NCBI GenBank assembly: GCA_025057155.1
Contig: JANWYD010000015.1
Span: forward strand, 28,337 to 92,336
Direction of reading: 5' to 3'
Source: Chloroflexaceae bacterium
GTDB lineage: Bacteria; Chloroflexota; Chloroflexia; Chloroflexales; Chloroflexaceae
Length of the DNA stretch: 64,000 bases
Below are positions 1-64,000 of this stretch, one piece after another. Made by a program: the position numbers and the translations under genes. Every line of letters begins with the position of its first letter. Within the stretch, counting starts at the first letter, position 1. The notes under the pieces are model-generated. The model was given only the letters and a program-made list of their open reading frames with translations, did not search any database and was not told the DNA's origin.

Positions 1-230
1 GCCACCCGCGCCGTATGCCACTCCGCCAGCAGTTCGGCCACTTCCGCCCGGCGCTCCGCCTGCGTGCGCGCCCGCTCCGCGCGCGCCGTCGCCGCCGCCG
101 CCACCCGCGCCGTATGCCACTCCGCCAGCAGTTCGGCCACTTCCGCCCGGCGCTCCGCCTGCGTGCGCGCCCGCTCGATGCGCCCGGTTGCTGCCTCCGC
201 CAGGCGCGCTGCATGCAACTCCGCCAGCAG
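1..230 (-). repeat. 99-bp tandem coding repeat of gvpC
   Basis: Two complete 99-bp units (230-132 and 131-33) and the start of a third (32-1) encode the 33-residue GvpC repeats. The DNA starting at 1 and at 100 is identical for at least 78 bases, so the repeats are recent duplications or are kept alike by recombination. The first unit has diverged in its first half. Confidence 0.9.
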
Positions 231-326
231 CCTGGCCACGCCATCGGAGCGAGGCGTGTTCAGAGCAGCATGCTGCGGATTGAAAAAACCGCGAGCGTGT
301 GGTTCCGAAGTCGCGTTGGTGATCAT
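1..326 (-). CDS. gvpC: GvpC-like gas vesicle protein, 5' part only
   Basis: The gene runs off the left edge, so only the first 108 codons are present. After about 32 unique residues (start MITNATSEPHARGFF) the protein consists of 33-residue repeats rich in Ala, Glu and Arg, each beginning LLAEWHTARV or LLAELHAARL and ending ERRAEVAE. Thirty-three residues is the classical repeat length of cyanobacterial GvpC, the helical protein that wraps and stiffens the GvpA rib shell, and the gene lies downstream of gvpA on the same strand. The ATG at 326-324 follows a good GGAGGAAC ribosome site. The family call is inference from repeat length, composition and position. A generic coiled-coil repeat protein is the alternative. 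The rest of the gas vesicle cluster probably lies to the left. Confidence 0.72.
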   Translation of the reverse strand, partial: MITNATSEPHARGFFNPQHAALNTPRSDGVARLLAELHAARLAEAATGRIERARTQAERRAEVAELLAEWHTARVAAAATARAERARTQAERRAEVAELLAEWHTARV

Positions 327-390
327 GCTGTTCCTCCGGGTAGTCAGGCCTTTTCCGCAGCGGACCGTTGATCAGACACAAATGTTTATT

Positions 391-422
391 TCGGATCTTG
401 GATTTTGGATTTTGGATTGTTG
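391..422 (+). repeat. Heptanucleotide repeat (GGATTTT units)
   Basis: The stretch reads as GGATCTT followed by GGATTTT units and ends GGATTGT. It belongs to a family found at several places in this window (30021-30047, 48881-48912, 50941-51033, 57292-57322, usually read as ATCCAAA on the plus strand). It lies in the 356-base gap between gvpA and gvpC, where no other gene is seen. Confidence 0.85.
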
Positions 423-518
423 GTTCTGGAGCCCCATGGGACCTGGCGACGATGCGCATGACTGTCTGGCACAACCGGAACACCTGTCTGTCCGCCACTT
501 CTGACCCTCACTCCCTGG

Positions 519-548
519 CCCCCTCATCCCGCGGGCGGGATGAGGGGG
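519..548. repeat. Perfect 12-bp inverted repeat between gvpA and gvpC
   Basis: Arms 519-530 (CCCCCTCATCCC) and 537-548 (GGGATGAGGGGG) are perfectly complementary around a 6-base loop. No T-run follows on the minus strand, so this is not a classical terminator. It could still stabilise the gvpA mRNA or reduce read-through into gvpC. Similar CCCCCTC...GAGGGGG hairpins occur at 24.68 kb, 50819-50855 and 55654-55678, so it may simply be a dispersed repeat. Confidence 0.75.
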
Positions 549-682
549 GCCGCGCTGGTGGCGGAGGGATGAGGAGAATGCCCACCACCTACGCGCGATG
601 GGACAGGAATCCGGGCGACCCGTTCAGGTCTCAGCGCGACGCCGGCCGTGTGCGCGCAAACCGCATCCGAACGACAATGGTT

Positions 683-898
683 CTAGGCCGGCGCCGCTGC
701 CGAAGCCGTCAGGCCCACGGCCTCAGCATACTTGAGGTACGTATCAACGCCGGCGATCACCACGCGGGCCTCAATGGCCAGCAACTCGATACCGACCAGG
801 GAGACGCGGGCCCAGGCGTCAATCACCACGCCCTTGTCCAGAATGCGATCCACGACTTCGGCCAGGCTGCTCGACGCATTCACCTTCTCGACGGCCAT
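683..898 (-). CDS. gvpA: Gas vesicle major structural protein GvpA
   Basis: The 71-residue protein starts [20 protein letters not shown] and contains the hallmark GvpA core ([20 protein letters not shown], then [22 protein letters not shown]). GvpA forms the ribs of the hydrophobic, gas-permeable vesicle wall that gives buoyancy; the length is normal for the family. The reading frame extends upstream to 952, but the ATG at 898-896 sits just behind AGGAGGAAC and gives the conserved N terminus, so it is chosen. It lies between an OmpR-type regulator (upstream) and a gvpC-like gene (downstream), all on one strand. A promoter with direct repeats is proposed at 953-1017. Confidence 0.97.
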
Positions 899-952
899 AA
901 GTTCCTCCTGTGCTAGAACGTACACAACATGGGTGCGGAACCCGCAATCCAT

Positions 953-1017
953 TAGATACGAAAAGCTCGCGTGTGGGTGTTAGCCCTTCGCGAGCGTTCA
1001 GTTAGGGATGTGTTAGG
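953..1017 (-). promoter_or_regulatory. Putative gvpA promoter with 11-bp direct-repeat operator
   Basis: On the minus strand the half-sites CCTAACACATC (1017-1007) and CCTAACTGAAC (1006-996) are adjacent. After one 11-bp turn without a match, GCTAACACCCA (984-974) lies in the same phase. A possible -10, TATCTA, is at 958-953 with no good -35. The layout matches that at 4060-4125 upstream of the B12-sensor gene. Direct repeats with an 11-bp period suit OmpR/PhoB-family regulators, and such a gene is adjacent. The third site overlaps a terminator-like hairpin, so it could be fortuitous. Confidence 0.55.
961..995 (-). terminator. Terminator-like hairpin after the response regulator gene
   Basis: Read on the minus strand, GCTCGCG (995-989) pairs with CGCGAGC (972-966), with an inner GGG/CCC pairing, and TTTT follows (965-962). 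This resembles a Rho-independent terminator about 40 bases after the regulator stop codon. It would separate the two-component operon from gvpA and overlaps the proposed gvpA operator. Confidence 0.55.
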
Positions 1018-1032
1018 CGTCGGGCGCTGTTG

Positions 1033-1782
1033 CTAGCGTGCGGCAGCCTGGTTACCCTGCGCTTTTGCCGGCTGCTCGGATAAACCATTCCGCAGAATAT
1101 ACCCGTGGCGCGGCACGGTGCAGAGGTAGGCAGGCCGGGCGGGATCGCGTTCGATCTTGTTGCGCAGGTTCATCACGTGCCAGCGCACCAGCCCTGGTTC
1201 GGCGGCATCGGGCGCATATCCCCACACGTGCCGCAATAATTGTTCGCTAGAGTAGACCTCATCGGGGTGGCGCATCAGAAAGTTGAGCAACTCGAACTCG
1301 GCCGGGGTAAGCTGGCGCACCTCGTCGTCAATCTGTACGGTTCGGGTTTGCAGGTTCAGGCTCAGGGCGCCGACGCGGAGCACGCCGGTTTCGGCCAGGT
1401 TGGGCGCTGACCGGGCGGTGCGGCGCAGCAGGGCATGCACGCGCGCCTTCAGCTCACGGAGATCGAAGGGCTTAACCAGGTAATCATCGCCGCCCACCTC
1501 GAACCCGCGCAGGCGATCCTCAATCATATCCCGTCCCGTCAGGAAGAGCACCGGCACGTCGGCCAGGCCTGGATCGCGGCGCAGGGCGCGGCAGAGGGTG
1601 AGGCCGTCCATGTGCGGCATAGAGACATCGAGGATGATCAGATCCGGCATAATGTAGCGACAGAGTTCCAGGGCCTCGTTGCCGTCATAAGCGACCCTGA
1701 GCGTGTATCCCTCCTGGCGCAGAGCCTGACCGACGGCCCAGACAAGGTCGGCTTCATCGTCAACGATAAGTATCTGGCGCAT
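1033..1782 (-). CDS. OmpR/PhoB-family response regulator
   Basis: The 249-residue protein has an N-terminal receiver domain (about 1-120) with acidic residues D8 and D9, phospho-acceptor D52 in LIILDVSMPHMDG and the conserved Lys in YLVKPFD. A C-terminal winged-helix DNA-binding domain follows (about 145-235; VRQLTPAEFELLNFL, then a typical RNKIERDP...VPRHGYIL end). It should be phosphorylated by the kinase encoded just upstream and bind direct repeats as a dimer. Of several in-frame ATGs, the one at 1782 lies 6 bases behind AAGGAG and is chosen. Its neighbours suggest control of gvpA and perhaps of the divergent B12-sensor cassette, which is inference. Confidence 0.92.
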   Translation of the reverse strand: MRQILIVDDEADLVWAVGQALRQEGYTLRVAYDGNEALELCRYIMPDLIILDVSMPHMDGLTLCRALRRDPGLADVPVLFLTGRDMIEDRLRGFEVGGDDYLVKPFDLRELKARVHALLRRTARSAPNLAETGVLRVGALSLNLQTRTVQIDDEVRQLTPAEFELLNFLMRHPDEVYSSEQLLRHVWGYAPDAAEPGLVRWHVMNLRNKIERDPARPAYLCTVPRHGYILRNGLSEQPAKAQGNQAAAR

Positions 1783-1863
1783 GATCATCTCCTTGCACGC
1801 ATCGGAATACGCAGCCGAGAATATCACGCAGCAGGCGGGATTGCGAGAGAGTTCCTCCTGTCA

Positions 1864-3843
1864 TTACACATCGGCGGGCAGACGGATGGTGAAACAGGCG
1901 CCGCGGCCAGGCTGGCTCTCGACGCTGATGTGACCATGATGCTGCTGCACGATGCTATAGCTGATTGACAGGCCCAGGCCGGTGCCCATCCCGACGGGTC
2001 GCGTGGTGAAGAACGGGTCAAAAATGCGCGACAGATGCTCGGGAGCGATGCCGACGCCGGTATCACACACCAGGATTTCGATCTGCTCGCCAGCGCTGCG
2101 GGTTGTCACCGTAATGCGCCCGCCCTGAGGCATCGCCGCCATCGCATTGAGGATCAGGTTGGTAAAGACCTGCTGGAGCAGCACCGGATTGCCGTAGATC
2201 ATCGGCACATCAGGACCGAACGCGCGAACCAGGTCAACGTTTGCCATCAGAAGCTGGTTGGCGAGCAGGGCAAAGGTCTCCTCCAGCACGTCGTGGACAT
2301 TCAGCAACCGGTAGCGGTCCTGAGGCGGACGGGCGAACTTCAGCAGGTTCTCGATAATCAGCGCCGCGCGCCTGGTGGAAGCGACGATGTGCTGGAGGCA
2401 CTGCCGGGCCAGTTCTGGAGCATCGTGGTACTCTTCAAGCAACTGCGCGTTGGTCTGGATAATCGCCAGCGGATTACGCAATTCGTGGGCGATGCCGCCC
2501 GCCATGACCCCCAGGGAGGCCATCTTGGCCGCCTGCACCACCTGCGCTTCGAGGCGTCGCCGCTCGGTGAGATCGCGACCTACGGCAATGATGCCCACTA
2601 CCTTGCCCGCGTCGTCGCGCATGGCCGAACAATTCCAGGCCACAGTGATTGGATGCTGCGGATCGGCGGCGAGCAGGCTGATCTCGGTTTCCTTGACCTG
2701 CTCACCCGCCGCGAGACGCTTGAGCATGTCCTGCACCGCCCAGTGTTGATCAGGCGCGCAGAGCTTGACGAACGGCTCGCCGCAAACCTGCTCGGCTCGC
2801 AAGCCTGAGACCTGCTCGGCAGCCGGGTTCCAGGTAATGATCTTCCCATCCGGGGTCAGCGAGACTACCAGATCGCTGGCCTGATTGACCACGCCGGCAA
2901 GGTGCCGCTCGACGCGGCGCACCTCCTCGCCCAGCTTCTCGCGTTCGGTCACGTCTTCAATCAAGAGCAAGACATGATCAACGTCGGCGCCCTGTTTGAG
3001 CGGAACGAGGCGGTAGTAATAATTCCGTTTGCCCAGGCCAGGAGCGGTAAAAGCCACCTTTCCTCCATCGAACGCCGCTCCACTGGCAAACACTTCTTTG
3101 ACGCGCTCTTCCAGGCGCATATACTGCAACAGCACCGCGGGAAACAGATGCTTGATGGTGCGTCCAATGGTCTGGACGGGATTGCGCCGCAGTTTGAGGA
3201 AGAAGTTCTGATTGGCCAGAACGACCTGGAGACGCCGGTTGAGCACGACCAGGGAGATCGGCAGACTCTCCAGGATGCGCTCCATGAACCGTTCACGATG
3301 GGCCAGTTCGGCGTACAGTTGCGCTGTTTTGAGCGCAAGGGCCTGCCGCTCGGCCACCAGGGCGGCGAACCACAGATCCTCCTCGGTGAATGGCGGCTCA
3401 CCCTCCTTGCGGGCCAGGTTCAAGACGCCGTAGAGTTCGCCATCGCTGATCATCGGCACGCAGAGGGCCGAACCGATGGCGTCGCGGCGCATATGCCCGA
3501 CCAGGTGGGCGGGGGCAGGACGGTCTGGCGAGAGCAGGAGCGGCTGGCGGTGCATAGCGACCCACCCGGCGATGCCTTCTCCGAGGGCGACACGGGTAGT
3601 TTGAACGATCGTTTCGGAGAGACCGATGGCCTCGGTGATCTGCAGGTGGTGCCGTTCAGGGTCAAAGGTCATTAGCGAGGCCCAGGCGGCGCGGGTGGCC
3701 TCGGCGACCACGCCGAGCAACGCGCGCCCCAGGCTGTTCGGGCTGCGCCGGTCCTGCAGCACATGCTGCCACAGGTCGAACAGCGAGGCCAGGGTTGGCT
3801 GCCAGATGCGGGCGGTATCGGGCGAAATAACCGGTTGCTGCAT
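1864..3843 (-). CDS. Sensor histidine kinase, GAF-PAS-PAS-HisKA-HATPase
   Basis: The 659-residue soluble kinase has no obvious membrane segment. In order it shows a GAF domain (about 45-190), two PAS domains (about 200-310 and 320-440), a HisKA domain with phospho-acceptor H453 in [15 protein letters not shown], and a HATPase domain with DTGVGI, a following FDPFFTTRP and GTGLGLS. The H-box is of the NtrB type. It should sense a cytoplasmic signal and phosphorylate the OmpR-type regulator that follows after 81 bases on the same strand. The ligand cannot be read from the sequence. The ATG at 3843 gives a complete GAF domain. Confidence 0.93.
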
Positions 3844-4059
3844 ACGGGTGAGAGAACCAGCGCCGCTAAGCTGTTAATTCACCACGCTTTGCACACGCAA
3901 AACCCGATTTTGTCAATGAAACATATTGTTGGAAAGCAAATATTTTACGACACGAAATGACTATACTTCATCGTATTGGCCGTAGTATACAAGATACCGG
4001 TTACGAGAGTCCAGATAACTACAAACCATCGTATGTTATGCAACCTCCACGTTGCGAAT

Positions 4060-4125
4060 CCTAACGCATCCCTAACGCAACGCTTGTGACACCCTAATAG
4101 CCTCGTTCCAACGGCGTGCCATACT
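4060..4125 (+). promoter_or_regulatory. Putative promoter with 11-bp direct-repeat operator upstream of the B12-sensor gene
   Basis: In the 384-base divergent gap 3844-4227, half-sites CCTAACGCATC (4060-4070) and CCTAACGCAAC (4071-4081) are adjacent, one turn is skipped, and CCTAATAGCCT follows at 4093-4103. A possible -10, CATACT, lies at 4120-4125 and the -35 position is poor, as expected for an activator-dependent promoter. The first 22 bases match the gvpA operator at 19 positions. The gap also holds an A+T-rich stretch (3895-4020) that may carry the kinase promoter. No small gene was seen in it. Confidence 0.55.
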
Positions 4126-4227
4126 GTCAATAGAGTACAACACCACTGTCCCGCATCGGCCTCCCAGGGCGGGACCGTCCTTGCGTCCACGCATATCGGC
4201 TGCCGGAGCATTCTGAGGAAGAGGTCT

Positions 4228-6387
4228 ATGACTACTCCTGCAACATCCGCCGCGCGCGGGTCCGGGCCATCCCTGATGAAACTGGTGCAGCATATTCCCG
4301 AGACGCGCCGCTGGCGCCGCCAGGCTGACGCTCTGATCGTCATCGGCCGGCAATTCGAGCTGATGGCGCAGGAGCGCGGAGTCGAGGCGCACGTCGCGCT
4401 GGGCACGCTGCGTTTCTCGCTCTTTCATCTGCACCAGGGACGCATCGCGCAACTGGCGCCTCTGTGCCGGAGCGTGACAGTGTATGGCGAGGCCGATGTT
4501 GAGCCGCCAAAGATCCCCCATGTGACCTTTGTGCCGATGCCGGCAGGATCGCCGTTAAGCCAGGAATGGTTTCTGATCGTTGACAGTCCGGTATTCTGGG
4601 CCTCGATGATCAGCCGGGTCAGTGTGGATCGCGCCAATAGCGCAGCGCGACGTTACCAGTTCGAGGGGGTGCTGACAGCCGAGGAGCGGGTGGTCAGCCG
4701 CGCCAGTCTGCTCCTCAGCCTGGCGCGGGGCCAGGCGCCTCCCGAGGCGCCTCAGCGCGATCCGGTGAGTAATGCGGCCCGCTGGGCCAGGATCGCCTAC
4801 GCCCTGGCAAGCCACTCGGAAGCGCAGCGCCTCAAGCTGGTTGATTGCCTCGGCGAGCTGCCCGAATTGCAGTCGCTGCTGGCCGAGTCCTCACTGGAGT
4901 ACGACCAGATGGTGCCGCTGGCGATGGACGCCCTGCGCCGCTTCTGTGGCACGGTAGGCGAGTTGCTCTATCGCTACACGGACGGTTCCCTGGTGCCGGT
5001 TGCCTGGAGCGCGGCCAGTCCGCCGCCGCCGCACTCGCTGACCGAAGGACTGGTAGGGCAGGCTTTTCAGAAGCGCCAGCTCGCTATGCAGGCGCTGGTG
5101 CCCACCGATCCCGAGTATGCCCTTCTCGGCGGGGCCGCTTCGGCGCTTGCCATCCCGATCAGCGCCCGCGGCCAGCCCTGGGGCGTGCTGCTGATCGGCC
5201 AGGCGGAACCCGATCCGCACGAGGCGGAAGGGCTGGCACGGGCGGTGGGCCTGGCAACGTTGCTGGAACAGTTAATTGATTCTAGCGGGGAGAGCGCCGG
5301 CCAGCCTGCGCCGCGCGCGCCAGCGGCCCGGAAGACGGCCTTCGGCGCCACAGCCGCCGCCGCTCCCTTCGGCGCCGCGCCCTTCGGCCCCGGCGCCCCC
5401 GCCCCCGCTGCTGCCGCGCCCTTCGGCCCCGGCACCCCCGCCCCCACCGCCGCCCCCTTTGCGAATGGCGGTTTGAACTTGCCCGGAGCGGAGATCTTCG
5501 GACCGGGCAGAGCGGCGGAAGGATTCGCGGCGGCGCCCGCTCCGGGGTCGCCAGCGGCCGCGCCATCGCTGGCGTTCAGCGCGATCTCCGCTGCGAGCGC
5601 ACCGCTGCCAGGGCCATCGGCTCCGTCGTTTGGCCTGCCGACATGGTTGCCTCCAGGAGCTGCAGAAGCGGCGACTGGCGGCGTGGCTGCTGGCCCGGCG
5701 GTTGTGACGCCCGGGCCTCAGGCGGGATCGCTGCCGCCCAGCCAGGGCTTCCCGATCTACCAGCGGCGCCTGCTGGGCGCGCTGGTGGCATTTGACCAGA
5801 ATACTGCCGAGGAGGTCTGGCGCGAAGCCGGGGCGCTTTACCCGGCGGAGGCGCTGTGCACCGAGTTGCTGATGCCGGTGCAGGTGGCGATCGGCGAGGG
5901 CTGGCACCGGGGCGAAGTCTCGGTAGCTATGGAGCATTTCGCCAGCCGCTTCGTAGAGAGCAAGTTGCACAATCTGTTTACCGCCCACCGGGATAATCCC
6001 CACGGGCCGCTGGCGGTCATCGGCTGCGCCCAGGGCGAACTGCACGAGCTTGGCCCGCTTACCGTCGCGCTGTTCTTGAAATGGGCCGGATTTCGGGTAA
6101 ACTACCTGGGGCAAACGGTGCCAAACTCAACCCTGGAATCGCTGGTGCGCACCCTGCGCCCCCAGATCCTGGGGCTATCGGCAACCACGGTAGAAGCGGC
6201 GCACCATCTAACCGAGGCCGGACAGATCCTCAGCCGGATCGAACCGCCACGTCCGCTGTTCATCTTTGGCGGCATGGCCTTCTTTGAGCGGCCCGATCTG
6301 CGGGCGCGCGTCCAGGGAGGCCAGTACATGGACGGCGATCCGCGGAGCATCGCGCGCCGTCTGGCGGCTCAGTTTATCAGGGGATAA
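4228..6387 (+). CDS. DICT-GAF-B12 sensor protein with CarH-type photosensory domain
   Basis: The 719-residue protein has a DICT sensory domain (about 25-175, with VTVYGEADVEPP and EWFLIVDSP), a GAF-like domain (about 200-350) and an Ala/Gly/Pro-rich linker (about 355-505) with PFGPG repeats. It ends in a MerR/CarH-type cobalamin module: a helical bundle and a Rossmann domain. The bundle has W559-H560 and E569-H570 in GWHRGEVSVAMEH, and the Rossmann domain has H606 in GELHELG. In CarH, the equivalent Trp, Glu and two His residues contact adenosylcobalamin or form the bis-His adduct after light, and the ExHxxG His is the lower ligand. The DNA-binding domain of CarH is absent, so output must go through partners. 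GAGGAAGAGG precedes the ATG. It is the first gene of the plus-strand cassette. Confidence 0.88.
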   Translation: MTTPATSAARGSGPSLMKLVQHIPETRRWRRQADALIVIGRQFELMAQERGVEAHVALGTLRFSLFHLHQGRIAQLAPLCRSVTVYGEADVEPPKIPHVTFVPMPAGSPLSQEWFLIVDSPVFWASMISRVSVDRANSAARRYQFEGVLTAEERVVSRASLLLSLARGQAPPEAPQRDPVSNAARWARIAYALASHSEAQRLKLVDCLGELPELQSLLAESSLEYDQMVPLAMDALRRFCGTVGELLYRYTDGSLVPVAWSAASPPPPHSLTEGLVGQAFQKRQLAMQALVPTDPEYALLGGAASALAIPISARGQPWGVLLIGQAEPDPHEAEGLARAVGLATLLEQLIDSSGESAGQPAPRAPAARKTAFGATAAAAPFGAAPFGPGAPAPAAAAPFGPGTPAPTAAPFANGGLNLPGAEIFGPGRAAEGFAAAPAPGSPAAAPSLAFSAISAASAPLPGPSAPSFGLPTWLPPGAAEAATGGVAAGPAVVTPGPQAGSLPPSQGFPIYQRRLLGALVAFDQNTAEEVWREAGALYPAEALCTELLMPVQVAIGEGWHRGEVSVAMEHFASRFVESKLHNLFTAHRDNPHGPLAVIGCAQGELHELGPLTVALFLKWAGFRVNYLGQTVPNSTLESLVRTLRPQILGLSATTVEAAHHLTEAGQILSRIEPPRPLFIFGGMAFFERPDLRARVQGGQYMDGDPRSIARRLAAQFIRG

Positions 6388-6392
6388 GCGCC

Positions 6393-7550
6393 ATGCCACT
6401 CGCTCTTTACCTTGACAGCACGCCCCGGGCGGGCATGGGCGTCGCGGAAGCGGATCAGGGAAAGGCTATGGACAGCTTCGAAATTGTGCAACGGCTTGAA
6501 GATCAGCGCCTGGCGATCATCGAGGACACCATCAATCAGGCGATGCGGGAACCGTTCTGGGTGCAACGGTATGGCGAAGGGATCCACGTGCGCTTGAAAC
6601 TGGACCTGGATCGCAATTTTGGGGTGTTGATCCAGAGTATTCGCTACCGTTCGCCAATGATTTTCGAGGATCACACCCGCTGGCGGCGCGACCAGATCCG
6701 GGGCTTCGGCTGCTCGACCGGTCATATCCGCGAGATGTACGGCAACCTGTGGCGCGCCATTACCAGGCATGTGCCGGAGCAGTGGCATTCGTTCATTTTC
6801 GGATACATGCAAACAGCGCTGGAAAAGCTGGCCTTTGCCGACGCTACGGCACGGGCGGTCGCCGAGCAGCAGAACCTCCTTGCCGAAGATCTGGCCAGGG
6901 CGACCTTTGACCGGCACTGGCACTGGCAGGCGGCCTATCGCGCCGACGGGCGCGCGCGGCTGGTGTACGAATGCTGGTATCTGATTGACTATCTGGTTGA
7001 CGCCCTGGGCGTGCGCAGCGCCACCACGCTGGGCCAGCACGTCCAATGGCAACGTGATGCGTGGATCAGGCGCGGCCTGTGCACCGGCCACATGCAGCAC
7101 GTCCTCTGGCTGCTGGGCGAAGCGCTGTCGGCGCGGCTCGCCCCGGGGCAGGCGCAGGAGGCCCGGAACGCGCTGGCGGAGGTCGAGGGGGCGCTGGCCT
7201 ATCAACGTGAGAGTTGCCAGGCGCTCCAGTCAATACAGGACGAATTGATTGAGCAGACGGCGGAACGGCTGATGGCGGCGGGCGTCGCCCCCGGCGGCGA
7301 GGAAACAACGACGGAAGTAAGCTGGTACATCGCCTACCTGCTTGACAGCATGGCTGCCGGAGCTGCCGATCCACTTGTCAACTACACCCGCTGGATGCAG
7401 CACTGGCTTGCTCACCAGGGGTTGCCCGACAGCCCGCTACGGCTGAGCTACGAGGCCCTGGGGGAAGCCATCACCCGTCTGGCGCCAGACTATGCCGCCC
7501 ATGAGGCGTTAGCCGTGCTCCAGGTCGCTCACCGGGCGCTCTCCACCTGA
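6393..7550 (+). CDS. Unrecognised helical protein with three repeats
   Basis: The family is not recognised. The 385-residue protein is predicted helical, without membrane segments, and rich in Trp, His and Arg. Three units of about 70 residues can be aligned by eye (about 80-150, 195-265, 312-383). They share a Tyr-rich first helix (YLIDYLVD; YIAYLLDS), a TRWRRDQIRGFG / VQWQRDAWIRRG / TRWMQHWLAHQG core and an LW..L..A...L.P end. It starts 5 bases after the B12-sensor stop, so the two are probably co-translated and it may be that protein's partner. AGGGG precedes the first ATG. The ATG at 6468, behind AGGGAAAGG, is a credible shorter start. Confidence 0.7.
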   Translation: MPLALYLDSTPRAGMGVAEADQGKAMDSFEIVQRLEDQRLAIIEDTINQAMREPFWVQRYGEGIHVRLKLDLDRNFGVLIQSIRYRSPMIFEDHTRWRRDQIRGFGCSTGHIREMYGNLWRAITRHVPEQWHSFIFGYMQTALEKLAFADATARAVAEQQNLLAEDLARATFDRHWHWQAAYRADGRARLVYECWYLIDYLVDALGVRSATTLGQHVQWQRDAWIRRGLCTGHMQHVLWLLGEALSARLAPGQAQEARNALAEVEGALAYQRESCQALQSIQDELIEQTAERLMAAGVAPGGEETTTEVSWYIAYLLDSMAAGAADPLVNYTRWMQHWLAHQGLPDSPLRLSYEALGEAITRLAPDYAAHEALAVLQVAHRALST

Positions 7551-7563
7551 AAGATCTTCAACC

Positions 7564-7592
7564 TGCCCCGGCGATGGTTCAAACCCGGGGCA
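7564..7592 (+). terminator. Hairpin after the first two cassette genes
   Basis: TGCCCCGG (7564-7571) pairs with CCGGGGCA (7585-7592) around a 13-base loop, 13 bases after the stop. No T-run follows, so it may act as an mRNA-end stabiliser or weak terminator. The 250-base gap to the next gene shows no other clear feature. Confidence 0.4.
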
Positions 7593-7800
7593 TCATCTGG
7601 AGGGCCGCGGGAAGGCTGCGCCTCCTCTCAACTCCCGTTCCGCCCGCGACGGCAGACCCGACCCGGCATCGCTGGGGGGCGCGCCCGCCGCGGGCGGAAC
7701 TACCGGATCGCGGAACGTTAACCCTGCGGGCTGCGTCCGAACGGCAACCCGGAAGGTCGCGCAGCGCAACGATGTCTTAACCTGTGAAGGAGAGATGTTC

Positions 7801-9906
7801 ATGATCAGTTCTGCGGCGTCCGTTTCGCTTCCAGCTTTGCTGGGAGTTTCGGCCAGCGCCGGATGCCTGCTCAGTCTCGATCAGGTGCGGCATCTGGCGA
7901 TGCTGGCAGTACAGCGCCGCCCGGCGGATCTGCATGCGCGGATTATCTTCGGCGGGCCGCTTGGCGATCTGGAAGAGGGTACGCTGTGGGGCGATCCGTG
8001 GCAGAACGCGCCGTTTTTGATTATTGCCGGCGAGCAGGGGGCCCTGGCCCTGGTGTCGCGCGCCGAGGGAGAGCGCTTTCGCTGCGTGATGCTGAGCGAC
8101 CCGGAGCGGGTGGACCACGCGGTGATGGCGCTCTCCCAGTTCGGCGACGAGACGCTGAGCCTGCCGGAACTGGCCGCGCCCGAGCCGCAACGCGCCTTTG
8201 TGGGAACACTGGTTGCGGCGCTGGTGGCCGATCCGCGCTTGAACGCGATCGATCTGCCCGCGCTGATGCCCGCCGAGCGGCGCTGGATCGAGCTGGCGCG
8301 GGTCTCTGGCCGCTGCCCCGACCTGCCCGCCCTCTTTGCCACTCCCGACCTGCGCCAGGCGCTCCACGAGCAAGGGGTGGATCGCGCGCTGATCGGGACG
8401 TTGAGCGCCGACCGGCGCCAGATGCGGGTGCTCGCTGCGATAGGCGGCAAAGGACCGGCGACGATCGGGTTGCAGGGACGTCTGGTTGACACGGTGCTGC
8501 GCAGCAGACGCCCCGGCAGCACCGCCAGCGCCGCCGAGAGCGGCCTGGACGCCGAGGGGCAACGCTGGCTGGGAACCTCGACGCTGACGGCGATCCCCCT
8601 GCAACGGGACGGCACTCTCTGGGGGCTGCTGCTGGCGGCGAGCCAGCGCCCGCTGGCGAACGCCGCGCGGGCAGCGTTGCACGGTCTGGGCGCGCTCATC
8701 AGCGCCACGCACGGGATCGCCGCGCCAACCGTCGGCGAGGCCGCTTCGCCAGCTTCTGCCGCCCGCTCCCCCCGACCGGGCGCCGCGGCGCCCGCTCCGC
8801 GAACCGGTGAGGTCGGGCCGATGCGCGCGCGCCGCCAGGCGGCGCTGGCTGGCGATATCGGCGCATTGTTCGAGCGCCTGACCGATGCGGTGGTGCTGGT
8901 GGACGGCCAGGGCCGGCTGGTGAGTTACACCTCCGCGGCGGCGGCGGCCCTGGGCCTGGGGCAAGCGGCGCGCGGACACAGCCTGGTCGAGAGCGGCGCG
9001 TCGTGCCTGACGCCACTGCTGAGCGAGGCGCTGATGGCCGATGGGCCAGTGGAGGGAACGGTGCAGTTGCCGCGGGGCGGGCAGGCAAACGTCACGGTGC
9101 GCGGCATTGACGATGCCCTCTGGAGCTTCCTCATCTTCCCCGCCGGCGAGCCGAAGAGCGCCCCGCCGGCGCCGCAGCCGAAGCAGCCGGCCGCCCTGAG
9201 CGAACGCGAGCAGCAAGAGACCTTCCTGAGCAACTTTTCGCGCGTCATTCAGGTTCCATTACGGGAGTTGCGCACCCTGATCACCAGCGTGCCGGCAGCA
9301 GGCGAACTCAACGAGCAACAGTCGCGCCTGATCGGGCAGGTGGTGCGGCTGAACAGCGAGTTAACAATGCTGGTGAACGACCTGCTCTCGCTAGGGCAGA
9401 TCCGCCTTCAGGCCCAGGAAGTCGGCGCGCCATTGCGCCTCGATCTGCTGATCGAAGCCGCCGTCGGCCTGCAATACGCCGAGTTCGGGCGACGGGGCCA
9501 GCACGTGACAGTGGACCTGGCGCCCGGCCTGCCGCGGGTGATCGGCTCTGAAGAAGGGCTGGGCCGGGCGATCAATGCCTTGATTGACAATGCGATCAAG
9601 TACAGCCCCGGCGGGGCGCACATCCGCGTCGCCGCGCGCCACGAAGCCGGCAATGTTCTGGTCATGGTCGAAGATAGCGGGTATGGACTGAGCGAAGAGG
9701 AGGCGGCGCAGGTCTTTGAACCCTTCTACCGGGCCGAAAGCGCCGAACGCGCGGGCGTATCGGGCCGAGGTCTGGGGCTGACAATCGCCAAAGCAGTGAT
9801 CGAGCAACACGGCGGCCAGATCTGGGTTGACAGCCGTCCCGAGGGCGGCAGCACCTTCACGTTCCGGCTGCCCTGCGCTGATACAGACGCCGCCGGGGGA
9901 GCGTAA
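7801..9906 (+). CDS. Histidine-kinase homologue without the phospho-histidine
   Basis: The protein of 701 residues has an N-terminal DICT-like region (about 25-160), a GAF-like region (about 170-300), a PAS domain (about 350-440), a helical segment where HisKA belongs, and a good HATPase domain (NALIDNAIKYSP, DSGYGL, FEPFYRA, GRGLGLTIAK). In the H-box, where SHELRTPL is expected, the sequence reads SRVIQVPL, so Arg481 replaces the phospho-acceptor His. It probably binds ATP but cannot autophosphorylate in the usual way; it may be a conformational sensor like the kinase-like subunit of actinobacterial conservons. The ATG at 7801 is 8 bases behind AAGGAG; an in-frame ATG at 7795 is too close to it. 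Confidence 0.87.
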   Translation: MISSAASVSLPALLGVSASAGCLLSLDQVRHLAMLAVQRRPADLHARIIFGGPLGDLEEGTLWGDPWQNAPFLIIAGEQGALALVSRAEGERFRCVMLSDPERVDHAVMALSQFGDETLSLPELAAPEPQRAFVGTLVAALVADPRLNAIDLPALMPAERRWIELARVSGRCPDLPALFATPDLRQALHEQGVDRALIGTLSADRRQMRVLAAIGGKGPATIGLQGRLVDTVLRSRRPGSTASAAESGLDAEGQRWLGTSTLTAIPLQRDGTLWGLLLAASQRPLANAARAALHGLGALISATHGIAAPTVGEAASPASAARSPRPGAAAPAPRTGEVGPMRARRQAALAGDIGALFERLTDAVVLVDGQGRLVSYTSAAAAALGLGQAARGHSLVESGASCLTPLLSEALMADGPVEGTVQLPRGGQANVTVRGIDDALWSFLIFPAGEPKSAPPAPQPKQPAALSEREQQETFLSNFSRVIQVPLRELRTLITSVPAAGELNEQQSRLIGQVVRLNSELTMLVNDLLSLGQIRLQAQEVGAPLRLDLLIEAAVGLQYAEFGRRGQHVTVDLAPGLPRVIGSEEGLGRAINALIDNAIKYSPGGAHIRVAARHEAGNVLVMVEDSGYGLSEEEAAQVFEPFYRAESAERAGVSGRGLGLTIAKAVIEQHGGQIWVDSRPEGGSTFTFRLPCADTDAAGGA

Positions 9907-9977
9907 TGCTGCGAATGAGGGTTTCAGATCTCTGGGCGGCCCTGCCTGACAGGCGCTCCTCCGCCGCGCAGAGTACA

Positions 9978-9995
9978 GTGTGGAGGTGTGGAGGT
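9978..9995 (+). repeat. Short GTGTGGAG repeat
   Basis: Two copies of GTGTGGAGG lie in the 260-base gap between the kinase homologue and the receiver/Roadblock gene. The same motif is expanded at 14865-14918. The reading frame of the next gene is open through this gap, but the sequence is not conserved-looking protein. Confidence 0.6.
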
Positions 9996-10166
9996 AAAGG
10001 GGCGAGGGCCAGACCGCCTGGCGAGATTCGAGATTCAAGGACGCCTGATCCAGCGCCAGGCGAGCGGCTGGGAACAGCGCGACCCCAACCTCACCCTGAC
10101 GCGCTCCGTCCAATCTGCGATCCAGCCTTTGCGATTAACAATCGCGCGAAGAGGGGATGTACGGGG

Positions 10167-11060
10167 ATGAAGTACCGGGTGCTGATCGTTCAGGCGAATC
10201 CGGCGCTGAGCCAGAGTTGGGAACAGGCGCTCACCGCTGCAGGGGCCGACCACGGCTTGCAGGTCCATGTGCAGAGCGTGCGTTCGGTCGCTGCCGGCCA
10301 ACTTGTGGCCGGACGCCAGCCCTTCGATCTGGTCATTGCCAGTCTACAGGTCGAGAGCCTCAGTCTCATCCGCCGGCTTCGCAAACGATGGCCCAACCTC
10401 CGCGCCCTGTTGCTCCACCCGCCCGACGCGAGCGCGGTCAGCCTGCGCGAAGCGGAACTGGCCGGTTGCAGCCTCGCGCCGCAGCCGGCGTCGGCCAGAG
10501 ATCTGGTTGCGGCGGTAGGCAAGGCCCTCGAGCTGCCGTTAGGGATCGGGCCGGCGCCGCAGCCCGACACTGATCGCCCGGCGGCGACGATGGCCGATGT
10601 GCTGCTGCTCCTTGATATGTTGCGGCGGCAGACGCAGGCGCAATTTGTGATCTACACCGATAATCTCGGCAACACCGTGGCCCAGCAGGGGGATGCCGCG
10701 AACCTGGAGGTGGACGCCATCACCTCGTTGATTGCCAGCAGTTCAATCAACATTGCCGAACTAGGACGGGCGCTGGGCGACCAGCAGGTCGGCTGCCTGA
10801 TTGTGCTGGAAGGGGTCCAATTTGATATTTATGCGACCAACGTGGGCAGCCAGCACCTCCTTGCCCTTGTGTTCGCCAAAGAGTTCGTGGAACCGCGGCT
10901 GGGCTATATCTGGCTGCAACTCAAGCGCAGCGCCCAGCAACTCAAGGGGATGCGTCTGGTGAAAGGAACGCCGGGCGAAGTCATCGCCGCCGAACTCAGC
11001 GCCTCCCTGAACCGCGAATTCGAGCGCCTGTTTGGCGACACGTTACAGCATCAAGAATGA
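10167..11060 (+). CDS. Receiver-like domain fused to Roadblock/LC7
   Basis: The 297-residue protein starts MKYRVLIVQANP. Residues 1-120 have the alternating pattern of a response-regulator receiver, but the acidic pair is replaced by QAN and the phospho-Asp position is Ser59 (D54LVIAS59). It is therefore a pseudo-receiver. The C-terminal half (about 140-295) is a Roadblock/LC7 domain (QFVIYTDNLGNTVAQQG and SSINIAELGRALGD), the family that regulates MglA-like GTPases. The frame is open back to 9906, but ATG 10167 follows GAGGGG and starts the receiver fold, so it is chosen. It lies next to a second Roadblock gene and an MglA gene and probably links the kinase homologue to the GTPase. Confidence 0.87.
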   Translation: MKYRVLIVQANPALSQSWEQALTAAGADHGLQVHVQSVRSVAAGQLVAGRQPFDLVIASLQVESLSLIRRLRKRWPNLRALLLHPPDASAVSLREAELAGCSLAPQPASARDLVAAVGKALELPLGIGPAPQPDTDRPAATMADVLLLLDMLRRQTQAQFVIYTDNLGNTVAQQGDAANLEVDAITSLIASSSINIAELGRALGDQQVGCLIVLEGVQFDIYATNVGSQHLLALVFAKEFVEPRLGYIWLQLKRSAQQLKGMRLVKGTPGEVIAAELSASLNREFERLFGDTLQHQE

Positions 11061-11074
11061 CCAGGAGCGCCAGC

Positions 11075-11554
11075 ATGTCACGTTCTTCTATCGTTCTGTC
11101 TCCAGCCCATCTGGCGGCTATCCAGAACTTGCTCGCCCAATTCGGCCAGCAGGCCGATGTACGGTGCGCATTTCTGGGCGACCTGAGCGGCCAGGAACTG
11201 GCAAGCTGGGAAGGTCGCGGGCAGCTCGATGTGTCGAGCGTCGCCGCGCTGGCCGCGGGCGATCTCATGGCCACGATGGAGATCGCGCAACTGCTGGGGG
11301 GTAAGCGCACCTGTAATCTGATTGTCCAGGAACATGACGATATGACCATCCTCGTCTCGCGGGTTGGCGAGGGGCTGTTCCTGTTGCTGGCCACAGCCAA
11401 AGACGTGCCCCTGGGATGGTCGCGACTGGCAATCAAACGTGCAGCGGAACGCATCCTGGCGATCGTCGGCAAGGCCGCCATGACGCCGCCGCCCTCGGCT
11501 GTAAACGACGATTTTGTGCGCAATTTCGCCGCCCACCTTGATAATATCTGGTAG
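11075..11554 (+). CDS. Roadblock/LC7 protein (MglB-like)
   Basis: This small Roadblock/LC7-domain protein (159 residues) carries the typical core QNLLAQFGQQADVRCAFLGD, LASWEGRGQLD and LAALAAGDLMAT. Proteins of this family dimerise and act as GTPase-activating or scaffolding partners of small GTPases. ATG 11075 is 7 bases behind AGGAG. An upstream ATG at 11057 overlaps the stop of the previous gene (ATGA) and could give six more residues. The MglA-like gene starts 9 bases downstream, so the two are expected to be made together. Confidence 0.87.
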   Translation: MSRSSIVLSPAHLAAIQNLLAQFGQQADVRCAFLGDLSGQELASWEGRGQLDVSSVAALAAGDLMATMEIAQLLGGKRTCNLIVQEHDDMTILVSRVGEGLFLLLATAKDVPLGWSRLAIKRAAERILAIVGKAAMTPPPSAVNDDFVRNFAAHLDNIW

Positions 11555-11563
11555 GAGGAATGT

Positions 11564-12148
11564 ATGTTTATCAACTGGGCGCTGGGCGAAATCAATTTGA
11601 AGATTGTATACTACGGCGCGGCATTGAGCGGCAAGACTACTAATTTGCAGTTCATCTATGCGCGCACGCCAGCTAATTTGCGCGGACGGCTTATCTCGTT
11701 GAAGACCCAGCAGGATCGCACGCTGCTGTTTGATTTTCTGCAACTGGAGATCGGGAAGGTTGCCAACCTTAGACCAAAGTTCAAGCTCTACACTGTGCCC
11801 GGTCAGGTCTACTACGCCGCCAGCCGGCGCCTGATCCTCCAGGGCACCGACGGCGTCGTTTTTGTGGTCGACTCGCAGGCTGGACGCATGTCGGAAAACG
11901 AGGAGTCCTGGTACACTATGGAACAGCACCTGATCGAACTGGGCCATGACCTCAACACGTTTCCGATTGTGGTCCAGTTCAACAAGCGCGACCTGCCGCA
12001 CGCCCTGCCCGTCCAGGAGTTGCGCCGGCGCCTGCCGATTGAAGGGCGCCCCTGCTTCGAGGCGTCGGCGATCAAAGGCTACGGGGTCTTCGATACGCTG
12101 AAAGCGAGCATGAACAGCGTGGTGGCAGCCGTGCGACGCGCCGTGTAG
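11564..12148 (+). CDS. MglA-like small Ras-type GTPase
   Basis: The 194-residue cytoplasmic GTPase has a P-loop GAALSGKTT with K24, the MglA-type G3 motif TVPGQ (77-81, Thr in place of the usual Asp) and the G4 motif NKRD (140-143). A helical C terminus completes a normal length for the family. MglA-type GTPases set cell polarity and control motility or other spatial processes together with Roadblock proteins. Here it follows two Roadblock genes directly and precedes a DUF4388 gene. Gliding motility of filamentous Chloroflexota is one possible target, and control of buoyancy or of phototaxis are others. The target is inference. A GGAGGA ribosome site precedes the ATG. Confidence 0.94.
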   Translation: MFINWALGEINLKIVYYGAALSGKTTNLQFIYARTPANLRGRLISLKTQQDRTLLFDFLQLEIGKVANLRPKFKLYTVPGQVYYAASRRLILQGTDGVVFVVDSQAGRMSENEESWYTMEQHLIELGHDLNTFPIVVQFNKRDLPHALPVQELRRRLPIEGRPCFEASAIKGYGVFDTLKASMNSVVAAVRRAV

Positions 12149-12165
12149 TCGCGGAGGTAGCGGTG

Positions 12166-12480
12166 ATGTTTTTGCAGGGCAGTTTCAGCACCATCAGCGC
12201 CGCAGCCCTGATTCAGACGCTCTGCAACGAGCGGCGCGCGGCGCAGATCGAAGCCTGGCGCGAGAAAGCCGTGGCGCGCGTCTGGGTGGACGAAGGCCTG
12301 GTGATTGCCGCGCAATGCGAAGGGCGCGAAGGCCCTGAGGCGGTATTTCGTCTGATTGAGTGGCCCGATGGCCTGTTCAGGGTCGTGCGACTGCCGGCCA
12401 ATGTTCAGGCCACGATGGCCGTGCCACCTGAAGAGTTGCTGCTCGAGGCGGCGCGCCGCCGCGATGAGCGCATCGGATGA
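12166..12480 (+). CDS. DUF4388 (PATAN-like) protein
   Basis: The 104-residue protein fits the DUF4388/PATAN family: FLQGSFSTISAAALIQTLCN at the start, a central strand region with VWVDEGLVIAAQ, and RLIEWPDGLFRVV at the end. These domains are usual in regulators of surface motility and phototaxis in cyanobacteria and in gliding bacteria, often fused to receivers; here the domain stands alone. ATG 12166 is 8 bases behind GGAGG, and GTG 12163 is also possible. The gene starts 17 bases after the MglA-like gene and is probably its last operon partner. Confidence 0.78.
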   Translation: MFLQGSFSTISAAALIQTLCNERRAAQIEAWREKAVARVWVDEGLVIAAQCEGREGPEAVFRLIEWPDGLFRVVRLPANVQATMAVPPEELLLEAARRRDERIG

Positions 12481-12503
12481 ACCGCAACCGGCGTCGCTGG
12501 TTA

Positions 12504-12538
12504 AAGGGTGCAGGGAAACCGGGTTTCCCCGCACCCCT
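12504..12538 (+). terminator. Palindromic hairpin of the GGGAAACC family
   Basis: GGGTGC (12506-12511) and GGGAAACC (12513-12520) pair with GGTTTCCC (12522-12529) and GCACCC (12531-12536), with one bulged base on each arm. The structure ends the GTPase operon 24 bases after its last stop. No T-run follows directly, and relatives occur elsewhere in the window, so it may be a dispersed repeat used as a terminator. Confidence 0.5.
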
Positions 12539-12601
12539 TCTAGCGCAGGGTGCAGAAGGTCCGCCTCCTCCGAGGACGACCGCTACCGTTGAAGGGGAAC
12601 G

Positions 12602-14863
12602 ATGGCCACATCAGACAGCGCAGTTACGCGCCGCGACATAATCATGCTCATCGTCCGGCGCGAAGCGCGCGAACTGCTGGGCGACTGGCGCATTGTGACG
12701 CCGATCCTGCTGCTGGCGCTGGCGCTGCCAATGCTGCTCGTCGCCGCCGCGGGGCGGATCGTCGGCTTTCTGGAAGATGCCAGTTTCGCCATACGCCTGA
12801 TCCCTTTCGGCGCGCTGCTGGTGGGCTTTCTGCCGGCCAGTTTTTCGCTGATCGCTGCGCTCGAGTCCTTCGTGGGCGAACGCGAGCGGAACAGTCTCGA
12901 AACGTTGCTGGCGATGCCGCTCTCAGATGCCGAGCTCTACCTGGGCAAGTTTCTCGCCGCTCTGCTGACGCCGCTGGTCGCCAGTCTGGCGGCGATGCAG
13001 ATCTACGTGGGATTGTTGCTCGGGTTCATGCCGGAGCTGTACTTCGGAATGATGACCCTGCCGCGCCTGCTGCTGCTCATTCTGCTGGTGTGCTGCATGG
13101 CCCTGGTGATGGTGAGCGGCGCGGTCGTGATCTCGGCGCATATTTCGACTGTGCGCGCCGCCAATCTTATGTCGAGCTTCATTCTGGTGCCGATGGCCGG
13201 GGTGATGCAACTGGCGGCGTTCTGGATCATCAACGAGCGCTGGGCGCAGCTCTGGCTGATCGCAGCGGCGCTGGGCGTGCTGGCGGCGATCCTTGTCCGC
13301 GCCGGGATGCGCACCTTCAACCGCGAGGAACTGCTGGCCCGCGAGCACCGCCAGGGGCAGTGGCAACCGCTGCGCCGACGACCGGCGGCGCGCGCCGCGC
13401 TGCTGGCGCCCCCGCCCCTGGCCCTGGTGATCGCCCGGCGTGAACTGGCCGAAACCCTGAGCGACTGGCGGGTACTGCTGCCGCTGGGCGTCCTGACAGT
13501 GGGCCTGCCGGCGGCGCTGGTGGCCGCGACAAACTGGGCGCTTGGCTTTGTGGCCAGCGCCGAGGTGCTGGGACGCCTCGTGCCATTCGTGGGCGTGCTG
13601 GTGGGTTTCGTGCCGGCCAGCTTCGCCTTGATTACGGCGATCGAGTCGTTTGTGGGCGAACGCGAGCGGAATAGCCTGGAGGCGCTCCTGGCCATGCCTC
13701 TCAACGACCGGCAGTTGTACACGGGCAAGCTCGTGGCCGCGCTGCTGGCGCCGCTGGCCGGCAGTCTGGCGGCCATGGGCGTGTTCCTGGGGCTGACGCG
13801 ACTGATCCATCCGGCGCTGTATGCAGCGGGAATGACGCCGGAGGTTCTCACTCAGATCACGCTGATGCTAATAGCGATCTGCGTGTTGATGGTCGCCGGC
13901 GCGGTGGTGATCTCGACGCATACCGGCAGCGTGCGCGCGGCGACGCTGCTGGCCTCGGCGGTGCTGTTGCCGACGGCAGTGGCAGTGCAGTTGCAGGCGC
14001 TGCTGTTCATCGCCCGACGCTACGATGTGCTCTGGTACATGCTGGCGGCAATGGCGCTCGTCGCTCTGGCGTTGATCCGCAGCGGGCTGGCCGGATTCAA
14101 CCGTGAGGAGATCCTGTCGCGGGAGCATGAGGATCTTAGCCTGGGACTGCTCCGGGCGCGCTTCCGGCTTTTCTTTTGCGAGCACCAGCCCGCGGGGGTA
14201 TTGTCCGCCAGCTATGCCGGGCTGCCCTTTTCACCCGGCCGGTTTTATCGCCAGGAGTTCCCCGCCCTGCTGCGCGAGCTGCGCCTGCCGTTGCTCTGCG
14301 CGCTGCTGGCCGTGGCTTCCGGCCTGGCCCTGGGCTGGTACTACGGAACCCAGGCCCCGCTGCGCCCGCTTGTCCGGCTGCTGGAGGGCCTGGGCGACAC
14401 CCCGGCGCCATCGCCGGGCCTGGCGCTGGGGATCTTTGCCAACAATCTGCGGGTCTCCCTGCTCTCCAACCTGCTCTCGGCGCTGAGCCTGGGGCTGTTC
14501 GCCTTCCTCGTGCCGTTCGTGGCCTTCACCCAGATCGGCTTCGTGGCCGGGGCGCTCACGGCGCGGGGAGGAGAGTGGCTGGCCCTGGGCGCGGATAGTC
14601 CATCGCAGTTTCTACTGGCCTACGTGCTACCCCACGGGGTGATCGAGTTGCCGGCCTTTGTGCTCAGCGCCGCGCTGGGCCTGCGCATCGGCGCGGCGCT
14701 GCTGGCGACGCCGCCAGGCTTCACGATAGGCGAAAACCTGCTGTGGAGCCTGGCTGCCTTCGCCAAGGTCTGGGTGCTGGTGCTGCTGCCGCTGATAGCC
14801 GTCGCAGCCGCTGTGGAGGGACTGATTTCACCCCTGATTATTCGGCTGCTGTATGGGGGGTGA
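12602..14863 (+). CDS. Duplicated ABC-2-type permease fused to a SpoIIM-like domain
   Basis: The 753-residue protein is an integral membrane protein. Two homologous ABC-2-type permease halves (about 12-245 and 268-505) share SFVGERERNSLE, then LLAMPL and later VVIS. A C-terminal part (about 560-753) looks like stage II sporulation protein M: RQEFPALLRELRLPLL, GIFANNLRVSLLSNLL, FVAFTQIGFVAGAL and YVLPHGVIELPAFVL. ABC-2 permeases move lipids, polysaccharides or drugs when driven by an ATPase, but no ATPase gene lies nearby. SpoIIM-like proteins are membrane remodelling or unknown proteins. AAGGGGAACG precedes the ATG. Substrate unknown. Confidence 0.85.
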   Translation: MATSDSAVTRRDIIMLIVRREARELLGDWRIVTPILLLALALPMLLVAAAGRIVGFLEDASFAIRLIPFGALLVGFLPASFSLIAALESFVGERERNSLETLLAMPLSDAELYLGKFLAALLTPLVASLAAMQIYVGLLLGFMPELYFGMMTLPRLLLLILLVCCMALVMVSGAVVISAHISTVRAANLMSSFILVPMAGVMQLAAFWIINERWAQLWLIAAALGVLAAILVRAGMRTFNREELLAREHRQGQWQPLRRRPAARAALLAPPPLALVIARRELAETLSDWRVLLPLGVLTVGLPAALVAATNWALGFVASAEVLGRLVPFVGVLVGFVPASFALITAIESFVGERERNSLEALLAMPLNDRQLYTGKLVAALLAPLAGSLAAMGVFLGLTRLIHPALYAAGMTPEVLTQITLMLIAICVLMVAGAVVISTHTGSVRAATLLASAVLLPTAVAVQLQALLFIARRYDVLWYMLAAMALVALALIRSGLAGFNREEILSREHEDLSLGLLRARFRLFFCEHQPAGVLSASYAGLPFSPGRFYRQEFPALLRELRLPLLCALLAVASGLALGWYYGTQAPLRPLVRLLEGLGDTPAPSPGLALGIFANNLRVSLLSNLLSALSLGLFAFLVPFVAFTQIGFVAGALTARGGEWLALGADSPSQFLLAYVLPHGVIELPAFVLSAALGLRIGAALLATPPGFTIGENLLWSLAAFAKVWVLVLLPLIAVAAAVEGLISPLIIRLLYGG

Positions 14864-14864
14864 G

Positions 14865-14918
14865 GAGGTGTGGATGATGTGGAGGCGTGGAGGTGTGGAG
14901 GTGTGGAGGTGTGGAGGG
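14865..14918 (+). repeat. GTGTGGAG microsatellite
   Basis: GTGGAGGT-type 8-bp units are repeated at least four times, with degenerate copies before them. The array lies between two convergent genes, where it should do little harm. A shorter copy is at 9978-9995. Confidence 0.8.
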
Positions 14919-14987
14919 TCTGGGATAGCTTTGTCTTTCCAGACCCTCCCTTTCTCCAGGGGTGCAGAACCCTCGTAGATCCCTCCC

Positions 14988-15950
14988 TCAATCCGGCAAC
15001 TCTCGATGAACCTCCAGCCCGTACTCACGGGCCACTTCGAGCAGCACCGCGGCGAGTTCAATCGAAGCGGCGATTTCGTCTTTGTTGATCGAAACGCTCT
15101 CAATGCACAGGCCGAGGGGAATGTGCCCGGTGTAGGGCTGATCGAGCACGCGGCGCAGGATGTCGCGACAGACGGCGATGGAACGGCTGAGGGGGGCGTC
15201 ATCGTTCAGGATAGCCGCCGCGGTCGCGTCGGGAATGGCAATGCCCAGCCAGCGAATAAAGGCCATAGTCGGCTCGCGCCCGACGGGAACGAAGTCGAGC
15301 AGAATGCGCCGGGGTGTGAGACCGCGCTCGGCGCAGTCGCGGGCGTAGTCGTTGAGCAGGCGCACGGTTGGTTCAGCGTCGTAGACAGCCTGAGAGATAA
15401 AGTAGCGGCACCCGCGTTCGGTTTTCTGAATGATCCGCAGGCTCTCGCTACGCTGGGCTGAGTGGCGCTCGGCAATAGTAACACCGCCGAGCACGAAGCC
15501 CGCAGCATGGGCGGCGGCGATCTCCGAGGCGCGGCTGAGAGCGATGCTGCTGTGAGCCAGTTTGGAACTCGACAACCCCACCAGTGACAGGTAACGCACC
15601 CCATAGCGTTCGTGGGCCTCGTCGAGCCAGGCGGGCCAGCTTGCTTCGGTTTCATTGACGATGCACTTGTAGGTCACTGTGGCCAGACCGGTCAACTCGC
15701 GGAGCAGCGCGGCGTAGATCGGCGGTTCAATGGTGGGCAGGAAGGGAAAGGGACGGGGCTCGGCAGTGCGGGCGGATTCGTCCTGGACATCGTAGACGAC
15801 GAGGCCATCGAGGGGCAGGGCGGCGACGCGCCCTGCAAGTCGGGTCGCAGCGAGGTGGATACGCTCTGGAGGGGTGTTGGCGCGGGGAGGTGTGGTACCG
15901 TAGAGGAGCACGAGCCGGCGAGGATCGGTGAGAATATGTTCGAGGGCCAT
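14988..15950 (-). CDS. Methylenetetrahydrofolate reductase-like protein
   Basis: The 320-residue protein has the TIM-barrel pattern of the MTHFR family: TPPRANTPP at the start, then LDGLVVYDVQDESAR, RYLSLVG, GFVLGGVTIAERH, RGCRYFISQAVYDAE and PRRILLDFVPVG. Known MTHFRs reduce methylenetetrahydrofolate to methyltetrahydrofolate with FAD. The sequence is divergent from classical MetF, and such homologues in this phylum and in actinobacteria are less well studied. It is transcribed convergently with the SpoIIM fusion and stands alone. The ATG at 15950 gives the full family N terminus. The family is fairly sure, the substrate is not. Confidence 0.75.
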   Translation of the reverse strand: MALEHILTDPRRLVLLYGTTPPRANTPPERIHLAATRLAGRVAALPLDGLVVYDVQDESARTAEPRPFPFLPTIEPPIYAALLRELTGLATVTYKCIVNETEASWPAWLDEAHERYGVRYLSLVGLSSSKLAHSSIALSRASEIAAAHAAGFVLGGVTIAERHSAQRSESLRIIQKTERGCRYFISQAVYDAEPTVRLLNDYARDCAERGLTPRRILLDFVPVGREPTMAFIRWLGIAIPDATAAAILNDDAPLSRSIAVCRDILRRVLDQPYTGHIPLGLCIESVSINKDEIAASIELAAVLLEVAREYGLEVHRELPD

Positions 15951-16083
15951 TCTGCGTGTTCCTTTGTGTGAAGTGGCACAACGAGCAGAGTGTACGCCGT
16001 GGGCGGAAGGATGTCAAGGCAAAGCGCCAGGCCGGCGAGGGTTAGAGCCGGCCCTGCCTTCCGGATTGCCGCATCCAACCTCA

Positions 16084-17052
16084 TCATTCCAGCAAGTGCT
16101 CGGCGAAAATCAGGCGCCGGGTGCGGGTCTCGGAGCGGAGGATGAGCGAGTTGGTGGTGGCCCGGTCGCCCTCGAAGCGCACGCCTTTGAGCAGCAGGCC
16201 ATCGGTGATGCCGGTGGCAACGAAGAAGATCTGATTGCTGCGCACCATATCATCGAGCGAGAACACGCAACGGGTGTCAAGACCGGCGGCGGCGACGGCG
16301 GCCGCCTCGTCGCGGCTCTGCGGAGACAGGCGCCCCAGCATGCCGCCACCGAGAGCTTTGACGGCGCAGGCGGCAATCACCCCCTCTGCCGTGCCGCCAA
16401 CACCCATCAACGCATCCACGGGGCTATCATGGGAGGCGGCGAGCACCGCGCCGGAAATATCGCCATCGTCGGCAAGCATCACCCGCGCCCCGGCGGCGCG
16501 GATCTCTTCGATCAGGTCGGCATGGCGCGGGCGCTCCAGCACGAAGACCGTCAGGTCACGCACCAGCTTACGTTTGGCGCGGGCAATCAGCCCCAGGGTC
16601 CAGGCGGCGGGGGCGTCGAGACACTCCGGGACCAGCGCCGGAGCGACGGCGCGGTCAACCACGAGTTTGTCCATATACACTGCGGGCGCCGGGGCCCACA
16701 TTGCTCCGCGCACGGAGACGGCGGCAACGGCCACGGCGCCGGGTCGCCCGCGGGCCAGCAGGCGACGCCCATCAATCGCGTCAACCACCACATCCACGGC
16801 GATTCCGCGCCCGCTGCCCACCCGCGCGCCTCCCACCAGGGCCTCGGGCACCACCTGGCGGCCCTCTTCGCCGCAGACAATCCGCCCATCGAACTCCAGT
16901 TCGTTCAGGGCCGCCACCATGGCAGCCGTTGCAGCCTGATCAGCCTCTTCACGCCGCCCGAGGCCCATCCAGCGGGCCGCGGCCAGCGCCGCCGCCTCGG
17001 TGGCCCGCACCAGGTCAAGGCCGGTATTGCGGTTCAGGCATGGTTCGGACAT
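16084..17052 (-). CDS. glpX: Class II fructose-1,6-bisphosphatase (GlpX)
   Basis: The 322-residue protein matches GlpX along its length: RATEAAALAAARWMGLGRR at the N terminus, RIVCGEEGRQ, VDVVVDAIDGRRLLARG (metal-binding site, usual form DPIEGTxL), YMDKLVV, SPVDALMGVGGTAEGV and ITDGLLLKGVRF. It hydrolyses fructose 1,6-bisphosphate in gluconeogenesis or, in autotrophs, in the Calvin cycle (some also act on sedoheptulose bisphosphate). The frame is open upstream to 17181, but ATG 17052 follows AAGGGG and begins the conserved region. The SulP gene ends 130 bases upstream on the same strand. Confidence 0.93.
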   Translation of the reverse strand: MSEPCLNRNTGLDLVRATEAAALAAARWMGLGRREEADQAATAAMVAALNELEFDGRIVCGEEGRQVVPEALVGGARVGSGRGIAVDVVVDAIDGRRLLARGRPGAVAVAAVSVRGAMWAPAPAVYMDKLVVDRAVAPALVPECLDAPAAWTLGLIARAKRKLVRDLTVFVLERPRHADLIEEIRAAGARVMLADDGDISGAVLAASHDSPVDALMGVGGTAEGVIAACAVKALGGGMLGRLSPQSRDEAAAVAAAGLDTRCVFSLDDMVRSNQIFFVATGITDGLLLKGVRFEGDRATTNSLILRSETRTRRLIFAEHLLE

Positions 17053-17182
17053 GCTGGTCCCCTTGAGTAGATCTGGCTGCGCGGTCCCTTGCGCACCTGT
17101 TCGGGGGAGATGCAGCGGGCGCGAACCCGCCGCGGACGACCAGAAACGTGCACCTCGGCGTCTCTCCGCGCCCCTCCGCATC

Positions 17183-19333
17183 CTACGCGAGCGACCGGGC
17201 GCCCTCCTCCTCTCCCACCGCGGTCAGCAAGTTTTGCCCCTCCCAGGCCAGCAGGCCGCCCTCCAGTACGGCCAGATTATTATAGCCCCGACCGACGAGC
17301 ACGGCTGCCGCGCGGGTGCTGCGGCGCCCGCTGCGACACACCAGCACCAGTCGCCGGTCGCGCGGCACTGCCTGCGGGTCGCTGAGCAGGGTGGGCAGCG
17401 GCACAAGCATCGAGCCGGGCACGCGCCCGTTGCGAAACTCGCGTGGTTCGCGCACATCCACGACCAGCGGCGGGTCAGGGCTATGCAACTCGGCCCACAA
17501 CTCGCGCGGCGCCACCACTGGAGCAGGCCGGGCATCGAGCGGCAGGAGCGGAATGTGAGGCGCGCCGCCCCCCGGCAGGGTGCGCTTGGGCAGGCTCTGG
17601 CACTCCAGAAAAGCACGCCGCTCACACTCATACACGCACACCGCCGGATCGAGCACGCGGTAGAAGAGCGTATCAATAGCCGTATCCTCGTCGAGAATCT
17701 GCCGGGGGTCAAGGTGCTCGAAGAAGCCGCTGGCCTGCATCCGCTCCAGCACCGGGCCGCGCACGCGGGTGAAGAACAGTTCGCCGCCCTGTTCGAGGAG
17801 CTTCTGGCGCAGATTTTCAAGCATTCTGATGCCGCTGATGTCAATATGCTGCACGCTGTGCATGCGCAGCAGCAGGAAGCGCTGGCCGGGCGTGGCGGCA
17901 AGAATGGCGTTGAGAGCCTCTTCGACGTGATTAACGGCGCCGAAGTACAGATCGCCGAGAATATCAACCACGGCCAGTTGCGGGCATTGTGGCCGCCCGG
18001 CGTGGGGCTCCCAGTGCTTGAACTCGGCGTCGGGAAGGACGGCGACCACTCGTGGCGCGCTGGTGCGGAGCAAATAATAACCCAATGACATCAGCACGCC
18101 GATCAGAATGGCGAACTGCAACGGCAGCAGCAGTGTGGCCACCAGGGTCACACCCATAATCAGCGCGTCGCCAGGATCGCCGCGGCGCAGACGCTGCATT
18201 GACCTGAGATCGATCATGCTCCAGGCCGTCACCACCAGCGCGCCGGCCAGTACCGGGCGGGGCAGGTGCGCCAGCAGGGGCGCGAGGAGGAACATCGCCC
18301 CCAGAATGAACAGACCCGAGAAGGCATTGCCGAGGGCCGTTTTCGCTCCGGACTGGAAGCTCAGCGCCGAGCGGTTAAAAGAGCCGGAGCAGGGATACCC
18401 CGAAAAGAACCCGGCGGCGATGTTGGCCATCCCCTGACCTACGAACTCCTGGTTGCTGTCGAGGCGCTGCCGCGAGTGGCTGGCGATGGCCCGGGCGATG
18501 GCGACGGCTTCCACCAGGCCGATGATAGCCAGGGCCAGGGCGCCGTTCGCCAGATGGCCGATCAGCTCCAGGTCGAGCAGGGGCAGACTGGCCAGGGGGG
18601 GCAGCCCGGCGGGTTGGGGACCAAGTACGCTCACGCCCATTCCTTCAAAGCCGAGCACATAGGCGGCGACGGCCACCACGGTCACGCCAACCAGCACCGC
18701 CGGCACCTGACGGGTGATGCGCGGCCAGAGAAAGATAATCAGCATCGTAGCCACGCCCAGCAGGATCGAGGGGAGATGGGCAGCGCCAAGTTGGCGGGCG
18801 GCGCCGACCAGCGTTTCGAACAGACCCGCCGAGGGGGGCAGATCAATGCGCAAAAGCGGTTCGATCTGATTGGAGATGATCAGGATGCCGGCCCCGGCCG
18901 TAAAGCCGACCGCCACCGAGTCAGAAACGAAATTGACCAGCAGCCCCAGGCGCGCCATGCCCAGCAGCAACCGAATGACGCCAGCCATCACCGCGATCAG
19001 CCCGGCGGCGGCGACAAACTCGGGCGAGCCGGGGGCGGCGATCGGCAGCAACACCGAGAGCGTCACGATCGAGGCGGTATTGGTGGGGCCACTGTGGAGA
19101 TGGCTCGATGACCCCCAGAGCGCGCCGGCAATCGAGGCCACCATCGCCGAGTACAGCCCCATTGCCGGGGGCAGACCTGCCAGCAGCGAGAAGGCCAGGG
19201 CCTGGGGGAGCAACACCAGGCCCACCGTAACCCCGGCGAGCAGATCATCGCGCAGGGCGCCCCGCGGGTAATGCCGCAGCAAGCGGACGGGCTGGCCCAG
19301 CAGCAGCGGGACGGTACGGAGGTGGCCGAGCAT
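17183..19333 (-). CDS. SulP-family anion transporter with STAS and rhodanese domains
   Basis: The 716-residue membrane protein begins with a SulP transporter core of about 10-12 membrane segments (residues about 25-410; YPRGALRDDLLAGVTVGLVL, LYSAMVASIAGALWG, GSFNRSALSFQSGAKTAL). A STAS domain follows (about 435-555; LLLRMHSVQHIDISGIRMLE). A C-terminal rhodanese domain (about 610-705) has DVREPREFRNGRVPGS and the active-site Cys in LVCRSGRRST. SulP proteins import sulfate, bicarbonate or other anions. The rhodanese domain suggests sulfur chemistry or sensing; sulfate is the likeliest substrate. ATG 19333 is chosen; a GTG at 19348 is possible, and neither has a strong ribosome site. Confidence 0.93.
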   Translation of the reverse strand: MLGHLRTVPLLLGQPVRLLRHYPRGALRDDLLAGVTVGLVLLPQALAFSLLAGLPPAMGLYSAMVASIAGALWGSSSHLHSGPTNTASIVTLSVLLPIAAPGSPEFVAAAGLIAVMAGVIRLLLGMARLGLLVNFVSDSVAVGFTAGAGILIISNQIEPLLRIDLPPSAGLFETLVGAARQLGAAHLPSILLGVATMLIIFLWPRITRQVPAVLVGVTVVAVAAYVLGFEGMGVSVLGPQPAGLPPLASLPLLDLELIGHLANGALALAIIGLVEAVAIARAIASHSRQRLDSNQEFVGQGMANIAAGFFSGYPCSGSFNRSALSFQSGAKTALGNAFSGLFILGAMFLLAPLLAHLPRPVLAGALVVTAWSMIDLRSMQRLRRGDPGDALIMGVTLVATLLLPLQFAILIGVLMSLGYYLLRTSAPRVVAVLPDAEFKHWEPHAGRPQCPQLAVVDILGDLYFGAVNHVEEALNAILAATPGQRFLLLRMHSVQHIDISGIRMLENLRQKLLEQGGELFFTRVRGPVLERMQASGFFEHLDPRQILDEDTAIDTLFYRVLDPAVCVYECERRAFLECQSLPKRTLPGGGAPHIPLLPLDARPAPVVAPRELWAELHSPDPPLVVDVREPREFRNGRVPGSMLVPLPTLLSDPQAVPRDRRLVLVCRSGRRSTRAAAVLVGRGYNNLAVLEGGLLAWEGQNLLTAVGEEEGARSLA

Positions 19334-19348
19334 CGGCGTTCTCGTCAC

Positions 19349-19768
19349 AGACGGTCAGGCGCAGCAGAGGGAACGGTACCACCGGCGCGGGGATGTGTCA
19401 AGGGAGGCGGATGGGGATAGTGTGCGCCTCTACCGAACACGTTCGCACCGCCGCAAAGGGCTTCAAAAAGCTCATTCTCTTCGTGCTCTGCGGCAAACCT
19501 GAACAGCTAGAGCACTGACCAGAACGCTTGATTCAGCGTGGACACGGAACCGCGTGGCTTGCGGTGCGCGTGCCGCCATCGTTGCAGAGCAACCTTTTCG
19601 AGAAACGCTATACTGTATGGCGGTCACGGCGCGTCATTTTCACAGGTTGAACCGTAGGGCGCGCCAGCGTCGTGCGGTCTGGCCCGCGGGGCCACGGGGG
19701 GGACGGCCCGGCGGGCCGTCCCTGCTATGCTAAAATGATATTCCACGACGACGCGATAGGGAACGACG
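19349..19768. other. Intergenic region between SulP and epimerase genes
   Basis: This 420-base divergent gap shows no convincing gene. It contains a perfect hairpin, GGGACGGCCC (19700-19709) with GGGCCGTCCC (19713-19722) around a 3-base loop, 46 bases before the epimerase start. TAAAAT at 19731-19736, preceded by TGC, could be an extended -10 for the epimerase gene. Confidence 0.5.
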
Positions 19769-20686
19769 ATGCAGGTCCTTGTGACGGGGGGCGCGGGGTT
19801 CATAGGCTCACACCTGGTCGAACATCTGGTCGCGACGGGCGATCACGTGCGGGTACTGGACAATTTCTCCACTGGTTCGCTCGATCGGCTCGCGCACCTC
19901 GGAACGGACGTGCAAGTGCATACGGGTGATGTACGCGACACTGGCGCGCTCGCTGCCGCTGCGGAAGGGACGGAGGTTATCTACCATCTCGCGGCAATAG
20001 TTTCCGTGGTCCAATCAGTAGCGCAACCGGTTGAGACCTTTGACGTCAACCTGACCGGGACGCTGCAGGTGCTGGAAGCAGCGCGGCGCGCAGGCATTCG
20101 TCGCGTGATCCTCGCCTCCACCTGCGCCGTCTATGGTGACACGCACAAGCTCCCCGTCAGCGAGCAGGACCCGCCAGCCCCACTCTCGCCCTACGCGGCC
20201 TCGAAGCTGGCCGCCGAGGAGGCCCTCAAGCTCTACACCCGGCTACACGGTCTCGAAACCGTCTCTCTCCGCTTCTTCAACGTTTACGGGCCGCGGCAGG
20301 ACCCGACCTCGCCCTATGCGGCGGTCGTGCCGCGCTTCATCGCCGCCTTGCGCGCGGGAGGACAACCTACGATCTATGGTGACGGCCTGCAGACGCGCGA
20401 CTTCATCTATGTCGGCGACATCGTGGAGAGTCTGCGGGCAGCGGCTACCCTGCCCGGGATTGCGGGGGCCGTCTTCAACGTGGGGCGGGGCGAGGAGACC
20501 AGCGTGCTGGACCTGGCGGAGACGATCGGTGCCTGTCTCGGCCGAGAGGTGCACCCGATCTTTGCGCCGCCCCGCGAAGGCGAGGTGCGGCGGTCGCGCG
20601 CGGATGTGAGCGCCTTTGCCGCCGCTGGCTTTCGGGCCCGCGTTACGCTGCGTGAGGGGCTGGCTCGGACCATCGAGGCAGGATAG
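19769..20686 (+). CDS. NAD-dependent sugar-nucleotide epimerase (SDR, GalE-like)
   Basis: The 305-residue extended SDR has the NAD motif GGAGFIGSH at the N terminus, DNFSTGSLDRL, the catalytic Ser region STCAVYGD and Y142xxxK146 in YAASK. NVYGPRQDPTSPYAAVVPRF is typical of UDP-glucose/UDP-GlcNAc 4-epimerases. It probably supplies UDP-galactose or UDP-GalNAc for the polysaccharide genes that follow on the other strand. It stands alone on the plus strand. The ATG starts exactly at the conserved first strand, so the start is firm. Confidence 0.9.
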   Translation: MQVLVTGGAGFIGSHLVEHLVATGDHVRVLDNFSTGSLDRLAHLGTDVQVHTGDVRDTGALAAAAEGTEVIYHLAAIVSVVQSVAQPVETFDVNLTGTLQVLEAARRAGIRRVILASTCAVYGDTHKLPVSEQDPPAPLSPYAASKLAAEEALKLYTRLHGLETVSLRFFNVYGPRQDPTSPYAAVVPRFIAALRAGGQPTIYGDGLQTRDFIYVGDIVESLRAAATLPGIAGAVFNVGRGEETSVLDLAETIGACLGREVHPIFAPPREGEVRRSRADVSAFAAAGFRARVTLREGLARTIEAG

Positions 20687-20725
20687 ACACGCTGCGGCCG
20701 GGAGCTGCCCGAGGCGCGAAAACAG

Positions 20726-20769
20726 AAGGCGTGAGCCAGGAGCGTTGAACAGATCCTGACTCACGCCTT
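20726..20769. terminator. Bidirectional hairpin between convergent genes
   Basis: AAGGCGTGAG (20726-20735) pairs perfectly with CTCACGCCTT (20760-20769), and CAGGA (20737-20741) with TCCTG (20754-20758). It lies 40 bases after the epimerase stop and before the convergent end of the exopolysaccharide cluster, so it could stop transcription from both sides. T-runs are short. Confidence 0.6.
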
Positions 20770-20940
20770 ATTGCGGTCGGCGCAGGCGCTCGAAGCTGTA
20801 TGTCGAGGATGTGATCCTGGATCGTCGCCTGATACGCCTGGGCTACACTAATACTAATATAGCAGAGAAGCGTTGTAGTCTTCGCTTTTGATCAACACTT
20901 TGTTCGGGCCGGCTTTGGTGTCCAGCCCAGGGTTTGGCCA

Positions 20941-21621
20941 CTACCCATCCTTCTGCGAATGCGTGGCGTCTTGATCGCCTGGGTGGCTTGTCGTATACGG
21001 CAACGTACAGTTCCAGGGATTCAGGCCGTAGAGAGCAGTGTAGGCGGCCAGCTTCGCCAGCTCATTGGCGACATGGCGGCGGCTGGCAGGGATATTCCAC
21101 CAGCGGTCGGCGGCGGGCGGTGAGGCAAAGGCGACGCTGATGCCCCGCCCGGCGAGCTGCTTCTCCAGGCTACAGACCGCCCGGCGGCTGTGGTACCAAC
21201 TGGTGACGACCAGAATGCGCCGCACGCCGCGTCGCTCCGCTTCAGCGATGATCACTGCGACATCTTCCCAGGTGCTCTCGGAGGGAAGGAAGGCGACGCT
21301 CTCCGCTGGCCAGCCCCGCTCGTAGCGGATGGCCAGCACCGCCTCGCGGTCTCCAGGTCCTCCCGTCTGCCAGAGTTCGGGGGCAAGGCCTCGGTCGCGC
21401 AGCTCGGCAGCATAGCGGAGGCGCTCGAGGCCTCCGCCCAGCACGGCGATCACCTCGGCCGGGCGGGGCGCCGAAGGGATCGCCAGCCAGCGCCCGAGGG
21501 CGCCCAGCCAGTCCTCGGCAGTGAAGGCGATCAGCACCAGCGCCAGCAGCGCCCCCAGGCTGAGGACCCGACGAAGCCGGACCCGATCCTGACCGCCTCG
21601 CTTCCCCATCTCTCGGTTCAT
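20941..21621 (-). CDS. YdcF/SanA-family (DUF218) membrane protein
   Basis: The 226-residue protein has one N-terminal membrane segment (about 18-34) and a DUF218 domain (about 52-200) with IAVLGGGLERLRYAAEL, LPSESTWEDVAVI and VVTSWYHSRRA, the signature of the YdcF/ElyC/SanA group. Members act in envelope or polysaccharide metabolism, but the reaction is not established. It is the last gene of the exopolysaccharide cluster, 135 bases after the sugar-phosphate transferase, which fits an envelope role. GAGGGC precedes the ATG, and an ATG four codons later is possible. Confidence 0.85.
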   Translation of the reverse strand: MNREMGKRGGQDRVRLRRVLSLGALLALVLIAFTAEDWLGALGRWLAIPSAPRPAEVIAVLGGGLERLRYAAELRDRGLAPELWQTGGPGDREAVLAIRYERGWPAESVAFLPSESTWEDVAVIIAEAERRGVRRILVVTSWYHSRRAVCSLEKQLAGRGISVAFASPPAADRWWNIPASRRHVANELAKLAAYTALYGLNPWNCTLPYTTSHPGDQDATHSQKDG

Positions 21622-21756
21622 GCCCTCGCGGCCCTGCTACGCCACGTGAGGTGCGTACCTGGGTGCTTCTGTGCTGGAGCAGCGCTGGCGCGACGGACCG
21701 CTAGAGTCGGTGATGCGTGGTAGCTTTGTTCCAGGAAACAGCGCATTAGATTGGGT

Positions 21757-23067
21757 TCACACTCCGCGGAAGGATAACACCACCCGCAGGGTGCGGATGA
21801 TGATCAGTAGATCGAGCACCAGGCTCTGATGCTTTATATAATACAGGTCGTAGCGCAATTTGGCCAATTGATCCTCAATCGTAGCCCCGTAGCGGTAGCG
21901 CACCTGCGCCCAGCCCGTGAGGCCTGGTTTCACGCCGAAGCGCAGCCGGTAGTACGGCACCTCACGCTCCAGCCGCTCGACCATGCGCGACACCTCAGGC
22001 CGTGGGCCAACCACGCTCATGTCGCCCTTGAGGATGTTCCAGACCTGCGGCAGTTCATCAATGCGCGCCTTGCGGATCAGCCGGCCCACCCGTGTAATGC
22101 GCGGGTCGTTCTTCTCGGTCCACTTATCAAGCCCTAGCTTCTCCAGACCGATCTTCTCAGCGTTGGGGATCATTGAACGGAACTTGAGTGCGTAGAAACG
22201 CCGCCCGTACCGTCCGTGACGCTCCTGACGGTAGAAGATCGGCCCGGGACTGTCGAGGTAGATCGCCAGGGCGATAAAGGGGAAGATCAACGCCAGTCCC
22301 GCCATCCCCACTAACCCCACAATGATGTCGAGCAGGCGCTTGAACAGCCGATAGACAGTTGGAAAGTTACTATTGAAGGTGTCAACGAACCACTCCGGTC
22401 CCAGGTGCTCTACCGGCACCTGGCCGAGCACCTCCTCATAGATGTTCGCGACCGAGCGGATCTTCACACCGTACTCATGGCAGAGTGCCAACGACTTGAG
22501 GAAGCGGTCCTCGCCGTGGTTCGTGACGGCGACGATTACCTCGTCAATGCTACGCGTGCGTACCAGCCGGTCGAGCACATCGTACCCTCCCAGCACCTTG
22601 ATTCCGGCGACGGTCTGGTCGTGCAGAGTCGGGTCACGCTCAATGAAGCCGACGTACTCGTACCCGGCGGTCGCCTGCTGCGTGTCGCGCACCAGCATTG
22701 AGCCGGTCTCGCCCGCGCCAACAATCACGGCTCGATGGCGCAGGGCCGGGTTGTTGAAGAGCCTGATGTAGGCAAGGCGCCAGGTCAGCAGCAGTGGCAG
22801 CCCCAGACCGATTAGTAACGCCGGGACAAGCCGCGGCGGCGGGCTCAGGTCCAACAGGTTCAGCCAGCTCGGCGAGATCTGCTCTGCCAGCAAGGCCTGG
22901 CGTCCGAAGATGAAAAAGATGAAGAGGTAGATCAGGCCGGTAAGCAGCGTTGCCGACACCACGCGGCTCATTACCTGCAAGCGGTTGCCCGAGATCTGCA
23001 GGTCGTAGCCGTCGATCAGCATAAGCAGCAACAGCCAGACGGCAACGGTGAATATCAGCCAGAGCAT
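21757..23067 (-). CDS. Polyprenyl glycosylphosphotransferase, main part
   Basis: This 436-residue membrane enzyme is of the WbaP/WcaJ type. N-terminal membrane segments are followed by a Rossmann-like domain (VIVGAGETGSMLVRD, about 113) and the catalytic sugar-transferase domain (about 243-436) with the membrane re-entrant helix, FYRQERHGRYGRRFYALKFR, MSVVGPRPE and KPGLTGWAQVRYRYG. It should transfer a sugar phosphate from a UDP-sugar to undecaprenyl phosphate and so begin repeat-unit synthesis. Family members normally have one more membrane segment in front. That piece is encoded separately at 23217-23378, and a 78-bp palindromic repeat lies between. A strong GGAGGAGG site precedes this ATG, so it may be made independently. 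Confidence 0.92.
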   Translation of the reverse strand: MLWLIFTVAVWLLLLMLIDGYDLQISGNRLQVMSRVVSATLLTGLIYLFIFFIFGRQALLAEQISPSWLNLLDLSPPPRLVPALLIGLGLPLLLTWRLAYIRLFNNPALRHRAVIVGAGETGSMLVRDTQQATAGYEYVGFIERDPTLHDQTVAGIKVLGGYDVLDRLVRTRSIDEVIVAVTNHGEDRFLKSLALCHEYGVKIRSVANIYEEVLGQVPVEHLGPEWFVDTFNSNFPTVYRLFKRLLDIIVGLVGMAGLALIFPFIALAIYLDSPGPIFYRQERHGRYGRRFYALKFRSMIPNAEKIGLEKLGLDKWTEKNDPRITRVGRLIRKARIDELPQVWNILKGDMSVVGPRPEVSRMVERLEREVPYYRLRFGVKPGLTGWAQVRYRYGATIEDQLAKLRYDLYYIKHQSLVLDLLIIIRTLRVVLSFRGV

Positions 23068-23109
23068 GGTTTCCTCCTCCAGCTCCCACGCTACTATTTA
23101 CGTAGAATA

Positions 23110-23187
23110 ACGCAAAGACCTGACCAGCAGGCACACGGGCTGTCTTTGTGCGCGCCGCAGGATCTCCGCGCCTGCCTGTCAGGTCTC
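23110..23187. repeat. 78-bp palindromic repeat element, copy 1
   Basis: The element begins ACGCAAAGACCTGAC and ends GCCTGTCAGGTCTC, and its ends can pair (GACCTGAC with GTCAGGTC). A second copy of the same length lies at 34302-34379. It sits exactly between the two pieces of the sugar-phosphate transferase gene and carries stop codons in the gene's frame. Confidence 0.75.
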
Positions 23188-23216
23188 CCGTGCAGTCGCC
23201 GTAGTTGGGTGGCGTC

Positions 23217-23378
23217 TTAGCGCAATAGCCCGTTGAGCCAGATGGCCAACCCGCCGGCCAGCGCGATCATTACAATGTCGCCTACGATCAGGAGTAGACG
23301 GCGCTCGGAGAAGCGGGGGATCAGCTCGAAACGGGTGGTCGCAGGTATAGTTGTATCCTTCGTCGTCGCGTTGATCAT
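23217..23378 (-). CDS. Detached N-terminal membrane segment of the glycosylphosphotransferase
   Basis: The 53-residue peptide starts MINATTKDTTIP, contains RFELIPRFSERRLLL and one membrane helix (about 28-49), and ends GLLR. This matches the usual N terminus of polyprenyl glycosylphosphotransferases, whose remainder follows at 23067. GGAGG lies in front of the ATG, and the start overlaps the stop of the wecB-like gene (ATGA), so it is probably translated by coupling. Either the split enzyme works as two chains, as some membrane proteins do, or this is a gene broken by the inserted repeat. The sequence was read directly; the relation to the family is inference. Confidence 0.72.
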   Translation of the reverse strand: MINATTKDTTIPATTRFELIPRFSERRLLLIVGDIVMIALAGGLAIWLNGLLR

Positions 23379-24514
23379 CGCGTTGCCTCCTTCGAAGTTG
23401 CGTGAACGCTGTGGAGCGTGTCGCTATGTAGTCGCTCAAGGGCCGCCACAATGCGCCGCGCGGCCTGGCCGTCCCACAGAGGAATCCCGCCGGATGGCCG
23501 GCGGTCCCAGTGATAATCGCCGTCGAGGATGGCGTTGAAGAGGGCCGCGAGCCGCTCGACCCGGGGGCCGACCAGGGTGTTGGTGCCGTGATCCACGGTA
23601 ATCGGCCGCTCGGTGTTGGCCCGCAGGGTCAGGCAGGGGACGCCCAGGTAGCTCGTCTCTTCCTGAATACCGCCTGAATCGGTCAGCACCAGACGTGCCT
23701 CGCTCATCAGGTGCAGAAACTCCAGGTAGCCCAGAGGTTCGGTCAGCCTGAGGTCGCCCATCGCGCTCAGGCCCAGGTCCTCGATGCGCTTGCGGGTGCG
23801 CGGGTGGACGGGGAAGACGATCGGCAGCCGCGCTGAGAGGGCGCCGAGTGTCGCCAGCAGGTCACGCAGACGCGCGGGGTCGTCTACGTTGGAGGGCCGG
23901 TGCAGGGTGAGGGCGGCGTAGCCCCGGGGCGCGAGTCCTAGCCGCTCCAGCACGCCTGAGCGCCGGGCCAGGGGTAGCAGCCGCACCAGGCTGTCGATCA
24001 TTACGTTACCGACGCGAACGATCTTCTCCGGCGCGACGCCCTCGCGCAGCAGGTTGGCGTCGCCGTCAGCCGAGGGCGTGAACAGCAAGTCGGCAATCTG
24101 GTCGGTGAGCAGGCGGTTAATCTCCTCGGGCATGGTCCGGTCGCCCGAGCGCAGCCCGGCCTCCACGTGGGCCACTGGCACCAGCAGCTTGGCGCAGACC
24201 AGGGCCGCCGCCACGGTGGAGTTCACGTCGCCGTAGACCAGCACCAGGTCGGGCCGGGCCTCGGCCAGGGTTTTCTCAAAGGCCACCATCACCGCCGCTG
24301 TTTGCTGGGCGTGGGTGCCTGAACCGACGCCCAGGTGGTAGTGGGGCGCCGGCAATCCCAGTTCGGCGAAGAAGATGTCCGACATGTTGACGTCGTAGTG
24401 CTGGCCGGTGTGGACCAGTTCCTGCTCGAAGCCCCCGGCCTCGGCAACAGCCAGCCAGACCGGCGCCGCCTTCATGAAGTTCGGGCGCGCGCCGACAATA
24501 TGCAGGAGTCGCAT
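23375..24514 (-). CDS. wecB: UDP-N-acetylglucosamine 2-epimerase (non-hydrolysing)
   Basis: The 379-residue protein is a complete WecB-type epimerase: VGARPNFMKAAPVW, ELVHTGQHYD, VYGDVNST, HVEAGLRSGDRTMPEEINR, FPVHPRTRKRI, LTDSGGIQEET and NTERPITVDHGTN. It makes UDP-ManNAc from UDP-GlcNAc. With the WecC-like dehydrogenase at 45735-47048 it would give UDP-ManNAcA for the polysaccharide. It lies between the heparinase-like gene and the split sugar-phosphate transferase; its stop overlaps the start of the 53-residue piece. The ATG at 24514 starts at the conserved first strand. Confidence 0.95.
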   Translation of the reverse strand: MRLLHIVGARPNFMKAAPVWLAVAEAGGFEQELVHTGQHYDVNMSDIFFAELGLPAPHYHLGVGSGTHAQQTAAVMVAFEKTLAEARPDLVLVYGDVNSTVAAALVCAKLLVPVAHVEAGLRSGDRTMPEEINRLLTDQIADLLFTPSADGDANLLREGVAPEKIVRVGNVMIDSLVRLLPLARRSGVLERLGLAPRGYAALTLHRPSNVDDPARLRDLLATLGALSARLPIVFPVHPRTRKRIEDLGLSAMGDLRLTEPLGYLEFLHLMSEARLVLTDSGGIQEETSYLGVPCLTLRANTERPITVDHGTNTLVGPRVERLAALFNAILDGDYHWDRRPSGGIPLWDGQAARRIVAALERLHSDTLHSVHATSKEATR

Positions 24515-24599
24515 CTGATGTTCTCCGTGTGGGAGTGTTGATGTGGTGAGACGCCTGGCGCCTGTGTGGATACCCGGGTCATCCTTCAGTCAGGCAGGG

Positions 24600-24786
24600 G
24601 CCTGGGGACAGTTCTCAGGTGTAGGGTTTTCCGGCACATCCTCCAGTCGCCATCCGGGGCATTGGGACGCCCAACTCCCCCTCTCCGCGTAGGTGAGAGG
24701 GGGGGCAGGGGGGTTCACAAGCGCATTGGAATGCCGAAAACCCCTTCGCGCTCGAAAAACCCTACACCTGAGAGCCCGGGGACAGT
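24600..24786. mobile_element. MITE-like element with terminal inverted repeats
   Basis: A 161-bp segment (24613-24773) is bounded by perfect 18-bp inverted repeats, TCTCAGGTGTAGGGTTTT at 24613-24630 and its complement at 24756-24773. Directly flanking it are near-identical 13-bp direct repeats ending GGGGACAGT (24600-24612 and 24774-24786; 12 of 13 match). This looks like a non-autonomous element with a duplicated target, although 13 bp is a long duplication. It contains a CCCCCTCTCC hairpin of the family seen elsewhere and no open frame of note. It fills most of the gap between wecB and the heparinase-like gene. Confidence 0.6.
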
Positions 24787-24805
24787 GGGTTTCCCCAATC
24801 TCCTG

Positions 24806-26557
24806 TCACTGTTCGATGGTGATCTCGGTTGTCAGGGTGAAGGGCAGCAACGTTTCCACCGCCCAGGCCAGCACCGGGGAAGGCTCGCGCCGGTACCAGT
24901 GGCGGCTCGTCCAGCCCTCCTCGATCCGCCACGCCGCGGCGTCGCTGACGAGGCGGTAGGCCACCCGCGCCCCGCCGGGGTAGACTGCCCGGGCCACCCG
25001 CGGGGACTCAAGTTCCACCCGGCAGGGCGCCAGGTGCAGCCGCCCGACAAGGGCGTGTTGCCAGGCACCGTCGAGCTGGTCGGCCAGCGTGAGGCGCGAG
25101 GGGCCGTGGAGCCGCACGCTGCGGCGATGGCTGACGGGGCTGGCCAGGCGGCGGTAGCCGTCGTGCTCGCCGGTGACGGTGGGGCCATCGGCGTCCTCGC
25201 TGACAGCGACGATGCGCCCGCGGGCGGCCTCGGCCACCCGAAAGGGGCCGGCGAAGATCGACTGGTCATAGCCGTCGACGGTGACAGTGGAGTGGGCCGC
25301 GGCGCTGCGGAAGTAGTCGCGCCAGTGGCCGGCGGGATACTGGTACACGCCCGGGTCAACCACGAGGGCCTGGCCGCGCGCCCACAACTCGAAGCTCAGC
25401 GTATCGGCGTGGCCGTGGCCCAGAAAGTGCGGTGGCCCCAGGTCACCCGCATCGAAAACCAGGTAGACGGCCTCGGCGCCGCTACCCGCGCGCAGCACGG
25501 CATAGCCGCTGTCGCGCAACGCCGTCACGGAGGGGCAAGGTCCCGCAGCACGGCGGGGAGCGCCGAGCAGCCCCTCGGCCAGGGCGAAGATCGCAGGGGC
25601 CGGTAGCGGCTCGTCCTCGACACTGTCGTTAAGCAGGGGCAGGCGCCCGTCGGGCCGGCGCAGGGACAGGGCGAAGGCCCGCATGCGCTCCAGAGCCGCC
25701 CATGCCCTTGGCGGGGGCGCCTCTCCGCTCGCCAGGCAGAGGAGCGCAAGCTCAAGTGCGTCCAGCCAGACGGCCATGTGGTAGCCAGCGGAACGCTCGT
25801 TGTGGCCCCCATCGGCCAGCACCTGGGCGTCCAGGGTGGCCCAGAAGAGTTCAAGGCCCTGGCGCTGCCAGCGGGGCGCGTCGGGCAGACCGGGCAGCAA
25901 CAGGCCCACCCATGCCAGAGCCTTCGCGTTAGCGACCAGGTGGTTGTTGTCGAGGTCACGCTCCAGGTGATCGGCGAGGAAGGCGGCCTGCCGGGCGATC
26001 GCCGCCGCCAGCGATTCATCGCCGCCCAGCAAGCGCCAGGCCGCGGACCAGACCACCAGGCGCTGCGAGGTGGGGTGGGGTTCCCACGCCGGGCCGCGGC
26101 CAACGGGCACGCGCGCCAGCCAGTCGCGCCAGAGGCCCAGCAGCGCCGCGCGCCGCGCTGGGTCGTCGAGGTGAGGCCAGGCCCACTCCCAGCTATGCAG
26201 CCTGAAGGCCCAGAGCGGGTCGGCGACCGGAGACGCCAGCCAGTTGGCCGGCGGGGCCAGGGGCTCCGGCGGCTGCCCGAGCAGTGCAACCGTCCCCGCG
26301 GCCACGTCCCAGGCGGCCGCGAGGGGCGTAGCCCGGCGCAGGGCGACCAGGCGGCGCAGAGCGACGAGCTGCGTCGGCAGCGCGGGGCCGCTGGCGCCGC
26401 CGGCCAGCGCCGGCGCCGGGTAGAGTCGCGAGGCCAGCCACGGGTCCACCAGACCGAGTCTGAGCCGGCGTTCGAGGCGGCGAAGCACGCGCCGCGGCCC
26501 CGCGCGGCGGGCGGTCAGCCAGGCGGCGCGGAGTTTGAGGGAGCGATCCAGACGCAT
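24806..26557 (-). CDS. Heparinase II/III-family protein
   Basis: The 583-residue protein has an N-terminal alpha/alpha toroid (about 60-330; GRGPAWEPHPTSQRLVVWSA, DNNHLVANAKALAW, NERSAGYHMAVWLDALELAL). A C-terminal beta-sandwich of the heparinase II/III family follows (FLGHGHADTLSFELWARGQA, VDPGVYQYPAGHWRDYFRS and HSTVTVDGYDQS). Proteins of this type in exopolysaccharide clusters are thought to be polysaccharide lyases or modifiers of uronic-acid-containing chains. No signal peptide is evident, as is common for these cluster-borne members. ATG 26557 or GTG 26569 may be the start; neither has a clear ribosome site. Confidence 0.88.
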   Translation of the reverse strand: MRLDRSLKLRAAWLTARRAGPRRVLRRLERRLRLGLVDPWLASRLYPAPALAGGASGPALPTQLVALRRLVALRRATPLAAAWDVAAGTVALLGQPPEPLAPPANWLASPVADPLWAFRLHSWEWAWPHLDDPARRAALLGLWRDWLARVPVGRGPAWEPHPTSQRLVVWSAAWRLLGGDESLAAAIARQAAFLADHLERDLDNNHLVANAKALAWVGLLLPGLPDAPRWQRQGLELFWATLDAQVLADGGHNERSAGYHMAVWLDALELALLCLASGEAPPPRAWAALERMRAFALSLRRPDGRLPLLNDSVEDEPLPAPAIFALAEGLLGAPRRAAGPCPSVTALRDSGYAVLRAGSGAEAVYLVFDAGDLGPPHFLGHGHADTLSFELWARGQALVVDPGVYQYPAGHWRDYFRSAAAHSTVTVDGYDQSIFAGPFRVAEAARGRIVAVSEDADGPTVTGEHDGYRRLASPVSHRRSVRLHGPSRLTLADQLDGAWQHALVGRLHLAPCRVELESPRVARAVYPGGARVAYRLVSDAAAWRIEEGWTSRHWYRREPSPVLAWAVETLLPFTLTTEITIEQ

Positions 26558-26569
26558 GGGAAAGATCAC

Positions 26570-26723
26570 CGGAGGAGCCTTGAGAAAGCTGCTATTTCTT
26601 GATATTCACCGCAGAGGACGCAGAGGGCAGCAGAGTCTGTCTTTGCTTCGAAAGCATTGATGCCGATGGTTCAGACACGCACCCAGTTGCCCTGGAAAAG
26701 CCAGGGTAGAGAGAAGCCGTCTG
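26570..26723. other. Intergenic region with a CACCGCAGAG-type repeat remnant
   Basis: The 154-base gap contains CACCGCAGAGGACGCAGAGG (26608-26627), a repeat type that is widespread in bacterial intergenic DNA. No gene or clear promoter is seen. Confidence 0.5.
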
Positions 26724-27959
26724 TCAGTGCGCAGCGCGGTCGGCAACAACCTGCTGCAGAACCTGCTCCATACGGCGGGCAAGCGCTTCGCGATCGAAGT
26801 GCTTGGCCACGAAGGCTCGCCCGCTTCGGGCATAGTCGGCCAGCCGCGTCCGGTCGCGCTTGAGGGCAAGGACAGCCTCGGCGAGCTGCCCGGGGTCATT
26901 GGGCGAGACAACTACGCCGCCGCCACTGCGCCTTACCAGATCGGCCGCCTCACCGCCAGCCGCGAGGATCACCGGGCAGCCGTGGCCCCAGGCCTCGAGC
27001 AGCTTCGAGGGTACCGCGTCGTCGAGGCTGGCGTTTACAAGGGGTACCAGGCAGGCATCGGCAGCGCGGAGGAAGGCGGGGATGGACTCGCGCGGCTGCC
27101 GGGGCAGCACGGTTACATTGCTGAGGCTGAGGCGCTTGGCCTCAGCCACCAGCTCAGGTTTGCGCACGCCGTCGCCGACGATCAAGAAATGCACATCGTT
27201 GTGCTCGCGCAGCCGGTCGGCAGCGTGGACGGCGATCTCAACTCCCTGAGCAATGCCGATCAGGCCGGCGTAGAGCACGACAAACTTGTCGTCGAGTCCT
27301 AGTTCGCTCCGCTTGTAACCGTTCAGATTTACCGGCACGCGATCGAGGTCGGCGCCATTGTTTACCACCGTGAGCTTCTCCGGCGGCACCCCGGCGGCGA
27401 TTAGCTTGGTGCGCTTGCGCTCCGTAACGGGCGTGATATGGTCCGCGCCGCGGTAGAGGAAGCGGGCCAGCGCTGCCAGGGCGCGGGCCAGCGGCGCATT
27501 GGGGGCCAGCTCGCCGGCCTCGATCACGACCTCCGGCCAGAGGTCACGGACGTCGAAGACGAATGGGATACGCAGCGTGCGGGCCAGGAACCAGCCGGCC
27601 AGGCCCACAAACAGCGGCGGCGATGAGGCCAGGATCACATCATAGCTGCGACCGGAGGTAAGGCCGGCTACGATAGCCGAGCCGGCGAACGAGAGGTTAT
27701 TGGCCAGCCGGCGCCAGCTTGTGCGAAACGACGAAGCGTACACCCAGGTGCGCAGCACATCAACGCCGTCCAGGCGCTCGATGGCGCGCAGTTTGCCACG
27801 GTATTCCTCGGCTACCACGCCCGTAGGGTAGTTGGGAAAGCCGGTGATCACCGTAACCTGGTGGCCAAACGCGGCCAGCCAGCGCGCCAGGCTGTGCAGC
27901 CGCGCGGGCGGGCCGCCCATCTCGGGCGGATAGAAGTGGGCGAGGATTAGAATGCGCAT
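26724..27959 (-). CDS. Glycosyltransferase family 4 (WbuB-like)
   Basis: The 411-residue GT-B enzyme starts MRILILAHFYPPEMGGPPAR, as in WbuB-type transferases, with GFPNYPTGVV and VFDVRDLWPE in the N-terminal domain. The C-terminal nucleotide-sugar domain contains YAGLIG, LIVGDG, and SKLLEAWGHGCPVI with the usual E-x7-E-like region. WbuB-like enzymes add N-acetyl-L-fucosamine in Escherichia coli O26; the sugar here is unknown. It forms a module with the bi-domain oxidoreductase and CapK-like genes upstream. The ATG at 27959 begins the first strand; a GTG at 27974 is possible. Confidence 0.9.
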   Translation of the reverse strand: MRILILAHFYPPEMGGPPARLHSLARWLAAFGHQVTVITGFPNYPTGVVAEEYRGKLRAIERLDGVDVLRTWVYASSFRTSWRRLANNLSFAGSAIVAGLTSGRSYDVILASSPPLFVGLAGWFLARTLRIPFVFDVRDLWPEVVIEAGELAPNAPLARALAALARFLYRGADHITPVTERKRTKLIAAGVPPEKLTVVNNGADLDRVPVNLNGYKRSELGLDDKFVVLYAGLIGIAQGVEIAVHAADRLREHNDVHFLIVGDGVRKPELVAEAKRLSLSNVTVLPRQPRESIPAFLRAADACLVPLVNASLDDAVPSKLLEAWGHGCPVILAAGGEAADLVRRSGGGVVVSPNDPGQLAEAVLALKRDRTRLADYARSGRAFVAKHFDREALARRMEQVLQQVVADRAAH

Positions 27960-28205
27960 AGGTGCTGTTGCCACGGACCGACCAGCGTCAGACGTGGTGT
28001 ATTGCCTGACCGGGAACGCTCATCCATATTGACATTCGTAATGGCACAATCTGGATTCAACACAATCGAACCGAAGAAGGCGTCGCGAATCGTCCGGTCG
28101 CGCAGGGTATTCCAAGAAGTGACATCGTGCTGGCGTTTCATCCACCGTACAAGCGCCCGTACACTGAGTTTGCAAGTGGTTTAAACCAATCCCAGGCAAA
28201 GGGCG

Positions 28206-30515
28206 CTAAACGCGCAGCTCTCTCCCACTGTGGATCGCCTCGCGGGCGAGGAAGGTGACTCGGGTGGTGAGGACCAGGCTGGCGAAGGGGATCGGCGCCG
28301 GGCCGCCGGCCCGCACCGCCTCAACGAAGGCCCGGAGCTCGGCGGCGTGGCCCTTGTCCTGGCGCAGCAGGGTGCGCTCGACGCGCCGCTTCCCGTTGCG
28401 CGCCAGCTCGAGGGTGCGGAAGTCGTCAAGGGCAGCGACCCGCCCCCCGCCGAAGATCTCGACCCGCTCCTTGGGAAAGGCCTTGTCGCCCCCGGCCGCA
28501 TAGAGAATGCTCCCCACCGAGCCGTCGCTGAAGCGAATGTGAATGCTGACATTGTCCTCCTGGAGCGCGCCGGACGGCGACTGCGCGGCGGTGGCGGCTA
28601 CGCTCACCGGGTCGGCCCCGCAGAGGAACTGCAGCAGGTCCACAAAGTGGCAGACCTCGCCGACAATGCGCCCGCCCCCCTCAGCCGGGTCGTGAAGCCA
28701 TGAACTGGCCGGCACAAACCCCGCGTTGACGCGGTAGTGCATCATCAACGGGCCGGCCCCGGCCAGAAAATCACGCATGGTGACTGCCAGCGGCGCAAAG
28801 CGGCGGTTGAAGCCCACGAGCAGCAGCGGCGGCGCTGCAGGCAACGCGCCGTTGGGCGCACCCTCGGCGCGCTGCTGCGCCGCCTCGTAGGCGGTGACCA
28901 CGGCCCCTAACTGCTCCTCACTTACCGCCAGAGGCTTCTCGACAAAGACCGGCTTGCCCGCTGCGATGGCGCGGATCACCAGGGCGGCGTGGGAGCCGTG
29001 GCGCGTAGCCACCAGCACTGCATCAACTTCGGGGTCTTCCAGGATGCGGCTGGCCTCGGCAGTGCAGTAAGCTGCGCCGTAGCGCGCGGCAACGTGGCGG
29101 GCGGAGAGGCCCGTGGCGCTGGCCACGGCCCGTAGCGGCGCGCCGGGCACGCTCGCCAGTGCGGGCAGCAGAGCGCCCTGGGCGAAGGCGCCCGCACCGA
29201 TCAGGCCCAGGGCCACCGGGCGCGCGTTGGGCACGCCCCGACCGGCGCGGGCGACACCGAGGCGCGTCGCAGGTGCGGCGCCTGGCCGCTCCAGCCGGAC
29301 TACCGGCGCCAGGCGGGCGGCGGAGTCGGTCTCGGGATAGTTGATCACTACACCCAGGGCCTCGCTCGCCCGCTCGCCGGTGATCAGCGCGTAGGCCCGC
29401 TCAGCTTCGGCGATCGGGAAGCGGTGGGTGATCAGCGGGGCGACCTGCACGCGCCCCTCGGCCAGCAGGTCGAGGAAGGCCTGCATGTTACGGTTCTCGG
29501 TCCAGCGCACGTAGCCGATAGGGTAGTCGTGACCCTGCTCCTCGTAGCTCGGGTCGTAGCGCCCGGGGCCATAGGAGCGCGAGAGGCGCAGGTCGAGCTC
29601 CTTATCGTAGAAGAGTTTGCGCGGCACATTAAGGCCCACGAGACCGACAGCGACCACGCGCCCGCGATCGCGGCACAGCTCGGCAGCAAGGCGCAGCGGC
29701 GCACTGGAGCTGGTGGAGGCAGTGATCAGGGCCGCGTCAACACCGAGGCCGCCGGTATGCCTGGCCACCAGGGCGCGCATGTCCTCATCGGAAGCGGCCG
29801 CGCCGATGGCGCCGAAACGCAGCGCCAGCTCGCAGCGGGCAGGGCTGAGATCCATACCCAGGACGCGACAGCCATTGGCTCTGAGCAACTGCACGGTGAT
29901 CAGGCCTATCAGGCCCAGGCCGATGACGATCACTGTCTCGCCGAGGGTCGGCGTGGCCTGGCGAAGGCCCTGGAGAGCGATCGCGCCCACGGTGGTGAAG
30001 GCCGCCTCTTCGAAGATGTGGGATTTTGGATTTTGGATTTTGGATTGGGGATGGGAGGGGTCGCTGTCTGGATCGGGGCGCTGAAAGGGAGGGATCTTCA
30101 CCGCCAGGTTGCGGGGGATGAAGACCACCTCGGCGTGATTGGCGTAGCCGGCTCCGGCGCAGGCCACCGCGTCGCCGACCTGCAGATCGGCGACCCCCTC
30201 GCCGACGGCGATCACCGTACCAGCGCAGGAGTAGCCCAGCGGCGAGAGACTGTCGAGTCGGGTCATTACCTTCTGGTAGGTGGTGAGCAGCCCCTCCTGG
30301 CGGACCTTCTCCAGCACCTGGCGCGCCAGGTCGGGGCGCTGGCGGGCCTTGTCGAGCAGACTGGCCTGAGCCAGCGTGACCATCGCGCGCTCAGTGCCGG
30401 CGCTGACTAGCGAGGCGGCCACGGCCACGAGCACGCCGCCGGGACGCAGGGCCGGCGGCGGCACATCGGCGACGGTGAGCTCGCCGCTGCGGTAGTTCTG
30501 GGTGATCTGTTTCAT
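28206..30515 (-). CDS. Bi-domain oxidoreductase: zinc-type dehydrogenase fused to Gfo/Idh/MocA
   Basis: The 769-residue protein has an N-terminal medium-chain (alcohol) dehydrogenase domain (about 1-385) with LGYSCAGTVIAVG, a nucleotide-binding fold at IVIGLGLIGLITVQLL and LRLSRSYGPGRYDPSYEEQG. A C-terminal Gfo/Idh/MocA domain (about 430-769) has LGLIGAGAFAQGALLPAL, PVFVEKPLA and VGFNRRFAP. Such fusions are frequent in exopolysaccharide and O-antigen clusters and probably oxidise or rearrange a nucleotide sugar. Residues about 157-166 (HPQSKIQNPK region) are encoded by an intergenic-type ATCCAAA repeat inserted in frame. The start overlaps the stop of the CapK-like gene (ATGA). Confidence 0.9.
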   Translation of the reverse strand: MKQITQNYRSGELTVADVPPPALRPGGVLVAVAASLVSAGTERAMVTLAQASLLDKARQRPDLARQVLEKVRQEGLLTTYQKVMTRLDSLSPLGYSCAGTVIAVGEGVADLQVGDAVACAGAGYANHAEVVFIPRNLAVKIPPFQRPDPDSDPSHPQSKIQNPKSHIFEEAAFTTVGAIALQGLRQATPTLGETVIVIGLGLIGLITVQLLRANGCRVLGMDLSPARCELALRFGAIGAAASDEDMRALVARHTGGLGVDAALITASTSSSAPLRLAAELCRDRGRVVAVGLVGLNVPRKLFYDKELDLRLSRSYGPGRYDPSYEEQGHDYPIGYVRWTENRNMQAFLDLLAEGRVQVAPLITHRFPIAEAERAYALITGERASEALGVVINYPETDSAARLAPVVRLERPGAAPATRLGVARAGRGVPNARPVALGLIGAGAFAQGALLPALASVPGAPLRAVASATGLSARHVAARYGAAYCTAEASRILEDPEVDAVLVATRHGSHAALVIRAIAAGKPVFVEKPLAVSEEQLGAVVTAYEAAQQRAEGAPNGALPAAPPLLLVGFNRRFAPLAVTMRDFLAGAGPLMMHYRVNAGFVPASSWLHDPAEGGGRIVGEVCHFVDLLQFLCGADPVSVAATAAQSPSGALQEDNVSIHIRFSDGSVGSILYAAGGDKAFPKERVEIFGGGRVAALDDFRTLELARNGKRRVERTLLRQDKGHAAELRAFVEAVRAGGPAPIPFASLVLTTRVTFLAREAIHSGRELRV
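30021..30047 (+). repeat. ATCCAAA heptanucleotide repeat inside a coding sequence
   Basis: GGATTTT units of 7 bp, identical in type to the intergenic repeats at 391-422 and 57292-57322, lie inside the dehydrogenase domain of the bi-domain oxidoreductase. They keep the frame open and encode SKIQNPKS-like residues in a probable surface loop. Confidence 0.85.
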
Positions 30516-31918
30516 AGGGTTACCCGCTCCAGCTTTCCGGCATCTAGTTCGGAGATTACGAAGCGCAGCTTGCCCGCGCCGGAGCGCGGCAGGCTTTCAA
30601 CATACTCAACGTGCACCACCAGATCCACGCCGACACGCCTGGCTATCTCTTGCCTGAGGAGTTGCTCGTCGCCCTGCGTGTAGCCCGCCCCTCGCACCAC
30701 GCGGACGGTGATGACCCCGGGCTCCCGCTGCACAATCTGCGCCTCGCGGATGTGCACCAGATCCTTGAAAATAGGATCCATTCGCCCCACCCGGCTGCCG
30801 TTCGCGAGCACGATATAGTCTTCTTGCCGCCCGTCAATATGCGCGACGATGCGCCCGGGACGGCCGCAGGGGCAGCGTTCCTCGCTGACGGTCACCAGGT
30901 CCTGCGTGTCATAGCGCAGAAAGGGAAAGGCCGGGTTCGCGAAGCCAGTGCCGATGATCCGGCAGCCTGGCCCATTGGGGTTGGGCAAGAACTCTACTGC
31001 GGCGAAATCTTCATCAACGTGCAGCCTGCCGAGCGGGCACTCGGAGATGTTGGCGACCGCCTCGGACAACCCGTAATGCTGGCGCGGCCGCACGCCGAAG
31101 GCCCGCTCGATGAGGGTCGCCTGCTGCGGCAGCAAGTTCTCGGACCGGATTGTCACCCAGCGCACCTGATAGCCCGGTTCAAGGGAGCGATCCAGCATGT
31201 GGGCGGCGAGGAGGGCCAGCAGCGAGGGGTAGCCGTGGAGCCAGGGTGGTCGCCGGCGGCGCAACTCGGCGACGTATGCGTCGAGGGTGTCGGGCGCCAT
31301 ATGATACCCGCTGAAGAGGATCTGCCGTCCCGGAACGTTGTAGCGCCAGAAGGGCGGGCGTCGCTGCGCGAGGGGCACGACAGGACGCCCGGCAAAGCTG
31401 CCGCACCACGTCTCCGGCGTGATGCCGTGCCAGCGCCGGTAGCGCCACCAGATCGCCCACTGCTCCTGAAGAGCGCGGCGTGTTGTCATAAAACCCAGCC
31501 CGCCGCCGGTGGTGCCGCTGGTGTGCACAGGGACAAGGTCAGTGGGTCGGAAGGCGCTGGAGATCAATTCGGGATAGTGCGCCTTTACGATATCTTTGGT
31601 GAGGATAGGCAGACGGTGCAGGTCGTCGAGACCGGTGATCGAGGCGGGATCGATCCCCGTGTCGGCGAACAGGCGACGGTAGAAGGGTGAGGAAGCCGCC
31701 ACGGTCTGGACGAACGCCGCGAGCCGCCGGTCGCGATATGCTGCAATCCGCTCCGGCGTCCAGCGGCTGCGCGCCTCCACCTCGGCAAGGAGCGCGGGAA
31801 AGTCGCCCCCAAAGCGCCGCCTCTGGACCGACCAGCCCTCGATGCTACAGGCAAGGTGCTGGAGCTGCGCCGGCAGGCGCAGGTAGAGCTGCTCGCGATC
31901 GAAGGTTGGCTTCTGCAT
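30512..31918 (-). CDS. CapK/PaaK-like adenylate-forming ligase
   Basis: The 468-residue protein is of the phenylacetate-CoA ligase-like CapK family: HTSGTTGGGLGF (AMP-binding P-loop), a central region with YGLSEAVANISECP (A5 motif), RYDTQDLVTVSEERCPCGR and GRQEDYIVLANGSRV. Homologues in capsule and O-antigen clusters are thought to activate an acyl or amino acid for transfer to a sugar; the substrate is unknown. The open frame extends to 32212, but the added N terminus is a fragment of another gene (see 32078-32176). ATG 31918, behind AGGAA, starts the real protein. Its stop overlaps the next start. Confidence 0.88.
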   Translation of the reverse strand: MQKPTFDREQLYLRLPAQLQHLACSIEGWSVQRRRFGGDFPALLAEVEARSRWTPERIAAYRDRRLAAFVQTVAASSPFYRRLFADTGIDPASITGLDDLHRLPILTKDIVKAHYPELISSAFRPTDLVPVHTSGTTGGGLGFMTTRRALQEQWAIWWRYRRWHGITPETWCGSFAGRPVVPLAQRRPPFWRYNVPGRQILFSGYHMAPDTLDAYVAELRRRRPPWLHGYPSLLALLAAHMLDRSLEPGYQVRWVTIRSENLLPQQATLIERAFGVRPRQHYGLSEAVANISECPLGRLHVDEDFAAVEFLPNPNGPGCRIIGTGFANPAFPFLRYDTQDLVTVSEERCPCGRPGRIVAHIDGRQEDYIVLANGSRVGRMDPIFKDLVHIREAQIVQREPGVITVRVVRGAGYTQGDEQLLRQEIARRVGVDLVVHVEYVESLPRSGAGKLRFVISELDAGKLERVTL

Positions 31919-32077
31919 ACAACTGAATTCCTGCTCTCTCGATATGGCCCTTCCAGCCGAAGCGGGGTGTGAAGTGAAATGTCTCGTAGTCTGGAATCTT
32001 GCTAAGCGGGCCGTTACGGGGCAGGTAGTTGACTGTGACTTCAACATAATCCAGTGGCAGCGCAATCTAACCTTATC

Positions 32078-32176
32078 AGCGACGGCGACGAGCACGCCGC
32101 CAGAGCGCAGGACCGGCGGCGGCACATCGGCGACCGCCAACGCGCCGCTGCGGCAGTTCCGGGTGATCTGTTTCAG
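32078..32176 (-). pseudogene. Duplicated 5' fragment of the bi-domain oxidoreductase gene
   Basis: This stretch encodes LKQITRNCRSGALAVADVPP and on to SGGVLVAVA. It closely matches the first 33 residues of the oxidoreductase at 28206-30515 (MKQITQNYRSGELTVADVPP and on to PGGVLVAVA), but with CTG instead of the ATG and no continuation. It lies just after the first asnB-like stop and before the CapK-like gene. It is probably the scar of a duplication or of homologous recombination that swapped cluster segments. Confidence 0.85.
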
Positions 32177-32181
32177 GGGGA

Positions 32182-34161
32182 TTAGGCGCACCGTGGTATG
32201 GAGATTGGGCATAACGTTCGTCGAACGTCAACGAACTGCTGCATCCAGAGCTCAAGGGTTAAAAGTTGCCAGATCTGTAGCGACCAGTCCTGCTGGGCAT
32301 TGCGGTGTTCGCGAATCAGCTTCTGGACAGCCTTTGGTTCGAAGAAGCCTCGCCGGCGGACACGCTCCTCCGAGAGCAAGTCGTCAACCATCTCCCGCAG
32401 ATCGTTGCTCAGCCAATAGTCGGCCGGGGCGCCAAACGAGGTCTTGGGTCGGTCTAGAACGCAGGCTGGCAGGATGCCGCGCATAGCCTGGCGGAAGATG
32501 TACTTCGTTGTGGGCCGGAGCTGACCTTTCACTTTGAGCGAGGGCGGGACGTTGCGCACAACAAACTCGACCAGCTCGCGGTCGAGGAACGGAACGCGCA
32601 CCTCCACCGAGGAGGCCATGCTCATCTTGTCGCTATAGGTTAGATTAAGGCTGACCATAAAGGTCTTCATCTCGAGGTAGAGAAACTGATTGAGCAAATC
32701 GGCGTTAGCCACCCGGCCAAGTTGTGCCTTATGCGTACTCAATGGTTCATAGTTCGCGACCTGCGCCTGCATAGCTTCGCAATACAGCTCTGCTTTTTCT
32801 GCATCATTCAAGAACGTGTTGTTCATTAGGAATGCTTCCTGTGGCGAGAGGGATGCGCTGCGCACCATCTTTTTCGCCAGCCGCATCCACCCCTTCAAGG
32901 CTGAGCCGCGCAGGGTAGGGAGCGTGTAAACCACGGGCTCGACCAACCTCCGACGCAGCAGCGCCGGCAGCCGCCGGTAAGCCTGTGCCCAGTGATGGGC
33001 GTAATGGCGCCGGTAGCCTGCAAACAGTTCGTCGCCGCCCACTCCGGAAAGCAGAACTTTGACATCGCGCCGGGCCTCACGCGAGACCAGGTAGGCCATA
33101 ATGATTGCGGGATCGCCGACCGGCTCGTCCAGGTGCCATACCAGGCGGGGCAGCAGGTCCACTACATCGGGCTCGACGACGATCTCGCGATGGTTGCAGC
33201 CGAAGGCGCGGGCCACAAACGCCGCAACCTGCGGGTCGTCGAGGGTCAACTCGCCGATGCGGTAGTGAGGCGGAAAGGTGATGGTGAAGGTTCTCACGGG
33301 CTCTGCTGCGACCTCCGCCATCATTGCCACGATGCTGCTCGAGTCGAGCCCGCTGCTTAGGAACGCGCCAAGCGGCACATCACTGATCAACTGCGAGCGA
33401 ACGGCCTGGCGGAAGTGGGCGCGGAGCTCCTCGATCACCTCACCCTCAGAGAGCCTGTAGGCTACGCCACGATCAGGGAAGCGCACGTCCCAGTAGCGCA
33501 CGATCCCGAACTGCCCCTTACGAAATAGGGCGTAGTGGCCAGCGGGCAGTTTGTAGACTCCTCGGAACAGGGTCAGCGGATCGGGCACCCAGAGGAAGGT
33601 AAGGTACTGGTGCAGGGCCTCCAAATCTATGCCGACGCTCATCTCAGGCAGTTGAAGCAACGATTTCACCTCCGAGGCAAAGGCAAGCCGGTCACCGCGC
33701 TGCGTGTAGTAGAGCGGCTTGATTCCGAAGTGATCGCGGGCCAGCATCAGCAGCGGATCCGCCCCGCGCAGGTCGCAGATGGCAAAGGCGAACATACCGT
33801 TCAAACGCCTGACGCAGTCGGGGCCCTCTTCCTCATACAGGTGAATGATGACCTCAGTATCGGTATTGGAGCGAAACACGTGGCCCTTGCGGCATAGTTC
33901 GGCGCGGATCGGGGCGAAGTTGTAGATCTCGCCGTTAAAGACGATCCAGACCATCCCATCCTCGTTGCACATCGGCATATGCCCGGCGGGCGAAAGATCA
34001 ATGATCGCCAGCCGGCGGCTGCCGAGGCCGATGAAGGCGCCGTCCGCGGCAAAGTGCTGCCACTGGCCCGCATCGTCGGGGCCGCGATGAGCCATTAGTG
34101 TGTTCATTGCTGAGAGCGTCTCAGCGTCCCCCCAGTTAACAGTGCCGACAATGCCACACAT
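32182..34161 (-). CDS. Asparagine synthase-like amidotransferase (first copy)
   Basis: The 659-residue protein starts MCGIVGTVNWG, so Cys2 is the expected N-terminal glutaminase nucleophile, followed by AHRGPDDAG and FNGEIYN. The synthetase domain has the PP-loop GAFLSSGLDSSSIVAM (Ser in place of the first Gly of the usual SGGxDS), LSGVGGDELFAGYRRH and EVRVPFLDRELVEF. AsnB-like enzymes in polysaccharide clusters are thought to amidate uronic acids of the repeat unit, which fits the WecC-like dehydrogenase here; free asparagine synthesis is the alternative. The frame is open to 34335, but ATG 34161, behind AGAGGT, gives the processed Cys. Confidence 0.92.
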   Translation of the reverse strand: MCGIVGTVNWGDAETLSAMNTLMAHRGPDDAGQWQHFAADGAFIGLGSRRLAIIDLSPAGHMPMCNEDGMVWIVFNGEIYNFAPIRAELCRKGHVFRSNTDTEVIIHLYEEEGPDCVRRLNGMFAFAICDLRGADPLLMLARDHFGIKPLYYTQRGDRLAFASEVKSLLQLPEMSVGIDLEALHQYLTFLWVPDPLTLFRGVYKLPAGHYALFRKGQFGIVRYWDVRFPDRGVAYRLSEGEVIEELRAHFRQAVRSQLISDVPLGAFLSSGLDSSSIVAMMAEVAAEPVRTFTITFPPHYRIGELTLDDPQVAAFVARAFGCNHREIVVEPDVVDLLPRLVWHLDEPVGDPAIIMAYLVSREARRDVKVLLSGVGGDELFAGYRRHYAHHWAQAYRRLPALLRRRLVEPVVYTLPTLRGSALKGWMRLAKKMVRSASLSPQEAFLMNNTFLNDAEKAELYCEAMQAQVANYEPLSTHKAQLGRVANADLLNQFLYLEMKTFMVSLNLTYSDKMSMASSVEVRVPFLDRELVEFVVRNVPPSLKVKGQLRPTTKYIFRQAMRGILPACVLDRPKTSFGAPADYWLSNDLREMVDDLLSEERVRRRGFFEPKAVQKLIREHRNAQQDWSLQIWQLLTLELWMQQFVDVRRTLCPISIPRCA

Positions 34162-34487
34162 ACCATTACCTCTGCATATCGTGGCGCGTTTTTGCGCTGC
34201 CATTGGCATATTCTGAAACAGAGCGGGATCCTCGCGACTATGTTGCCAGCGATCGTTCAATCTGCGAAGCGAAGGGCAGCTGCTTATCGCTCGTGAAGAT
34301 GACGCAAAGACCTGACAGGTAGACGCACCGGCCAACCCTGTTCACGCTCCGGGGCCCTGACGCCTACCCGTCAGGGCTCAAAAGCGGGCTCTTTTCAATT
34401 GTTTGGCAGCTTGCCCACGACGGCGCGATACGTGCCCTTTGCGCCGCGCTGGATGGAGTTGAGGCGCAAAAGGGGGCCGCCTCGATC
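34162..34487. other. Intergenic region with a repeat, between asnB-like and glycosyltransferase genes
   Basis: The 326-base gap holds the second copy of the 78-bp palindromic repeat (34302-34379). No gene, clear promoter or terminator with a T-run was seen. Confidence 0.5.
34302..34379. repeat. 78-bp palindromic repeat element, copy 2
   Basis: It begins ACGCAAAGACCTGAC and ends CCCGTCAGGGCTC, has the same length as the copy at 23110-23187, and its ends can pair with mismatches. The middle differs between copies, which suggests that the ends define the element, as in REP-like sequences. Confidence 0.75.
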
Positions 34488-35714
34488 TCAAGGACGCGCC
34501 AGCGATCGCTGTTGCTGCGCGTGCGGCAAGCCCAGCGCGCTCGCAAACAGTTCCACGTTTTCCCGGATCGCCGCCGGGTTATTGGCGAAGGTCATAGCGA
34601 AGGCCCTGGCTGACTCGGAATGCTGCTGGTAGGCCTTATCGTCCATGTCAACACAGTGCTGCAGCGTGGTTCTCCAGGCCATTTCGTCATCGAGCGGAAT
34701 ACCCCAGCCGATTGGCCGATCGGCGAACGTAAACCAGGGCGTCTGGTCGCTCAACAATACCGGGCAGCCAGCGAGCAGCGCTTCAAGAATGACGTGTCCG
34801 AAGTTTTCGCCGAGGGTCGGAAAGAGGAAGAAGTGGCTTTGCGCCAGGGTGCTCACCACCTCCGAGTGCGCCAATTCTCCGTGGTAGGTTATGGAAACGT
34901 GCTTTGGGGACCGGGCTATCAATGCCTGACACTCGTGCCAATAGGCTAGATCTTTCTCTTCAATGGGACCATAGACATCGAGCGAGATCTCGCCCTGTAG
35001 CGGCGCGAGCATGGCAATTGCCTGTTTGAGGTTCTTCTTCGGCACCAGCCGTGACAGAAATACAAAACGTACATTGCCGGCTCGTTTTGAGATCCGGGAA
35101 ATCTTTGGAGCTAGCACCTCTGCCGCGGGGGTCATATTCGAGGCGATGCGTATCTGAGCGCGTTCTCCGATGATGCGCCGAATATCCTCCTGCTCAAGCG
35201 GCGTGGAAGCCTGCCAGATCACCTGGTTGGCCAGGCCGGCGTGAAGCGAAAGGTTGATATAGAGCTGTTTCTTGCGCGTCCGGATTTTGAGCGCGCCAGG
35301 CGAAAACTCGCCTCGCGGCGCGAGGATGACCTGTGAGCCGGGTAGGAGCCCCAGTCGCCGGAGGACGAGGAACCTGCGCGCCAGCGGAGCGAAAAAGCTG
35401 TTCAGGTAGATAATGGCCGGGCGCACCTCTCCGACAAGTGCCAGCAGGTGACGGAACGAGAGCCGATCGGGCGAGGCGTAGTACACCTTGCCCTTGCCTA
35501 CCTGTACCCAGGCGTTGCATTGCACATCCGGGTAGGGTTGCCTGTCGCCAGCGTCCCGGTCCCTCGCCAGAATGTAGAAGTCGAACTGGTCGCCCAGGCG
35601 CTCGACGAGGTTGGCGATCGAGCGAATGGGTCCGCCTGACTTGAATCCGGGCAAATAGTATTCGAGGACGATCAGTATCCTTGGGGTGGTGTGCCGGCCA
35701 GCCGCTTCGACCAT
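34488..35714 (-). CDS. Glycosyltransferase family 4
   Basis: The 408-residue GT-B enzyme starts MVEAAGRHTTPRILIVLEYY. The N-terminal domain has LPGFKSGGPIRSIANLVERL, and the acceptor side APRGEFSPGALKIR is typical of one exopolysaccharide GT4 subgroup. The C-terminal domain has FLSRLVPKKNL, DVYGPIEE and PTLGENFGHVILEALLAGCPV (E-x7-E). It transfers an unknown sugar in repeat-unit assembly. The frame is open upstream to 35972, inside the neighbouring asnB-like gene. ATG 35714, behind a weak AGGTG and 17 bases after that gene's stop, is chosen. Confidence 0.9.
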   Translation of the reverse strand: MVEAAGRHTTPRILIVLEYYLPGFKSGGPIRSIANLVERLGDQFDFYILARDRDAGDRQPYPDVQCNAWVQVGKGKVYYASPDRLSFRHLLALVGEVRPAIIYLNSFFAPLARRFLVLRRLGLLPGSQVILAPRGEFSPGALKIRTRKKQLYINLSLHAGLANQVIWQASTPLEQEDIRRIIGERAQIRIASNMTPAAEVLAPKISRISKRAGNVRFVFLSRLVPKKNLKQAIAMLAPLQGEISLDVYGPIEEKDLAYWHECQALIARSPKHVSITYHGELAHSEVVSTLAQSHFFLFPTLGENFGHVILEALLAGCPVLLSDQTPWFTFADRPIGWGIPLDDEMAWRTTLQHCVDMDDKAYQQHSESARAFAMTFANNPAAIRENVELFASALGLPHAQQQRSLARP

Positions 35715-35731
35715 GTCACCTGCATCCTTCC

Positions 35732-37618
35732 TTACGCAACTATGTTCTGCCGCTGTAGCCAGTCGTGCAGAACGTAGATCCCCCACACGCGACTCCAGCC
35801 AATCTGCCCGCGCTCGAAGCTCTGCCAGAGGTTGGCCAGCCCTTCCCCGCGAAACGGGCCGCTCCCCCGCGAGGCATCGTCGCACAGAACCGCGCGCATC
35901 TCCGCACGCAGGCTTTCGCGCAGCCAGACCGCGAACGGCAAAGTGAAGCCGTGCTTTGGCCGGTTGACACACGCCAGCGGCAGGGCGCCGTCCAGCGCCC
36001 GGGTAAGCAGCGGCTTGGGCTGTGCCGGGTCAACTTTGAGCGCCCCCGGCAGCGCGAAGACCCGCTCGACCAGCACGTGGTCGATCAGCGGGACGCGCAA
36101 CTCCAGGGCGTGGGCCATGCTCATCTGGTCGGCGTCACGCAGAAGCATGCTGAGCATGTAGGTCCGCATTTCAAGGGCGGAGGCGCGGTTGATCGGATCG
36201 TAGGCCCTGGTTTCGACCTCCAGCTCGCCGAAGCACCGCTCCTCCCATCCGGCCGCCCTGTCCAGGAGCTCAGGCGCGACCAGGGCGGCGATCTGGCGCT
36301 CCGTGAAAATCTGGCGCGACGCGAAGTACGGGTGCCGCTCCGCGCGTAGAAACGCGCCCGCCCGCTGGACCATCGGGCTGCCGGGCGCCCGTTCCATCAG
36401 GGTTGCCGTTCCGCGCCGCACAGCCGGGGGAAGCCAGCGTTTCGGCGCGCCCCAGCGTTCCAGCAGCAGGGGTTTGCGGTAGCCCTCATAGCCGCCAAAG
36501 AGCTCATCGCCGCCCAGCCCCGAGAGCGCGACGGTCAGGCCGGCTTCGCGGGTCACCTTCGAGACGAAGTAGGTATTCACCCCGTCAATGCTGGGCTGGT
36601 CGAACGCGGCAAGCACCTCTGGCAATGCTCGGCGCACCTCATCGCCGCGCAGCAGCAACTCGTGATGCTCGGCGCCGATATGGCGAGCCGCGATCCGGGC
36701 ATAGGCGCGTTCATCGTACTCCTTCTCATCGAAGATGACGCTGAAGGTCCTGACCGAGGCGCCGCCGGACTGGCGCATAAGCGCAGCGATGGCGGTGCTG
36801 TCGATGCCGCCGCTGAGAAAGGCGCCGAGCGGCACATCGGCCACGAGTTGCAAACCCACGGCTTCACGGAGTTGCTGGGCGATCTGCGCATATACATCCG
36901 GCGGCGCCAGCGGCAGGACCTGGTCGGGAGCGGGCAGTTGCCAGTAGCGCCGGGTTGTGAGCGCGCCCGCCCGCCAGAGCGCCATATGCCCCGGCGGCAG
37001 GGACCTGACGCTCTCCACGAGGGTAAACGGCTCCTGAACCGCTCCATAGGCCAGGTACGACTGCAGGCCGGCGGCATCCAGGCGGCGGGGAACCAGCCCG
37101 GACGCGAGCAGGGCGCGCACCTCGGAAGCAAAGAGCAGCAGGCCCTGCCCCTGCCAGACGTAGAGCGGCTTCACCCCCAACTGGTCGCGGGCCAGCAGCA
37201 GCGTCTGCTCCCGTTCGTCCCAGATCGCGAAGGCGAAGATGCCGCGCAGACGGGCCACTGCGTCGGGACCCCAGGCGGCATAGGCTTTGAGAATGACCTC
37301 CGTATCGCTCTGGCTGCGGAAACGCTGGCCGAGCGCCTCCAGTTCCCGGCGCAACGCGCGGAAGTTGTAGATCTCGCCATTGAAGGTGATCCAGGTGTTA
37401 CGGTCCGGATCAGCCATCGGTTGGTGGCCGGCGGGCGAGAGATCAATGATCGCCAGCCGGCGATGACCGAAGCCGACCGCCGGATCGGCTGCCCGGAGCA
37501 ACTCGACACCCTGGTCGTCGGGGCCGCGATGGCGCTGCGCATCGGTCATGGCCTGCAGCCGGGCCAGGAGAGACTCCGACCATAACCCGGTGAAAAGCAA
37601 TCCGGCGATGCCGCACAT
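35732..37618 (-). CDS. Asparagine synthase-like amidotransferase (second copy)
   Basis: The 628-residue protein starts MCGIAGLLFTG with Cys2 as glutaminase nucleophile, then HRGPDDQGVELL and FNGEIYNFRALRREL. The synthetase domain has the canonical PP-loop GAFLSGGIDSTAIAAL, LSGLGGDELFGGYEGYRK and ELRVPLIDHVLVERV. It is clearly a different paralogue from the copy at 32182-34161, so two amidation steps, or two acceptors, are possible in this polysaccharide. It lies 3 bases after the upstream glycosyltransferase stop, so the genes form an operon. Confidence 0.93.
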   Translation of the reverse strand: MCGIAGLLFTGLWSESLLARLQAMTDAQRHRGPDDQGVELLRAADPAVGFGHRRLAIIDLSPAGHQPMADPDRNTWITFNGEIYNFRALRRELEALGQRFRSQSDTEVILKAYAAWGPDAVARLRGIFAFAIWDEREQTLLLARDQLGVKPLYVWQGQGLLLFASEVRALLASGLVPRRLDAAGLQSYLAYGAVQEPFTLVESVRSLPPGHMALWRAGALTTRRYWQLPAPDQVLPLAPPDVYAQIAQQLREAVGLQLVADVPLGAFLSGGIDSTAIAALMRQSGGASVRTFSVIFDEKEYDERAYARIAARHIGAEHHELLLRGDEVRRALPEVLAAFDQPSIDGVNTYFVSKVTREAGLTVALSGLGGDELFGGYEGYRKPLLLERWGAPKRWLPPAVRRGTATLMERAPGSPMVQRAGAFLRAERHPYFASRQIFTERQIAALVAPELLDRAAGWEERCFGELEVETRAYDPINRASALEMRTYMLSMLLRDADQMSMAHALELRVPLIDHVLVERVFALPGALKVDPAQPKPLLTRALDGALPLACVNRPKHGFTLPFAVWLRESLRAEMRAVLCDDASRGSGPFRGEGLANLWQSFERGQIGWSRVWGIYVLHDWLQRQNIVA

Positions 37619-37621
37619 AGG

Positions 37622-38833
37622 CTAAGGCCTCCTGGCGCTCAACAGTTCATCGTACTTGTCAAGGTAGACCTTCCCGGCCGCCTCCAGCGAAAAGCGCTGC
37701 TCAGCGACGCGCCGGCCGGCCTGGCCCATACGGCGGCGCAACTCGGGCGCCTCAATGAGCTCGGCCATGCGATTGGCCAGAGCCTGCGCGTCACCAACCG
37801 GGGTAAGGTAGCCGGTCTCGCCTTCGACTACGGCCGTCTCCGGCCCGCCGCAGCGGGTGCTGATCACCGGGAGGCCGCAGGCCATCGCTTCGATGATCAC
37901 GATGCCCAACCCCTCTTCTTCAGAGGGCAACACAAACAGCGAAGCCTCCTGAAAAAGATCGCGGAGCGCCTCGCGGGAGAGGTCAACGTGTATCTCAACG
38001 CGACGCTCAATTCCGAGGGACCGCGCAAAGGTCAGGTCCTCCGGCGAGGGGGCGGTGGCGCCGGCTAAAATCAGCTTCGGCGCCGCGGGGAGCGCCTGGA
38101 TTAACCTGGCATAGGCTGCGAAGAGCATTCGGCAGTTCTTGCGCGGGTCACCCCAGCGGCCGACGCTCAACAGAGGCCCATCATAGCGATAGTCGCCCGG
38201 CCGGAAGAAGGCCGTATCAATGCCCGGAACGCTGAGGACCAGCCGCTCGGGTGGAACCAGAGGGGCGAGCAATTGTCGCGTATAGCTGCTCTCGGCGAAC
38301 ACACAGGCCGTATGTCGTAACGCAGCCAACTCGATCGCCGTAACGGCACGGGTCATTGCCGCGAGCCAGAGCTTGCGCCAACCCCGCAAACGCTTGAGCC
38401 TCGCGACACGCTCCATCCGCACGGTAGTCGCTACAAACAGGCATACCGGGCGACCAACCTCACGGGTCACAAGGGCCCATGCCGGCGTCCCGGCCACAAC
38501 CTGGATCAAATCAAACTCGGCTAGCAGCTCAGTGAGGCAGCGGCGCGGCTGGTAGCGCTGAAACTCAAGCTCGGCAAGAATAGCGCCAATATGGCGATAT
38601 GGTAAACCTTGCCACTCTCCTGCGGTGCACCGCGCGCCTCGCCGCCAACTACCTGGAGCAACCAGGCGCACACTGTTAGGATCACGGGACGAGGTTGCCA
38701 ACGAGACGATCGCAGGACGATAGCGCCCTGACCGCTCCAGCACCTGGTGCAAGAATTGAGCTACGGACGACACACCACCACCTTCAGCGAGGGCGGGCAC
38801 TACCAAACCTATTCGAAACGGCGCCACGCTCAA
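37622..38833 (-). CDS. Glycosyltransferase family 4, probable TTG start
   Basis: The 403-residue GT-B enzyme has IGLVVPALAEGGGVSSVAQFL at its N terminus, then a C-terminal domain with LLSVGRWGDPRKNCRMLF, KLILAGAT and SEEEGLGIVIIEAMACGLPV (E-x7-E). The open frame begins with an ATG at 38863 inside the preceding gene. AGGAGG lies 6 bases before the TTG at 38833, however, so TTG is the likely start, giving LSVAPFRIG. The gene follows the Wzy-like gene by 10 bases and transfers an unknown sugar. Confidence 0.88.
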   Translation of the reverse strand: MSVAPFRIGLVVPALAEGGGVSSVAQFLHQVLERSGRYRPAIVSLATSSRDPNSVRLVAPGSWRRGARCTAGEWQGLPYRHIGAILAELEFQRYQPRRCLTELLAEFDLIQVVAGTPAWALVTREVGRPVCLFVATTVRMERVARLKRLRGWRKLWLAAMTRAVTAIELAALRHTACVFAESSYTRQLLAPLVPPERLVLSVPGIDTAFFRPGDYRYDGPLLSVGRWGDPRKNCRMLFAAYARLIQALPAAPKLILAGATAPSPEDLTFARSLGIERRVEIHVDLSREALRDLFQEASLFVLPSEEEGLGIVIIEAMACGLPVISTRCGGPETAVVEGETGYLTPVGDAQALANRMAELIEAPELRRRMGQAGRRVAEQRFSLEAAGKVYLDKYDELLSARRP

Positions 38834-38843
38834 GTGAGTCCTC

Positions 38844-40394
38844 CTAAAACACTTTATCTTCAAACCTTTTCACAAAATACTTGCGTCTTCCATTCCCAAC
38901 ATTCAGAGTTTTTGCAATCCATACAACAAATACACATATCACCAAAAGCACTACAACTCTTTGCGCGGTTTGAATAACTAAACTGACATATGAATTCTCG
39001 ATGTCTATTAAATCCGGTATAAGAGCCAGATAAACGGGCGCCAGGCCTGAATAGGCGAGTTTTCGAACAAATAGCGCAAGGGCAAATCCCAGTACGATGC
39101 AGGCCAGCACTACCCCTGGCCAACCGCTAAAAATATATGCCTGTCCAAAAATAGTCCTCACCGAAGACGTTTTCGTGCTGGATGGATGATTTAAATAAGC
39201 AATGCTAAATGAAACCCCTTCTGTAATGACCGGCTTATCCGGCCAGAGAGCGCGCGGGACAACATAGGCTGGAATTGCCAGAAACTGATGAAAACCCTCA
39301 TACGGCAATTCTGAAGGTGTTTTTCGGAGAATTACGCCGATGTTCTGACTTATTTCAGCTTGTCGTCCCATTACCTTTTCAGAAAACATATTCCAACCGA
39401 CATCCACACCCTGCCCCCATGTCTCTCGGAAGGCTTTCAAGGAAGACTGCACCATTGATGATGGAGAATTGACGTTGAGATCGTTTATATTTTGACGCAA
39501 ATACTCGGTCACAGGCACTATCGCTATTCCAACATACAGGCTAATAAGAATATAGGGAATATATCGCAAAAGATTATAACCACAGAAAAGGGCAGAAAGC
39601 GCCAATAGTACGATCAACCAGAATGCCGGCTTCATTGTTCCCGAAATTATAGCAAAGATTAATTCTACAACTCCAACGAGGATCAGAAGTCCGAAAGGCC
39701 ATTTTCTTTGGAATACTCGAAGCGCAACCAGTGAGACCACAACGTACGCGCCGCTCTCCAGGTAGCCAATCCACTGATGAAAAGCTGAGAAGGTTCCCCA
39801 GGCGCCCGGGTCAGCAGCATAGGAAATGCCAACCACAGAGATTCGCACCAGTCGCACTAGCACAACTAAGAAATAGAATACCAACACGATGTGGGGGGTT
39901 ACAATGATCAGGTCTGCAAAAAACCTGGAACTATGAATGCTTGGCCGAAACAATAGCAAACCAGATCCATAACCAAGCCAAATACTTGCAAGTCCTGTCG
40001 TCACCAGCAACAACGCCCAGGCAGCATACGGGTAATTAATACCAACAAGATCATCTATCGAGTCTATCAAGACCGGATTGAAGAAAGACGCCAGTCCAGG
40101 AATACCGATAAGAGCAACACACCAAATCGTCATGAGGAATGGGGGATGAGCTAGTACAGGCATTCTTTGATCGTGTAAACGAAGAAACTGACCTCCAAGC
40201 ATAAGTAGGGCTGTCATCAAACCGAGGAAGACAATGTAAAACCAGAGTGCTCCCGAATAGGTAGCAGTATCGGGGTCAAACATTGCAGAAAGGCCGACAA
40301 GAAGCGCAGCAAAGAGGCACACCAGTACCAGAGTAGGCATTAACGATCTGGAAGTCCGCCAATCGCGTCCGCGAGACGTGCCAACACTGCTCAT
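38844..40394 (-). CDS. O-antigen/EPS polymerase-like membrane protein (Wzy-like)
   Basis: The 516-residue protein has about 12 hydrophobic segments and a large loop in the C-terminal half (about 300-410; NVNSPSSMVQSSLKAF, PYEGFHQFLAIPAYVVPRAL). This pattern and its place beside a Wzx-like flippase point to the polymerase that joins repeat units in the periplasmic space. Sequence motifs of this family are weak, so the call depends on topology and context. Its DNA is richer in A+T than the flanks. ATG 40394 is chosen; TTG 40409 is possible. Confidence 0.78.
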   Translation of the reverse strand: MSSVGTSRGRDWRTSRSLMPTLVLVCLFAALLVGLSAMFDPDTATYSGALWFYIVFLGLMTALLMLGGQFLRLHDQRMPVLAHPPFLMTIWCVALIGIPGLASFFNPVLIDSIDDLVGINYPYAAWALLLVTTGLASIWLGYGSGLLLFRPSIHSSRFFADLIIVTPHIVLVFYFLVVLVRLVRISVVGISYAADPGAWGTFSAFHQWIGYLESGAYVVVSLVALRVFQRKWPFGLLILVGVVELIFAIISGTMKPAFWLIVLLALSALFCGYNLLRYIPYILISLYVGIAIVPVTEYLRQNINDLNVNSPSSMVQSSLKAFRETWGQGVDVGWNMFSEKVMGRQAEISQNIGVILRKTPSELPYEGFHQFLAIPAYVVPRALWPDKPVITEGVSFSIAYLNHPSSTKTSSVRTIFGQAYIFSGWPGVVLACIVLGFALALFVRKLAYSGLAPVYLALIPDLIDIENSYVSLVIQTAQRVVVLLVICVFVVWIAKTLNVGNGRRKYFVKRFEDKVF

Positions 40395-40430
40395 AGCCAG
40401 GCATCCCAATCTTGTACGAATAGATGATCC

Positions 40431-41777
40431 TCACTTGCTATCATCTGACTGAGCAAAAATTCTTTCTCGAAATCGATTGATCAACGCAGAGATTTCGCGA
40501 TTCGAGAATAAAAGGCTCGGCCCGGTTTCTCTGCCTATAAATACACCAAGCAATAATGAGACGACCATATAACCAAGCAGTGACGTAATCGCGGCGCCGA
40601 TCAACTGAAATGCTGGCAAAAGCAACCAGAGTAATAAAAGTGTAACGATAACACCTACACCCTCTGCTATAAAAAGGTACTGAGGCCGTTCGAGGCTCTG
40701 TATTGCAGCCGTAAGAACTTGATTGAACGCGGACACACCGCTGGCCAAACACAAGATAATGGCAGTTGGTATGGCCGGTTTGAAAGCGTCTCCGAACAAT
40801 AACGGAATAATCACTGGTGAAAGAACTGCCGCAATTCCGGCAAGCACGACTGAAAGTGCAAGGCCCAGCCACGTACCCTGAGCGATCACCGCCCCCCTTT
40901 TTTCTGATGATGCACCAGCCGCTCTGGGGAGTAGAACTGCTGCAATAGCATTCACAAGCGGAACTACTGCGTTGCTCCACGCTAAGCTCGCAACATATAG
41001 ACCAAGAAGTTTCGGGCCAAGAAAGCCCGCAATTAAAATCTGATCGAGTCGCAAATTTATAACCGCTGGCAGGGTTCCCAACATGTTGGGCAGTCCGAAA
41101 CGCAGCAGTGACCTCATCCTTTCTGTTGAAGGGCGCCAACCTCCCCTCATTCGAATGGCGACGAAACCAGCGGTCAGAACACCGGTAATCGAGTACCAAA
41201 TCAAGAAATCTTGAGACAAACCGACAGGATCTCTCTGTGAGCTTGCTGTATGAAAGACTAAGACACCAATCCATGTGAGTGGCGGAACGATTCGCAGTAC
41301 ATTCCAGACAAGAAGTTCGTTTCTACCACGGAGCGGATGAATTGTAAAACCAAAGACGGCACTGATCGGCAGCCAAAGAAGATAAACTTGCGCGGCCTGG
41401 ATAATAACTGAACGCTGGGCTTCTAATGCCAGGGGCAGCAAAAAGTAACCGATTATCACAAAAGGCAAACAACCAAGGGAAGCAATGCACACAGCAGAGG
41501 ACAGCCACCTGAGAGCTTTATCAGGTTCCCTTGCGGAGTAGTAGACCAAAGCATCTGGCACACCTAATGTAGACAACATCGCGAGTAACATCGGAATGGT
41601 CTGGATTGCAGCCAGCTCTCCTCGTCCAATTGGACCTAATAGCCGGGCCGCGAGGGTTCCAGAGATTAGGCTCAGGCTGGCCAGGAAGACATTGGCGCCC
41701 ATCGTAAGGGCGAGCGCGCTCCCAAAAGATGATGACGACAGAATGTAATGATAGTATCTTCGCATCCGCAATATCAT
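40431..41777 (-). CDS. Polysaccharide flippase (Wzx/MOP family)
   Basis: The 448-residue protein has about 12 to 14 hydrophobic segments. It shows the N-terminal pattern of the oligosaccharide flippases (ANVFLASLSLISGTLAARLL, GPIGRGELAAIQ) and the central FGLPNMLGTLPAVINLRLDQ, then FLGPKLLGLYVASLAWS. It should move the undecaprenyl-linked repeat unit across the membrane. Together with the Wzy-like gene 36 bases downstream it marks a Wzx/Wzy-dependent pathway. DNA is A+T-rich compared with the flanks, as in its neighbours. GTG/ATG alternatives near 41777 would change only a few residues. Confidence 0.88.
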   Translation of the reverse strand: MILRMRRYYHYILSSSSFGSALALTMGANVFLASLSLISGTLAARLLGPIGRGELAAIQTIPMLLAMLSTLGVPDALVYYSAREPDKALRWLSSAVCIASLGCLPFVIIGYFLLPLALEAQRSVIIQAAQVYLLWLPISAVFGFTIHPLRGRNELLVWNVLRIVPPLTWIGVLVFHTASSQRDPVGLSQDFLIWYSITGVLTAGFVAIRMRGGWRPSTERMRSLLRFGLPNMLGTLPAVINLRLDQILIAGFLGPKLLGLYVASLAWSNAVVPLVNAIAAVLLPRAAGASSEKRGAVIAQGTWLGLALSVVLAGIAAVLSPVIIPLLFGDAFKPAIPTAIILCLASGVSAFNQVLTAAIQSLERPQYLFIAEGVGVIVTLLLLWLLLPAFQLIGAAITSLLGYMVVSLLLGVFIGRETGPSLLFSNREISALINRFRERIFAQSDDSK

Positions 41778-41841
41778 TCTAAAGCGCCGCCTCTTAAAAT
41801 GGGCGCCATATTCGCAGTCGTTCCTCTACGAACATAAACGT

Positions 41842-42246
41842 TCATCGGAATTTTTTATTAGCGGCAGGAATTATCTGGCATTGCAGGGCTGCAACAAAAT
41901 ATTGCAACGGCTCAAAGGCATGAACTTCAGCACAATACCGCGATAGAAACAACGAGTGCTGCCCGACATTTGCACCAACATCGACACAAACCGCATTCCT
42001 CCTGCGGGCAACAATGTCCCGCATCAGCAGCAGTTCCGCCTTTTCGTATGCTCCAAAGTAATAGACCCACCAGTCTATATATTGACCCAGATCGCCCTTA
42101 TACTTCAAACCATAGAAGTTCACCTCAAAATGACGCGAGCCACTCCTCTTTGGATTGACAAATCGGTTGATTGTATAATATCTTAATCCGACACGGAGCC
42201 ACTCTTGGCGGCCCACGAATCTCAGGAGCGTGTCTATGTTAAACAT
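41842..42246 (-). pseudogene. Truncated FkbM-family methyltransferase
   Basis: Only 134 residues are encoded: MFNIDTLLRFVGRQEWLRVG, an N-terminal helical part and the SAM-binding start VCVDVGANVGQHSLFLSR plus VHAFEPL. A stop then comes about 18 residues later. Complete FkbM enzymes continue for more than 100 residues with the rest of the Rossmann fold, so this piece is probably inactive. No continuing frame was found in the 64 bases before the Wzx gene. A complete FkbM gene lies at 43704-44567. A start at 42306 is also open. The gap 42247-42447 shows nothing clear. Confidence 0.75.
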
Positions 42247-42447
42247 GGCTTTTACAGTTTTCAACGATCCCCGTGCGCTGTGTTCATATGGCAGATTGAC
42301 GGGCATTGGCTGCTGACCGCAAGTCTCAAGACGTTATATCCCAGTGTAAAAGAAGCCATCGATGTGTGCCGCAGGCCTGCCATGCCGAAGAGCGGGGTTG
42401 AAGCTTATGTCCTGGATTGAACGCATGGGACCGTTCTCCGATGATCT

Positions 42448-43665
42448 TCACGGCTTTTTTTCTCCAGAGCAGTGTATGTCTGTTTGCGGTGAATGGGTTC
42501 CTCGGACTGCTTGTACATACTGCAACGCCATCAATAAGTTTCTACAGGTCATCTCGTATGACCACTCATTGATTCTGATAGACCCATTCCTGGACAGCTT
42601 AGCCCGCAGTTTTTCGTCATTCCTTAACTTCATCAGAAGATCCTCCAGAGCCAGGTGATCACCCGCCCGAAAGACAAATCCGGTCTCACCAACCGTGATA
42701 AGATCCGCGCTTGAGCCAACCTTGTCACTTGTGATCACTGGAACCCCGCAAGCCATGGCCTCATTCACCGTTACGCCCCACGACTCCCGCGTGGCCGGGT
42801 GTACGAAGACATCAGATATCGCAAGGTATCGCGGCAACTGCGAATAGGAGACAAATCCGGCGAGATGGACCTTATCAAGCTGCTCCTGCGCTATCAACTG
42901 TTCAATGGAGCCACGAAGCTCACCATCCCCTACAAGGATCAGGTGGGCGTCAGGACATTTCTTGACCAGCCGCGCATACGCGCGAAGTAGCGTCATAGGA
43001 TCTTCGCGAGGCACAAACTTGAGAATACCCAAAACCACGAAATCCTTTGGGGATATCCCCAGATTAGCCCGAGACTTATCCCTCTCGGCAAAAATCTTGC
43101 TGGAAATGCTTTTCAGGTAATCATTATCAACATTGTATGGAAACAAAAACAACGCCTCGTCCTTGAACCTGTAATGTCTGAGGTATTGCCTGGCCAGGGT
43201 GCCTGTAGGATGGCCCGTAACATAGAGCTTGAAAAACCACGGAAGCGTCGCCTCTTTCAAGCGCCACTTCCACGAATTCTCCTTTTGATAGAGAAGCACA
43301 TTATCTGTGCGAATGCCAACCGGGATAGAGCGCAGTTTTCCCGCTAATGCGATAGCAATATACAACCATTCTCGATAACCCGAAACTACAATCAGATCAT
43401 GGTTGGCTGCAAGCATTATCCGAAGCAACTTGACCTGACTGATCACATCACCGCGCGAGACAATTTTGCGGTATCCGGACAAGGTGTCATTATCCCATTG
43501 ACGAGTATGACCTAATTCAGGATCATGAAAGATATCGGGAGTTGTTGACTTATTAAAGTAGACAGTTAAATCCAGATCGGGCAGTGCGGCGATACGGCGA
43601 AACAGCGGCCCATCAAATTGGGTTGCGCGAGGCTGAATAATGCCGAGCGAGAATTTGCGCATCAT
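42448..43665 (-). CDS. Glycosyltransferase family 4
   Basis: The 405-residue GT-B enzyme starts MMRKFSLGIIQPRATQFDGP. The N-terminal domain has DLIVVSGYREWLYIAIALAG, then GIRTDNVLL. The C-terminal domain has GILKFVPREDPMTLLRAYA, LILVGDGEL and PATRESWGVTVNEAMACGVP (E-x7-E). It transfers an unknown sugar during repeat-unit synthesis. AAGGAG lies 8 bases before the ATG at 43665; a GTG nearer to it is less likely. It lies in the A+T-rich core of the cluster, 38 bases after the complete FkbM gene. Confidence 0.9.
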   Translation of the reverse strand: MMRKFSLGIIQPRATQFDGPLFRRIAALPDLDLTVYFNKSTTPDIFHDPELGHTRQWDNDTLSGYRKIVSRGDVISQVKLLRIMLAANHDLIVVSGYREWLYIAIALAGKLRSIPVGIRTDNVLLYQKENSWKWRLKEATLPWFFKLYVTGHPTGTLARQYLRHYRFKDEALFLFPYNVDNDYLKSISSKIFAERDKSRANLGISPKDFVVLGILKFVPREDPMTLLRAYARLVKKCPDAHLILVGDGELRGSIEQLIAQEQLDKVHLAGFVSYSQLPRYLAISDVFVHPATRESWGVTVNEAMACGVPVITSDKVGSSADLITVGETGFVFRAGDHLALEDLLMKLRNDEKLRAKLSRNGSIRINEWSYEMTCRNLLMALQYVQAVRGTHSPQTDIHCSGEKKP

Positions 43666-43703
43666 GACTAACACTCCTTGAGACGGTTGATTATTTGAAT
43701 TGC

Positions 43704-44567
43704 TTATTGTTGCCGAAACCGTTCATTCCAAAAGTAGTTCACACTTCGATATTGATATCCTCGAAAACCGTGCATCTTCAACTGGTCAATGCATGACTTT
43801 CGTATGTATTCGCCGTGAAATTCTGCGATGATCAGTCTGGTTCGTGGCAGCCATTCCGAACCGTTTAACAACACTTCCAACTCTGCACCCTCAATATCTA
43901 TTTTTAGGATGTCCAGAGCGACGGCTCCAGAGCTTTGTAATAGATTACTGATCGTTGTGCACTCAATCTCTACCCCCTGTGTATCAGCATTTATCACTGA
44001 TGCCCCGGAAAACGAACCCGATAAATACAGTGTCATCTCTTTATTCCAGAGGCCCTTTTGGAGCAACTTGACACGATCGGAATATGGCTGCAGATTTTGT
44101 TTCGCAATCGCGAAATTTGCCGGATTAGGTTCAAGGGCTTTGACAGTGCAGTTTTTAAATCGATTCAAGAAATAAATAGACACATCTCCGATGTAGCCAC
44201 CTGCATCAATGATAAGTTCTGGTTCAATAAACCTGTCGATTCGGCCATACTGATGTCTTATCAGATTATCAACTAGCTCGCCCACGTCCGTTGTTCCTGG
44301 CCGAAAGTAAATTGGGTAGGGATAGTTCTTAAAATTCACATGGCGCTGAGTCTCTCCAGGCAGAGGTTGACGGTACAATGTTCGATACACGCCAAACCCC
44401 TCTGACTTGATAACACAATACCGGTTTAGTAACCGGGAAGCAGACTGGTAAATAGGTCCTCTGACATTGATTACGCGCCGTATAGCCGTGCGCACCTTAT
44501 CTCTGTTTTGCACCTCGCTACGCAGTTCGGCGCGTGGATGTTTAACATTATCGCTGCTAGTAGCCAT
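43704..44567 (-). CDS. FkbM-family methyltransferase
   Basis: The 287-residue SAM-dependent methyltransferase has the FkbM signature: ELIIDAGGYIGDVSIYFLNR (SAM motif I), VKALEPNPANFAIAKQNL, and DILKIDIEGAELEVLLNG in the C-terminal half. It probably O-methylates a sugar of the polysaccharide. The length is normal, in contrast to the truncated relative at 41842-42246. AAGGAG precedes the ATG by about 11 bases. The gene is A+T-rich compared with the epimerase gene upstream; the change in composition falls near 44.6 kb. Confidence 0.9.
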   Translation of the reverse strand: MATSSDNVKHPRAELRSEVQNRDKVRTAIRRVINVRGPIYQSASRLLNRYCVIKSEGFGVYRTLYRQPLPGETQRHVNFKNYPYPIYFRPGTTDVGELVDNLIRHQYGRIDRFIEPELIIDAGGYIGDVSIYFLNRFKNCTVKALEPNPANFAIAKQNLQPYSDRVKLLQKGLWNKEMTLYLSGSFSGASVINADTQGVEIECTTISNLLQSSGAVALDILKIDIEGAELEVLLNGSEWLPRTRLIIAEFHGEYIRKSCIDQLKMHGFRGYQYRSVNYFWNERFRQQ

Positions 44568-44634
44568 GTTCTTTACACTCCTTTCCTTTCACATAGATCA
44601 CCGTGTTTTATCTCTAGAAAGAGCTCAGAGATTG

Positions 44635-45663
44635 CTATACCGCCCATACACGAGGTGCATCGGCCGCTGACCAGGCGCGGCTGCGCTCATACTCCACCAC
44701 CGAGACCAGAATCTCATCGAGCGAACGGGTGGCCCGCCAGCCGAGCAGGGCCTGGACGCGGCGGGTGTCGGGCACGCGGCGCTGCATATCCTCGAAGCCG
44801 GGGCCGTAGGCCTCGCTGTAGGGCACGCTGACGATCGGCGAGGCGCTGCCGGTCAGGCGCCGCACGCGCTCGGCAAGCTCCCGGATGCTCACCTCTTCGG
44901 GATTGCCGATATTGTAGAGGCGCCCCGGCGCCTCGGGGTGCAACGCCAGCCCGATGATCGCCTCCACTGCGTCACGCACGTCGCAGAAGCAGCGGCGCTG
45001 CGTGCCGTCGCCGAACACGGTGATCGGCTCGCCCCGCAGCGCCTGGCGCACGAACCGCGGGACGACCATGCCGTACTGCCCGGTCTGCCGCGGGCCCACG
45101 GTGTTGAACAGCCGGAAGGGCACCACCTCCAGGCCGAATTCGCGCTGGTAGGCCAGGGCCAGAAACTCATCCACCATCTTGCTCGCCGCGTAGGCCCAGC
45201 GGCTGCGCCCCGTCGGCCCCAGCAGCACGTCGTCGTCTTCGCTGAAGGGGATCTTGAGGCCCTTGCCGTAGACCTCCGAGGTGCTGGCGATCAGCGTCCG
45301 GCAGCGGTAGCGCAGCGCGGCCTTGAGCACTACCTCGGTGCCCATGATGTTTGTTTCGATCGTATGTACAGGGTGATCGACGATCAGTTGCACCCCTACG
45401 GCCGCCGCCAGGTGCACCACGACCTGAGCCTGCGAGGCCAGCCGGTCCAGTACGGTCTCGTCGGTGATGCTGGCCCGGGCGAAATGAAACAGCGGGTTGT
45501 TCAGCAGGTGGGCGATGTTATCAATGCTTCCGGTCGAAAGGTTGTCAATAACCAGCACCCTGTAACCCCGGCCGATCAGCGCGTCCGCCAGGTGCGAGCC
45601 GATGAAGCCGGCGCCGCCCGTAATAAGGAAAGTCGGCCCGATCGGGTGATTAATAGCTTCCAC
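44635..45663 (-). CDS. NAD-dependent sugar-nucleotide epimerase/decarboxylase (SDR)
   Basis: The 342-residue extended SDR has GGAGFIGSHLADALIGRG, DNLSTGSIDNIAHL, the catalytic STSEVYGK and YAASKMVDEF. The C-terminal NTVGPRQTGQYGMVVPRF is typical of enzymes related to UDP-glucuronate decarboxylase and UDP-sugar 4-epimerases. It supplies an unknown nucleotide sugar. The start is the GTG at 45663, behind AAGGAG; the much longer open frame upstream runs antiparallel through the WecC gene region and does not look like protein. It is 71 bases from the WecC-like gene. Confidence 0.9.
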   Translation of the reverse strand: MEAINHPIGPTFLITGGAGFIGSHLADALIGRGYRVLVIDNLSTGSIDNIAHLLNNPLFHFARASITDETVLDRLASQAQVVVHLAAAVGVQLIVDHPVHTIETNIMGTEVVLKAALRYRCRTLIASTSEVYGKGLKIPFSEDDDVLLGPTGRSRWAYAASKMVDEFLALAYQREFGLEVVPFRLFNTVGPRQTGQYGMVVPRFVRQALRGEPITVFGDGTQRRCFCDVRDAVEAIIGLALHPEAPGRLYNIGNPEEVSIRELAERVRRLTGSASPIVSVPYSEAYGPGFEDMQRRVPDTRRVQALLGWRATRSLDEILVSVVEYERSRAWSAADAPRVWAV

Positions 45664-45734
45664 GTTTTTCTCCTTGCCTGGCCGGGTCGTCGGGCATGTT
45701 TCGCCGCGCGGTCGTTTGGGGGAGGCGCGAAGGT

Positions 45735-47048
45735 CTACGCCACCTCGCGCTTCGCCAGGACGGGGCCGAGCGCGCGCCGCGTATCCACCACCAGACGCGC
45801 CGTTTCTCGCACCACGGCCCAGTCGTAGGACGAGTGGTCGGTGGCCACGACCACGCAGTCGGCGTACTGCAGCGCGGTCTCCAGGTCCTTCACCGCGCTC
45901 AGCGACACGCCGTCGTAGCTGAAGCTCGGCACATAGGGGTCGTGGTAGCTCACCTGCGCGCCCTTTTCGGCCAGGAGGTGGATGATGTCCAGCGCCGGGG
46001 ACTCGCGGATGTCGCTGACGTCTTTCTTGTAGGCCACCCCCAGCACCAGCACCCGGCTGCCCTTCACCGCCTTCCCGGCGTCGTTCAGGGCGTCCTGCAC
46101 CTTCTGCACCCAGTAGCGCGGCATGGCGGTGTTGATCTCGCTGGCCAGTTCGATGAAGCGCGCGGTGTAGTTGAGGGTGCGCAGCTTCCATGAGAGGTAA
46201 AGCGGGTCGATCGGGATGCAGTGCCCGCCCAGTCCCGGCCCCGGCGTGAACTTCATGAAGCCGAAGGGCTTGGTCGCCGCGGCCTCGATGACTTCCCAGG
46301 CGTCCAGGCCTAGCTTGTCGCACATCAGCAGCACTTCGTTGACCAGGCCGATGTTGACCGCGCGGAAGGTGTTTTCCAGTAGCTTGACCATCTCGGCCGC
46401 CTCGGGCGACGAAACCGGGACGATGGCGGCGATCGCCGCGCCGTAGAGCGCCTGCCCGACTTCCAGGCAGGCCGGGGTTACGCCGCCCATCACCTTGGGG
46501 GTGTTGGCCGTGGTCCAGTCCTTGCGCCCCGGGTCAACCCGCTCGGGCGAGAAGCAGAGGAAGAAGCTCTCGCCGACCTTGAGCCCCGGATCGTTCTGGC
46601 TGAGGCGCGGCAGCAGCACCTCGGTGGTGGTGCCCGGGTAGGTGGTGCTTTCGAGCACGATGAGTATGCCGGGGCGCAGGCGGGTGGCGATCGACTCGGC
46701 GGCATCGGCGATGTAGGAGATGTCGGGGTCGCCGGTCTTGTTCAGGGGCGTGGGCACGCAGATGCTCACCGCGTCGCACTCGCGCAGCGCGGCGAAGTCG
46801 GTAGTGGCGACCAGCAGCCCTTCGGAAGCCAGCGGGCGCAGCCGCTCGCTGGGAATGTCCTCGATATACGAATGGCCGGCGTTGAGCGCCTCAACCTTGC
46901 GCCGGTCAACGTCAACGCCTACCACCCGGAAGCCGGCCTCGGCGAAAACCACGGCCAGCGGCAGGCCGACGTAGCCCATGCCAATCACGGCGATCCGCGC
47001 CTCCCGATCGGCGATCTTTGTGAGCAACTGTTGGCGATAATCAATCAT
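45735..47048 (-). CDS. wecC: UDP-N-acetylglucosamine/mannosamine 6-dehydrogenase (WecC/WbpA-like)
   Basis: The 437-residue protein is a nucleotide-sugar dehydrogenase: IAVIGMGYVGLPLAVVFAEA (NAD-binding), ICVPTPL, ESTTYPGTT, FSPERVDPGRKDW, KLLENTFRAVNIGLVNE, and the catalytic Cys277 in GPGLGGHCIPIDP. It oxidises C6 of a UDP-HexNAc to the uronic acid in two NAD-dependent steps. With the WecB-like epimerase it could make UDP-ManNAcA; UDP-GlcNAcA is the alternative. The uronic acid could be the substrate of the AsnB-like amidotransferases. Confidence 0.92.
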   Translation of the reverse strand: MIDYRQQLLTKIADREARIAVIGMGYVGLPLAVVFAEAGFRVVGVDVDRRKVEALNAGHSYIEDIPSERLRPLASEGLLVATTDFAALRECDAVSICVPTPLNKTGDPDISYIADAAESIATRLRPGILIVLESTTYPGTTTEVLLPRLSQNDPGLKVGESFFLCFSPERVDPGRKDWTTANTPKVMGGVTPACLEVGQALYGAAIAAIVPVSSPEAAEMVKLLENTFRAVNIGLVNEVLLMCDKLGLDAWEVIEAAATKPFGFMKFTPGPGLGGHCIPIDPLYLSWKLRTLNYTARFIELASEINTAMPRYWVQKVQDALNDAGKAVKGSRVLVLGVAYKKDVSDIRESPALDIIHLLAEKGAQVSYHDPYVPSFSYDGVSLSAVKDLETALQYADCVVVATDHSSYDWAVVRETARLVVDTRRALGPVLAKREVA

Positions 47049-47087
47049 TAGTCTTGCTCTCTTTCTCTGATTCGGAGTTGAAGATCT

Positions 47088-47108
47088 CGGAGGGGCTACG
47101 CCCCTCCG
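47088..47108. terminator. Short perfect hairpin before wecC
   Basis: CGGAGGGGC (47088-47096) pairs with GCCCCTCCG (47100-47108) around TAC. It lies in the 191-base gap between the adaptor gene and the wecC-like gene and could slow or stop transcription unless the antiterminator acts. No T-run follows on either strand. Confidence 0.45.
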
Positions 47109-47239
47109 AACCTCCCCGTACAGGAGCGGTTGGAGGAGGTATGGGGAACCCGGGGTCGTTCAAATCCCTGCCAGGAGGGGACGGGGAACCTGGCGGCCCC
47201 TATGCCTGCCCCTGCTGGAAGGGACGGTGCACCGCTTGC

Positions 47240-48772
47240 TCAGGCCCCGAAGGTGACCTGCACGGTCATTCCCCAGCGCAGGCGATCGTCCCAGGTGTCA
47301 GGAGCGATCACTGCGGTGTAGTGGGTCTGGCCCTGCTCGCTGCGGCTGAGGAACTGGATGCGCTCGACACGGCCCGTCAACGCGAGGTCGGGGAGGGCAA
47401 AGGAGGTGATCGAAACCTGGTCACCCTCACGCACGCGCACAATTTCGAGGTCGGTAAGAGCGCGGACCTCCACGCGCCAGGCGGAAAGGTCGGCCAGCAC
47501 AATCACGGGGTCACGGCCGCCGGGCGTTTCACCGGGCACCACCTTTACCGCCACGACCGTGCCGGCGATGGGCGCGCTAAGGGTGGCCTGGGCCAGGCGC
47601 AATTCGGCCTGTTGCAGCCGAACCTGGCTCTCCACCACCGCCGCCCGGGCCAGGGCCAGAGTGCTGGGCGCGGTCAGCAAATCCTGCAGACGGGCCTGGG
47701 CCTGCGCCACCCCGGCGCCCGCCGCGGCGAGCGCACCCGCTCGCTCGCCGCCAGTCAGGCGCGCCAGGCGCGCTTCAGCCTCGACGAGGGCCGCGCGGGC
47801 GCTGGCCAGTTCGGCCGACTGGGGTCCTGCCAGGAGCAGGTCGAGGTTGGCCTGAGCCGCGGCCACGGACGCCTCGGCGGCGGCCAGGCCGGCGATTTCG
47901 TCCTGGCGCCGGGCTTCATACTCGACTTTGGCCCGCTCAAGGGCCGACTCGGCATTGGCCATGACCAGCTCGGCCCGCGCCAGGGCCTCGGCGGCTGCCT
48001 GACCCTGCGCATCGTCGCCGCTGTTGCGTTGGCGCTCGGCATACGCCGCGCTGTAGGTTACCTGAGCATTTCGCAGGTCGTTGGCGCGCTCTTCCATCAG
48101 GCGACGCGCTTCCTCCTTGCGCGCCGAGAGCGTGGCCCGTTGCTGCTCCAGGTTCGCTCGCGCCCGCTCAACCTCGGCCCGCGCCTTGCGTACCTCGGCG
48201 TCACGGGGGCCGGCCTCCAACTGTCGCAGCCGCGCCCTGGCCTGCTCGACGGCGGCGCGGGCGGCCTCGATGTCGGCGGGGGTCACCTGACCGGCGATCT
48301 GGGCCTGACGGGCGCGCGCCTCGGCCACCTGGGCCTCGGCCTCGGCGATCTGGGCCGGGCTGGAGCCGGCGGCCAGACGGTCGTACTCGGCCTGGACACG
48401 GCTCAGGGCGGCTCGCGCCTCTGCCACCTCCAGATCGAGGTCGCGGGAGTCCAGGCGCAGCAGGGGGTCGCCAACATTCACCGTGTCGCCCTCGCGCACC
48501 AGCACCTCCACGACCGGAATGCCCGCGAGGGGCGCACTCAACTGCACACTCTGCACCGGGGCCACCAGCCCCTCAACCACCAGTTGGTTTGGCGCGGCGG
48601 CCTGCGCGACTGAGGGGGGGCGCGAAGAAACGGGCACGGCGGTCGCCGTGGGCGCCGGCCCCACGGTGACGGGCGGCGTCCCGATCGCGGCCTGGCCGCC
48701 AAGGAGATAGGCCGCCAGGGCGATCAGGGCGACGGCGACAATCACCAGAACGGGTCGAACAAGGCGGCGCAT
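47240..48772 (-). CDS. HlyD-family membrane fusion (adaptor) protein
   Basis: The 510-residue protein has one N-terminal membrane helix (about 5-23), a biotinyl-lipoyl-like half (SVQLSAPLAGIPVVEVLVREG, then GDTVNVGDPLLRLD), a very long coiled coil (about 105-360, rich in ARAAVEQARARL-like heptads) and the second lipoyl half (LSAPIAGTVVAVKVVPGE) with a beta-barrel domain. Such adaptors join an inner-membrane transporter to the envelope exterior; no transporter gene is adjacent. In this cluster it may help polysaccharide export. ATG 48772, behind GTGGAG, is preferred over GTG 48784. Confidence 0.9.
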   Translation of the reverse strand: MRRLVRPVLVIVAVALIALAAYLLGGQAAIGTPPVTVGPAPTATAVPVSSRPPSVAQAAAPNQLVVEGLVAPVQSVQLSAPLAGIPVVEVLVREGDTVNVGDPLLRLDSRDLDLEVAEARAALSRVQAEYDRLAAGSSPAQIAEAEAQVAEARARQAQIAGQVTPADIEAARAAVEQARARLRQLEAGPRDAEVRKARAEVERARANLEQQRATLSARKEEARRLMEERANDLRNAQVTYSAAYAERQRNSGDDAQGQAAAEALARAELVMANAESALERAKVEYEARRQDEIAGLAAAEASVAAAQANLDLLLAGPQSAELASARAALVEAEARLARLTGGERAGALAAAGAGVAQAQARLQDLLTAPSTLALARAAVVESQVRLQQAELRLAQATLSAPIAGTVVAVKVVPGETPGGRDPVIVLADLSAWRVEVRALTDLEIVRVREGDQVSITSFALPDLALTGRVERIQFLSRSEQGQTHYTAVIAPDTWDDRLRWGMTVQVTFGA

Positions 48773-48880
48773 CTGGCGCTCCACATCAACTCACACGCAT
48801 CAGACACGACGAACTGGGGATCGCTCGATCAACGTTCGAGCTTCGGCACGATGCAGACCTCGCCCGGATGCGCCAGGCTC

Positions 48881-48912
48881 AATCCACAATCCAAAATCTG
48901 CAATCGACAATC
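48881..48912 (+). repeat. ATCCAAA-type repeat, degenerate copy
   Basis: CAATCCACAATCCAAAATCT and CAATCGACAATCGCAC occupy the gap between the chain-length/kinase gene and the adaptor gene. It is one of the dispersed 7-bp-type repeat arrays. Confidence 0.7.
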
Positions 48913-48915
48913 GCA

Positions 48916-50418
48916 CTAACGCCAGCGTTCGGGCGCCCCTGGCGGGCCGAGCCTCGCTGGTGGCCCGGCCTCTCCCAGAACAGGGAGCGGCTTCGCCCCA
49001 TCAAGCGGCGAATATGGCAGCGCCGGACCGTATCCGGGCGCCGCGGGGGCCCGCAGCAACGTCTGCTGGGGCTCGGGGGCGCCAAGCATCCCCACCGCCG
49101 GGCGCTCGGCCTGGTTGAGGACGACGCCAAGGAGGTCAACCTTCGTGCGGGCCAGGGCCTGGCGCGCCCGCAGCAGCTTGTCGGCCTGGGTGCGGCCGGC
49201 CTCAACCACGAGCAGCGAACCGTCACACGAGCGGGCCAGCAGGGCCGTCTCAATCACCTCGAGTACGGGCGGGCTGTCGAACACCAGGACGTCGGCGTGC
49301 GGTTGGAGGGCCCTGGTCAGCGTCAGCAACCGGCCGGGGGTCAACAGTCGCGCGGCGCTGAGCAGCCCGAGCTGGGGCTTCGGCCCGCTCAGCAGCAGCC
49401 GCAGGTTCTCCACGCCACTCTCCACCGTCTGCAAGTAGGGATCGCCGACGCCGTCGGGGCGCATCACCGTGGTCAACCCACGGTCATTCTGCTGCTCGAA
49501 CAACTGGTGGATCATAGGACGGCGCAGATTGGCATCAACCAGGATCACCCGCAGCCCGGTCTGCGCCAGGGCAATCGCCAGGTTCGCCGCCGTCAGGCTC
49601 TTACCCTCACCCGCGTCAGGGCTGGTGACGATCAGGGTGCGGATCGGGCGCGCGGCGGGGTCGCTCTCCAGGACCAGGCGCAGCATACGGTAGACTTCGG
49701 CGCTGTGCGAGGCGGGCCGGGTGCGGGTCACCAGGCGCTGGTGCGGTTTGCGACCCTCCAGGAAGCCCATCGCGATGATGGTCGGCAGCCCCGTGAGCTG
49801 GGCGATGTCAATTTCGGAGCGCACCCGCGTATCGAAGAACTCAATCGCAAAAACAAGCGCGCCAGCGAGCAGCAGAGCGACCAGGGTCACGATAGCGATC
49901 ATGCGCAGCGGCCCTGAGCTGATCGCTCTAATCGGCGGGGAGGCCGGCTCGACGACGTTCAGCCCGCCGCGTCCGGTCGCGTAGGGGTTAGCCAGCAGCG
50001 TTCCGGCCTGCCGATTGAAAGCCGCCACTGTCGCGTTGGCGATTGCCGCGGCCCGCTGGGGGTCGCTGTCGCGCGCGCTTAAAACGATGATCTGCGTGTC
50101 GCGCACGTCTTTGATCGCCATCCGCTCGGCCAGTTCCTCGGGAATGGTTTCCAGCCCAAGCTCGGCGATCACCTGCTCGAGCACGGGGCGCTTGAGCAGC
50201 AACTCGCGGTAGGTCTTTACCAGTGAGCTGCGACTATCGGGGATGAGACGCTCGGCGACCTCGGGGCTTGGCGCTCCCGCTGCGACGAGCAGCGTCGTCC
50301 GCGCCTCGTACACGCGCGGCTGGCGCTGGGCGATTACATAGCCGGTGGCGGCGCCGAGCGCGCCCATAATCACGACGAGCCACCACCAGCGCTTTGCGAT
50401 CTGAATGTACTGGGCCAT
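48916..50418 (-). CDS. Chain-length determinant/BY-kinase-like protein (Wzz + CpsD type)
   Basis: The 500-residue protein starts with a Wzz domain (membrane helix about 10-30, periplasmic part to about 170, second helix about 170-195 with the Pro-rich PASPPIRAISSG). A cytoplasmic P-loop domain follows, with SPDAGEGKS (K273), VDANLRRP (Walker A') and VLVFDSPPV. It resembles bacterial tyrosine kinases that control polysaccharide chain length. The C terminus (about 450-500) is Pro-rich and has only two Tyr, so the usual Tyr cluster is weak. It is the first structural gene after the antiterminator gene. Confidence 0.9.
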   Translation of the reverse strand: MAQYIQIAKRWWWLVVIMGALGAATGYVIAQRQPRVYEARTTLLVAAGAPSPEVAERLIPDSRSSLVKTYRELLLKRPVLEQVIAELGLETIPEELAERMAIKDVRDTQIIVLSARDSDPQRAAAIANATVAAFNRQAGTLLANPYATGRGGLNVVEPASPPIRAISSGPLRMIAIVTLVALLLAGALVFAIEFFDTRVRSEIDIAQLTGLPTIIAMGFLEGRKPHQRLVTRTRPASHSAEVYRMLRLVLESDPAARPIRTLIVTSPDAGEGKSLTAANLAIALAQTGLRVILVDANLRRPMIHQLFEQQNDRGLTTVMRPDGVGDPYLQTVESGVENLRLLLSGPKPQLGLLSAARLLTPGRLLTLTRALQPHADVLVFDSPPVLEVIETALLARSCDGSLLVVEAGRTQADKLLRARQALARTKVDLLGVVLNQAERPAVGMLGAPEPQQTLLRAPAAPGYGPALPYSPLDGAKPLPVLGEAGPPARLGPPGAPERWR

Positions 50419-50439
50419 GCTACTCCCGTTAGCTTACCG

Positions 50440-50521
50440 GGCACGCTCCGCCGTTGCGACATTCGTCGCCTCGCCTCGCCCGTCACTAGGCACGCTCCGC
50501 CACTGCGACATTCGTCGCCTC
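50440..50521 (+). repeat. 33-bp direct repeat, period 49
   Basis: Two copies beginning GGCACGCTCCGCC and ending GACATTCGTCGCCTC lie at 50440-50472 and 50489-50521; they differ at two positions. The second is just before a conserved-looking GC stretch. Function unknown. Confidence 0.8.
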
Positions 50522-50818
50522 AAGCGGCGCCCTCGATAAGCGAACGATCCCATCGGAAGACCCTGAGAGGGCCGTGCCCTTCAGGAACGCTTCCGCCGAA
50601 TGGTCAGTGAGAAGAGCAGGGAAATCAGGTTTTCCTGCGCCCTGGCTTGCGAGAAAGTTTTCGAACAGTTTTGTTTTTACAGAACCTGATCAGAAGACCT
50701 GGTCATTATTTCAGGCTTCAACTCTGTAAACAGGACTGCCTGGTTTTTAACACACTGAGTGTAGTGAAGCATTTATGTCCTCTCACAGTAGCGCGCCACT
50801 CCTCACCCTCCCCCCCTG

Positions 50819-50855
50819 CCCCCTCCCTCTCCACCTCAGGCGGAGAGGGAGGGGG
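50819..50855. repeat. Perfect 14-bp inverted repeat (CCCCCTC family)
   Basis: Arms 50819-50832 and 50842-50855 are perfectly complementary (CCCCCTCCCTCTCC). Relatives are at 519-548, about 24.68 kb and 55654-55678. Confidence 0.8.
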
Positions 50856-50940
50856 CGCCGAGCGCAGCGGGAAACTTCACTAATGCCAATTTCTGTTGAA
50901 TAGAGTGCGGCGCATCATCCTCGGATCTCATTCAGACGCC

Positions 50941-51033
50941 ATATCCGGCAATCGCAAATTCAAAATCCACAATCCGAAATCGCGACGGTATATCCGGCAA
51001 TCGCAAATCCAAAATCCACAATCCGAAATCGCG
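50941..51033 (+). repeat. Tandem 49-bp repeat with ATCCAAA-type core
   Basis: Two tandem copies (from 50941 and from 50990) begin ATATCCGGCAATCGCAAAT and continue with AAAATCCACAATCCGAAATCG. The preceding CAGACGCCATAT is shared with the related array near 57276, so the element is longer than the 7-bp units alone. Confidence 0.85.
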
Positions 51034-51044
51034 CTACAGCCCCC

Positions 51045-51554
51045 TCACACCTCGCGCCTGCGGATCTGCGCCGCGCTGAGCTCCGCAGGGACGGCGCGGT
51101 TGCTAAGGAGGGCGAGCAGGACACGCACACGGTCGCCGCCGTTAAGGCGGGCGTCGAAAATCGCCTCTACACCCTTGAGGGGACCAGAGGTGATCACCAC
51201 CGGGTCACCGGGGTTCAGGCCCAGGAAAGTCTCGCCCCCGACGGCCACAAGCGCCTTGACACGCTCCTTGATCGCGGCGATGATTGCATCGTCCACGGCC
51301 GCAGGCTCGCCATCGAAGGCCACCAGGCCAAGGGCATAGGGCATATACTCGAAGGTCGAGACGCCCATCTCTGCCAGGTTGGTGCGCACGAACATGTAGC
51401 CGGGAAAGTAGGCCGCCATCGGCTTCGCTCGCGGGTTGACGCGCTGTACCGGAATGCGCGGGTAGAAGATCGTACAGCCCTGGGACGTGGCGTGATGGTA
51501 AAGGGCTTCTTCTTTATGCGACTTGCTGCGCAGGACGTACCACTGTGCTTGCAT
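51045..51554 (-). CDS. NusG/RfaH-like transcription antiterminator
   Basis: The 169-residue protein has an N-terminal NGN domain (QAQWYVLRSKSHKEEALYHH, YFPGYMFVRTNL) and a C-terminal KOW region (LNPGDPVVITSGPLKGVEAI). It is of the specialised NusG paralogue type (RfaH, UpxY, LoaP) that allows polymerase to cross long polysaccharide operons. Its position at the head of a 30-kb minus-strand cluster supports this. The frame is open to 51638; ATG 51554, behind AGGGGGG, starts the NGN domain. No clear ops/JUMPstart motif was found. Confidence 0.9.
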   Translation of the reverse strand: MQAQWYVLRSKSHKEEALYHHATSQGCTIFYPRIPVQRVNPRAKPMAAYFPGYMFVRTNLAEMGVSTFEYMPYALGLVAFDGEPAAVDDAIIAAIKERVKALVAVGGETFLGLNPGDPVVITSGPLKGVEAIFDARLNGGDRVRVLLALLSNRAVPAELSAAQIRRREV

Positions 51555-51894
51555 AGGCCCCCCTGTCTTCTCGTTCCTGGATCCGGCCGCGTGAGTGGCA
51601 AGGTCGCTGCACAACCCATTTATATCATCTGGAATCATGGGGCCTTCGCAGAGGATGAAACGTCATTTATTGAACGGCCATGTAAGGATCATTTTTAAAT
51701 GCGCATTATTAACCAAGAGATCATCAATTACAGATCAAGAAAGGACTTGCCAGCCTCGCTCGGTAGAGAAAAAGGGAAACCAGGTTTCCCCACCGCTCCA
51801 CATAAACGGTCGAGAAAGAAAAAGCCCCGGAGGGCTTTGCCCTTTATTTCAAAAATGTAATCATGAAACGCGCCCCTGAACTAGCTTCACCCCC
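51555..51894. other. Divergent control region of the polysaccharide cluster
   Basis: The 340-base gap contains an A+T-rich stretch (51665-51770), the likely promoter area of the antiterminator gene, although no clear -35/-10 pair was fixed. It also holds a GGGAAACC-A-GGTTTCCC palindrome (51774-51790) and a terminator-like hairpin near the flippase start. No gene is seen. Confidence 0.5.
51813..51838 (-). terminator. Rho-independent terminator-like structure on the minus strand
   Basis: Read on the minus strand, AAAGCCC (51838-51832) pairs with GGGCTTT (51827-51821) around four bases and is followed by TTCTTTCT. It faces the antiterminator gene, so it could attenuate a transcript started just upstream, or it could stop antisense transcription from the flippase region. 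Confidence 0.5.
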
Positions 51895-52872
51895 ATGACC
51901 CTCCTCGCCACAACTCTCGCCCGTCTCCGCTCCGCATGGCAGCACGCCGGCCTGCGACGAGCGGGGAGCAGCGCCGGCTGGATGCGCGCCGAACGGCTGG
52001 TTCGCCTTGCGGGGGGGACCTTTGTCGGGATCTGGCTGGCGCGCTACTACGGCCCGGCGGACTTCGGGGTCTATAACTTCGCCATCGCCCTGAGCATCAT
52101 CGTCATCTCGCTGACCACCCCAGGGCGGGATGGCATCCTGGCGCGCGAACCGGTGCGCGACCCGGCGGGCGCGGGACGGCTGCTCGGCAGCACCGCGCTG
52201 CTGCGCCTGGCGGGCGGCCTGGGGGCCAGCCTGGCGATCGTCGCCCTGGCCGCCGGTGTGCGGCCCGATGATCCCGCCGTGGTGGCGCTGACGGCGATTA
52301 TCGGAGTGACCGGGGTGTTGCAGGCTTCTACCATGATTGACCTGTGGTTCCGTGCGCGACTGGCGGCCCGCGACCCAGCCCTGGCCCACGCGCTGGCCTA
52401 CCTGGCTGCGGTGCTGCGGGCGGGCCTGATCCTGGCCGGCGCGCCGCTGATCGCCTTCGCCCTGCTGATGACCCTGCTGGCCGGGCCGCTGACCGTCTTA
52501 CTACTCGCCGCCGCCTACGCTGACGCAGCGCCGTCGCTGGTTGCGCTTACCTGGGCCGGCTTGTTCGGGTCGTCGGGAGTGGCGCGCAGCAGCTTCCTCA
52601 CCGCTGACAACTCCACCGGGCTGCACCTGGCTGCCGTGGCCCTGGGCTGCGTGGCCAACCTGGGGCTGAACTGGTGGCTCATCCCGCCCCTGGGCGGGCC
52701 AGGCGCGGCCATTGCCTCGCTGATCTCCTGCTGGCTGGCCGTCCACGGCTCGTGCTTTCGGTTCCCGGCCCTGCGCCCCACCAGGGTGACTATGGCCCGC
52801 GCGCTGCTTTGGCGAGATTTTTGTGATGGGTACGTTATACTATTTCGGCTTGTAGATTCTGGATTCCTGTAG
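51895..52872 (+). CDS. Flippase-like membrane protein, shortened in the middle
   Basis: The 325-residue protein shows both ends of the MOP/Wzx flippases: AERLVRLAGGTFVGIWLARY and YYGPADFGVYNFAIALS at the N terminus, and GLFGSSGVARSSFLTADN, VANLGLNWWLIPPLGGPGAA and FRFPALRP at the C terminus. Flippases are usually 430 to 500 residues; here AFALLMTLLAGPLTVLLLAA joins directly to AYADAAPSLVALTWAG, so about 100 to 130 residues of the centre seem to be missing. The frame is intact. It may be a deletion derivative without transport activity. It is the first plus-strand gene beyond the cluster. Confidence 0.78.
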   Translation: MTLLATTLARLRSAWQHAGLRRAGSSAGWMRAERLVRLAGGTFVGIWLARYYGPADFGVYNFAIALSIIVISLTTPGRDGILAREPVRDPAGAGRLLGSTALLRLAGGLGASLAIVALAAGVRPDDPAVVALTAIIGVTGVLQASTMIDLWFRARLAARDPALAHALAYLAAVLRAGLILAGAPLIAFALLMTLLAGPLTVLLLAAAYADAAPSLVALTWAGLFGSSGVARSSFLTADNSTGLHLAAVALGCVANLGLNWWLIPPLGGPGAAIASLISCWLAVHGSCFRFPALRPTRVTMARALLWRDFCDGYVILFRLVDSGFL

Positions 52873-52893
52873 AGAGACCGGGCGGTACTACGC

Positions 52894-53676
52894 ATGTACT
52901 TTGTTCAACAGAAATTGGGATTACGCGACAGCCTGGCGCGCCTGCGTTTCGCCTTCCGGCTGCTGGCCCTTCCGGGGCAGCGGCGATACCTGGGCCGCTG
53001 GCTCATCTCGTTACGCCCCGGCTACTTGCTGCGCGCCGGGCTGCCCTGGCTGAACTTCGACGCGCTCGACGCCCTCGCGCGACTGGAGCTTCGAGGGCGG
53101 CAAGTATTCGAGTATGGCAGCGGCGGCTCGACGCTCTACTGGCTGCGACGGGGGGCCACGGTGGTATCCATCGAGCACGACCCGGCCTGGTATGAGCAGG
53201 TGCGCGCGGCGATCCCGCCTGACGCGCCGCTCGACTACCGGCTGGTTCCGCCTGAACCGGCCCCCGCCGACTCCGCCGATTGCGCCGACCCGGCAGCGTA
53301 CCGCTCATGCGATCCCGCCTTCGCCGGGTGGAGCTTCGCCCGCTACGCGGCTCAGATTGACGCGTTTCCCGAGGGCAGCTTTGACCTGGTGCTGGTTGAC
53401 GGACGCGCGCGCCCGTCGTGTCTTGCCCATGCCGCGCCGCGCGTGCGCCCGGGCGGTACGTTGATCCTCGATAACAGCGATCGCGCTTACTATACGACGC
53501 GCCTCGGCTCGCTGTTCAACGGCTGGAGCGCCACCGTTTATGCCGGGGCCACGCCCGGCGCGTCCATCTTTAGCGCAGCAACGTTCTACGTCCGGGGCGA
53601 CGCTGTGACCAACCTCCCACCTGAAGCTGCAGCAGGGAGGGTCACAGAGAGGGCAAGCTCTCCCCATCCCGGTTGA
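52894..53676 (+). CDS. Class I SAM-dependent methyltransferase-like protein
   Basis: The 260-residue protein has VFEYGSGGSTLYWLRRG (SAM motif I), VVSIEHDPAWYEQVRAAI (acidic end of strand 2), and FDLVLVDGRARPSCLAHAAP with VRPGGTLILDNSD later, the order of a class I methyltransferase. It is similar to proteins often found beside glycosyltransferases; the substrate is unknown. It starts 21 bases after the flippase-like gene. The last 20 or so residues look unconserved. Confidence 0.82.
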   Translation: MYFVQQKLGLRDSLARLRFAFRLLALPGQRRYLGRWLISLRPGYLLRAGLPWLNFDALDALARLELRGRQVFEYGSGGSTLYWLRRGATVVSIEHDPAWYEQVRAAIPPDAPLDYRLVPPEPAPADSADCADPAAYRSCDPAFAGWSFARYAAQIDAFPEGSFDLVLVDGRARPSCLAHAAPRVRPGGTLILDNSDRAYYTTRLGSLFNGWSATVYAGATPGASIFSAATFYVRGDAVTNLPPEAAAGRVTERASSPHPG

Positions 53677-53968
53677 AAGTAAGGGTGAACACGCGCCCGT
53701 TGTGCAACGTGTCGTTATTGGGCCCAGGGTTCGGATTCTTCCAGATGTGGCCCGGCGCCGGATCATCGCGCCCTCCTCTGCGAACCCCGCCCTCGTGTCG
53801 GGGTAACACGCCATATCGCCTGATAGGAGGAACATCTGATCCTCCAGGTGAGCGAAGGGGCAAGTTATTCCTGAAATGTGCAGGCGCAACGGCGCCGGCA
53901 TTGCGAAACCACCGGTGCTCGGACTATACTGCAGAAAAAAAGCAGTCACATAGGGAAGGTCAGGGGCC
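53677..53968. other. Intergenic region upstream of the Uma2 gene
   Basis: About 290 bases without a convincing gene. The last 40 bases are A-rich (53930-53945), and AGGGAAGG at 53952-53959 lies before the Uma2 ATG. Short open frames on both strands look like chance. Confidence 0.4.
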
Positions 53969-54589
53969 ATGGCAGTTGATGCGCGTCAGGCCAGACTTCG
54001 GATGCGCTGGGAAGAGGGCGATGAATTTGTGCTGAGCCTCGATCCCCTCCAGGGACATTGGACCGAAGAACAGTACCTGTTGCTGAGCAACCAGACCAAT
54101 CGTCTGCTGGAGTACGCCGACGGCTACATCGATATCCTGCCAATGCCGACCGATAAGCATCAGGCCATTATTGAATGGCTGTTTCTCGCCCTCAAAACCT
54201 TCATTGAGCAACTCGGCGGCAAGGTTCGGTTTGCGCCTTTGCGGATGCGCGTGCGCGAAGGGATGTATTACGAGCCTGATATTCTGCTGGTTCGCGATGC
54301 GCGCGACCCGCGGCGCCAGCATCGCTTCTGGCTTGGCGCTGATCTGGTCGTCGAAATCGTTAGCGAGGACGACCCGGAGCGTGACACCAGGGTCAAGCGA
54401 GCGGACTATGCCTGCGCTGGCATCCCTGAGTACTGGATTGTCAACCCGCTTGACCAGACCATCACGGTACTCGTACTCGAGGGTGAGGCATACACGGAGC
54501 ATGGCATTTTTCGTCGCGGAGACCGGGCCGCATCCAGGCTGCTCGAAGGTTTTGCGGTGAGCGTGGACGAGGTGTTTGACGCGGAATAG
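53969..54589 (+). CDS. Uma2-family (DUF820) putative endonuclease
   Basis: The 206-residue protein has the PD-(D/E)XK-like pattern of Uma2 proteins: LLEYADGYIDILPMPTDKHQ, MYYEPDILLVRD, DLVVEIVSEDDPERDTRVKR, then YACAGIPEYWIVNPLDQ. Uma2 proteins are numerous in Chloroflexota and cyanobacteria; nuclease activity is predicted from the fold, and the role is not known. It stands between a methyltransferase and a glycosyltransferase without coupling. A long N terminus (about 25 residues) precedes the domain. Confidence 0.9.
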   Translation: MAVDARQARLRMRWEEGDEFVLSLDPLQGHWTEEQYLLLSNQTNRLLEYADGYIDILPMPTDKHQAIIEWLFLALKTFIEQLGGKVRFAPLRMRVREGMYYEPDILLVRDARDPRRQHRFWLGADLVVEIVSEDDPERDTRVKRADYACAGIPEYWIVNPLDQTITVLVLEGEAYTEHGIFRRGDRAASRLLEGFAVSVDEVFDAE

Positions 54590-54612
54590 GCATCCCGCGA
54601 GGCCTTATACGA

Positions 54613-54640
54613 GGCACGGGGAAACCAGGTTTTCCGCGCC
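54613..54640. repeat. GGGAAACC-type palindrome
   Basis: GGCACGGGGAAACC and GGTTTTCCGCGCC are nearly complementary around one A. It lies after the Uma2 gene and belongs to the family at 12504-12538, 50616-50638, 51774-51790 and 57201-57220. Confidence 0.65.
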
Positions 54641-54684
54641 TCTCCCATCGAAGAACTTGCCGAACGCATAACGCAGCTCCCGCC

Positions 54685-55632
54685 ATGCCCCCCGCTACAG
54701 CGCTCGATGTTCCCGTGGTCCTGATCCTCTTCCGCCGGCCGGCTCTGACGGCGCGCGTCTTCGCTGCTATTGCCCGCGCCCGCCCTCGGCGTCTCTTCCT
54801 GATCGCCGATGGCCCGCGCCCTGACCGCCCCGGAGAGGCCGCCGCCTGCGCCGCCGCCCGCGCCGTCGTAGAACACATTGACTGGCCCTGCGAAGTGACC
54901 CGCGATTACGCAGCGCAGAACCTGGGCCTGCCCGCGCGTTTCGAGACGGCCCTCGACGCCGTCTTCGCCAGCGTGGATCGGGCTGTCATTCTGGAGGACG
55001 ATTGCGTGCCCGGCGACAGTTTCTTTCGCTTCTGCGCCGAATTGCTAGAACACTACGCCGGCGAACCGCGGGTGATGGCCATCTCCGGCAACCGCTTCAC
55101 CCCTATGAGCATTGACGCCAGCTACGCCTTCTCCCGCTTCCCCCATTGCTCTGGCTGGGCCACCTGGCGGCGCGCCTGGCGTCTCTACGATGGGGCCATG
55201 GCCGACTGGCCGCACCTGCGCGAGACCGGCTGGCTCCTGGACCTCTTCCGCAACCGGCGCGCTGCGCGCCGCTGGCGGGGCATCTTTGACGCCGTCTATG
55301 CCCGACAGGTCGATTCGTGGGCCTACCGCTGGACGTACAGTTGCTGGCGCCACCGTGGCCTGACAGCGCTCCCGGCAGTCAATCTGGTCGAGAATATCGG
55401 CTTTGGCCCGGACTCGACCCACACCTCCAATCCCGATAGCCCCACCGCCAATCTGCCGGCCGGCGAACTGGCGTTCCCCCTGCGCCACCCGCCTGCGCTG
55501 GCGCCCGATGAACGCTCGGATGCCCGCACCCAGCGCCTGTTGTTCGACCCGGACCTGCGGGCCAAACTCGCCTGGCGCCTGCGACGTCTGCGGCGCCTGG
55601 CCCGCGAGCGGCTGGGTTGGAAAAGGGTATGA
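54685..55632 (+). CDS. Glycosyltransferase-like protein (GT2/GT-A fold)
   Basis: The 315-residue protein begins DVPVVLILFRRPALTARVFA and has LFLIADGPRPDRPGE, LGLPARFETALDAVFASVDR and the GT-A metal-binding-like motif AVILEDDCVPGDSFFRFC. MAISGNRFTP, CSGWATWRRAWRLYD and VDSWAYRWTYSCW follow. It resembles a group of nucleotide-sugar transferases annotated as hemolytic protein-like or GT2 relatives. The acceptor is unknown. No ribosome site stands out before the ATG. The hairpin and repeat region follows the stop. Confidence 0.8.
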   Translation: MPPATALDVPVVLILFRRPALTARVFAAIARARPRRLFLIADGPRPDRPGEAAACAAARAVVEHIDWPCEVTRDYAAQNLGLPARFETALDAVFASVDRAVILEDDCVPGDSFFRFCAELLEHYAGEPRVMAISGNRFTPMSIDASYAFSRFPHCSGWATWRRAWRLYDGAMADWPHLRETGWLLDLFRNRRAARRWRGIFDAVYARQVDSWAYRWTYSCWRHRGLTALPAVNLVENIGFGPDSTHTSNPDSPTANLPAGELAFPLRHPPALAPDERSDARTQRLLFDPDLRAKLAWRLRRLRRLARERLGWKRV

Positions 55633-55932
55633 TCCTCACCCTCCCCCTGCCCCCCCTCTCCACCTGCGGTGGAGAGGGAGGGGGCGAACAGGAGGGGGGC
55701 CAGAAGGCGGGCGGAAATGCAAGGCAACCTGCTTTACAGACCACTCAGTAGTGTGTGAACTAAGTTTTTCGCTAAACCCACCCCCTCCCCAACCCTCCCC
55801 CGCTGGGGGAGGGCGTCCGGCTCCTCCACCTGCGGGGGGAGACCGGGAGGCGGGCGGAAATGCAAGGCGCCTTACTTTACAGACCACTCAGCGTCCTCAG
55901 CGGATCAATACAGTCAGCGCCCTGGAACACCA
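55633..55932. repeat. Intergenic repeats: hairpin and 143-bp-spaced direct repeat
   Basis: CCCTCTCCACC (55654-55664) pairs perfectly with GGTGGAGAGGG (55668-55678). A direct repeat, AGGCGGGCGGAAATGCAAGGC with CTTTACAGACCACTCAG a few bases later, occurs at 55705-55748 and 55848-55891. The whole 300-base gap is thus repeat DNA; no gene is seen. Confidence 0.8.
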
Positions 55933-57174
55933 ATGCACATCGTTATGCTCTCAGACTGGGAAACGCGCGGCGGGGCGGCGGTGGCGGCGAGCCGGCTGGC
56001 TATGGGCCTGGCGGCCGCCGGGGCGCGGGTGACGCGGCTGGTGGTCTTTCCCGACCGCCAACCCCACCCGTGGCACACGGAGCGCCTCGGCGCGCCGTTG
56101 TTCTCCTTGCGGCGGGCGGCGCGTCGGGTTGCGCCGCTGGCAGCGCAGGCTCTCCTCGACCGCCTGGCGCGCCCCGCTGCTGAGGAGGCCCTGGAACGGG
56201 CCCTGCGGCGCCTGCGACCCGATGTGGTGCATCTGCACAATCTCCACGGCGGCATTGGAGCGGGATGGTCGCCGCGCTTCCTGGCCGTGGCCGCCCGGCA
56301 CGCCCCGGTGGTCTGGACGCTCCACGACATGTGGCCGTTGACGGGCCGCTGCGTATACAGCTATGCCTGTGAGCGTTTCATGAGCGGGTGCAACGCCGCC
56401 TGCCCTACCCCCCGCGTCTATCCCGCCCTGCCGCTCCACCTGGTAGGACCGGCCTGGGAGGAACGTCGGGCGCTGGTGGCCGCCACGCCACGCCTGGCCG
56501 CGGTAACCCCCTCGCGCTGGATGGCCGCCACGGCCCGGCAGGGCCTCTGGGCGGGGCGCCGGGTCGAGCATATCCCGAATGGCCTGCCGCTGGACCAGTG
56601 GCGGCCCCTGCCCCGTGCCGCGGCCCGGCGCGCCCTGGGTCTGCCCATCAACGGCCCCGTGGCTTTGCTGGCAATGCCTGACCTGAGCGATCCCCGCAAG
56701 GGCGCCGGGCTGCTGCCCGCCCTGGGCCCCACCCTGCCCCCCGGTCTGACCCTTCTGGCCATGGGCGCCGGCCGCCCGCCCCTGCGCGCGCCGGGGGTGC
56801 GCGTCGTCTCCCTGGGCTTCGTGGCCGCCGCAGATCGCCAGGCAACCATCTACAGCGCCGCTGACCTGCTCATCCACGCCGCGCCTCAGGACAACGCTCC
56901 CCTGACCGTTCAGGAAGCTCTGGCCTGCGGCACGCCTGTGGCCGCCCTGCCCGTGGGCGGCCTGCCCGACCTGGTGCGACCGGGCCAGACGGGCTGGCTG
57001 GCCGCCAGGCCCGATGCCGCCGGTCTGGCCGCGGTTGTCGCCGAGGCTCTAAACGCCATTGCCGCTGGCGCCGATCTCCGCGAGCCTTGCCGCGCCGTGG
57101 CCGAGCGCGAATATGGCTTAGAATTGATGGTTGAGCGCCATCTGGCGCTGTATCGGGAGATTGGCAATGCTTGA
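55933..57174 (+). CDS. Glycosyltransferase family 4
   Basis: The 413-residue GT-B enzyme starts MHIVMLSDWETRGGAAVAAS. It has VHLHNLHGGIGAGW, VVWTLHDMWPLTGRCVYSY, a Cys-containing insertion (CERFMSGCNAACPTP) typical of one GT4 subgroup, TPSRWMA and IPNGLPLDQW. The C-terminal domain has APQDNAPLTVQEALACGTPV (E-x7-like region) and GLPDLVRPGQTGWL. It transfers an unknown sugar and may act with the GT2 gene that follows. Confidence 0.9.
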   Translation: MHIVMLSDWETRGGAAVAASRLAMGLAAAGARVTRLVVFPDRQPHPWHTERLGAPLFSLRRAARRVAPLAAQALLDRLARPAAEEALERALRRLRPDVVHLHNLHGGIGAGWSPRFLAVAARHAPVVWTLHDMWPLTGRCVYSYACERFMSGCNAACPTPRVYPALPLHLVGPAWEERRALVAATPRLAAVTPSRWMAATARQGLWAGRRVEHIPNGLPLDQWRPLPRAAARRALGLPINGPVALLAMPDLSDPRKGAGLLPALGPTLPPGLTLLAMGAGRPPLRAPGVRVVSLGFVAAADRQATIYSAADLLIHAAPQDNAPLTVQEALACGTPVAALPVGGLPDLVRPGQTGWLAARPDAAGLAAVVAEALNAIAAGADLREPCRAVAEREYGLELMVERHLALYREIGNA

Positions 57175-57200
57175 GGCGAACCTGGCCCGTTGAAACGGTA

Positions 57201-57220
57201 GGGAGAAACCGGGTTTCCCC
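57201..57220. repeat. GGGAAACC-type palindrome
   Basis: GGGAGAAACC (57201-57210) and GGGTTTCCCC (57211-57220) can pair with one bulge. It follows the GT4 gene and is another member of the dispersed palindrome family. Confidence 0.65.
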
Positions 57221-57291
57221 ACACCCCGGCTCACCTGATGCGCCATAGCCGATCCACAATGTCAAATGTCTTATCAGGACGCCATATACTG

Positions 57292-57322
57292 CAATCCAAA
57301 ATCCAAAATCCAAAATCCGAAA
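57292..57322 (+). repeat. ATCCAAA heptanucleotide repeat
   Basis: AATCCAA is repeated three to four times and ends ATCCGAAA. The upstream CAGGACGCCATAT links it to the array at 50941. It lies just before the GT2 gene. Confidence 0.9.
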
Positions 57323-57332
57323 CGGCATCAAG

Positions 57333-58346
57333 ATGGAACTTCTCCCCCTGGCCCTCACGGCGCCCGCCTGGGCGGCCTACGCCCCTCTGCAGCCGCTTCC
57401 GCCGCCCCGGATGCGCGATCCGGCGCGACCGCTGGTGAGCATCGTCACCCCTTCGCTCAACCAGGGACGCTTCCTTGAAGCCACTCTGCGCAGCGTCCTT
57501 GAACAGGATTACCCCAACCTCGAGTACTGGGTCATTGACGGCGGGAGCCAGGACGAGACCCTGGCTATCCTGCGCGCCTTCGCCGGCGACTCCCGGCTCC
57601 ACTGGCTCAGCGAGCCGGACCATGGCCAGTCCGACGCGATTAATAAAGGCTGGGCCAGGTCGCGGGGAGAAGTGCTGGCCTGGATCAACGCCGACGACAC
57701 CTACTTCCCCGGCGCCATCGCCGCGCAGGTAGCCGCCCTGCTCGCCGATCCGCGGGCCGGAGCGGTCTACGGCGACGCCTGCTACACCGACGCCGCCGGG
57801 CGGCCCCTCGCGCGCCTTGCCGGGCGGCCCTTCTCGCCCGAAGCCGTGCTGCGGCTCGAGATCCCCGTGCAACCCACCGTCTTTCTTCGGCGCGACCTGG
57901 TGGCGCGCGTGGGACCGTTGCGCCTCGAACGGCGTTTCAGTATGGACAGCGACTACTGGGCCCGCGCCATCCGCTACGCCCCCTTTCGCCGGACCAGTCA
58001 TCTGACGGCCACCTATCGTCTCCATCCTGAGTCGAAGACCGTGGCTCAGGGACGCGGCTTCTACGACGAGTGGCTGGCGATCGCCGAAGAGTACTTCGCC
58101 AACGTGCCGCCTGCGCTGCGCGTTTCCCGGCCCGCTGTGCTCGCCGATATCTACGCCGCCATGGCTAATCTGGAAGCCGGGAGCGCACGCCTCGCCAGCG
58201 CGACCCGCTACGCCACCTATGCCTGGACCCTGGCCGGCCCGCGCCCGCGGCTGCTCAAACTGCCCCTGGTGCTGCTCGATCGCGCCCTGGGTCTGCGCCT
58301 GGCCATGCGCGCCACGGCCCTCTGGGGGCGTCTGAGCCTGAGATGA
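57333..58346 (+). CDS. Glycosyltransferase family 2
   Basis: The 337-residue GT-A enzyme has the usual VSIVTPSLNQGRFLEATLRS, LEYWVIDGGSQDETLAIL, DHGQSDAINKGWARSRGEVL and the DxD-like WINADDTYFPGAI. PVQPTVFLRRDLV and SMDSDYWARAI follow near the acceptor side. It adds an unknown sugar to a glycan or glycolipid. It is 158 bases from the GT4 gene and may belong to the same pathway. The ATG at 57333 is chosen though the domain starts at about residue 33; the first 30 residues are Pro-rich. Confidence 0.92.
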   Translation: MELLPLALTAPAWAAYAPLQPLPPPRMRDPARPLVSIVTPSLNQGRFLEATLRSVLEQDYPNLEYWVIDGGSQDETLAILRAFAGDSRLHWLSEPDHGQSDAINKGWARSRGEVLAWINADDTYFPGAIAAQVAALLADPRAGAVYGDACYTDAAGRPLARLAGRPFSPEAVLRLEIPVQPTVFLRRDLVARVGPLRLERRFSMDSDYWARAIRYAPFRRTSHLTATYRLHPESKTVAQGRGFYDEWLAIAEEYFANVPPALRVSRPAVLADIYAAMANLEAGSARLASATRYATYAWTLAGPRPRLLKLPLVLLDRALGLRLAMRATALWGRLSLR

Positions 58347-58439
58347 GCATGGGCGCTGCAAGCGTCACCTCCGGCAGGGTCCAACGGTACAAGGGCAGAA
58401 CGATCGCTCTGCTCCAACCATTCCCCGGGGGAGGTACGC

Positions 58440-60557
58440 ATGGCTGGCTCGCATCTTGCGCGGGCGTGGATCATCGCCGCGCTCCTGGTCGCCTCGGCCC
58501 TGTTCGCCCACACGCCGGCCCGATCCGGCACGACGCCTGTGCTGATCAATGAGTTTATGCCCGCGCCCGGCAGCGGTCGCGAATGGGCCGAACTGATCAA
58601 TCTGGGAAACCTGCCCGCCGACGTGGGCGGCTGGCGCATTGATGATGATCTGCCGGGAAACAGCGGCCAGGCCCTGATCCCTGCGGGGACGGTGATCCCC
58701 CCCGGCGGTCTCTTCGTGATCGAGTGGAACGCCAGCTTTCTCAACAACACTGGCGATACGATACAGTTGATCACCCCCGAGGGGCGCACCGTTGACGCGC
58801 ACACCTACGGGAGCGCCAGCGTCGATCTCAGTCTGGCGCGCCAGCCTGACGGCGGGCCGGTATGGGTCTGGGGTCCGCCGACTCGCGGCAGCCGGAATGC
58901 ACCACCAGCCGATCCCCCCACTGCCCCGACCGGTGAGAACGGCACGCTCACGCCCACTGCCACGCCCTATGACGCACCAGCCATTCCCACCGACGGGCCC
59001 GTAGATGCCAGCCCGACTGCCCTGCCCACGGCAACGGCGAGCGCAGAGCCGACGGCCACCCCGGCCCCGTCTGCGACGCCGACGCTGACGCGCACCCCCT
59101 CGCCGACACGCACGCCCACACCGAGCGCCACGGAAACTCCCGTCATCGCGCCGGGCATTGTGCTGATCAACGAAATCGCTCCCAGCGCCGATCCCGAGTG
59201 GATCGAACTGTACAACCCCGGAACCGAAGCCGTACAACTCACCGGCTGGCAACTCGAACGTCTCTCCAGCGGCCAGCCGGTGAGTCGCGGCTTGCCTTCG
59301 CTGACCCTCGGACCTGGCGAGTATGCGGTGATCACCCTGACGCGAGGCACGCTCCCCAACGGCGGCGCCAGCCTTATCTTGCGCAGTTCGACAGGTATGG
59401 CAGTGGACGGTCCGATCATCTACCCCGCGCTCGAAGGTGAGGCAGTCTATGCGCGCGCGGGCGATGGCGCCGCCATCTGGAGTGTGGAGTACCCGCCATC
59501 ACCGGGCGCGCCGAACCTGCCGCCGGTCCCAACTGCTACGCTCACGCCCGCGCCCACCGCGGAACCCTCGCCCACGCGCACCCCTTCGCCCACCGCGGAA
59601 CCCTCGCCCACGCGCACCCCTTCGCCCACGCGCACCCCTTCGCCCACCGCGGAACCCTCGCCCACGCGCACCCCTTCGCCCACGCGCACCCCTTCACCGA
59701 CACGCACGCCCTCCCCCGCACGCGCACCGGTCGCGTCCAATGGGAATGCCGGCTCCGTGCGACCGGGCACGCTGCTGATCAATGAGGTGCTGCCGGCGCC
59801 CAGAGAGGCGTTTACGCGCGAGTGGATCGAACTGTTCAATCCGGGGCAGGAAAGCGTGGACACGACCGGCTGGCGCCTGGATGACGCCAGCGATGGCGGG
59901 GCGCAGACCCTGGGAACCCACCTGGTCGCCCCCGGCGCCTATTTGCTGGTGGAGCTTGAGCGCGCGATCCTCAACAATAGCGGAGACACAGTGCGCCTGC
60001 TCGGCCCTGCAGGCGAGGCGGTTGACGCCTATGCTTTCGGACCCACACCGCCGGACCGCAGTCATGGACGCGACCCGCATACTGGCGCATGGCGGCTGGA
60101 ACCGTATCCCTCGCCCGGCGCGCCCAACCCGGCGACGGGCGGCGAGCGCACGGCAGAAGAACGAACCGCCGCAACGCGGAGCACCCCCTCCGCTTCAGGC
60201 GCAGCCAGCCCGGAACGGCGCCAGCCTGGCAGCGTAGCGACCGTGGAGACCGGGCACGCTGAGTCTGGCCGATCCCAGGCGATCGCCACGCCGGGCGAGA
60301 TGGGCGCGCCGGCTCCGCGGGCGGCGCCGACCTACGCGGGCCTGATCGGCACACGCTACCACCTGCCGCCCACCCCGACAGCGCCTACCCCCGCCACGCC
60401 CGTCGCAACGCCGGCAGCCGAAGCGTCGCCGGCGCCGCGACGAGCGCACGCCGGCCTGGCCCTTGGCGGACTGGCGCTCATTATTGTCGCCTGTACGCTG
60501 CTCGTTGCCGAACATAAACCAACACCCGCCCGGACGGATCGAGACAGTATGGTATAA
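58440..60557 (+). CDS. Surface protein with three lamin-tail domains and Thr/Pro-rich linkers
   Basis: The 705-residue protein has a signal peptide (about 1-28, AWIIAALLVASALF) and three lamin-tail-like domains (about 35-145, 238-345, 440-545) with VLINEFMPAPG, VLINEIAPSADPEWIELYN and LLINEVLPAPREAF at their starts. Long Thr/Pro/Ser linkers (for example PTRTPSPTAEPSP, about 375-420) separate them, and a C-terminal hydrophobic segment (about 672-688, ALGGLALIIVACTLLV) precedes a short tail. It is probably anchored in the membrane and exposed. Its role is unknown; adhesion or envelope structure is likely. GGGAGG precedes the ATG. Confidence 0.88.
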   Translation: MAGSHLARAWIIAALLVASALFAHTPARSGTTPVLINEFMPAPGSGREWAELINLGNLPADVGGWRIDDDLPGNSGQALIPAGTVIPPGGLFVIEWNASFLNNTGDTIQLITPEGRTVDAHTYGSASVDLSLARQPDGGPVWVWGPPTRGSRNAPPADPPTAPTGENGTLTPTATPYDAPAIPTDGPVDASPTALPTATASAEPTATPAPSATPTLTRTPSPTRTPTPSATETPVIAPGIVLINEIAPSADPEWIELYNPGTEAVQLTGWQLERLSSGQPVSRGLPSLTLGPGEYAVITLTRGTLPNGGASLILRSSTGMAVDGPIIYPALEGEAVYARAGDGAAIWSVEYPPSPGAPNLPPVPTATLTPAPTAEPSPTRTPSPTAEPSPTRTPSPTRTPSPTAEPSPTRTPSPTRTPSPTRTPSPARAPVASNGNAGSVRPGTLLINEVLPAPREAFTREWIELFNPGQESVDTTGWRLDDASDGGAQTLGTHLVAPGAYLLVELERAILNNSGDTVRLLGPAGEAVDAYAFGPTPPDRSHGRDPHTGAWRLEPYPSPGAPNPATGGERTAEERTAATRSTPSASGAASPERRQPGSVATVETGHAESGRSQAIATPGEMGAPAPRAAPTYAGLIGTRYHLPPTPTAPTPATPVATPAAEASPAPRRAHAGLALGGLALIIVACTLLVAEHKPTPARTDRDSMV
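59560..59705 (+). repeat. Coding repeats for PTRTPSPT-type linker
   Basis: CCCACGCGCACCCCTTCG and CCCACCGCGGAACCCTCG units alternate many times inside the lamin-tail protein gene. The DNA repeats are nearly exact, which allows changes in linker length by slippage. Confidence 0.9.
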
Positions 60558-60649
60558 TTCCAGGATAAGACTATGGTTAAGGAGCAGCCGTCGCCAGGTT
60601 GCCACTGATCCACACCTCACGGCCCGGTGAGCAGGAAAGGAGTTCGAAC

Positions 60650-61618
60650 ATGGCTGATTTACACAGCCTGATCCGGGAACGCCTGGAACAGAATCGCTGG
60701 GGCATGCTCACCAATCAGGGCTATGTGCTGGGCTTCGACGTGGGCAGTTACGGCCTGCGCGCTGCGCTGGTGGATCTCCAGCATCGAACCTTCGCCTCCG
60801 TCCATGCCGAACTGCCGAACGAGCCGCCCGACCGGGTGGTTGATCAGGCCATCAGCCTGGGCCAGACGTTGCTCCGGAAGAGCGACGTGACCGCCGAGCG
60901 GCTTGTGCGGGTCGGTGTGGGTTTTTGCGGGCCGGTAGATATGCGCTACGGCACTGTTCGGCTGTCGCCGCGCATGCCAGGCTGGGAGAACTATCCCCTC
61001 CAGGAGCGTTTCGAGCAGGCCTTTGACACGGTAACGTTGATTGACAACGACGCCAACCTGATTGCCCTCGGCGAGGCGACCTTCGGCGTGGCCCGGGGCC
61101 ACCAGCATATCTTCTACATGCACCTGAGCAGCGGCGTCGGCGGCGGTCTGGTGCTCAACGGGCGCCTCTACCATGGCGCCACCTCCACCGCGGGAGAAAT
61201 CGGCCATGCTGTGGTAGGCCAGGGCTGGGACGGCACCGGCCGTCCTGAGACGCTCGAGGAGCGCGTCTCAATCGCGGGGTTGCTGCGCTGCGCCAGCCGC
61301 TACGGCCTGGAAACCAGCGACCTGGAGCAGATCTTCGGCCCGCACCCCGCGGCGCAGCGCGTGGTGCGCGAAACGATTGACCTGCTGGCCGTGCGCTGCG
61401 CGCAGATTGTCGCCCTGATCGACCCGGAGATGATCGTGCTGGGCGGCATTGTGGTGCGCATCGGCGGCGACTCCTTCGTGCAGGCCATCGGAGCGCGTCT
61501 CAACGATTTTATCGCTCCCCAGTTCGCGCGCCCCCTGCCGGTGGTGGCCTCGATCCTCGGACCTGAAAGCGTGACCGTCGGCGCTGTAGCCCTGGCGCTC
61601 GACAGCCTGTCAGATTGA
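60650..61618 (+). CDS. ROK-family protein without the zinc motif
   Basis: The 322-residue protein has the ROK core: LGFDVGSYGLRAALVD (phosphate 1), VGFCGPVDMRYGTVRL, TLIDNDANLIALGE with the catalytic Asp, HLSSGVGGGLVLNGRLYHG, and AGEIGHAVVGQGWDG. ROK members are sugar kinases or transcription repressors. Here no helix-turn-helix is seen, and the CxCGxxGC zinc motif expected after GEIGH is missing. A sugar kinase is likeliest, but the substrate is unknown. ATG 60650, behind AAGGAG, is preferred over 60599. Confidence 0.85.
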   Translation: MADLHSLIRERLEQNRWGMLTNQGYVLGFDVGSYGLRAALVDLQHRTFASVHAELPNEPPDRVVDQAISLGQTLLRKSDVTAERLVRVGVGFCGPVDMRYGTVRLSPRMPGWENYPLQERFEQAFDTVTLIDNDANLIALGEATFGVARGHQHIFYMHLSSGVGGGLVLNGRLYHGATSTAGEIGHAVVGQGWDGTGRPETLEERVSIAGLLRCASRYGLETSDLEQIFGPHPAAQRVVRETIDLLAVRCAQIVALIDPEMIVLGGIVVRIGGDSFVQAIGARLNDFIAPQFARPLPVVASILGPESVTVGAVALALDSLSD

Positions 61619-62025
61619 CTGCGCGCCCAGACGCGCGGGGGCAGGCTACGCTTCTCCTCGCGCCCTTCCAGGTAAAGCAGGTGTGATGCAACGTCTTTGG
61701 CGCTTGCCTCTACATAGTTCTGGCAGCCCCTCAGAATTAACGAAAACCGATCTGGCCGGGCGTTGTAGCCGCTTTACCTCCCGCTGGGGGCGGACGTTGC
61801 ATCAGCGCTGGTTGAGCAGGTGAGAAGGTTTGCGCCTTCGGCAACGCAATGCTATAATGTTAAGAGTTTTCTCCGGGCGCACCTGGCAGGGAGGATAGAC
61901 CTCTCTGCTTGTTGTTGCATGGCGCAGGAATGCCGTCACGAGACCGCCGTCCGTAGGACGGGCGCCGCAGGGCTTCGGCCTGCAGCCCTTCCGTTGAGAG
62001 GCGGTCGCGTAGTCATCAGGAAGCT
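61619..62025. other. Intergenic region with promoter and leader hairpins
   Basis: The 407-base gap shows a good promoter (61831-61859). In the presumed leader, CCGTCC-GTA-GGACGG (near 61949-61963) and GGGCT...AGCCC (near 61971-61988) can form hairpins. No gene is seen. Confidence 0.5.
61831..61859 (+). promoter_or_regulatory. Sigma-70-type promoter with extended -10
   Basis: TTGCGC (61831-61836) and TATAAT (61854-61859) are 17 bases apart, and TGC precedes the -10 (extended -10). It would start transcription near 61866, giving a leader of about 160 bases to the 49-residue gene. Confidence 0.72.
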
Positions 62026-62175
62026 ATGGACGCAAAAGTGATCGTCTTTGGCGAGACCGCCATTGACCGCCTGTTACAGTGGTTACGTTCGACGGGACAA
62101 CCTCAGGACATTACAGATCTGCTCAGACAATATCTTGAGATCCTTAGCAAGGCGGTGAGGGAGGAGAACGAATGA
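62026..62175 (+). CDS. Unrecognised 49-residue protein
   Basis: A small open frame begins MDAKVIVFGETAIDRLLQWL and ends SKAVREENE, mostly helical and acidic at the end. Its stop overlaps the next start (ATGA), AGGA lies 4 bases before the ATG, and a good promoter is upstream, so it is likely real. No family is recognised. It may be a partner or leader of the long gene that follows. Confidence 0.65.
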   Translation: MDAKVIVFGETAIDRLLQWLRSTGQPQDITDLLRQYLEILSKAVREENE

Positions 62176-64000
62176 CCGCTGCGCCCACGTTACCCACCGA
62201 CCAGCAGGCCCTGGCCGAGGAAATCTATCGCTTGATGGTCGCGCAGGGCGCCATGTTCGCCTTTGATACGCCCATCCGTCAGACGCTTGCCAATCTGGCC
62301 GCGTTCCTGGCACGTCGTGACGGACGGGATAGGGCGGAACTTGAAGCGGCGATTGATGCGGCCCTGAGCGCAGACAGCCGTTTCACCCGTGAGGTGGTGA
62401 ACGGCGAAGTGCGCTTTGTAACCACTCGCAAGGGCGCCTACGTGCCGCGGGATGAAACCGACACCCACAGTTTCAAGCAACGCCTGCACGACCCGGAGAA
62501 TCCGCTTCCGATTGATGATATCAGCGTCGTTGTCTCCACTTCGCGCCCGGCGATCACGACCGTCGAGCCGGTATATATTTCAGATTACTGGCAGATGCAA
62601 CTGGCAGCCGCCCCGGTCGAGAGTGAGGCGGAGGCGGTTGCGGCGACCGCAGCGCCGGCGCCTGCGGCCGAACCGAGCGTTGAGGAAGCGCCAGCGGTGG
62701 TTGCAGAGGCCCCGGCCCCTGTTGAGGAAGTAGCGCCTGAACCTGCTCCCGCCGTGGTGGAGATCCCCGCCCCGGCCCCCGTTGAGGAAGCGGCTCCCCA
62801 ACCCGCGCCTGCCGTGCTGGAAATGCCCGCCCCGGCCCCCGTCGAGGAAGCGGCTCCCCAACCCGCGCCTGCCGTGCTGGAAATGCCCGCCCCGCGACCG
62901 GCGCAACCGCCCCGCAGCACCGTATTCACCCTCAGCGATGGCACAGCCATTGACCTGCGCCGGCCAGTGGACGAGATTATGGCTGAGCACGGCGAGGCGC
63001 TCGCGCGGGTCCTGGCTGAACGCCTGGAGCACGACCCGCTGCAGCGCATCGTCAGCTTTGGACGGAAGTATTACCCCGAGGCCAATCTGGCGAGTTTCGG
63101 CAAGAACGATCTGCGGAAGATCCGCGACTATATTCTGGAACGCAACGAGCCGCTGCTTGACACCGAGATCATCGCCGATCTCTACTACCATAACCCGCGG
63201 CAGGCGGACTACGAGGGATTCCGTTTCTCGCTCAACTACCGGCTGCACCGCGAGAAGGACTTTGAGTTTGTTGGCGTCGAGGGGGCCTATCTCTGGGCTA
63301 CCAGGGGGTTGGCGGTCACCAGTGGCAAGCGTGTCAAGGCCGCCGAGATGGGGCAGATCACTGCGTACCTGGTTGAGGGCTACGACGATAGCCTGGAACT
63401 ACAGAGCATCGAGGCCATCAGGCAGAGCGGCAGCGTTACCCGACTGCTGACCTTCTTCGAATGGGAATATGGCGTTCTGCCGCTCGACGCCGGCCTTGCC
63501 GCGCTGCTGCCGCCCCCGCTGCTGCCGGAACAGCGGAGCGCCGTCCTGCGCTTCGAGTCGCCCCAGCACTTCACCAGCTACCTGGTTGAGGTGCGCTTCT
63601 CCGCCGGCAACCGCGGCGGCTGGCTTCAGGGGTTGGAGGAGTTCTTCCATGAGCATCTGGTGCCCGGCGCCCTGATCACCATCAGTCGCACCGGCGAACC
63701 AAATCTCTTCCACATCACCTACGAGGAGGGTCCCGAGCAGACTGAGCGCCTGCTCACCTTTGACGAGAAGAAGAACCGCCTGGCCTTTGCCAATGTTTCG
63801 TTCTACTGCGTGGTGGATGAAGATCAACTACCCGCTCAGAGCCGCTACGGGCGGTTGAACCGCCTCAAGGCGTTCCCCATGGGCGAGCGCCGCAAGGCGG
63901 AACTTATGCTCGAACATGTGAGCGAAACCATTGGGGAACAGATGGGCACGCCGGCAGAGCCGCGCTACGCCGTTACCCTCGATGATCTCTACGTCGCCTT
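62172..64000 (+). CDS. Unrecognised protein with Pro/Ala-rich repeats, cut by the right edge
   Basis: The first 609 codons are open and run off the window. A small N-terminal domain (about 1-90; EEIYRLMVAQGAMFAFD, AAIDAALSADSRFTREVV) looks like a winged helix. A Pro/Ala/Glu-rich repeat linker follows (about 130-240), with exact 20-residue units PAPVEEAAPQPAPAVLEM-like. A conserved-looking C-terminal part starts near 245 (FTLSDGTAIDLRRPVDEIMA, RIVSFGRKYYPEANLASFGK). The function is unknown; a DNA- or complex-binding role is only a guess. GGAGGAG lies before the ATG. The frame is coupled to the 49-residue gene. Confidence 0.78.
   Translation, partial: MTAAPTLPTDQQALAEEIYRLMVAQGAMFAFDTPIRQTLANLAAFLARRDGRDRAELEAAIDAALSADSRFTREVVNGEVRFVTTRKGAYVPRDETDTHSFKQRLHDPENPLPIDDISVVVSTSRPAITTVEPVYISDYWQMQLAAAPVESEAEAVAATAAPAPAAEPSVEEAPAVVAEAPAPVEEVAPEPAPAVVEIPAPAPVEEAAPQPAPAVLEMPAPAPVEEAAPQPAPAVLEMPAPRPAQPPRSTVFTLSDGTAIDLRRPVDEIMAEHGEALARVLAERLEHDPLQRIVSFGRKYYPEANLASFGKNDLRKIRDYILERNEPLLDTEIIADLYYHNPRQADYEGFRFSLNYRLHREKDFEFVGVEGAYLWATRGLAVTSGKRVKAAEMGQITAYLVEGYDDSLELQSIEAIRQSGSVTRLLTFFEWEYGVLPLDAGLAALLPPPLLPEQRSAVLRFESPQHFTSYLVEVRFSAGNRGGWLQGLEEFFHEHLVPGALITISRTGEPNLFHITYEEGPEQTERLLTFDEKKNRLAFANVSFYCVVDEDQLPAQSRYGRLNRLKAFPMGERRKAELMLEHVSETIGEQMGTPAEPRYAVTLDDLYVA
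62761..62894 (+). repeat. 60-bp tandem coding repeat
   Basis: Two 60-bp units (62761-62820 and 62821-62880) differ at only a few bases, and a third begins at 62881. They encode the 20-residue Pro/Ala units of the long gene. Earlier, more divergent units precede them. Confidence 0.9.

What the first reader, a model, noticed from the sequence alone, without database searches (positions are those of the whole stretch)
953..4125. gvpA and the B12-photosensor gene share a matched direct-repeat operator
Upstream of gvpA (minus strand) stand CCTAACACATC and CCTAACTGAAC; upstream of the B12-sensor gene (plus strand) stand CCTAACGCATC and CCTAACGCAAC. The paired half-sites match at 19 of 22 bases. In both cases one 11-bp turn is skipped and a third site follows (GCTAACACCCA; CCTAATAGCCT), and the pair lies at the same distance from a putative -10 (start of first half-site to -10: 59 and 60 bases). 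An OmpR/PhoB-family regulator, which typically binds 11-bp direct repeats, is encoded between them. This implies one regulon for buoyancy and the B12/GTPase cassette. Caveat: the gvpA third site overlaps a terminator-like hairpin.
Basis: partly seen in the sequence, partly recalled or inferred. Interest (0 to 1): 0.85.

Follow-up and report, generated by a model that had tools for sequence, protein, structure and literature searches.

The report
Shared switch for gas vesicles, light sensor
In a group of floating phototrophic bacteria, the gene for gas vesicles and the operon for a probable vitamin-B12 light sensor carry the same four-part DNA switch, which is a close variant of a switch that this phylum seems to use for heat-shock genes.

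Summary
CTAAC-N6-CTAAC occurs twice in the window (0.02 expected), exactly before gvpA and before the B12-sensor gene. The "skipped" turn is filled: relatives keep it as CTTGCG/CTCGCG, so the element is four 11-bp units, about 22 nt before the -10 at both promoters. At least two units stand before gvpA in 19 of 25 assessable gas-vesicle genomes of the family; the B12 gene has the array in 11 of 22. The gvpA array goes with the neighbouring OmpR-type regulator (19 of 20 genomes with it, 0 of 5 without). In G015 and G026 the regulator locus is on its own contig without array; both targets keep theirs. A T-preceded version, 10 nt from the -10, marks hsp20, dnaK, groES/groEL, clpB, htpG; the gvp/B12 version is C-preceded (60 of 68 positions against 0 of 46). 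Most likely: a two-target regulon read by the local regulator, using a variant of the phylum's heat-shock operator. No binding data exist.

The parts
979..1016 (-). gvpA operator: four 11-bp direct-repeat units (CTAACACATCC CTAACTGAACG CTCGCGAAGGG CTAAC...), units 1 and 2 preceded by C
951..956 (-). putative -10 of gvpA (TCTAAT; TGTAAT in congeners), 22 nt after fourth CTAAC
   Evidence: position by alignment, no transcript data
683..898 (-). gvpA, gas vesicle structural protein (71 aa)
   Evidence: Pfam PF00741 E=2e-16
1033..1782 (-). OmpR/PhoB-family response regulator, recognition helix LVRWHVMNLR; proposed reader of the arrays
   Evidence: Pfam Response_reg and Trans_reg_C
1864..3843 (-). 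histidine kinase (GAF, PAS, HisKA, HATPase), upstream of and co-directional with the regulator
3984..4013 (-). promoter-like site for the kinase-regulator pair (TGGACT-18-TATACT)
   Evidence: consensus match only
4061..4098 (+). B12-operon operator: CTAACGCATCC CTAACGCAACG CTTGTGACACC CTAAT
4120..4125 (+). putative -10 of the B12 operon (CATACT)
   Evidence: no transcript data
4228..6387 (+). B12-sensor gene: sub-threshold DICT match, GAF, B12-binding_2, B12-binding; W-x9-EH and ELHELG motifs
6393..7550 (+). all-helical protein; residues 1-123 of the model have the fold of bilin-binding globins (phycobiliproteins, photocobilin); no Pfam match
7795..9906 (+). second histidine-kinase-like protein
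   Evidence: HATPase_c
9906..11060 (+). conserved cassette protein, no Pfam match
11057..11554 (+). Roadblock/LC7 protein
   Evidence: PF03259 E=2.3e-5
11564..12148 (+). small GTPase (Arf-like)
   Evidence: PF00025 E=2e-8

Best explanation
The two sites are four-unit, 11-bp direct-repeat operators bound by the OmpR/PhoB-family response regulator coded between them, phosphorylated by the GAF/PAS histidine kinase next to it. The regulator most likely binds as head-to-tail dimers and activates gvpA and the B12/bilin-globin-like/kinase/roadblock/GTPase operon together, from a position about 22 nt before the -10, so that the last unit lies next to the -35 region. Buoyancy and the sensor cassette are thus one small regulon. 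The operator is a C-preceded variant of a T-preceded CTAAC operator that Chloroflexota carry before heat-shock genes and that another, unidentified regulator reads. Shown: sites, conservation, spacing, co-occurrence. Inferred: binding, activation, light input.
For: Sites and rarity. In 41 family genomes all 20 four-unit places with <=1 mismatch stand before gvpA or the B12 gene. Same -10 offset at both promoters. Array before gvpA in 19 of 20 genomes with the regulator ortholog (best match >=249 bits; next tier <=179) and 0 of 5 assessable gvpA genomes without it (p=1e-4; genera 7 of 8 against 0 of 4, p=0.01). Recognition-helix stretch VRWHxxNLR in 22 of 22 ortholog sequences read from 20 array-bearing genomes; the one regulator-bearing genome without array (G011) has VRWHIKKLR. 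Two gvpA genomes outside the family (G067, G074) have both array and regulator. In G015 and G026 the kinase-regulator pair is on its own contig without array, while gvpA and the B12 operon keep theirs. B12-gene ortholog in 22 of 26 gas-vesicle genomes and 0 of 15 others.
Against: No binding, expression or transcription-start data. The B12 branch is missing in 11 of 22 genomes that have the B12 gene. Three genomes (G007, G022, G029) keep only two units at gvpA. Genomes are related, so the p-values overstate; three of the five regulator-less genomes are 81-88% complete (G010, G013, G028), so an absence may be a gap. The same kind of site stands before heat-shock genes in genomes without this regulator, so at least one other protein reads a similar code and could also act here.
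Confidence: 0.67

Rival explanations
1. gvpA and the B12 operon are members of the phylum's general heat-shock regulon; the unidentified heat-shock regulator binds the arrays and the local two-component pair does something else.
For: Same four-unit architecture before hsp20, dnaK, groES/groEL, clpB, htpG in many Chloroflexota, and weaker forms before dnaK, groEL, clpB and a dnaJ-type gene in this genome.
Against: Base before CTAAC differs: C in 60 of 68 gvp/B12 positions, 0 of 46 heat-shock positions. Offset to -10 is 22 against 10 nt. gvpA genomes with heat-shock arrays but no local regulator (G005, G018, G028) have no array at gvpA.
Confidence: 0.18
2. The plus-strand array serves autoregulation of the divergent kinase-regulator operon, and its nearness to the B12 gene is incidental.
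For: In the window the array lies between the divergent kinase and B12 genes, 48 bp behind a promoter-like site for the kinase.
Against: In G015 and G026 the array follows the B12 gene, not the kinase-regulator pair (relaxed two-unit scan of the kinase upstream regions empty). Orientation and -10 offset match the B12 side.
Confidence: 0.06
3. The two sites are alike because a promoter segment was copied locally, without a shared regulator today.
For: Some spacer bases also agree between the two arrays of one genome.
Against: Both arrays stay in register and at the same -10 offset over three genera while most of the sequence around them differs (judged by eye).
Confidence: 0.05

Closest known systems
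OmpR/PhoB-family direct-repeat operators (e.g. the Pho box; recalled)
   Same: 11-bp head-to-tail units, OmpR-type regulator coded alongside, operator just upstream of the promoter core
   Different: Four units with a diverged third unit; array lies about one turn farther from the -10 than in the heat-shock promoters of the same phylum; targets are a gas-vesicle gene and a B12-sensor operon
TtCarH B12 photoreceptor (PDB 5c8a)
   Same: B12-binding module matches at E=1.7e-19; W-x9-EH and ExHxxG motifs present in 7 of 7 orthologs checked
   Different: No MerR-type DNA-binding domain found; GAF and a sub-threshold DICT match instead, so it is not itself a CarH-type repressor
Photocobilins (PDB 8j2w/8j2x; PMC10979010, abstract and passages seen)
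   Same: B12 module plus a globin-like domain of the bilin-binding fold
   Different: Here the two lie on separate adjacent genes and the globin-like protein is about three times as long; bilin binding untested
Gas-vesicle regulation in Serratia ATCC 39006 (search listing only)
   Same: Regulated gas-vesicle genes
   Different: LacI-family RbsR and IclR-family XyrR are named there; I did not read these papers

Membership tests
OmpR/PhoB-family regulon | Regulator with receiver and winged-helix Trans_reg_C domains | tested here: met
   PF00072 E=5e-30 and PF00486 E=1e-20
OmpR/PhoB-family regulon | Tandem direct repeats with about 11-bp period at the promoter (recalled as typical) | tested here: met
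OmpR/PhoB-family regulon | Regulator binds the repeats | not testable with these tools
   only co-occurrence:
CarH-type B12 photoreceptor | B12-binding module with W-x9-EH and ExHxxG motifs (motif names recalled) | tested here: met
CarH-type B12 photoreceptor | N-terminal MerR-type DNA-binding domain | tested here: not met
   Pfam at E<=0.001 shows GAF, B12 domains and a sub-threshold DICT match only
Photocobilin | B12 module fused to a bilin-binding globin domain in one chain | tested here: not met
   separate genes 4228-6387 and 6393-7550:
Photocobilin | Binds biliverdin | not testable with these tools
   fold match only: VIA Z 16.0 to 8j2w, 17.4 to phycobilisome chains
Chloroflexota heat-shock CTAAC operator class (defined here) | T before CTAAC and -10 about 10 nt after the fourth unit | tested here: not met
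   gvp/B12 sites: mostly C before CTAAC, 22 nt
HrcA/CIRCE, CtsR or HspR heat-shock operators (consensus recalled) | Inverted repeats (HrcA, HspR) or heptad repeat (CtsR) | not tested
   sites here are CTAAC direct repeats with 11-bp period; no scan for these operators was run

The most novel reading that the evidence does not exclude
Chloroflexota use a phylum-wide operator code of tandem 11-bp CTAAC repeats, read by a still unidentified OmpR-type activator, to control heat-shock genes; the gas-vesicle cluster carries a C-preceded dialect of this code, shifted by about one turn and read by its own kinase-regulator pair, and in three genera that dialect also drives a split photocobilin-like (B12 plus bilin-globin) light sensor with roadblock/GTPase partners, giving light-linked buoyancy control.
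Probability: 0.4. Interest if true: 0.87.

Novelty: new variant of a known kind. Interest (0 to 1): 0.76.

Why it matters
It gives a concrete, testable regulator and DNA site for gas-vesicle control in phototrophic Chloroflexota, links buoyancy to a probable B12 (perhaps B12/bilin) light sensor, and exposes a heat-shock operator across the phylum whose reader is unknown. One base before CTAAC and about one helical turn seem to separate the two regulons, a neat case of regulators sharing an operator code.

Tried and rejected
Skipped-turn reading rejected: the third unit is conserved. Terminator caveat: the scan finds none at the array. Autoregulation as the main role rejected because of G015/G026. 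A search for the heat-shock regulator among OmpR paralogs led nowhere: of nine genomes searched with the DNA-binding domain I read the 30 loci returned, that is the top matches only; among gvpA-less genomes G068 and G072 have regulators with a partly similar helix (VVRWHINNIR, LVRMHIKNLR), and no such helix was seen in G001, G017, G031, G070 or G071. Best matches in G363, G205, G344 and G326 are <=184 bits.

Two-unit matches in the own genome are no more frequent than the reversed control; the dnaJ-type and clpB sites there are such weak arrays and count only through the gene behind them and, for clpB, a congener. Other controls against the pattern: family scan 47 places, control 14, both at <=3 mismatches; phylum scan 71 places in 46 genomes, control 11 in 5 genomes.

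Literature: ten searches listed nothing on this operator, on gas-vesicle regulators in Chloroflexota, or on a heat-shock operator of the phylum; two searches showed only 10 of 262 and 8 of 208 papers, most subscription papers are not held, so this is weak evidence of novelty.

Dropped rows: G020 was left out of the regulator-array count because its PF00741 matches (contigs C727, C641) gave no BLAST match above 60 bits to the window GvpA; with it the table was 19 of 20 against 0 of 6. The 23 heat-shock arrays were chosen by hand from those found; 16 further ones checked have no C at either position (0 of 32). Downstream genes were named by reading their N-termini; 10 were checked by HMM: 9 belong to ClpB, GroEL, DnaJ-type, DnaK, Hsp20, GroES or HtpG families, the tenth (Cys-rich) had no match.
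Full report
OBSERVATION. The window lies in G000 (5.13 Mb, 189 contigs). Records of its relatives that carry the same array are titled Oscillochloris, Ca. Viridilinea and Chloroflexales. CTAACN6CTAAC occurs twice in 64 kb, at 1016-1001 (-) before gvpA and at 4061-4076 (+) before the B12 gene; 100 shuffles gave a mean of 0.02 and never two. The best mean -10 match falls 22 nt after the fourth unit's first five bases at both promoters (4.5 of 6 over 23 gvpA arrays, 4.0 of 6 over 11 B12 arrays); in the window's own B12 promoter it is 21-22 nt.

CONSERVATION IN THE FAMILY. A scan of 41 family genomes with CTAACN6CTAACN6CTTGCGN5CTAAC at <=3 mismatches gave 47 places (control, the pattern reversed: 14); all 20 places with <=1 mismatch stand before gvpA or the B12 gene. 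Of the 41, 26 have gvpA-type genes and 25 a gvpA close enough to judge; at least two units in register stand before gvpA in 19 of these 25, and 14 of the 19 pass the four-unit scan. The B12-gene ortholog (best match >=306 bits, partial or split over contigs in some; all other genomes <=152 bits) is in 22 genomes; 11 have the array before it (genera g1, g5, g12). The other 11 have none within 3 mismatches in the whole-genome scan nor within 4 in the 14 stretches; second B12 copies in G015 and G026 also lack it.

WHO READS IT. The regulator 1033-1782 is OmpR-type. Orthologs (best match >=249 bits, 50-100% identity) are in 20 of 41 genomes; apart from a partial second copy (215 bits, G025) the next paralogs are <=179 bits. 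The gvpA array is present in 19 of these 20 and in 0 of 5 assessable gvpA genomes without the ortholog (p=1e-4; by genus 7 of 8 against 0 of 4, p=0.01). The genomes are related and three of the five are 81-88% complete, so this is suggestive, not a clean test. The stretch VRWHxxNLR is kept in 22 of 22 ortholog sequences read from 20 array genomes; the exception G011, with regulator but no gvpA array, reads VRWHIKKLR. Outside the family, G067 (an Anaerolineae MAG) and G074 have gvpA, the array and an ortholog on the same contig (53-63% identity; G074's is cut by the contig end). In G009, G015 and G026 the regulator is not next to gvpA, yet gvpA keeps its array; in G015 and G026 the kinase-regulator locus has no array.

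WIDER FRAME. An exact scan of 84,980 species with CTAACN6CTAACN6CTYGYRN5CTAAY found 23 stretches (28 matches), all in records titled as Chloroflexota groups (the window's own genome may be left out there): 14 stretches of the window's family at gvpA or the B12 gene, one Anaerolineae MAG at gvpA, and 8 before chaperone genes (clpB 2, dnaK 2, hsp20 3, groES 1). In eight genomes outside the family 21 places (control 1) stand before hsp20 (9), dnaK (2), clpB (2), groES (2), gvpA (1), peptidase-type genes (3) and two others. A scan of 400 phylum genomes (looser pattern, <=1 mismatch) hit 46, 71 places (control 11); of 30 loci read, 21 precede hsp20 (8), groES/groEL (4), htpG (2) or a Cys-rich gene (7, in four of them with groES next), 4 a DoxX-like gene (one cut off, same site), 1 gvpA, 4 nothing I could place. 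In this genome related but weaker arrays precede dnaK, groEL, clpB and a dnaJ-type gene (families confirmed). In the genus scan 20 places in 5 genomes (control 0) are dnaK 5, groEL 4, gvpA 3, B12 3, clpB 1, hsp20 1, htpG 1 and two others.

TWO DIALECTS. The base before units 1 and 2 is C in 60 of 68 gvpA/B12 positions and in 0 of 46 heat-shock positions (T in 39; p=6e-24, not corrected for relatedness); 16 further heat-shock arrays have no C either. The heat-shock -10 lies 10 nt after the fourth unit (3.6 of 6 over 23 arrays), 12 nt closer, and by counting bases the third unit CTTGCG then falls at the -35 position (inference). This separates the gvp/B12 sites from the heat-shock class and argues for two readers.

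THE CASSETTE. The B12 protein has a CarH-like B12 module (5c8a, E=1.7e-19) with W-x9-EH and ExHxxG motifs in 7 of 7 orthologs checked, GAF, a sub-threshold DICT match, and no DNA-binding domain in the Pfam scan. Orthologs occur in 22 of 26 gas-vesicle genomes and 0 of 15 others (p=6e-8; by genus 11 of 13 against 0 of 5, p=0.0025). Cassette genes also adjoin gvpA in genomes without regulator or array (L048, L052, L070). The next gene, ORF 6393-7550, has no Pfam match; AlphaFold2 on 16 orthologs gives a confident (pLDDT 93.8) all-helical model that I read as three similar units; the matches cover residues 1-123: phycobilisome chains (Z 17.4) and the photocobilin 8j2x (Z 15.7; 8j2w 16.0 over another range). 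For helical models Z up to about 14 can be chance, Foldseek E-values are near 0.01, and the sequence profile reaches phycobiliproteins only at E about 0.01, behind designed helical proteins, so this is a fold lead, not a proven bilin protein. Photocobilins (PMC10979010, abstract and passages seen) join both domains in one chain; here they would be split.

MECHANISM. Kinase 1864-3843 probably phosphorylates the regulator, which binds four head-to-tail units and activates gvpA and the sensor operon together. Signal and sign are inferred. Gas vesicles in relatives are documented (PMC6180586 and PMC7332563, passages seen); the latter assumes that the gvp genes came from Alphaproteobacteria and were absent from other Chloroflexota in its data set, while G067 and G074 here have them; the array may mark how an acquired organelle was wired into a native operator code (inference).

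Confidence was moved from 0.68 to 0.67 and the main rival from 0.17 to 0.18 after I noted that three regulator-less genomes are incomplete.

Noticed in passing
window 6393-7550: Operon partner of the B12 gene is predicted all-helical with a bilin-binding-globin-like fold, nearest phycobiliproteins and photocobilin: possible split photocobilin.
   Followed up: partly
L133, L134, L135, L275 and loci: T-preceded CTAAC array before hsp20, dnaK, groES/groEL, clpB, htpG in many Chloroflexota; its regulator is unknown.
   Followed up: partly
L250, L252, L254, L255, L259, L260, L263: A short Cys-rich protein (CANCDIxxxWxP...YCCxGCAAGGPCxCDYS) sits behind the array, in four of these loci with groES next; no NCBIfam or Pfam match in the one tested (L260).
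   Followed up: partly
L239-L242, L141: Genomes of genus g9 (Chloroflexus by my reading, no name given) carry the array before a DoxX-like membrane protein gene.
   Followed up: no
L202 (G065): A weak array (3 mismatches) stands before a gene whose product reads like a small helix-turn-helix protein; a possible regulator candidate.
   Followed up: no
L048, L052, L070: Roadblock/GTPase cassette genes (with the B12 gene in L052 and L070) adjoin gvpA even in genomes lacking the regulator and the array.
   Followed up: partly
window 1-230: Tandem repeat of 99 bp, 2.3 copies, 90% matches, downstream of gvpA.
   Followed up: partly
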